From IMG/VR virus record IMGVR_UViG_3300027792_000066, positions 1 through 20,268 of that record: a stretch of 20,268 bases of DNA; one strand, written 5' to 3'. The notes under the pieces are model-generated. The model saw only the letters and a program-made list of their open reading frames with translations, did not search any database and was not told the DNA's origin. Shown here in pieces: positions 1-20,268 of the stretch. This DNA is from a virus. The translations under genes and the position numbers were made by a program. The first letter of the stretch is position 1; each line of letters opens with the position of its first letter.

Positions 1-888
1 CATTACTTGCAACTTAAATCCGAAGGATATGAGTTTGAAGGGCAATCGTATTTATTTTGGGAGTATATGCGATTAATTTATGAAGTAAAGCCAAAATACT
101 TTTTACTTGAGAATGTAATGATGGGAGAGAAATGGGAGAAAGTTTTAAGCAAAGCGATTGGAGTTACTCCAATTATGATTAATAGTTCACTTGTATCAGC
201 TCAGAATCGAAAGCGATTGTATTGGACAAATATCGGAATGGAATCCGCTGGCTTATTTGGTTACCCAGTAAGTATAATTGATCAGCCAAAAGACAAAGGA
301 ATATTGCTTAAAGATATACTCCAAAGCGATGTTGATGAAAAGTATTTTTTGAGTGATTTGGCAATTGAAAGAATTGAAAGGCATAATAACGACTCATTAA
401 ATAACGAAAAATCAAATTGCATTTTAGCTGGTTACCATAAAGGAGGGGGAAGAGATCAACAGTACATTGTTCATAATACAATGCCACGCTCCTCAACAAC
501 AGGTAAAGGAGGAACAGGGCCGCTTAGTCGAACTGATGGTAAGACTTATTGCCTCGATACTGGTAGTACTAATGCGATTGAAATAAAATGCGCGAGAATA
601 ACAGGAAGAAATCCTGATAATCCTAAAAGTAGAAAGCCATGTAGTAATACAAAACAGTTTCTTGAAAAAAGATTTGACGAGAAAACAGGTACTTTGACTA
701 CAATACAAAAAGACAATGTTTTAACTTTTGACTCAAAAATCCGTAGGCTTACACCTGTTGAATGCGAGCGATTGCAGACAGTTAAGGATAACTACACAAA
801 TTATGTAAGCGACTCGCAAAGGTATCGAATGCTGGGTAATGGTTGGACTGTTGATGTAATTGCTCACATATTTGGTTATTTAAAATAA
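1..888 (+). CDS. DNA cytosine-5 methyltransferase, C-terminal part
   Basis: The gene enters from before the window; the frame is open from base 1, so the TTG at 7 is not a real start. It would transfer a methyl group from S-adenosylmethionine to C5 of cytosine in the phage or host DNA. Visible family motifs, numbered from the TTG: the ENV motif IV region about residues 35-37 (LLENV), motif VIII QNRKR about 66-70, then a variable target-recognition stretch of roughly 120 residues, and motifs IX-X near the end (RRLTPVECERLQ and MLGNGWTVDVIAHIF). The Pro-Cys catalytic motif and the first SAM motif must lie upstream and cannot be checked. No restriction endonuclease of a classical type follows; the nearest nuclease is the VRR-NUC protein at 1288. 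A solitary phage methyltransferase that guards against host restriction is the likeliest role (inference). Confidence 0.93.
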   Translation, partial: HYLQLKSEGYEFEGQSYLFWEYMRLIYEVKPKYFLLENVMMGEKWEKVLSKAIGVTPIMINSSLVSAQNRKRLYWTNIGMESAGLFGYPVSIIDQPKDKGILLKDILQSDVDEKYFLSDLAIERIERHNNDSLNNEKSNCILAGYHKGGGRDQQYIVHNTMPRSSTTGKGGTGPLSRTDGKTYCLDTGSTNAIEIKCARITGRNPDNPKSRKPCSNTKQFLEKRFDEKTGTLTTIQKDNVLTFDSKIRRLTPVECERLQTVKDNYTNYVSDSQRYRMLGNGWTVDVIAHIFGYLK

Positions 889-901
889 ATTTGTATATTT
901 G
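871..901 (+). promoter_or_regulatory. Candidate Bacteroidetes-type promoter (TTTG-N19-TATATTTG)
   Basis: TTTG at 871-874 is followed after 19 nt by TATATTTG at 894-901. This matches the established Bacteroidetes vegetative promoter pattern TTG/TTTG - about 19 nt - TAnnTTTG exactly. It overlaps the end of the methyltransferase gene and would start RNA near 904-908, directly on the left arm of the inverted repeat. In an AT-rich sequence single TAnnTTTG matches arise by chance; the matched upstream element and the intergenic position raise the likelihood. Confidence 0.55.
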
Positions 902-979
902 ACCGCCGCCAAGAGAAAACACACAACTAACAACACCCTTCTTTTGCACTTGGCGGTCAATTGAGGGGTGTTTGTTTTT
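899..979 (+). other. Two interleaved inverted repeats ending in a T-rich tract (candidate small RNA or leader)
   Basis: Repeat A: TTGACCGCC at 899-907 is the perfect reverse complement of GGCGGTCAA at 952-960. Because GCC is doubled, CCGCCAAG at 906-913 also pairs perfectly with CTTGGCGG at 949-956. Repeat B: AACACCC at 932-938 pairs with GGGTGTT at 966-972 and is followed by TGTTTTTATTT. The arms are interleaved (A, B, A', B'), so they form either a pseudoknot or mutually exclusive hairpins. Stem B with its T tract resembles an intrinsic terminator with a large loop. With the promoter just upstream, a short structured transcript of about 75 nt or an attenuator-like leader is plausible. It matches no RNA family I can name. 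The rest of 889-1011 holds nothing else except the weak promoter match described separately. Confidence 0.5.
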
Positions 980-1000
980 ATTTATAAGCAAATTTATTTG
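971..1000 (+). promoter_or_regulatory. Weak Bacteroidetes-type promoter candidate
   Basis: TTTG at 971-974 is followed after 18 nt by TTTATTTG at 993-1000, one mismatch from TAnnTTTG. It would start RNA a few bases before the ATG at 1012 and so could serve the small gene cluster. The T-rich sequence makes a chance match likely. Confidence 0.25.
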
Positions 1001-1011
1001 ATTATTCACTT

Positions 1012-1098
1012 ATGAAATACATTTTAATTTTTGCACTATACGAGATAGTAAGACCAAAAGCGATTGAGTTGTTTCACTACATTATAAGCAAGCTATGA
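1012..1098 (+). CDS. 28-residue hydrophobic small ORF, possible leader peptide
   Basis: ATG at 1012 opens a 28-codon frame beginning MKYILIFALYEIV and ending YIISKL. Its TGA stop overlaps the ATG of the next gene as ATGA (1095-1098), an arrangement used elsewhere in this window for real gene pairs. The N-terminal half is hydrophobic with one lysine at position 2, so it may be a tiny membrane peptide. Alternatively it only couples translation to the next gene. I recognise no family. It is too short to judge by codon use. Confidence 0.4.
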   Translation: MKYILIFALYEIVRPKAIELFHYIISKL

Positions 1099-1319
1099 CA
1101 CTAAAAGAGGAATTTATTCAATTATTATTTACAAAACACAATCAAGTTTTTAATAATTTTGAAATTGTAAGCATAAGTCACTTTGATGAAAATAAAATAT
1201 CTATACTTTGCAAAATAGAAGGAGAGTTAAACGCAGTTGATTATACTAATAAATATGCAGAAAAAATTTATAATTTATATTTAGAATATGACCGAGCAGC
1301 AAATACAAACAAAGATTAA
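1095..1319 (+). CDS. Hypothetical protein, 74 aa
   Basis: A 74-residue acidic and aromatic-rich protein beginning MTLKEEFIQLLF. I do not recognise the family. It has no membrane segment or cysteine motif. A helix-strand alternation is suggested by the KEEF..LL start, the central FEIVSISHFDENKISILCKI stretch and an amphipathic end (KYAEKIYNLYLEYDRA). It overlaps the upstream 28-codon frame by 4 nt and the downstream nuclease gene by 32 nt, so it sits inside a continuous translational chain of small phage genes. Confidence 0.6.
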   Translation: MTLKEEFIQLLFTKHNQVFNNFEIVSISHFDENKISILCKIEGELNAVDYTNKYAEKIYNLYLEYDRAANTNKD

Positions 1320-1542
1320 ACGCAAATTGATTGAGCGCGGTTGGTATGTCACGAAACTTATAAAGACATCGACCAACGGCATACCCGACCTACTGGCAAT
1401 CAAATACGGCAAAGCGATGTTCATCGAAGTAAAACGCGAAGGCGGGAAGCTATCGCCAATTCAAGAGCTGCGCATCGAGGAACTAAAAGCCGCAGGGGCA
1501 ATTGTAAAAATATGGACTGACTTTGAGACTGATTTTAAATAA
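1288..1542 (+). CDS. VRR-NUC domain nuclease
   Basis: An 84-residue protein consisting of one VRR-NUC domain, a compact branch of the PD-(D/E)XK nuclease fold found in phages. The core is complete: an N-terminal helix (residues 1-18), GIPDLL with Asp34, FIEVKRE with Glu47 and Lys49, and the K-S-P-Q segment ending at Gln59, then a helix and the final strand (IVKIW). Stand-alone phage VRR-NUC proteins are generally taken to be DNA endonucleases, possibly acting on branched DNA during recombination or packaging; the substrate here is inferred. The base composition is more GC-rich than the adjoining small genes, so it may have a different history. Its ATG lies inside the 3' end of the preceding gene. 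Confidence 0.9.
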   Translation: MTEQQIQTKIKRKLIERGWYVTKLIKTSTNGIPDLLAIKYGKAMFIEVKREGGKLSPIQELRIEELKAAGAIVKIWTDFETDFK

Positions 1543-1543
1543 T

Positions 1544-1759
1544 ATGACACCAAAAGAGAAAGCTAAAGAGTTATTTAAAAAATACTCAAAAGGCAAAGAT
1601 GAACACGGATGGAATTTATGTGAATTTGATAGTTGTGCTAAGAAATGCGCTTTGATTGCAGTAGGTGAACTATTATCTGAAACAGAAGAAAGAGATGGTA
1701 TGAGAGTTATAAATAATCCGTATTGGATGGAAGTTAAAAACGAAATCTTAATATTATGA
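1544..1759 (+). CDS. Small phage protein of the MTPKEKA type, 71 aa
   Basis: The start is set at the ATG of MTPKEKAKELFKKYS, one base after the TAA of the nuclease gene; an upstream in-frame TTG at 1523 lies inside that gene and is unlikely. The form (MTPKEKA start, a middle KKCALIAVGELL helix, and a YWMEVKNEI end) matches a small protein seen often in Bacteroidetes phages and prophages whose function is unknown. Two cysteines flank the centre (CEFDSC.KKC gives three in all), but this is not a clear zinc site. It is mostly helical and probably cytosolic. Confidence 0.75.
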   Translation: MTPKEKAKELFKKYSKGKDEHGWNLCEFDSCAKKCALIAVGELLSETEERDGMRVINNPYWMEVKNEILIL

Positions 1760-1791
1760 AATTTTAAAACGGTAATCACGAAATAAATTTA

Positions 1792-2049
1792 ATGCCTAAT
1801 GGAACGCGTTGGGTAGATATAAATGAAATTAAACACGTTATGACACCAAAACACTACGACAACCAGCAGCAATACGATGTTATTGATATAATAAAAGACT
1901 ACGACCTAAATTTTAACGAGGGTAATGCAGTCAAGTATATTGTAAGAGCGAGACGCAAAGGCGCACACCTTGAAGACCTACGCAAAGCGATGCACTACCT
2001 CGACCGCGAAATAATACACCACGAGACCAAACTAAAATTTAAACAATGA
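1792..2049 (+). CDS. DUF3310-type phage protein (SaV-like)
   Basis: An 85-residue protein with the signature of the DUF3310 family: YDVIDIIKDYDLNF, then EGNAVKYIVRARRKG, then EDLRKAMHYLDREI. Family members are common in phage early or nucleotide-metabolism regions; some are annotated as nucleotide-kinase-like, without firm biochemistry. The ATG at 1792 gives a 16-residue leader; an internal ATG at 1840 (MTPKHYDN) starts exactly where the family domain begins and is an equally good start. The stop overlaps the next ATG as ATGA. The 32 bases before the gene (1760-1791) contain no signal I can support. Confidence 0.85.
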   Translation: MPNGTRWVDINEIKHVMTPKHYDNQQQYDVIDIIKDYDLNFNEGNAVKYIVRARRKGAHLEDLRKAMHYLDREIIHHETKLKFKQ

Positions 2050-2237
2050 GAGCAGGCTCAAAAATTTACAAAGGCCTTGAGGTGCCAATTAACGCTCCCA
2101 TACACATCAATAAGCAAGGCCGTGAGTTTTATATTAGTGGATTGTGTTACAATACCGCATTTTGCCGTTATATAGATACAGGAGGAATAATTGAGATAAA
2201 AAGTAGTTCGGTATCGAAATATTTAGTAGGTTTGTAG
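2046..2237 (+). CDS. Hypothetical protein, 63 aa
   Basis: A 63-residue protein starting MRAGSKIYKGLEVPI, coupled to the upstream DUF3310 gene by an ATGA overlap. It appears beta-rich (IYKGLEV, EFYISGLCY, IIEIKSSS) and has two cysteines but no recognised motif. I do not know the family. The close coupling on both sides supports that it is translated. Confidence 0.6.
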   Translation: MRAGSKIYKGLEVPINAPIHINKQGREFYISGLCYNTAFCRYIDTGGIIEIKSSSVSKYLVGL

Positions 2238-2241
2238 CGAT

Positions 2242-2475
2242 ATGGTAAAACCGCACACTATAAGTACACAAATGTGGCTTGAACAAGAGGACGACGATCT
2301 TGGAATGGGCGGGAGCTTTGTCGAATTTCGGGTAATGGTTGACGCAATCAACGGCTACTGGATCGAGAACGAAAGCGAAATTTGTATCGTAGTGCAAGGA
2401 ACGGTCTACTATGTCGAGAATAATGAGCCTTTGCTTTTGTTTTTATCGGAATATTTTAACCCAATGCGGTTATGA
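2242..2475 (+). CDS. Hypothetical acidic protein, 77 aa
   Basis: A 77-residue acidic protein, MVKPHTISTQMWLEQEDDD at the start and LLLFLSEYFNPMRL at the end. It begins 4 nt after the preceding stop and its TGA overlaps the ATG of the sigma-like gene (ATGA at 2472-2475). No family is recognised. The tight coupling to the sigma-like gene suggests co-expression and possibly a functional link, but nothing in the sequence shows one. Confidence 0.6.
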   Translation: MVKPHTISTQMWLEQEDDDLGMGGSFVEFRVMVDAINGYWIENESEICIVVQGTVYYVENNEPLLLFLSEYFNPMRL

Positions 2476-2900
2476 TACTCCAGGAGTTAGCCAAAAAAGA
2501 CGCCGTTTGGCGGAAGATGGCCTTCCAAATATGCAAAGACAAGGACTTGGCTGACGAGTTAGTGCAAGAGATGTATCTTAAATTGTATCAAAATACCAAT
2601 CTAATAAAAGAAGGGTATATTTATACAGTTCTAAGAAACCTATTCTATGACTATACTAAAAGTCAAAAGGATATAATAATCGACTTTAGTAATATAGAGA
2701 TTGAGGACACGGAATACATCGAGCCAGTGGATTACTTTCAACTTATGAAAGGTTTAACTTGGTACGAGCGCACAATGTTTGAGCTTTCAACTTTGGTCGG
2801 TCAGCGTGAACTCAGCCGACAAACAGGCATACACTTACAAACTATCCATCGAGTTAATAAGATGGTCAAATCTAAAATAAATGGCAAAAAGAAGAACTAA
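2472..2900 (+). CDS. Sigma-70-like RNA polymerase sigma factor
   Basis: A 142-residue protein with a sigma region-2-like segment (residues about 8-50, including DLADELVQEMYLKLY, and a TVLRNLFYDYTKSQK helix about 57-71) and a C-terminal helix-turn-helix resembling region 4 (about 105-137, GQRELSRQTGIHLQTIHRVN). It is shorter than a typical ECF sigma factor (about 170-200), and the linker between regions is acidic. Proteins of this kind precede the terminase genes in several Bacteroidetes phages. The likely role is to direct host RNA polymerase to phage promoters, for example the repeated 29-bp element before 5106, 12305 and 14973; that link is my inference. A packaging-related DNA-binding role is an alternative. 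Confidence 0.78.
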   Translation: MILQELAKKDAVWRKMAFQICKDKDLADELVQEMYLKLYQNTNLIKEGYIYTVLRNLFYDYTKSQKDIIIDFSNIEIEDTEYIEPVDYFQLMKGLTWYERTMFELSTLVGQRELSRQTGIHLQTIHRVNKMVKSKINGKKKN

Positions 2901-3255
2901 AAAAGAGATACAAGGTCTTGGCGATGTAATCGCTAACATAACCAACTCAGTTGGTATTGAGCCTTGTCAAGGTTGCAAAGAGCGTCAATTCGGACTGAAT
3001 CGTTTATTTAATTTCAAAAGAGTTAAAAGCGAGATGTCATCAGAAGACAAAGAATCGTTTAAAACATTCCTTGAGCCTAAAGGGCAACGTGTAATCGATG
3101 GAAAACGTACTGAGTTAAACTTTGACGATGTGACCTATTTAAACGCCTTATATCTCAAATACTTTGGTTTAGACAATAGCAATTGCCCAACCTGCTCCAA
3201 AGTACATGAGCAAATTATAAAAGATTTATACAAACTATCGAATTATGGAGGATAA
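2881..3255 (+). CDS. Four-cysteine (putative zinc-binding) phage protein, GLGD type
   Basis: A 124-residue protein starting MAKRRTKKEIQGLGDVI. Two pairs of cysteines, CQGC (29 and 32) and CPTC (102 and 105), could bind one zinc ion although they are about 70 residues apart. The N-terminal half (GLGDVIANITNSVGI, then C-GC-ERQ-LNRLF) resembles a small Bacteroidetes phage protein with the pattern GLGD-I-GI-C-GC-R-LN-LF, whose function is unknown. The start is basic (RRTKK), which suits contact with nucleic acid. It overlaps the sigma-like gene by 20 nt and the next gene by 11 nt, so it is co-translated just ahead of the terminase pair. Confidence 0.7.
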   Translation: MAKRRTKKEIQGLGDVIANITNSVGIEPCQGCKERQFGLNRLFNFKRVKSEMSSEDKESFKTFLEPKGQRVIDGKRTELNFDDVTYLNALYLKYFGLDNSNCPTCSKVHEQIIKDLYKLSNYGG

Positions 3256-3460
3256 CCAATTCGGTCTATTGTGTGAATTTTTAGACAAATTAATTGACAA
3301 CAAACCCGAAGACGTTACTCACAACGAGCTTTGGCTATCTCCCAACCTGTTTGATATTTTAAAACTCAAGGAATATCGCGATTTTAAGATACAAACCGAC
3401 GAAAATATACCAGTTAACCAAGTAATTATAGGACAATGGCTTACTCCCAGCAACAAATAG
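3245..3460 (+). CDS. Hypothetical protein, 71 aa
   Basis: A 71-residue acidic protein (MEDNQFGLLCEFLDKLIDN start). I do not recognise it. An amphipathic N-terminal helix and a strand-rich end (FKIQTDENIPVNQVIIGQWL) are suggested. The gene overlaps the previous one by 11 nt and the small terminase gene by 25 nt, which makes translation likely despite the small size. Confidence 0.6.
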   Translation: MEDNQFGLLCEFLDKLIDNKPEDVTHNELWLSPNLFDILKLKEYRDFKIQTDENIPVNQVIIGQWLTPSNK

Positions 3461-3849
3461 ATGACACTTTCGACGAAATATTAAGAGAAATAGAGCAAGG
3501 AAACTCACTTATCTCGATTTTAAGACGTAAAGAGTTTCCAAGTACTGCAACTTTTTACCAGTGGTTGGAAGCAGACGAAGACAAAGCAAAAAGATACGTG
3601 CGCGCGTGCGAAATCCGAGCTGACGTGATATTTGAGGACATCATCGACATCGCCGACCACTCCGACGAAGACCATACACCCTTTACTGGAGCGAATGTAG
3701 TGCAACGTGACCGCTTAAAAATCGACGCTCGCAAATGGATCGTTGCAAAATTGCACCCAAAGAAGTACTCGGACCGAGTGTATCAAGACATCACAACGCA
3801 CCAAGAGCAACCACTATTCCCCGATGTTTGTACGAACAACAGTAATTAA
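3436..3849 (+). CDS. terS: Terminase small subunit
   Basis: A 137-residue protein of the small terminase family, which recognises phage DNA and hands it to the large subunit for packaging. Family features visible: an N-terminal helix-turn-helix segment (about residues 8-55: ILREIEQGNSLISILRRKEFPSTATFYQWL), the ERAD-type helix (EIRADVIFEDIIDIAD, about 58-74), and the VVQRDRLKIDARKWIVAKLHPKKYSDR block (about 88-113) typical of this branch. It overlaps the large subunit gene by 26 nt, the usual terS-terL arrangement. Confidence 0.93.
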   Translation: MAYSQQQIDDTFDEILREIEQGNSLISILRRKEFPSTATFYQWLEADEDKAKRYVRACEIRADVIFEDIIDIADHSDEDHTPFTGANVVQRDRLKIDARKWIVAKLHPKKYSDRVYQDITTHQEQPLFPDVCTNNSN

Positions 3850-4987
3850 CAAGGTCTTAGGGCTAAAAAAATTCACTAAAGGAATACAAGGAGGCACCTC
3901 AGCGGGCAAGACCTTCGGAATCCTTCCAATACTTATTGACTTATGCTGCAAGACCGAACTCCTCGAGATTTCGGTTGTAGCGGAGTCGATACCACACCTC
4001 AAAAGAGGGGCAATAAAAGACTTCAAAAAAATAATGGTGTTAACAGGTCGATGGAATCCCCAACGATGGAACGCGACTGACTTCAAATACACATTTGCCA
4101 ACAACTCAGCAATCGAATTTTTTAGCGCAGAAAACGACTCAAAACTTCGAGGAGCAAGGCGTGATTATTTGTACATGAACGAGGCCAATAACATGACCTT
4201 TCACGCTTACACCGAACTCGCCTCACGTACCAAAAAAGGCGTTTATTTGGATTGGAATCCAGTCAACGAGTTTTGGTTTCACACCGATTTAATAAACGAC
4301 CACGACGTTGATTTTTTAATTGTGAACTACGAGGACAACGAGGCCTGTCCCGAATCGGCCTTAAATTTTATTCTCAAAGCAAAAGAGAAAGCCAAGACAT
4401 CAACTTTTTGGGCGAACTGGTATAACGTTTACGGCTTAGGTCAACTCGGCTCACTTGAGGGCGTTGTGTTCCCTAATTGGGAACAAATAGACACAATACC
4501 TCAAGAGGCGAAATTCTTAGGTTGTGGCCTCGATTTTGGCTACTCGAATGATCCATCCGCTTTAATTGGAGTATATGAGTACAACGGCAAAATAATAGCT
4601 GACGAAATGATTTATTCGACCTCACTTTTAAACTCGGACATCATTCGATTAATGAAGCAGGACAAACGCCTCCCGATTTGGGCCGACTCAGCCGAGCCAA
4701 AGTCAATTGAGGAGATACGTCGAGCGGGTTTTAATATCAAGCCAGTTGTAAAAGGTGCAGACTCAATAAATTTCGGGATTTCAGTATTGCAGGAGAAGGA
4801 TTTACTTGTCACAAAGCATAGCACCAACCTTATAAAAGAGCTGCGCAACTACTCTTGGGACACCGACAAAACAGGCAAGCGACTCAACCGCCCGATTGAT
4901 GACTACAATCACGCCATCGATGCGATGCGCTACTTTGCTATGATGGGCCTATCGATAAGAAAATCGCGAAAAGTGATTATAACCTAA
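3824..4987 (+). CDS. terL: Terminase large subunit (PBSX/Terminase_3-like)
   Basis: The ATP-driven packaging motor and headful or site-specific nuclease. The start is set at ATG 3824 (MFVRTTVINKVLG), giving 387 residues; an upstream in-frame ATG at 3743 would add 27 residues without family character and lie deep inside terS. ATPase part: Walker A GGTSAGKT (about 23-30), Walker B YLYMNE (about 115-120). Nuclease part with three acidic clusters: GLDFGYSNDPSA (Asp about 237), IWADSAEP (Asp about 287) and DDYNHAIDAMRYF (Asp about 365). All key residues are present, so the protein looks intact, at the short end of the family range. The next gene is separated by 118 nt that carry regulatory signals. 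Confidence 0.96.
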   Translation: MFVRTTVINKVLGLKKFTKGIQGGTSAGKTFGILPILIDLCCKTELLEISVVAESIPHLKRGAIKDFKKIMVLTGRWNPQRWNATDFKYTFANNSAIEFFSAENDSKLRGARRDYLYMNEANNMTFHAYTELASRTKKGVYLDWNPVNEFWFHTDLINDHDVDFLIVNYEDNEACPESALNFILKAKEKAKTSTFWANWYNVYGLGQLGSLEGVVFPNWEQIDTIPQEAKFLGCGLDFGYSNDPSALIGVYEYNGKIIADEMIYSTSLLNSDIIRLMKQDKRLPIWADSAEPKSIEEIRRAGFNIKPVVKGADSINFGISVLQEKDLLVTKHSTNLIKELRNYSWDTDKTGKRLNRPIDDYNHAIDAMRYFAMMGLSIRKSRKVIIT

Positions 4988-4988
4988 A

Positions 4989-5025
4989 GGGTGTAATTGC
5001 ATGAATTTTTCCGAAAATAACACCC
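4989..5025 (+). terminator. Weak hairpin after the terminase gene
   Basis: GGGTGT at 4989-4994 pairs with ACACCC at 5020-5025, and the stem can be extended past one mismatch by ATT/AAT, starting one base after the terL stop. No T run follows, so as a factor-independent terminator it is weak; it may protect the 3' end of the terminase mRNA. The short terminase-to-tail gap (4988-5105) holds this hairpin plus the palindrome and promoter-like element listed next. Confidence 0.35.
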
Positions 5026-5040
5026 AATAGGGTATGAAAA

Positions 5041-5057
5041 TCAATTATAAAAATTGA
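5041..5057 (+). promoter_or_regulatory. Palindrome TCAATT-N5-AATTGA upstream of first late element
   Basis: TCAATT (5041-5046) and AATTGA (5052-5057) are exact inverted copies, extended by one more pair on each outer side (AATCAATT / AATTGATT, 5039-5059 in total). The same half-sites recur upstream of 12305 at an identical 19-nt distance from the 29-bp element. No T tract follows, so a protein-binding operator or activator site is more likely than a terminator. Confidence 0.5.
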
Positions 5058-5076
5058 TTATCACTTTAAAAAATAA

Positions 5077-5105
5077 ACAAAACAACATTTTTCAGTTATA
5101 TAAGT
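5077..5105 (+). promoter_or_regulatory. 29-bp late-promoter-like element, copy 1
   Basis: The 29 bases that touch ATG 5106 match those before 14973 at 25 of 29 positions without any gap. Shared parts are ACAAAACAAC at the left (5077-5086), a T run, TCAGTTA (5092-5098) ending 7 nt before the ATG, and GT just before it. No TAnnTTTG host promoter is present in this gap. A phage-specific promoter giving a very short or absent leader is the leading idea; a translation-initiation element is the alternative. Confidence 0.6.
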
Positions 5106-5798
5106 ATGAGAGTAGTTATTCCAACAAGCTTAAGCGAGATAAAATTGTCTCAATATTCACGTTATCAAAAGGTATTAAAGGACAACCTCGATGACGAGAC
5201 CTTCGTTTGCATTCAAATGGTGGCGATATTTTGCAACCTAACTGTTGCCGATGTAATGAAAATCCCAGTTAATGATTTTACTGATATTATTGAGACTCTT
5301 GCAAAAGTATTGGATCAAAAACCGAAGCTCGTTCGCACGTTCAAAATGAATGGCGTTAACTACGGTTTCATTCCAAACTTTGATAAGATTACACTCGGCG
5401 AACACGCAACGATTGACACGCTGCTCGGAACTGACGAAAACATACCGCTATTAATGTCGGTACTTTATAGACCTATTAAACGCAAAGCGGGCGAATTTTA
5501 TGAGATTGAAGACTACGACGGCGACGAAAGCAAGGCTGATTTTTATAAGGATGTCACAATGGATATTGTGGTGGGTTCGATGCTTTTTTTTTGGACTTTA
5601 AACAAGGAATTGTTGAGCAATACCCTATTGCATTTGGAGGACAAAGCAGCGAGGGAGGGACTGAATTTGGAGGGAATTTTGGAGAACGCTGGGGCTGGTT
5701 CCAAAGCTTTGTTCGATTGTCGCGTGAACTTAGAATCCACGTTCGAGATGTGGGAAAGGAGCCTCTTCATGAATCACTCACGTTACTATCTTACCTAA
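5106..5798 (+). CDS. Tail assembly chaperone, unshifted form (gpG-like)
   Basis: A 230-residue protein starting MRVVIPTSLSEIKLSQYSRY, a start typical of Bacteroidetes siphophage tail-assembly chaperones, which bind the tape measure protein and help polymerise the tail tube around it. It has an N-terminal domain to about residue 150, then a hydrophobic helix (VVGSMLFFWTLNKELLSNTL) and a charged helix. After a run of nine T at 5584-5592 this frame continues to 5798, while a second frame (-1) is open to 5848 and carries a conserved-looking extension. The two together resemble the G / G-T pair of lambda-type phages: a short product and a less abundant frameshifted product. It follows the 29-bp late element directly and heads the tail block. 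Confidence 0.8.
   Translation: MRVVIPTSLSEIKLSQYSRYQKVLKDNLDDETFVCIQMVAIFCNLTVADVMKIPVNDFTDIIETLAKVLDQKPKLVRTFKMNGVNYGFIPNFDKITLGEHATIDTLLGTDENIPLLMSVLYRPIKRKAGEFYEIEDYDGDESKADFYKDVTMDIVVGSMLFFWTLNKELLSNTLLHLEDKAAREGLNLEGILENAGAGSKALFDCRVNLESTFEMWERSLFMNHSRYYLT
5584..5592 (+). other. Slippery run of nine T: -1 frameshift site
   Basis: In the frame of 5106 the run reads CTT-TTT-TTT-TGG, which contains the heptamer T-TTT-TTT (5585-5591), a perfect X-XXY-YYZ -1 slippery site. The -1 frame is closed upstream by TAA at 5546-5548 and has no ATG before its conserved part, so it can only be reached by a shift inside the overlap. Transcriptional slippage on the homopolymer would give the same fusion. 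Confidence 0.7.
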
Positions 5799-5848
5799 TC
5801 GATGAGTCTTTGGAGGAAGCCAAACAAATTAAAAAACAAATGAAATGA
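5591..5848 (+). CDS. Tail assembly chaperone, -1 frameshift extension (gpT-like)
   Basis: An 85-residue extension in the -1 frame, giving a fusion of about 247 residues if the shift is on the T run. The linker (EQYPIAFGGQSSEGG) leads into FGERWGWFQSFVRLSREL, then PLHESLTLLSYLIDESLEEA and a basic end. A K/R-W-G-W aromatic motif followed by an LH-x-LT-x-L helix is typical of the T-part of these chaperones, which recruits tail tube subunits. Its TGA overlaps the ATG of the next gene (ATGA at 5845-5848), whereas the unshifted frame stops 47 nt earlier; this coupling supports that ribosomes finish in the -1 frame. There is no ATG start of its own. Confidence 0.78.
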   Translation: MDFKQGIVEQYPIAFGGQSSEGGTEFGGNFGERWGWFQSFVRLSRELRIHVRDVGKEPLHESLTLLSYLIDESLEEAKQIKKQMK

Positions 5849-6309
5849 GAACATTTTACCAGGCAATAGACTACATAAAGACCACGCTCGAAAGTGCGCC
5901 GCTCCTTAACACAATCACTCAAGGCACGGACATAATCGACAACGTTAAAAAAAATATATTCCCACTCGCTCACATCAATGTACTATCGTCAGTCGTTAGT
6001 ACTGGCGTTGTGACTTTCACTTTTGAGGTAGCGGTGGTTGACATTCGCAATATGTCAAAGGTGCAAATCAAGGACAAATTTTTAGGCAACGACAACGAGC
6101 TTGACAACCTAAACACCTGCCACGCGATACTCAACTACATGATCACAAAAATGCAGCTCAGACGAAACGAGAACGACATCGAACTTTTGAACGAGCCTAA
6201 TTTGCAGCCTATATTTATGGCGTTCACAAATGCGCTCGATGGTTGGAAGTGTGACATTGAATTAAGCGTTCCGAACGACCAATTTTCAGTTTGCTGCGAT
6301 GGAAACTAA
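5845..6309 (+). CDS. Putative tail terminator / tail completion protein
   Basis: A 154-residue protein beginning MRTFYQAIDYIKTTL. Its layout (an N-terminal helix, a beta-rich centre FTFEVAVVDIRNMS, a long helix LDNLNTCHAILNYMITKMQL, then GWKCDIELSVPN at the end) resembles the small tail-terminator or minor tail proteins of Bacteroidetes siphophages, which cap the tail tube at the head side. No exact family can be named from sequence alone. It sits between the chaperone (4-nt overlap) and an HK97-gp10-like gene (11-nt overlap), the usual neighbourhood of such proteins. Confidence 0.55.
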   Translation: MRTFYQAIDYIKTTLESAPLLNTITQGTDIIDNVKKNIFPLAHINVLSSVVSTGVVTFTFEVAVVDIRNMSKVQIKDKFLGNDNELDNLNTCHAILNYMITKMQLRRNENDIELLNEPNLQPIFMAFTNALDGWKCDIELSVPNDQFSVCCDGN

Positions 6310-6829
6310 AATAGTTCAGCAGGCCCTTAACGAATTTGGCGCGTCAGTTGTAGAGCGAGCGCAAGCCAATTTAAAACGAGGGGGTAAATATGGCACCCAC
6401 AACGCAAGCGGCAACCTATCGAGGTCGCTCACGTTCAAAACAAAGATAAATCCAAACTCGTTGGAGTTTGATTTCTTTGCCGAGTCTTACTGGAAGCTAT
6501 TGGATTATGGAACAACAGGAAGCCAATCGAGTAGAAAGGCTCCTCAATCGCCATACAAGGCCAATGCGTCAACAGGTGCGATTGATAAGTGGGTGGTTAG
6601 AAAGGGATTGAAAGGCACCCGAAGCGCGAGCGGTCAATTTACAAGCCGTAAATCGTTGGTCGCAGCGATAACACGCTCGATAAATAAAACAGGAACACCC
6701 GAGACTAAATTTTTCCGCTCGGCATTTGATTTAGAATACCAAAACTTTGACCAAGTTATCGCCGAAAAATACGGCTTAGACTTAGAATCATTTTTAAAAT
6801 ACGTAGTAAATGAAAATATTAAACGTTAG
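6299..6829 (+). CDS. HK97 gp10-like head-tail/tail completion protein
   Basis: A 176-residue basic protein. Recognised features of the HK97-gp10-like group: an N-terminal helix (ALNEFGASVVERAQANL), an ASGNLSRSLTF turn at about residues 36-46, a beta hairpin (LEFDFFAESYWKLLDYGTTG) with the YW-LLDYG motif, then RKAPQSPY and a C-terminal helix. Such proteins join the connector to the tail. The family is normally 110-160 residues, so this one is somewhat long. It overlaps its neighbours by 11 and 20 nt. Confidence 0.7.
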   Translation: METKIVQQALNEFGASVVERAQANLKRGGKYGTHNASGNLSRSLTFKTKINPNSLEFDFFAESYWKLLDYGTTGSQSSRKAPQSPYKANASTGAIDKWVVRKGLKGTRSASGQFTSRKSLVAAITRSINKTGTPETKFFRSAFDLEYQNFDQVIAEKYGLDLESFLKYVVNENIKR

Positions 6830-7910
6830 AAGTCCCTATTTTTTACAAGTGCGCGAGGAAACTCAAGTCGCTGCACAAATACGGCTATACATTTGGCACA
6901 AAAACGAATCAGTTCCAGCGCAACCGACTTATTACCTTGAGAAAAAAATACCTTCTCCGACTGATTTTGAGATAGTGTTCAACATCGCGCCGTTTATTGC
7001 TGAGCAAATAAATCCTATTAATGCGGAGATTGAGGAGCCGCCAACATTTGAAAACGATGACGCTTGGGTTTATGTATTTGCGGAGTCTTACTACCAAATC
7101 GCAGACGATAAAACGTGGTATGCTGACCGCGAGTTTAATTTCGTAGGCGTTAGCGGTTTCACTTCTTACATGGGTGGGTATAATCAAATCACGGATGCAA
7201 AAATTGCCTACTTGACAAATCCCGATATTAAGTATTATTTTGATGAGGATTTAGCTCAAGCCGACCTACCATATTTTAACGTTTTAATTGATCACGATGG
7301 GGAATCACTTACGGAGGTTAAATGGACAAATCGTAGAAATTTGTCATCAAGTACATTCACTCTTTTGGATGGAAGCAACGACGCTGACATTTATATGTTT
7401 AAAATCCCTGCAAAAAATGTAGAGATTACAAACCATAATTTCGGGAATGATATAATAATCGAGAGCGAGCTTGTTGAAACGATACAACCGACTGTCACAA
7501 TGATACCAATTTGCGAGGGCAAATACACGCCAGTAGTGTGCGAGTTTTTAAATCGATTTGGAGGGTGGCAATTCCTTACGTTTTTTAAAGCGCAGACAAA
7601 TAGTTTGCAAACTGAAAACTCAACGTTTCACTTATTGCCCGACGAGTTAGACTATAACCCGCTGCGCAATCAGTTCCAATCGTTCAATTTCAGCGGTAAG
7701 CAATCAGTCACTTTAAATACAGGTTGGGTTGATGAGAACTTTGCGAATGTAATCACGGATTTGATGTTGAGCGAAACTGTTTTACTTGACAACAAACCTG
7801 TAAACGTGAAAAGCAAATCGACCAATCTCAAGACTCGAATCAAAGATAAAAATATCAATTATACAATTGATTTTGAGTACTCGTATAACCTAATTAACGA
7901 CGTTATATAA
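6810..7910 (+). CDS. Bacteroidetes-type phage tail protein, 366 aa
   Basis: A 366-residue beta-rich protein starting MKILNVRSPYFLQVREETQV. Proteins with an N-terminal NVRSPY segment followed by IRLYIWHKNESVP and ending next to a roughly 800-residue tail protein are familiar from Bacteroidetes siphophages, where they are annotated only as structural or hypothetical. No membrane segment, no enzymatic motif and no repeats are visible. The stop is directly followed by the next ATG (0-nt spacing), so the two products are probably made together and may contact each other in the distal tail. The role is inferred from position. Confidence 0.6.
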   Translation: MKILNVRSPYFLQVREETQVAAQIRLYIWHKNESVPAQPTYYLEKKIPSPTDFEIVFNIAPFIAEQINPINAEIEEPPTFENDDAWVYVFAESYYQIADDKTWYADREFNFVGVSGFTSYMGGYNQITDAKIAYLTNPDIKYYFDEDLAQADLPYFNVLIDHDGESLTEVKWTNRRNLSSSTFTLLDGSNDADIYMFKIPAKNVEITNHNFGNDIIIESELVETIQPTVTMIPICEGKYTPVVCEFLNRFGGWQFLTFFKAQTNSLQTENSTFHLLPDELDYNPLRNQFQSFNFSGKQSVTLNTGWVDENFANVITDLMLSETVLLDNKPVNVKSKSTNLKTRIKDKNINYTIDFEYSYNLINDVI

Positions 7911-10226
7911 ATGGTTGCATTATACATTTACGACTTCGACGGCCAAGCGGTCAACCGAATTGAGTTATTCAACGATGAAAAAATTTCGGTCACATCGTCA
8001 ATTCAAAACTTCAACGATATTGGTAAATTGTTTACCGATTATTCGCAGACGTTTACAGTCCCAGCGAGCAAACATAACAACACCATTTTTAAACATTGGT
8101 ACGAGTCAGCGGTAGGACTTACAAGCGATGAGGACCCGCTCGATGTGAATTTCGCTTTTGACCACAGGATAAAATATTACGGATACATTGAGATTGACTC
8201 AATCCCATTTCGAGACGGTAAATTCTTAATGCAAAAGGCCAACAAAAAAAACAATTTTATCGAGAGTTATACGATTAATTTCGTGGGTAATTTGGTGCAA
8301 CTCAAGGATAAATTTAAGGAGGACAAATTGAACGTTCTCGAAGGATACGAGTCTTTAAATTTCGAGTATAATTTTACCAATGTAATTGATGGGGACTATC
8401 CAAATATAAAGTTCCCGCTTATTGCCTCAACGCGTCGATTTGAATTTGAAACAGGGACGTCAAGCGATGTAACTACAACCGCTGGAGCGATACCTTATAC
8501 TGAGTTATTCCCTGCAATTCGAGTGAGCAAAGTTTTTGATTTTATCGAAAGCACATACGGCTTAAATTTTGTAGGTGATTTTTTAAATTATGCTTTATTC
8601 AAAGAGTTGTTTTTGTTTTGTAAAAACTCGGAGGAGTTTAACTTTTATAGCGAGCCACAAAGCCCAAATTTTACATCAACTACTCCTGCAAGTTTCCCCG
8701 AATTCAATTTGGCACTTGACCAATGCACCGTATCATTTGGAGTTGATGCAGAGGCGTTTCGATTAGAGTCATGGATAAAAGTATATCCAACCGATCCAAC
8801 AATTAAATACACCGTACAAATATTTGACAACGGCGAATTATACGCGACTTACGAAAATTTGGAAGGAGATAGCGATTTGGGGTATTACTCAAAATATAGA
8901 GATCAAGAGAATACAATCAACGGTCAATATGTAACGCGTCGATTTACTTATAAAATCAGTTCTCAGCTTCCAATGACTTACGATGCATTCATAAATTTAA
9001 AAAGAAATTTTGGAAGTGGATTTACTTTCTTTTATAGAACTGCAAACTCTTACGGAAATGTCACCTCAGGAAATTTGCAAATTCGCAAGTACATTCCAGA
9101 CTTAACAGTTGAGGCTTTTGTAACCTCAATAGTAAAAGCGTTGAATTTGGTTGTTGTTCCAATTAACGAAAATACATTTTTATTTCAACCGCTTGAGGCA
9201 TTTTATCAAGAGGGCAGAGTCGTAGATTTAAGCGAATATATACACGCCGAAGACATCGAGATAAACAGGCCAAATCTATTCCGACAAATATCATTCAAAT
9301 ATGAGAAATCGGACAACGTTTTAAATACAAATTTTAGAAATACTTACAATCGTGACTACGGCGATTTAACATACGACAATCCTAACTCGGCTTATACTAC
9401 AAATTACGAGGTAAAACTGCCGTTTGAGAATATCATGTGGGAGCGTTATACTGGTTATGATTTTATAACTGCCACCTGTTGGAATATAAACTTACAACCT
9501 TATGTGCCGAAGCCAATTTTAATGTATTATAACGGCATTCAAGAGTTAAGCGATGGCAATATTTATTACACCGACGGAACGACTCCGTCATTGTATTTAG
9601 AATACCCACGTTTTACAAATGAACTTGGAGCAGGAGGCAGCGATTTGGCGTACTTGCAAACACTTAATTGGGGCGAGGAAATTTCACCGTGGTTTTTAGG
9701 AAGGGCGCCAAGAGGCTTATTCCAAAGATACTACCAAAACTCAATTTTTAACATTTACAATCAACGAACGCGAGTAATAAAAGCAAAAGCGCAGCTCGAC
9801 ACATATTGGCTGACATCTTTAAAATTGAACGACCGTATTGTGGTATCAAATAAACGCTATTTAATCAACACAATGACAACCGACCTCACAACAGGCGCAG
9901 TCGATTTTGAGTTGATTAATGATTTTAGAGATATTCAAGGCGCGGTTGCGAGACGATACTCAAACATTCAAGGCTTAGAGATTGACAACACGGCCCAAAA
10001 TATCGAGGTGCAATTGTATCGAATTGATTACGACTATTTTAACGTGGTTGCTTCGGGTGGTTTTTTAAGTTATCCGTTGACATCAAACAACGACACGGAC
10101 ATAATTTTAAAACTGACAATTTCAGCGAACACAACAGGTGTATATAGAGAAGACTCAGTCGCGTTGCAGTACTATTTAAATGGAGTAGAAACCGAAGTTA
10201 AAATACCAGTATACCAAAATGCTTAA
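7911..10226 (+). CDS. Large tail/baseplate protein with a C-terminal BACON-like domain
   Basis: A 771-residue protein. The N-terminal about 120 residues (IYDFDGQAVNRIELF, SIQNFNDIGKLFTDYSQTFTVPASKHNN) match a tail protein of Bacteroidetes phages whose family pattern is SIQ-DIG-TDYS-TF-PAS-NN; the function is thought to be in the tail tip or baseplate. The middle (about 130-680) is beta-rich and aromatic, with many Asn and Tyr. The last 75 residues (697-771) look like an independent Ig-like beta sandwich: VASGGFLSYPLTSN, then SANTTGVYREDSVAL and ending VKIPVYQN. This order of motifs resembles the BACON domain, which is linked with carbohydrate binding in Bacteroidetes. Host glycan recognition by this protein is therefore possible but unproven. 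Confidence 0.68.
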   Translation: MVALYIYDFDGQAVNRIELFNDEKISVTSSIQNFNDIGKLFTDYSQTFTVPASKHNNTIFKHWYESAVGLTSDEDPLDVNFAFDHRIKYYGYIEIDSIPFRDGKFLMQKANKKNNFIESYTINFVGNLVQLKDKFKEDKLNVLEGYESLNFEYNFTNVIDGDYPNIKFPLIASTRRFEFETGTSSDVTTTAGAIPYTELFPAIRVSKVFDFIESTYGLNFVGDFLNYALFKELFLFCKNSEEFNFYSEPQSPNFTSTTPASFPEFNLALDQCTVSFGVDAEAFRLESWIKVYPTDPTIKYTVQIFDNGELYATYENLEGDSDLGYYSKYRDQENTINGQYVTRRFTYKISSQLPMTYDAFINLKRNFGSGFTFFYRTANSYGNVTSGNLQIRKYIPDLTVEAFVTSIVKALNLVVVPINENTFLFQPLEAFYQEGRVVDLSEYIHAEDIEINRPNLFRQISFKYEKSDNVLNTNFRNTYNRDYGDLTYDNPNSAYTTNYEVKLPFENIMWERYTGYDFITATCWNINLQPYVPKPILMYYNGIQELSDGNIYYTDGTTPSLYLEYPRFTNELGAGGSDLAYLQTLNWGEEISPWFLGRAPRGLFQRYYQNSIFNIYNQRTRVIKAKAQLDTYWLTSLKLNDRIVVSNKRYLINTMTTDLTTGAVDFELINDFRDIQGAVARRYSNIQGLEIDNTAQNIEVQLYRIDYDYFNVVASGGFLSYPLTSNNDTDIILKLTISANTTGVYREDSVALQYYLNGVETEVKIPVYQNA

Positions 10227-10356
10227 CAACATACTACAAATGCTCCAAATCGCGGAGCAATACGAGAACAATGAGACGATATCTATTGCCAAGGGGCGAT
10301 ACGAATACACGCGCAACTATTTACAACTATTTAAAAAGGCAATCAAATGGCAATAG
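10219..10356 (+). CDS. Small protein between tail protein and tape measure, 45 aa
   Basis: A 45-residue frame starting MLNNILQMLQIAEQYEN, followed by IAKGRYEYTRNYLQLFKKA. The ATG lies inside the last codons of the preceding gene (8-nt overlap) and its TAG overlaps the tape measure start by 10 nt, so it fills the only gap in the tail block. Two amphipathic helices are likely. I do not recognise the family. The position just ahead of the tape measure would suit a small partner of it, but this is a guess. Too small for most gene finders. Confidence 0.6.
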   Translation: MLNNILQMLQIAEQYENNETISIAKGRYEYTRNYLQLFKKAIKWQ

Positions 10357-12203
10357 AGAAGGTAATTGATATAAAAGTACAAGGCAACGTCAACGAGGCG
10401 GTTGGCTCTTTACGCTCACAACTTAGAGCAGCGCAACAAGAGGTTGCTGCGTTGTCCGATAAATTTGGAGCAACGTCAGCCGAAGCGGTTAACGCTGCAA
10501 AAAGAGCGGGAGAACTTAAAGACCGAATCGGAGATGCTAAGGCGTTGACTGACGCGTTCAATCCCGACGCTAAATTTAAGGCTTTGACCTCGTCTTTGTC
10601 GGGTGTTGCCGCTGGCTTCTCAGCGTATCAAGGTGCGCTTAATTTGGCAGGTGTTGAAAATAAAAACTTAGAGGAGTCGATTTTAAAAGTGCAAAGCGCA
10701 ATGGCTTTGTCACAAGGATTGCAAGCGTTAGGCGAAAGCCGCGACTCATTTAAGCAACTCAAGGCCGTTGCAACCGACGCACTCAAAGGAATCAAAGCGG
10801 GAATTGGTGCAACGGGTATCGGTTTACTTGTCGTTGCTTTGGGAACTATTGCAGCGAATTGGGAGGATATTGTGAGCGCGGCAAAAGAGGCGTTTCCTGC
10901 ACTTAATAACGTTGGTAATGTTTTCAACAAATTAAAGGAGTACGCATTTGGGGCGGGTAATGTAATTAAGAATTATATCTTAATGCCATTCAAAGCGTTG
11001 GGCCAATTAATTGCGGGCGATTTTAAAGGCGCAATCGAGGAGATTAAAAAAGGCTTTGATGTCGTTGGAAACTACGAGGCAGGCGCAGCCAAAGAACGTC
11101 AAAACCAAAGAGACGAAGCGGCAGCCGAGCAGTTGGCTAAATTGGTAAAAGACAACGAAAACCGAATAGCAGTTTTAAAAGCAAGCGGCAAAGACACGTA
11201 CGCCTTAGAGCTTGAAAATTTAAAAAATAAACAAAAGCTATACAAAGACGATCAAGAGAAACTTGACCAAGCCTTGCAAGACGAGCGCGTTTTGCGAGCC
11301 ACACACGGCAAACAATTAAGCGACGCTGAAGCGGCATTAAATAAAAAATTAGCTGAGGAGCGATTTGCAGCAAGACAAAAAGAGGCTGAGGAGTTGGCTG
11401 AATTAGCAAAGCAAAAAGCCGAGAGAATACAAGAGGATTTTGACAATTTGTACAAAGCAAATCAAGACGCTCAAAAAGTAGTAATGGAGTCGACAATGAC
11501 TCAGCAAGAGATTGAACTCGCGGCAATTGATAAAAAATATCAAGACCAAATTGCACTCGCAACAAAATTAGGTCAAGACACTACAACTTTGACCGATGCA
11601 TTTGCAGTAGAGCGCACCGCAGTAATGCAAAAGTACGCAAGCGAGGAAGATAGAATTAGAGAGGAACAAAAGCAAAAAGACGAAAAAGCCGCAGAGGACA
11701 CAAAAATACGCGAGCGAGCAGTCGCAAACGCAAAGCTCGACATCGCTCAAAATACACTTGCATTAATTGGGGAGATAGCGGGCAAAGGCTCAAAAGTAGG
11801 TAAAGCGTTAGCGTTGGCGCAAGCTACAATCAGCGGATATCAAGGGGTGCAAAATGCCTATACAACTGCTCAAGCCTCGCCAATTACTATTGGATTTCCT
11901 GCATATCCTTACATTCAAGCGGGACTTGCTGGAGCCTTCTCCTTATTGCAAATTAAGAAAATTATGTCAACCGATCCAAGTGGCTCAAGTGCGCCAAACT
12001 TAGGAGGCGGAGCAGGCGGAGCAGGTGGCGGAGCAACTCCTCCATCGTTCAACGTCGTTGGCTCAACAGGTGTCAACCAATTAGCGGGCGCAATAGGCAA
12101 TCGTGAGGCGGCACCAGTGCAAGCGTATGTCGTTGCTAATAATGTGACAACGGCCCAAAGTTTAGACCGCAATATCATTCAAAGTGCAACACTTGGGGGG
12201 TAA
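10347..12203 (+). CDS. Tail tape measure protein
   Basis: A 618-residue protein that would set tail length and line the inside of the tail tube. The start MAIEKVIDIKVQGNVNEAVGSL is typical of tape measures (a short strand, then long helices). A hydrophobic segment lies at about residues 152-171 (GIGATGIGLLVVALGTIAA), followed by long charged, heptad-like helices rich in Lys, Glu, Gln and Ala (about 240-465) and a Gly-rich stretch near 553-572. Tape measures scale at roughly 0.15 nm per residue, so a tail of around 90 nm would be expected, a rough estimate. The gene ends the tail block; the next gene is about 100 nt away behind regulatory signals. Confidence 0.88.
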   Translation: MAIEKVIDIKVQGNVNEAVGSLRSQLRAAQQEVAALSDKFGATSAEAVNAAKRAGELKDRIGDAKALTDAFNPDAKFKALTSSLSGVAAGFSAYQGALNLAGVENKNLEESILKVQSAMALSQGLQALGESRDSFKQLKAVATDALKGIKAGIGATGIGLLVVALGTIAANWEDIVSAAKEAFPALNNVGNVFNKLKEYAFGAGNVIKNYILMPFKALGQLIAGDFKGAIEEIKKGFDVVGNYEAGAAKERQNQRDEAAAEQLAKLVKDNENRIAVLKASGKDTYALELENLKNKQKLYKDDQEKLDQALQDERVLRATHGKQLSDAEAALNKKLAEERFAARQKEAEELAELAKQKAERIQEDFDNLYKANQDAQKVVMESTMTQQEIELAAIDKKYQDQIALATKLGQDTTTLTDAFAVERTAVMQKYASEEDRIREEQKQKDEKAAEDTKIRERAVANAKLDIAQNTLALIGEIAGKGSKVGKALALAQATISGYQGVQNAYTTAQASPITIGFPAYPYIQAGLAGAFSLLQIKKIMSTDPSGSSAPNLGGGAGGAGGGATPPSFNVVGSTGVNQLAGAIGNREAAPVQAYVVANNVTTAQSLDRNIIQSATLGG

Positions 12204-12207
12204 AAAG

Positions 12208-12256
12208 TCAATTTAAAAATTGAAAAAAGGGTTAAGTTTTTCAATTTAAAAATTGA
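12208..12256 (+). repeat. Twin 16-bp palindromes TCAATT-N4-AATTGA
   Basis: Two identical 16-bp palindromes at 12208-12223 and 12241-12256, spaced 33 bp centre to centre, about three helical turns, so they would face the same side of the DNA. Each has TCAATT and AATTGA separated by TAAA. Copy 2 extends to TTTT...AAAA arms. In RNA each could fold, but no T tract follows on the + strand, so they are weak terminators. The half-sites recur before 5106. A pair of operator or activator sites fits best. They fill the gap after the tape measure gene. Confidence 0.55.
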
Positions 12257-12275
12257 AAACGAAAAAAAGTTTATA

Positions 12276-12304
12276 ACAAACAATTAAAAATCAGTTATTA
12301 GGGT
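12276..12304 (+). promoter_or_regulatory. 29-bp late-promoter-like element, copy 2
   Basis: These 29 bases touch ATG 12305 and align without gaps with copies 1 and 3: ACAAA at the left, TCAGTTA at 12291-12297 ending 7 nt before the ATG, and GT just before it. The middle is A-rich rather than T-rich, so it is the most divergent copy. The second palindrome ends exactly 19 nt before it, the same spacing as at copy 1. Confidence 0.55.
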
Positions 12305-13408
12305 ATGGACACTTACAAAGTAATGTTTAATGAGGAAGATAACGAGGGCGTTTATGCCGTTTCACTCGTATCCGATCCTGCAATTGGGGTGCAGTTTATC
12401 ACTTTGTCACAACAAAAAGAAATACAACTCGCAACCATAAACGAGGAGCAGCGTATTTTATTAGGCGCGGTATTAATACCAAACCAACCAATCTACCGCA
12501 ACCAAGACGGCCACGAGTTTAACATCGTATTCCCAGCGGAAACGATTAAGCAAGTGCAACAAAATTTCAGTCGTCAAGGATATCAGAACAACTCAACGAT
12601 TGAGCATTCTGGTACACAAATCGAGGATGTGACTTTTGTTGAGACTTGGATAAAGGAAGACGAGGTACACGATAAGTCGGTACACTACGGATTTAACGAG
12701 CCAGTAGGAACGTGGTTCGCTGCAATGAAAGTGAACAACGATGAGATTTGGAATGACTACGTTAAGACAGGCAAAGTCAAAGGCTTCTCAATTGATGGGG
12801 TTTTTGACATGGAGAAAGTAAATTTAAAAAGTGAATATAGTATGAATTTAAATGAAATCGTTAACGCGATAAAAGACGGTTTCGCTTCGGTAAAATTATC
12901 GAACGAGACTGAGCAAGTGGAAGTGACTATGTCGACCATGATGCTCAAAGATGGTGTTACCGTTTTGGAAGCTGAATCATTTGACGCTGGCATGCCTGTG
13001 TTTATTGTAGCTGAAAACGGAGACAAAGTTCCTGCTCCAATCGGAGAGCATGAGCTTGAGGATGGTAGAATTTTGGTAATTACCGAGGAAGGTATGATCG
13101 CCGAAATTAAAGAAATGGAGGCTGATGCCGAAGTTGAAGTGACTGTTGAAGCTGACGTTGAAATGTCCAAAGAGGATCAATTCGCTGAGTTAGTAAAATC
13201 AATCGTTACATCAATGAGCGTTGAAGTAGCCAAACAAATCGAAGCGGTAAGAACTGAGTTAAGCTCGCAAATCGCTGAGGTAAAAACTTCTCAAGTTGAG
13301 GTGAAAGCATCAACAAAAGCGAAACCCGAAGTAAAAGAGGTTTCAAATTCAAACGTGAAATTAACACGATCACAAAAAATCCAAAATAATCTTAAAAACT
13401 TAAATTAA
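12305..13408 (+). CDS. Prohead protease (XkdF-like, S78_2) fused to a scaffold-like C-terminus
   Basis: A 367-residue protein that would cleave scaffold and capsid proteins during head maturation. The N-terminus has the VYAVSLVSDPAI motif (residues 16-27) common to this family, then LLGAVLIPNQPIYR (52-65), the likely catalytic His101 in NSTIEHSG and Ser162 in VKGFSIDG; the acidic third residue is not certain. From about 213 to 272 a compact beta-rich insert (MLKDGVTVLEAESF, MPVFIVAENGDK, HELEDGRILVITEEGMIAEIKE) is seen in several Bacteroidetes prohead proteins. The C-terminus (about 285-367) is a long charged helix, suited to scaffolding, with a basic end. The capsid gene follows after 3 nt. 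The 29-bp late element lies directly in front of the ATG. Confidence 0.87.
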   Translation: MDTYKVMFNEEDNEGVYAVSLVSDPAIGVQFITLSQQKEIQLATINEEQRILLGAVLIPNQPIYRNQDGHEFNIVFPAETIKQVQQNFSRQGYQNNSTIEHSGTQIEDVTFVETWIKEDEVHDKSVHYGFNEPVGTWFAAMKVNNDEIWNDYVKTGKVKGFSIDGVFDMEKVNLKSEYSMNLNEIVNAIKDGFASVKLSNETEQVEVTMSTMMLKDGVTVLEAESFDAGMPVFIVAENGDKVPAPIGEHELEDGRILVITEEGMIAEIKEMEADAEVEVTVEADVEMSKEDQFAELVKSIVTSMSVEVAKQIEAVRTELSSQIAEVKTSQVEVKASTKAKPEVKEVSNSNVKLTRSQKIQNNLKNLN

Positions 13409-13411
13409 AAA

Positions 13412-14314
13412 ATGGCTACAACTACAACTGTATCGTCTAATTACGCTGGCCGTGATGCTGGTATGATTATCGGTCAAGCGTTCAAAACGATTGACACTAT
13501 CGAAAAAAATGCGGTAACTATCGCTGAAAATGTAAACTACAAATTGTCTTTGCGTAAAATCGCTTATACTGACGGAACAACTGCATACACTTGCGGATTT
13601 GCTCCAGCAGGAACAATTGTATTAAACGAAAACTTAATCGAGCCTTTCAAATTCAAAAATGATTTTGATGTTTGTAAAGAGGATTTCAGAGCTACTTGGT
13701 CTGATGGAATTATGGGTGCAGGAGCTGCTAACCCTACCGCTCCAAGTGACATCATGGACGCTATCCAAGCTGAGGTTTTGGGTGCTATCGGAGAGAAATT
13801 GGAAACTGACATTTGGCAGTCATCAACAAACTTTGACGGTTTCTTAACTTTGTTTGCTGACGATGCTGACGTAAACAAACCAACTGCTGACGCTGCCGTA
13901 ACTGAGGCAAACGTTTTGGCTAAGTATTTGAAACCTGCTTTGGCTGCCGTGCCAATCGCTTTGAGAAACAAAGAATTGATTTTCGCTGTATCTCCTGACG
14001 TTGCTCAGTACTATGCTTTTTACTTGTCAACTCAAGGTATTGTTTACGGAAACGGAAATACTGATTTCGCTTTAACTTTCGGACGTCACACAATGACCGT
14101 ATTGAATGGATTGCCTGCAAATACCGTAGTTATTTACGAGCGTAAAAACTTAGTATTCGCTACTGGTTTGACTGCTGATCACAATCAAGTTGCTTTAGTT
14201 GACGAAGACGAAATCGGTCTATTGACTGGTAAAGTTCGCGGTAAAGTAGTTTACAACGTTGGTGTTGGATACTACAACGCTGAGGAAATTGTTTACTTGA
14301 CTTACGAAGCATAA
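13412..14314 (+). CDS. Major capsid protein
   Basis: A 300-residue protein starting MATTTTVSSNYAGRDAG, with an A-rich start (TAAAAAATG). Position after the protease, size, the ETDIWQSSTNFDGFL helix-loop, the LIFAVSPDVAQYY segment (about 188-200) and an RGKVVYNVGVGYYNAEEIV end place it with the HK97-fold capsid proteins of Bacteroidetes phages. The codon choice differs from its neighbours: Ala is mostly GCT, Asn AAC, Asp GAC and Gly GGA/GGT, a narrow set expected for a gene made in very large amounts. A strong terminator follows the stop. Confidence 0.88.
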   Translation: MATTTTVSSNYAGRDAGMIIGQAFKTIDTIEKNAVTIAENVNYKLSLRKIAYTDGTTAYTCGFAPAGTIVLNENLIEPFKFKNDFDVCKEDFRATWSDGIMGAGAANPTAPSDIMDAIQAEVLGAIGEKLETDIWQSSTNFDGFLTLFADDADVNKPTADAAVTEANVLAKYLKPALAAVPIALRNKELIFAVSPDVAQYYAFYLSTQGIVYGNGNTDFALTFGRHTMTVLNGLPANTVVIYERKNLVFATGLTADHNQVALVDEDEIGLLTGKVRGKVVYNVGVGYYNAEEIVYLTYEA

Positions 14315-14325
14315 TACTAATAAAG

Positions 14326-14350
14326 ACCGCCTCTTAATTGGGGCGGTTTT
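14326..14350 (+). terminator. Intrinsic terminator after the capsid gene
   Basis: ACCGCCTC (14326-14333) pairs with GGGGCGGT (14340-14347), eight pairs including one T-G wobble, loop TTAATT, followed by TTT. It sits 11 nt after the capsid stop and before the tail tube gene, so readthrough must supply the tube protein or a promoter is missing from view. Confidence 0.85.
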
Positions 14351-14367
14351 AAATACCTAAAAAAATT

Positions 14368-14892
14368 ATGGCCTGTCTTATTTCAGCGGGAAAATTACTT
14401 GGATGCCGTGATCAGCGTGGCGGAATTAAGAATTTGTATTTTGCAAATTATTCCGACTACGGTTACACGATTGCAGCTCAAGAATTGACCTCACTCGGAA
14501 CGCTTGCAGAAGTGTTCAAATACGAGGTTAAAGCGACAACAAACGCTTTGACCGAAACTGGTACAAGTTCAGAAGACAACGGAACATTTGTAAACGCTCA
14601 ATCTTTGGCCGTTACACTTCCAAAATTGTCGGCTGACTTGCAAGCTCAAGTACAACTTATTTGCGCTGGTAGACCTCAAGTTTTCGTTGAAGATTATAAC
14701 GGAAATATTATGTTGATTGGTGCCACTAATGGCACAATGTCAAACTGCACAAAAGTAAGCGGAGGAGCAGGTGCAGACCTTAGCGGTTACACTTTGACCA
14801 TCGCTGCTGAGGAGTCAAACTTATCTCCATTCTTAAATTCAGCGATGATAACTGCGCTTTATGCGTTAGTTTCTGAAGACGTTGTTTCTTAA
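14368..14892 (+). CDS. Major tail tube protein
   Basis: A 174-residue protein beginning MACLISAGKLLGCRDQRGGI. The opening pattern (a short Cys-containing start, then C-RD-GGIKNLYF) and the centre (PKLSADLQAQVQLICAGRPQVFVEDYNGNIMLIG, then GADLSGYTLTIAAEES) match tail tube proteins of Bacteroidetes siphophages: a beta-barrel subunit that stacks into the tail tube. It is followed by its own terminator. The 17 nt before its ATG hold no promoter-like pattern, so its mRNA probably comes through the terminator behind the capsid gene or from upstream. Confidence 0.8.
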   Translation: MACLISAGKLLGCRDQRGGIKNLYFANYSDYGYTIAAQELTSLGTLAEVFKYEVKATTNALTETGTSSEDNGTFVNAQSLAVTLPKLSADLQAQVQLICAGRPQVFVEDYNGNIMLIGATNGTMSNCTKVSGGAGADLSGYTLTIAAEESNLSPFLNSAMITALYALVSEDVVS

Positions 14893-14909
14893 TTCTTTTC
14901 ATAGTTTTG
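14882..14909 (+). promoter_or_regulatory. Possible host-type promoter ahead of the tube terminator
   Basis: TTG at 14882-14884 is followed after 17 nt by TAGTTTTG at 14902-14909, a complete TAnnTTTG. It would start RNA a few bases before the hairpin at 14916, which then would end or cap that RNA. Such matches arise by chance in AT-rich DNA, so the call is weak. Confidence 0.25.
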
Positions 14910-14915
14910 TCATTA

Positions 14916-14940
14916 AACGCTCCTTTAAGGGGCGTTTTTT
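14916..14940 (+). terminator. Intrinsic terminator after the tail tube gene
   Basis: AACGCTCC (14916-14923) pairs with GGGGCGTT (14929-14936), eight pairs with one T-G wobble, loop TTTAA, followed by TTTT. It ends 3 nt before the third 29-bp element, so a transcript unit closes and another appears to begin at the same place. Confidence 0.88.
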
Positions 14941-14943
14941 GTT

Positions 14944-14972
14944 ACAAAACAACTTTTTTCAGTTAATATAGT
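14944..14972 (+). promoter_or_regulatory. 29-bp late-promoter-like element, copy 3
   Basis: The 29 bases touching ATG 14973: ACAAAACAAC at 14944-14953, six T, CAGTTA at 14960-14965, ending 7 nt before the ATG, and AGT in front of it. It agrees with copy 1 at 25 of 29 positions. It lies directly after a strong terminator, where a promoter is required if the portal unit is to be transcribed at high level. No TCAATT palindrome lies upstream here. Confidence 0.62.
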
Positions 14973-15281
14973 ATGTGGATATTCAATTTAACTGCGCCTT
15001 ATCAATTCCGATGCATTCCAAGAGGCTACAATAGTGGCGAAATCACGTTTTTATTGCGTGATGAAACGCGAGACATCACTCACGAAATTGATGTAACAGG
15101 CGTATATTACCAAAACAACGTTTTAGTGTTAGTATTTGACGAGCCAATTATGAAAGAGGGCCAATCGTTTGAGGTTACAATCAACGAAAATGATGAATTA
15201 ATTTATAGAGGCAAGGCCTACGCAACGGCTCAGACTGACTTAGAGAATTTTGAACTCAATAAAGGAGTTTTAAAAGTATAA
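14973..15281 (+). CDS. Small beta-rich structural-type protein, 102 aa
   Basis: A 102-residue beta-rich protein starting MWIFNLTAPYQFRCIPRGYN. The layout (an LRDE loop, a VYYQNNVLVLVFDEPIMKEGQSFEVTI centre and a YRGKAYATAQTD end) resembles a small protein encoded just before the portal in Bacteroidetes phages; its function is unknown. It is directly preceded by the third 29-bp element and is the first gene of the portal unit, 4 nt before the portal gene. It may decorate the head or connector (inference from position). Confidence 0.65.
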   Translation: MWIFNLTAPYQFRCIPRGYNSGEITFLLRDETRDITHEIDVTGVYYQNNVLVLVFDEPIMKEGQSFEVTINENDELIYRGKAYATAQTDLENFELNKGVLKV

Positions 15282-15285
15282 TTTT

Positions 15286-17199
15286 ATGGAAAAATTACAG
15301 ATTATAAACCTATCGAATTACATTCGCCCTGAGATTAAAGAGGTGAGCGGTAAAAAGTGGGTATTAAATGGAGACAAAAACTCGTTTTATCAAGTGATTA
15401 TTGACGCCTATAACGGATCGCCTACAAATTCGGCGATTATTGATAGTTATTCGCAGTTCATTTATGGTAAAGGATTGACCTCAAAAGACAAAGCACGCAA
15501 GCCATCAGAATGGGCGGCAATCATTTCGCTCGTTTCAAAAAAAGATTTACGAAAAATATGCAAGGATTTCGAGATGTTTGGCGAGGCTTCAATCGAGGTC
15601 AAATATGTAAATGGCAAAATACAAAGATGCTTTCACGTAGCCAAACAACGAATTGCTCCCGAAGTTGCAAACGAGGAGGGCGATATAACAGGATATTATT
15701 ATAGCTACGACTTTGCAAACGTAAACAAATATAAACCAGAGCGCATGGATGCGTTTGGATTTGGCGAAGGCTTAGGCGAACGCTCAGAGATTTACATTAT
15801 TCGTGATTACCAAGTAGGGCAATTTTACTATTCTAACCCAAGTTATGTATCGGGCATTAGTTGGGCGAAAATGGAGGAAGAAATTTCAAACTACTCAATC
15901 AACCATATTCAAAAAGGGTTGAGCTTCGGCCATATTATAAATATGAACGCTGGAGTACAAGAGTCAATTGAAACAATCCAAGAGAATACACGCCAAATCC
16001 GTAACCACTTAACAGGATCACAAAACGCTGGAGCATTCTTTTTAAATTGGAACGATAACAAAGACTCCGAGATTACAATCTCCGCTTTGGAAGTTAGCGA
16101 CGCGCACCAACAATATGCGTATTTAAGTACTGAGGCAAGACAACAACTTTGCACGGCTCACAAACTTACATCGCCAATGCTTGTTGGAGTAAAAGAATCG
16201 AGCGGATTTAGCTCAAACGCTGAGGAAATAAAAGTAGGATTTGAGGAGTTAATGATTAATGTAATTAGACCAAAGCAAGAGATTATACTCGACGGATTGA
16301 TGGAGATTTTTGCCGTTAACGGAATTACTTTGGACTTACAATTTGAAAGCCTAAGAGCTGAGGATTTAGTTAGCGCAGATTCAACAACTGCTGAGGTTAT
16401 GACTGGCACAAACGACGCAGCGGTATCTTACAACGGAGCGCAAATTTCGTCAGCGATTGACATATTCGCCAAAGTAAAAGAGGGTATTTTAACAACCGAG
16501 CAAGCGATTGTTTTCTTAGTTCAATTCTTAAACATTCCTGCACAAGTAGCGCAAGCGTTATTCAGCCCTCAACAGGCCGCAGCGGTTACGCAGTTAAGTC
16601 AACACGTTTGTTGCTCAAAAGACGACAACGGACTTTCGGAAGTTGCTGACGCGCTTATTGAGATGGGCGAAATTGTAGATGAGAACGACTGGGTTGAGGT
16701 TGACGCTATACCAGTGCGTGGCGATTTAGAGATTAACGAAATTACTTTGAATTTAGCCAAGTCATTTGCAAGTTTCCCAAACGTAACAAGCGAACAAGAC
16801 ACAATGCTTTTTAAAATACGCTATTCATACGAGGGCCGTTTAGGTGCCGAGCGTGACTTTTGTCAAAAAATGGTAAGCGCAGGGCGTACTTATCGCAAAG
16901 AGGACATAACTCTTGCAGGCTCAAAAGGCGTAAACAAAGGATTTGGGCCTCAAGGCGCAGACGATTATAGCATTTGGCTCTATAAAGGAGGCGTAAATTG
17001 TAACCACTTTTGGATGAGAAAAATATATTTGCGTCGAAATAACAAACAAATAAGCGTAAACGAGGCACGAAAAATGATTTTAGAACTCGATCCAGCCGAC
17101 CGACCAATGGCGAGATGGCAAGAGAATGAGCCTGAGGTTGCACAAACCGCTTCAGAGTCAAACAATTTTTGGTCATTAACTCCAAACTATCGTCAATAA
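15286..17199 (+). CDS. Portal protein with an additional C-terminal domain
   Basis: A 637-residue protein. The first about 430 residues follow the portal pattern: an N-terminal segment (NSFYQVIIDAYNGSPTNSAIIDSYSQFIYGKGL), the wing and stem region, a long helical part (IETIQENTRQIRNHLTGSQNAGAFFL), AYLSTEARQQLCTAHKLTSPMLVGV and the LMINVIRPKQEII helix. Portals form the dodecameric ring through which DNA enters. After about residue 450 comes an extra domain of about 180 residues: an acidic part, then EQDTMLFKIRYSYEG, RDFCQKMVSAGRTYRKEDI, KGFGPQGADDYSIWLYKGGVNCNHFWMRKIY. This tail is seen in other Bacteroidetes phage portals; its role is unknown to me. It contains Cys and His residues that might bind metal. 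The stop overlaps the next ATG (TAATG). Confidence 0.87.
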   Translation: MEKLQIINLSNYIRPEIKEVSGKKWVLNGDKNSFYQVIIDAYNGSPTNSAIIDSYSQFIYGKGLTSKDKARKPSEWAAIISLVSKKDLRKICKDFEMFGEASIEVKYVNGKIQRCFHVAKQRIAPEVANEEGDITGYYYSYDFANVNKYKPERMDAFGFGEGLGERSEIYIIRDYQVGQFYYSNPSYVSGISWAKMEEEISNYSINHIQKGLSFGHIINMNAGVQESIETIQENTRQIRNHLTGSQNAGAFFLNWNDNKDSEITISALEVSDAHQQYAYLSTEARQQLCTAHKLTSPMLVGVKESSGFSSNAEEIKVGFEELMINVIRPKQEIILDGLMEIFAVNGITLDLQFESLRAEDLVSADSTTAEVMTGTNDAAVSYNGAQISSAIDIFAKVKEGILTTEQAIVFLVQFLNIPAQVAQALFSPQQAAAVTQLSQHVCCSKDDNGLSEVADALIEMGEIVDENDWVEVDAIPVRGDLEINEITLNLAKSFASFPNVTSEQDTMLFKIRYSYEGRLGAERDFCQKMVSAGRTYRKEDITLAGSKGVNKGFGPQGADDYSIWLYKGGVNCNHFWMRKIYLRRNNKQISVNEARKMILELDPADRPMARWQENEPEVAQTASESNNFWSLTPNYRQ

Positions 17200-17708
17200 T
17201 GGCAACTATTATACTACTTAAAGAAAACGAACTCACAAAAAACACCCTACTCGGGGGTAATATTGACATCGACCTTTACATTCCTTGTATTGCAGACGCT
17301 CAGCGCACACGATTGGAGGAGATTTTAGGGGAGACATTATACAATAAAATTTGTGAGGACTTCGATAACGACGATTTAATCGACGATTACTTAATTTTGT
17401 ACGAAGATTACATCAAACCATTTTTAATCGCTGCAAGCGCAGTAGAATACCTCCTAATTGGTGCATATAAAGTAAACAACAACGGTATATTTAAGTCGCA
17501 ACCCGATAACTCGGTGGCGATTGATAAAACTGAGGTTGACTATTTGGTAAATAATATGCGATTAAAGAGTGAAATGTATCAAGACCGAATGCTTCGCTGG
17601 CTTAATAAATTCCATTTACCCGAATACGTTAGCAATTCCAATAATATCGTCAACCCTTTGCGTTCACGTTTGATTTGTGGCAAATGGTGGCTTGATCGAC
17701 CATACTAA
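17199..17708 (+). CDS. Head-tail connector-like protein, 169 aa
   Basis: The start is set at the ATG overlapping the portal stop (TAATG, 17199), giving MATIILLKENELTKNTLLGGN; an upstream in-frame ATG at 17169 lies inside the portal gene. The mainly helical protein with the segments IPCIADAQRTRLEEILGETLYNKI and PFLIAASAVEYLL resembles the small adaptor or connector proteins (DUF6712-like, as I recall it) that follow portals in Bacteroidetes phages and form the head-tail interface. The end has basic and aromatic residues (RSRLICGKWWLDRPY). Confidence 0.65.
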   Translation: MATIILLKENELTKNTLLGGNIDIDLYIPCIADAQRTRLEEILGETLYNKICEDFDNDDLIDDYLILYEDYIKPFLIAASAVEYLLIGAYKVNNNGIFKSQPDNSVAIDKTEVDYLVNNMRLKSEMYQDRMLRWLNKFHLPEYVSNSNNIVNPLRSRLICGKWWLDRPY

Positions 17709-17710
17709 AT

Positions 17711-17845
17711 ATGAGAAAAGTAGACAAACGAACTGAGGAAAACATCAAAAAATTAAAACTATTTTTAAAAAATGGCATCGACATTAAATTTCACGACCAA
17801 AAGAGGGGACACGTTCAAACAAACGGACTTCCAAATAAACGTTAA
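17711..17845 (+). CDS. Possible 44-aa basic ORF
   Basis: ATG at 17711 starts 2 nt after the preceding stop and opens a 44-codon basic frame (MRKVDKRTEENIKKLKLFLKNG). The first 20 residues look like a charged amphipathic helix. The last 24 codons overlap the next gene by 74 nt in another frame, which is longer than other overlaps here, so they may not be constrained. No family is recognised. It could be a real small protein or a coupling ORF for the gene at 17772. Confidence 0.4.
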   Translation: MRKVDKRTEENIKKLKLFLKNGIDIKFHDQKRGHVQTNGLPNKR

Positions 17846-18095
17846 CGAGGCACCTCTCAACCTAACTGGTGGCGATGTCAAAATGCAGCTCAGAAAAGAG
17901 GCGGGCGGTGTCGTTGCGCTTGAGGTGCCAATCACAATATTTGATGCAGTCAACGGCGAGTTTTGTATTGATGAGCAAATCATCGATATACAGGCTTGCA
18001 GCTACAAATACGATATTCAAATTACTCAAGATAGTGGCGAGGTTGATACTTGGATAAGTGGACTCTTTACAGTAACCGACGATATTACACGATAA
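17772..18095 (+). CDS. BppU-N-like baseplate/fibre-associated beta-sandwich protein
   Basis: A 107-residue protein starting MASTLNFTTKRGDTFKQTDF. The order RGDTF, LTGGDVKMQLRKEAGG, an acidic NGEFCID strand, YKYDIQITQDSG and the final WISGLFTVTDDIT matches the N-terminal beta-sandwich domain of baseplate upper proteins (BppU-type) that anchor receptor-binding fibres. It is stand-alone here and lies 2 nt before the tail fibre gene, so it probably forms part of the fibre attachment. The A-rich TAAAAAATG start is typical of this genome. Confidence 0.7.
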   Translation: MASTLNFTTKRGDTFKQTDFQINVNEAPLNLTGGDVKMQLRKEAGGVVALEVPITIFDAVNGEFCIDEQIIDIQACSYKYDIQITQDSGEVDTWISGLFTVTDDITR

Positions 18096-18097
18096 GC

Positions 18098-19825
18098 ATG
18101 GCTGACAATGTAAATATAATAGTACAAGACACAATCAACGACATCGTCGTAAATGCAGCCGTTGTAGTTGAGACAATCGACATCAACGTACAAACGAATG
18201 TCGATGTGGTTGACATCGTAGCAAATCCAAATAACTACGTTGTAAATATCAACCGAATTATTGGCGAGCAAGTGCAATCGGATTGGACACAAACGGACAA
18301 CCAAGCTCCAGACTATATAAAAAACAAGCCGAGCATTCCTGCTGCTCAAGTCAATTCGGATTGGGATGCCACTACTGGCGTGGCTGAGATTTTAAACAAG
18401 CCTACAATCCCTGCGGCCCAAGTTAATAGTGATTGGAACGCAACTAGCGGATTGGCGCAAATACTTAACAAACCCACTTTTGCAACGGTTGCGACAAGTG
18501 GCAGTTATAACGATTTAATAAACAAGCCGACAATCCCAACTGCAACGAGTGATTTGACAAACGACGGAAGCGATGGTATCAATCCATTTATAACGGCTGC
18601 CGATATACCTCCAGTTACAGGCTTCGTACCTTACACAGGCGCAACGGCTAACGTTGATTTAGGAACACATACTTTAAGCGCAAAAGATTTAGTTATAAAC
18701 CATTCAAGCGGCAGCGGTGTAGCGGCTTCAATTACAAAGGGCGGAGCAGGCGAAGCGTTGACTATTAACAAAACAAGCGGTAGCGGTAACGCAATGAGTG
18801 TAACAGGTGGCGTTACGCAGTTAGATGAGTTGCATTTAACTACTGACTTGGCTGACGCTTACATTGCATCTGCGGCAACTTGGAACGGCAAATTCACACT
18901 TCCCGCACTAACAAGCGGCAGCGTATTATTTTCAAATGGCACGACCATAGCGCAAGACAATAGCAACCTATTTTGGGATAACACAAATAATCGTTTATCT
19001 ATTGGTGCGAATACGCTTTTAGGAGTTTTAAATTTAGTCGGTCAAGACCCAAGTATTCCTGTTTTAACTCAAAGTTATTATGTAAATACTCAAGGAAACG
19101 CTCCCGGTTTTACTTTGCAAAGAGCAAGAGGTACAATAGCTTCTCCTTCTTCATTATTAAGTGACGATGTAATTGGAGGATTCTTTGCTTCGGGTTATCA
19201 TTCAGGAGGAGCTTTTGGAGCGAATACTACGGCTTTTAGATTTGTAGCAAGTCAAAATTTTACATCTACATCTCAAGGAACAAGAATTGAATTTTTCACA
19301 ACTCCAAACGGAAGTACAACACGAGCTGAAAGATTAAGAATTGCAGATACAGGCAACGTACTAATAAACACCACAACCGACTCAGGCTTTAAATTAGACG
19401 TAAACGGCACGGCGAGGGTTAGTGGAACGACTACCACCCAATCCATTTTGCCTGTTACAACCCAAACATATAATATTGGTTCAGGAACTTCTCAGTTTTC
19501 AGCGATTTATTCAAATGTATTTCAATCAAATGGAACAAGTATAATTAGGTCGGGGGCAAGTTCAAATTTAATATTTCAAGCGAATGGTGGTACAGAGGTT
19601 GCAAGATTTACAACAGGACTTAATTTGTTAGTAGGCACCACAACCGACATTGCAAGTTCAAAGCTAACAATTGCAAGTACAACGCAAGGTTTCCTACCAC
19701 CAAGAATGACAAACGCACAACGCTTAGCAATAGCAACTCCTGCCGTTGGATTAATGGTATATTGCACCGATATGGTAGAGGGTTTATATGTAAACAAATC
19801 CACAGGGTGGACATTCGTAATATAA
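18098..19825 (+). CDS. Tail fibre / receptor-binding protein
   Basis: The start is set at ATG 18098 (MADNVNIIVQDTIND), 2 nt after the previous stop, giving 575 residues. The N-terminus is rich in Val, Asn and Asp and likely serves attachment. Next come tandem repeats of 24 residues with the motif NSDW-A-G-A-ILNKPT (residues 80-127) and a related SYNDLINKPTIP unit, then FVPYTGATANVDLG, common in phage fibres. The C-terminal half has shaft-like motifs (TTRAERLRIADTGNVLINT, FKLDVNGTARVSG) and ends in GFLPPRMTNAQRLAIATPAVG, a recurring tip motif of Bacteroidetes fibres. The tip probably determines host range. No peptidase or chaperone domain is visible. Confidence 0.88.
   Translation: MADNVNIIVQDTINDIVVNAAVVVETIDINVQTNVDVVDIVANPNNYVVNINRIIGEQVQSDWTQTDNQAPDYIKNKPSIPAAQVNSDWDATTGVAEILNKPTIPAAQVNSDWNATSGLAQILNKPTFATVATSGSYNDLINKPTIPTATSDLTNDGSDGINPFITAADIPPVTGFVPYTGATANVDLGTHTLSAKDLVINHSSGSGVAASITKGGAGEALTINKTSGSGNAMSVTGGVTQLDELHLTTDLADAYIASAATWNGKFTLPALTSGSVLFSNGTTIAQDNSNLFWDNTNNRLSIGANTLLGVLNLVGQDPSIPVLTQSYYVNTQGNAPGFTLQRARGTIASPSSLLSDDVIGGFFASGYHSGGAFGANTTAFRFVASQNFTSTSQGTRIEFFTTPNGSTTRAERLRIADTGNVLINTTTDSGFKLDVNGTARVSGTTTTQSILPVTTQTYNIGSGTSQFSAIYSNVFQSNGTSIIRSGASSNLIFQANGGTEVARFTTGLNLLVGTTTDIASSKLTIASTTQGFLPPRMTNAQRLAIATPAVGLMVYCTDMVEGLYVNKSTGWTFVI
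18335..18478 (+). repeat. Two tandem 72-bp coding repeats in the tail fibre
   Basis: Units at 18335-18406 and 18407-18478 encode IPAAQVNSDWDATTGVAEILNKPT-type 24-residue repeats. They agree at 19 of 24 residues, but many third positions differ, so the repeat is old. A third, shorter relative (SYNDLINKPTIP) follows. Repeats of this kind lengthen the fibre shaft and can change copy number. Confidence 0.85.
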
Positions 19826-19836
19826 TAAATAAAAAA

Positions 19837-20088
19837 ATGGCACAAATTCAACCGATTGATTTTGCCTTTACAGGCGAAGCAACACAACTAAAAGTTTTAA
19901 TCCTTAACTTCCCAACCGATGCGAACACTTGCACGACCTACAACGAACTATTAACCGATGAGGGGTTAATGTGTGCGAATTGGAACTACACGTTAACCGA
20001 TGACGAGTTTGCAGCGTGGGGCGAGGATAATACTTGGATTGAAAACTGCGTAGCAAAAGACAAAAACATTACTATTTTAACATACTAA
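19837..20088 (+). CDS. Small post-fibre protein, 83 aa
   Basis: The start is set at ATG 19837 with an A-rich upstream (AAAAAAATG); an in-frame upstream ATG at 19762 lies inside the fibre gene. The 83-residue acidic protein (MAQIQPIDFAFTGEATQLKVL start, ANTCTTYNELLTDEG centre, WGEDNTWIENCVAKDKNI end) is of a type often found directly after tail fibres in Bacteroidetes phages, of unknown function. It has three Cys. It may be a fibre chaperone or a minor virion component (inference). Confidence 0.68.
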   Translation: MAQIQPIDFAFTGEATQLKVLILNFPTDANTCTTYNELLTDEGLMCANWNYTLTDDEFAAWGEDNTWIENCVAKDKNITILTY

Positions 20089-20090
20089 AA

Positions 20091-20228
20091 ATGGAGGAAT
20101 TAAACGTACTTAAACAAGCGATTGAAATTGCAGTAAAAGCGGGAGTTTATCAAATGGCTGATGTGGTTGCTTTGTCACAAATACTTGACAAATTAGCGGC
20201 CAAATTGAAAGACGATGAAACAAATTAA
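20091..20228 (+). CDS. Hypothetical helical protein, 45 aa
   Basis: A 45-residue frame (MEELNVLKQAIEIAVKAGVYQ, then MADVVALSQILDKLAAKL) starting 2 nt after the previous stop with an AAAAATG start. It is predicted to be two helices and is reminiscent of small Bacteroidetes phage proteins found near fibre genes. No function is known. Its last codons overlap the next gene by 14 nt. Confidence 0.6.
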   Translation: MEELNVLKQAIEIAVKAGVYQMADVVALSQILDKLAAKLKDDETN

Positions 20229-20268
20229 AGAACACATTTTACCAATCATTCTAATCGTTTTGGGGATA
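20215..20268 (+). CDS. Small membrane protein, N-terminal fragment
   Basis: The frame starts at ATG 20215 inside the preceding gene and runs off the window: MKQIKEHILPIILIVLGI. A basic N-terminus followed by a hydrophobic run suggests a membrane segment, as in holins or small membrane proteins of a lysis region that often follows tail fibre genes. Only 18 residues are visible, so this cannot be decided. Confidence 0.55.
   Translation, partial: MKQIKEHILPIILIVLGI

Follow-up and report, generated by a model that had tools for sequence, protein, structure and literature searches.

Transcriptional slippage as a candidate route to a G-T fusion at a conserved T9-T10 run in a group of phages

Described recoded pairs and the present locus

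The ratio of G to G-T controls phage tail assembly, and the recoding behind it is the textbook phage case of ribosomal frameshifting. In the lambda gpG/gpGT pair, as in HK97, P2 (E/E') and SPP1 (17.5/17.5*), a short product and its -1 extension are encoded across overlapping frames rather than in one open frame, the extension is small and helical, and tail genes follow. The lambda G:GT ratio is near 30:1 (PMC5009743). Lambda has a heptamer as its slip site, and a UUUUUUC site has been predicted for SPP1 gene 17.5/17.5* (PMC6316719); recoded G/G-T pairs and the predicted SPP1 U heptamer are therefore established ground. Frames can also be joined in the RNA. The frames of Shigella mxiE are fused by one nucleotide inserted at a U run, and transcriptional slippage in Thermus dnaX occurs at nine A (PMC1088944).

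The locus described here lies in a window of viral DNA (20,268 nucleotides, the whole stretch analysed, about 20 kb) that encodes, in order, a cytosine methylase, the small terminase subunit, the large terminase, tail genes, a tape measure, a protease, a probable capsid protein and a portal. The G-like gene (5106-5798, plus strand, as are all features below unless stated) codes for 230 amino acids. A run of nine T at 5584-5592, the sole T run longer than six in the window, is read in frame 0 as ATG CTT TTT TTT TGG, and at this run the gene overlaps the -1 frame. The first ~160 residues would be common to both products, while the last ~67 codons of frame 0 overlap the -1 frame. From 5591 to 5848 the -1 frame adds 85 codons and a stop, encoding a gpT-like domain with a C-terminal helix and an F-x3-[KR]WGW[YF] motif that is conserved among relatives. 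An earlier note, made from the sequence alone, had located T_TTT_TTT at 5585-5591 in the phase of the gene at 5106, a -1 frame open from 5549 to 5848, and an overlap between the -1 stop and the next start. Coordinates and phase are correct, and the TGA at 5846-5848 does overlap the ATG at 5845 (ATGA). The same note described the -1 frame as free of ATG. That description is accurate for its head, where the earliest codon able to start translation in bacteria is TTG at 5591, but an ATG does occur at the second-last codon, too late to start the domain.

The pair shares with the lambda group a short product with a -1 extension, a small helical extension and tail genes downstream. Compared with lambda and its kin, the slip site is a homopolymer held strictly to T9-T10 where lambda has a heptamer, frame 0 continues for ~67 codons beyond it, and the gene adjoins the terminase, not the tape measure; the sequences are only marginally similar. 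SPP1 17.5/17.5* is alike in having a U-run heptamer in the same kind of gene pair, but its site is six U followed by C, whereas the run here is nine or ten U and never interrupted. With mxiE and dnaX the locus shares a junction run of A or T, and in mxiE the insertion likewise joins two overlapping frames into a long product. Those are cellular genes, whereas this is a gene of a phage structural module for which slippage at the RNA level is a prediction.

Counterparts in isolated phages are gp40-gp41 of the Nonlabens phages P12024L and P12024S (JQ823123, JQ823122), a homologous pair that is 30% identical. At the corresponding position P12024L has CTT TTT TTT TAT, and its -1 extension ends in the WGW domain, although its record annotates each part as a hypothetical protein of its own and its frame 0 ends sooner than here. 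For annotation, PHROG 32199 (unknown function) should be treated together with its -1 extension as one recoded gene, both in P12024L and in many metagenomic phages. Flavobacterium phage 6H gp10 (locus L288, 10352-10927, minus strand) is a distant Foldseek match of the G-like protein and carries TGT TTT TTC TAT at a similar site; it was dropped as a supporting case because its -1 frame stops at once. An open frame follows it.

What is new is that ~280 relatives retain a run of strictly nine or ten T while both frames code, and that this opens a testable case for polymerase slippage. The retention of the nine-T cassette across the group points to RNA polymerase as a level at which this protein ratio could be set. 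That a large and old phage group, probably of Bacteroidota, sets its G:GT ratio by polymerase slippage on T9-T10 instead of ribosomal frameshifting is a proposition to which we give an even chance. If it is true, we know of no earlier programmed transcriptional slippage in phage tail assembly, and the literature searched, most subscription journals being outside it, yielded no account of such slippage at a tail-chaperone gene.

Conservation of the run and coding in both frames

Relatives were collected by protein and profile scans of IMG/VR, which gave more than 280 loci. The profile-scan patterns left out the slip site; in the first scan, one of six patterns included it, at the amino-acid level only. 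Alignment to relatives, a check proposed in the earlier note, returned T9 or T10 at the junction in every relative reaching the site (118 of 118, 80 of 80 and 84 of 84). An automatic recount of 277 cases gave 267 T9 and 10 T10, and among the ~280 relatives (28-97% identical) whose contig reaches the site none had a run of eight or fewer or of eleven or more. When the ~280 were clustered at 80% nucleotide identity, all 99 clusters carried T9 or T10; simply multiplying the probabilities of the clusters would give 10^-75, a figure set aside because it disregards shared ancestry. Across 56 non-redundant close relatives, the 12 nt over the site (477-489 from the gene start) are invariant, and third positions near it differ in ~65% of pairs. 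A scan of bacterial genomes for prophages yielded only two MAG contigs, one Bacteroidetes and one Flavobacteriales, both with T9; with P12024L, these indicate that the host phylum of the group is probably Bacteroidota.

Both frames are open past the run in all 99 clusters and in every complete sequence, frame 0 for 25-90 codons and the -1 frame for 79-93. With the other frame's protein and codon usage held fixed, each frame would be free of stops across the overlap by chance with a probability of 0.5-0.8% per sequence, and the +1 frame is interrupted by three or more stops in every sequence. Codon-position variability in the 56 close relatives changes at the run. Before the site the third positions of frame 0 are most variable (0.44 vs 0.15 and 0.09), and after it the most variable position is the second of frame 0, equivalent to codon position three of the -1 frame (0.23 vs 0.10 and 0.20). 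Translations of the overlap in the same relatives are 79% identical for the -1 frame and 70% identical for frame 0. Given the conserved run, the two open frames and the switch of variability to the -1 frame after the run, it is close to certain, on evolutionary grounds, that programmed recoding yields a short G and a G-T fusion. Judged from sequence, the locus is thus one of programmed recoding and not decay. Frame 0 after the site (5591-5798, ~67 codons) has an end that is nearly fixed within the close family, and therefore the non-shifted product would carry an extra tail encoded in the overlap.

Homopolymers are prone to errors and mutation, and the P12024L record annotates two genes, so the junction might be read as a mutation, a pseudogene or a homopolymer sequencing error, or the -1 part as a separate gene starting from TTG 5591. 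We consider these readings extremely improbable. An error or mutation is excluded by the presence of the same run, at equal length, in independent metagenomes and in an isolated phage, and a pseudogene would sit poorly with constraint on both frames. The earlier note had held that relatives encoding both parts in one frame without a slippery run would count against recoding; no such single-frame fusion was found among the relatives reaching the junction, which keep the run and keep the parts in different frames, so that its G/G-T layout with a shift in the -1 direction holds. An internal start for the -1 part was likewise rejected, since no conserved ATG was found at its head among the relatives.

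Slippage by the polymerase or by the ribosome

Under programmed recoding, most reading of the G-like gene would give the 230-aa G-like protein, and a minority would change frame by -1 at the T run to give a ~247-aa G-T fusion with the WGW domain at its end. Two levels of slippage could account for the switch, and we favour transcriptional slippage over ribosomal -1 frameshifting. RNA polymerase would slip on T9 and add one U, and the few percent of mRNAs carrying U10 would be read straight into the -1 frame, as in Shigella mxiE. This reading we put at somewhat better than even. That a fusion protein is made, that the slippage is transcriptional and that the pair acts as a chaperone are all points we infer from the sequence. 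The earlier note had raised transcriptional slippage as a possibility; the strict length of nine to ten points that way, but does not settle the level.

Sites of the mxiE type have a conserved A or T run of about nine or more at a frame junction, and such a run is present here; they also yield mRNAs of mixed sequence, some with an inserted U. E. coli RNA polymerase makes insertions at T7/8 with a frequency of 5-10% (PMC6260861), which is near the lambda G:GT ratio of 30:1 and fits transcriptional slippage. Many bacterial genomes avoid slippage-prone runs at length nine (PMC1088944). In the other genes of these phages, sense-strand T runs are avoided (T7, 11 seen vs 25 expected; at least nine T, 0 vs 4.4), A runs less so, an avoidance that would follow equally from ribosomal or replication slippage. 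Slipping on T9 by the RNA polymerase of these hosts is an assumption of the polymerase reading.

Under the ribosomal reading, the pair of Phe-tRNAs on T_TTT_TTT (5585-5591) would move back by one base, the lambda G/GT mechanism applied to a U heptamer, and the ribosome would go on in the -1 frame. A -1 ribosomal site has the form X_XXY_YYZ in the phase of frame 0, and T_TTT_TTT is in phase at every site in every relative, a fact that weighs for the ribosome and against any exclusive claim for the polymerase. UUU UUU is also a natural best site for slippage by a single Phe-tRNA. In the literature examined, the tail-chaperone recoding described is all ribosomal (PMC5009743), and the prediction of UUUUUUC for the equivalent gene pair of SPP1 (PMC6316719) adds to this precedent. 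We nonetheless regard ribosomal shifting as the less likely of the two, with a probability somewhat below even, on three grounds. Seven T suffice for a ribosomal heptamer, yet nine or ten are always kept. The variant T_TTT_TTC is absent from the ~280 relatives even though TTC makes up 23% of the Phe codons of these genes. The third ground is that the stimulators common, but not universal, at ribosomal sites are not conserved: a pseudoknot or stem-loop was considered because the window alone gives a downstream folding z of -2.1, and was dropped because the mean over the 99 clusters is -0.18, and SD-like sequences upstream are not enriched over the control in those clusters. Ribosomes of Bacteroidia make no use of SD signals (PMC9976891), and the ribosomes of the likely hosts would accordingly ignore Shine-Dalgarno stimulators.

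The run length requires care in interpretation. In the common phase, amino-acid constraint (V, L or I before, an aromatic residue after) could account for the two extra T's. On the side of the polymerase, the codon that follows the pair of Phe codons can encode W, Y, S, F or L, whose codons have only a first T in common. As the amino acids in that phase make T7 imply T9, only about six slid contexts discriminate between the levels. In some relatives the run lies one codon upstream, as GTT TTT TTT TTC (L165 and L220) or ATT TTT TTT TTG (L256 and L263); in others the run has slid or its flank has changed, as in ATA TTT TTT TTT T (L222 and L274) and GGT TTT TTT TTG, where glycine replaces V/L/I (L203 and L285). 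At all of these the run is still 9-10 T though a ribosomal heptamer needs seven. With flanks random at 30% T, we estimate that at least two extra T would occur in about 1 in 5 per case, an estimate weakened by shared ancestry. The strict length of nine to ten, at the slid sites as well, favours polymerase slippage.

Both levels may contribute, the run being kept long for polymerase slippage while ribosomal shifting takes place as well, a reading that overlaps the other two. One sequence meets both requirements in every relative, but no observation demands two mechanisms, and we think joint action unlikely.

Role of the pair and its genomic surroundings

The earlier note called this a tail chaperone gene. 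The arrangement and synteny make that plausible, but sequence matches are weak (Phage_TAC_7, E 0.004; PHROG 166, E 3e-5) and structural comparison with the PDB was uninformative. All 69 members of the G-like family that were scanned belong to PHROG 32199, of unknown function. Pfam Phage_TAC_7 is the family matched most often, weakly, in 8 of 32 homologues (best E 0.005) and in 4 of 69 (best E 0.004); it was not matched by the window's own protein or by another set of ten homologues. PHROG 166, annotated 'tail protein', matches three homologues, the 3e-5 above being the best. Against Pfam, the -1 part gave nothing but scattered chance-level matches. A sequence search of solved structures in the PDB returned no match, fold comparison with the PDB gave only helical-bundle noise (Z 5 or less), and Foldseek against BFVD returned mainly unnamed phage proteins, so that structural searches were uninformative on function. 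AlphaFold predicts a mixed alpha/beta, largely helical G-like protein (pLDDT 82) and a helical T domain (pLDDT 77).

The large terminase gene (3743-4987; Terminase_3C) lies directly upstream of the G-like gene. Downstream follow a PHROG 30964 gene (5845-6309), in the same order in relatives, and an HK97 gp10-like or neck-tail completion gene (6299-6829; PHROG 29822 and PHROG 5) with conserved synteny. This order, terminase before and PHROG 30964 with the HK97 gp10-like/neck gene after, is kept in distant relatives. G/G-T pairs are joined across overlapping frames by a conserved recoding site, the long product being the N-terminal part plus the extension, and the frames and codon pattern here conform to this. 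Such pairs typically lie just upstream of the tape-measure gene, a position we take as typical rather than strictly defining; here the tape measure (10347-12203; PHROG 9483 and 1538) is in the same direction with four genes and 4.5 kb between. In lambda-type pairs the fusion is made at a few percent, is needed for tails and does not occur in virions. From arrangement, synteny and the weak profile matches, the pair is probably a tail-assembly chaperone pair working like lambda G/GT, without homology being claimed as proven. By analogy with lambda gpG, G would most likely coat the tape-measure protein, and by analogy with gpGT, T would most likely recruit tail-tube subunits.

Recoding could be real and the pair serve some other role in head-tail assembly, as the lack of a strong family match, the mainly unnamed proteins returned by Foldseek against BFVD and the place of the gene, next to the terminase and 4.5 kb from the tape measure, would allow. 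Neck and tail genes as neighbours, the matches to Phage_TAC_7 and PHROG 166, and a G/G-T layout with overlapping frames, the hallmark of tail-chaperone pairs, make such a role improbable.

A CAGTTATATnnGTATG-like motif occurs on the plus strand at 5093-5108, 12292-12307 and 14960-14975, in each case with the start ATG of a structural gene (5106, 12305 and 14973) as its last three letters. The window holds six matches with at most three mismatches, a number never reached in shuffles (mean 1.8), and a longer repeat, 5077-5108 resembling 14944-14975, includes the motif. Close relatives also have it directly ahead of the G gene, and in ~26 of 95 clusters a shortened version precedes the ATG by 12 nt. 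The motif looks like a phage late promoter that would give nearly leaderless mRNAs. At 2472-2900 (plus strand), the window encodes a phage protein with Sigma70 region 2 (E 2e-6), with a counterpart in P12024L, and this predicted protein might direct the host RNA polymerase to the CAGTTATATnnGTATG-like motif.
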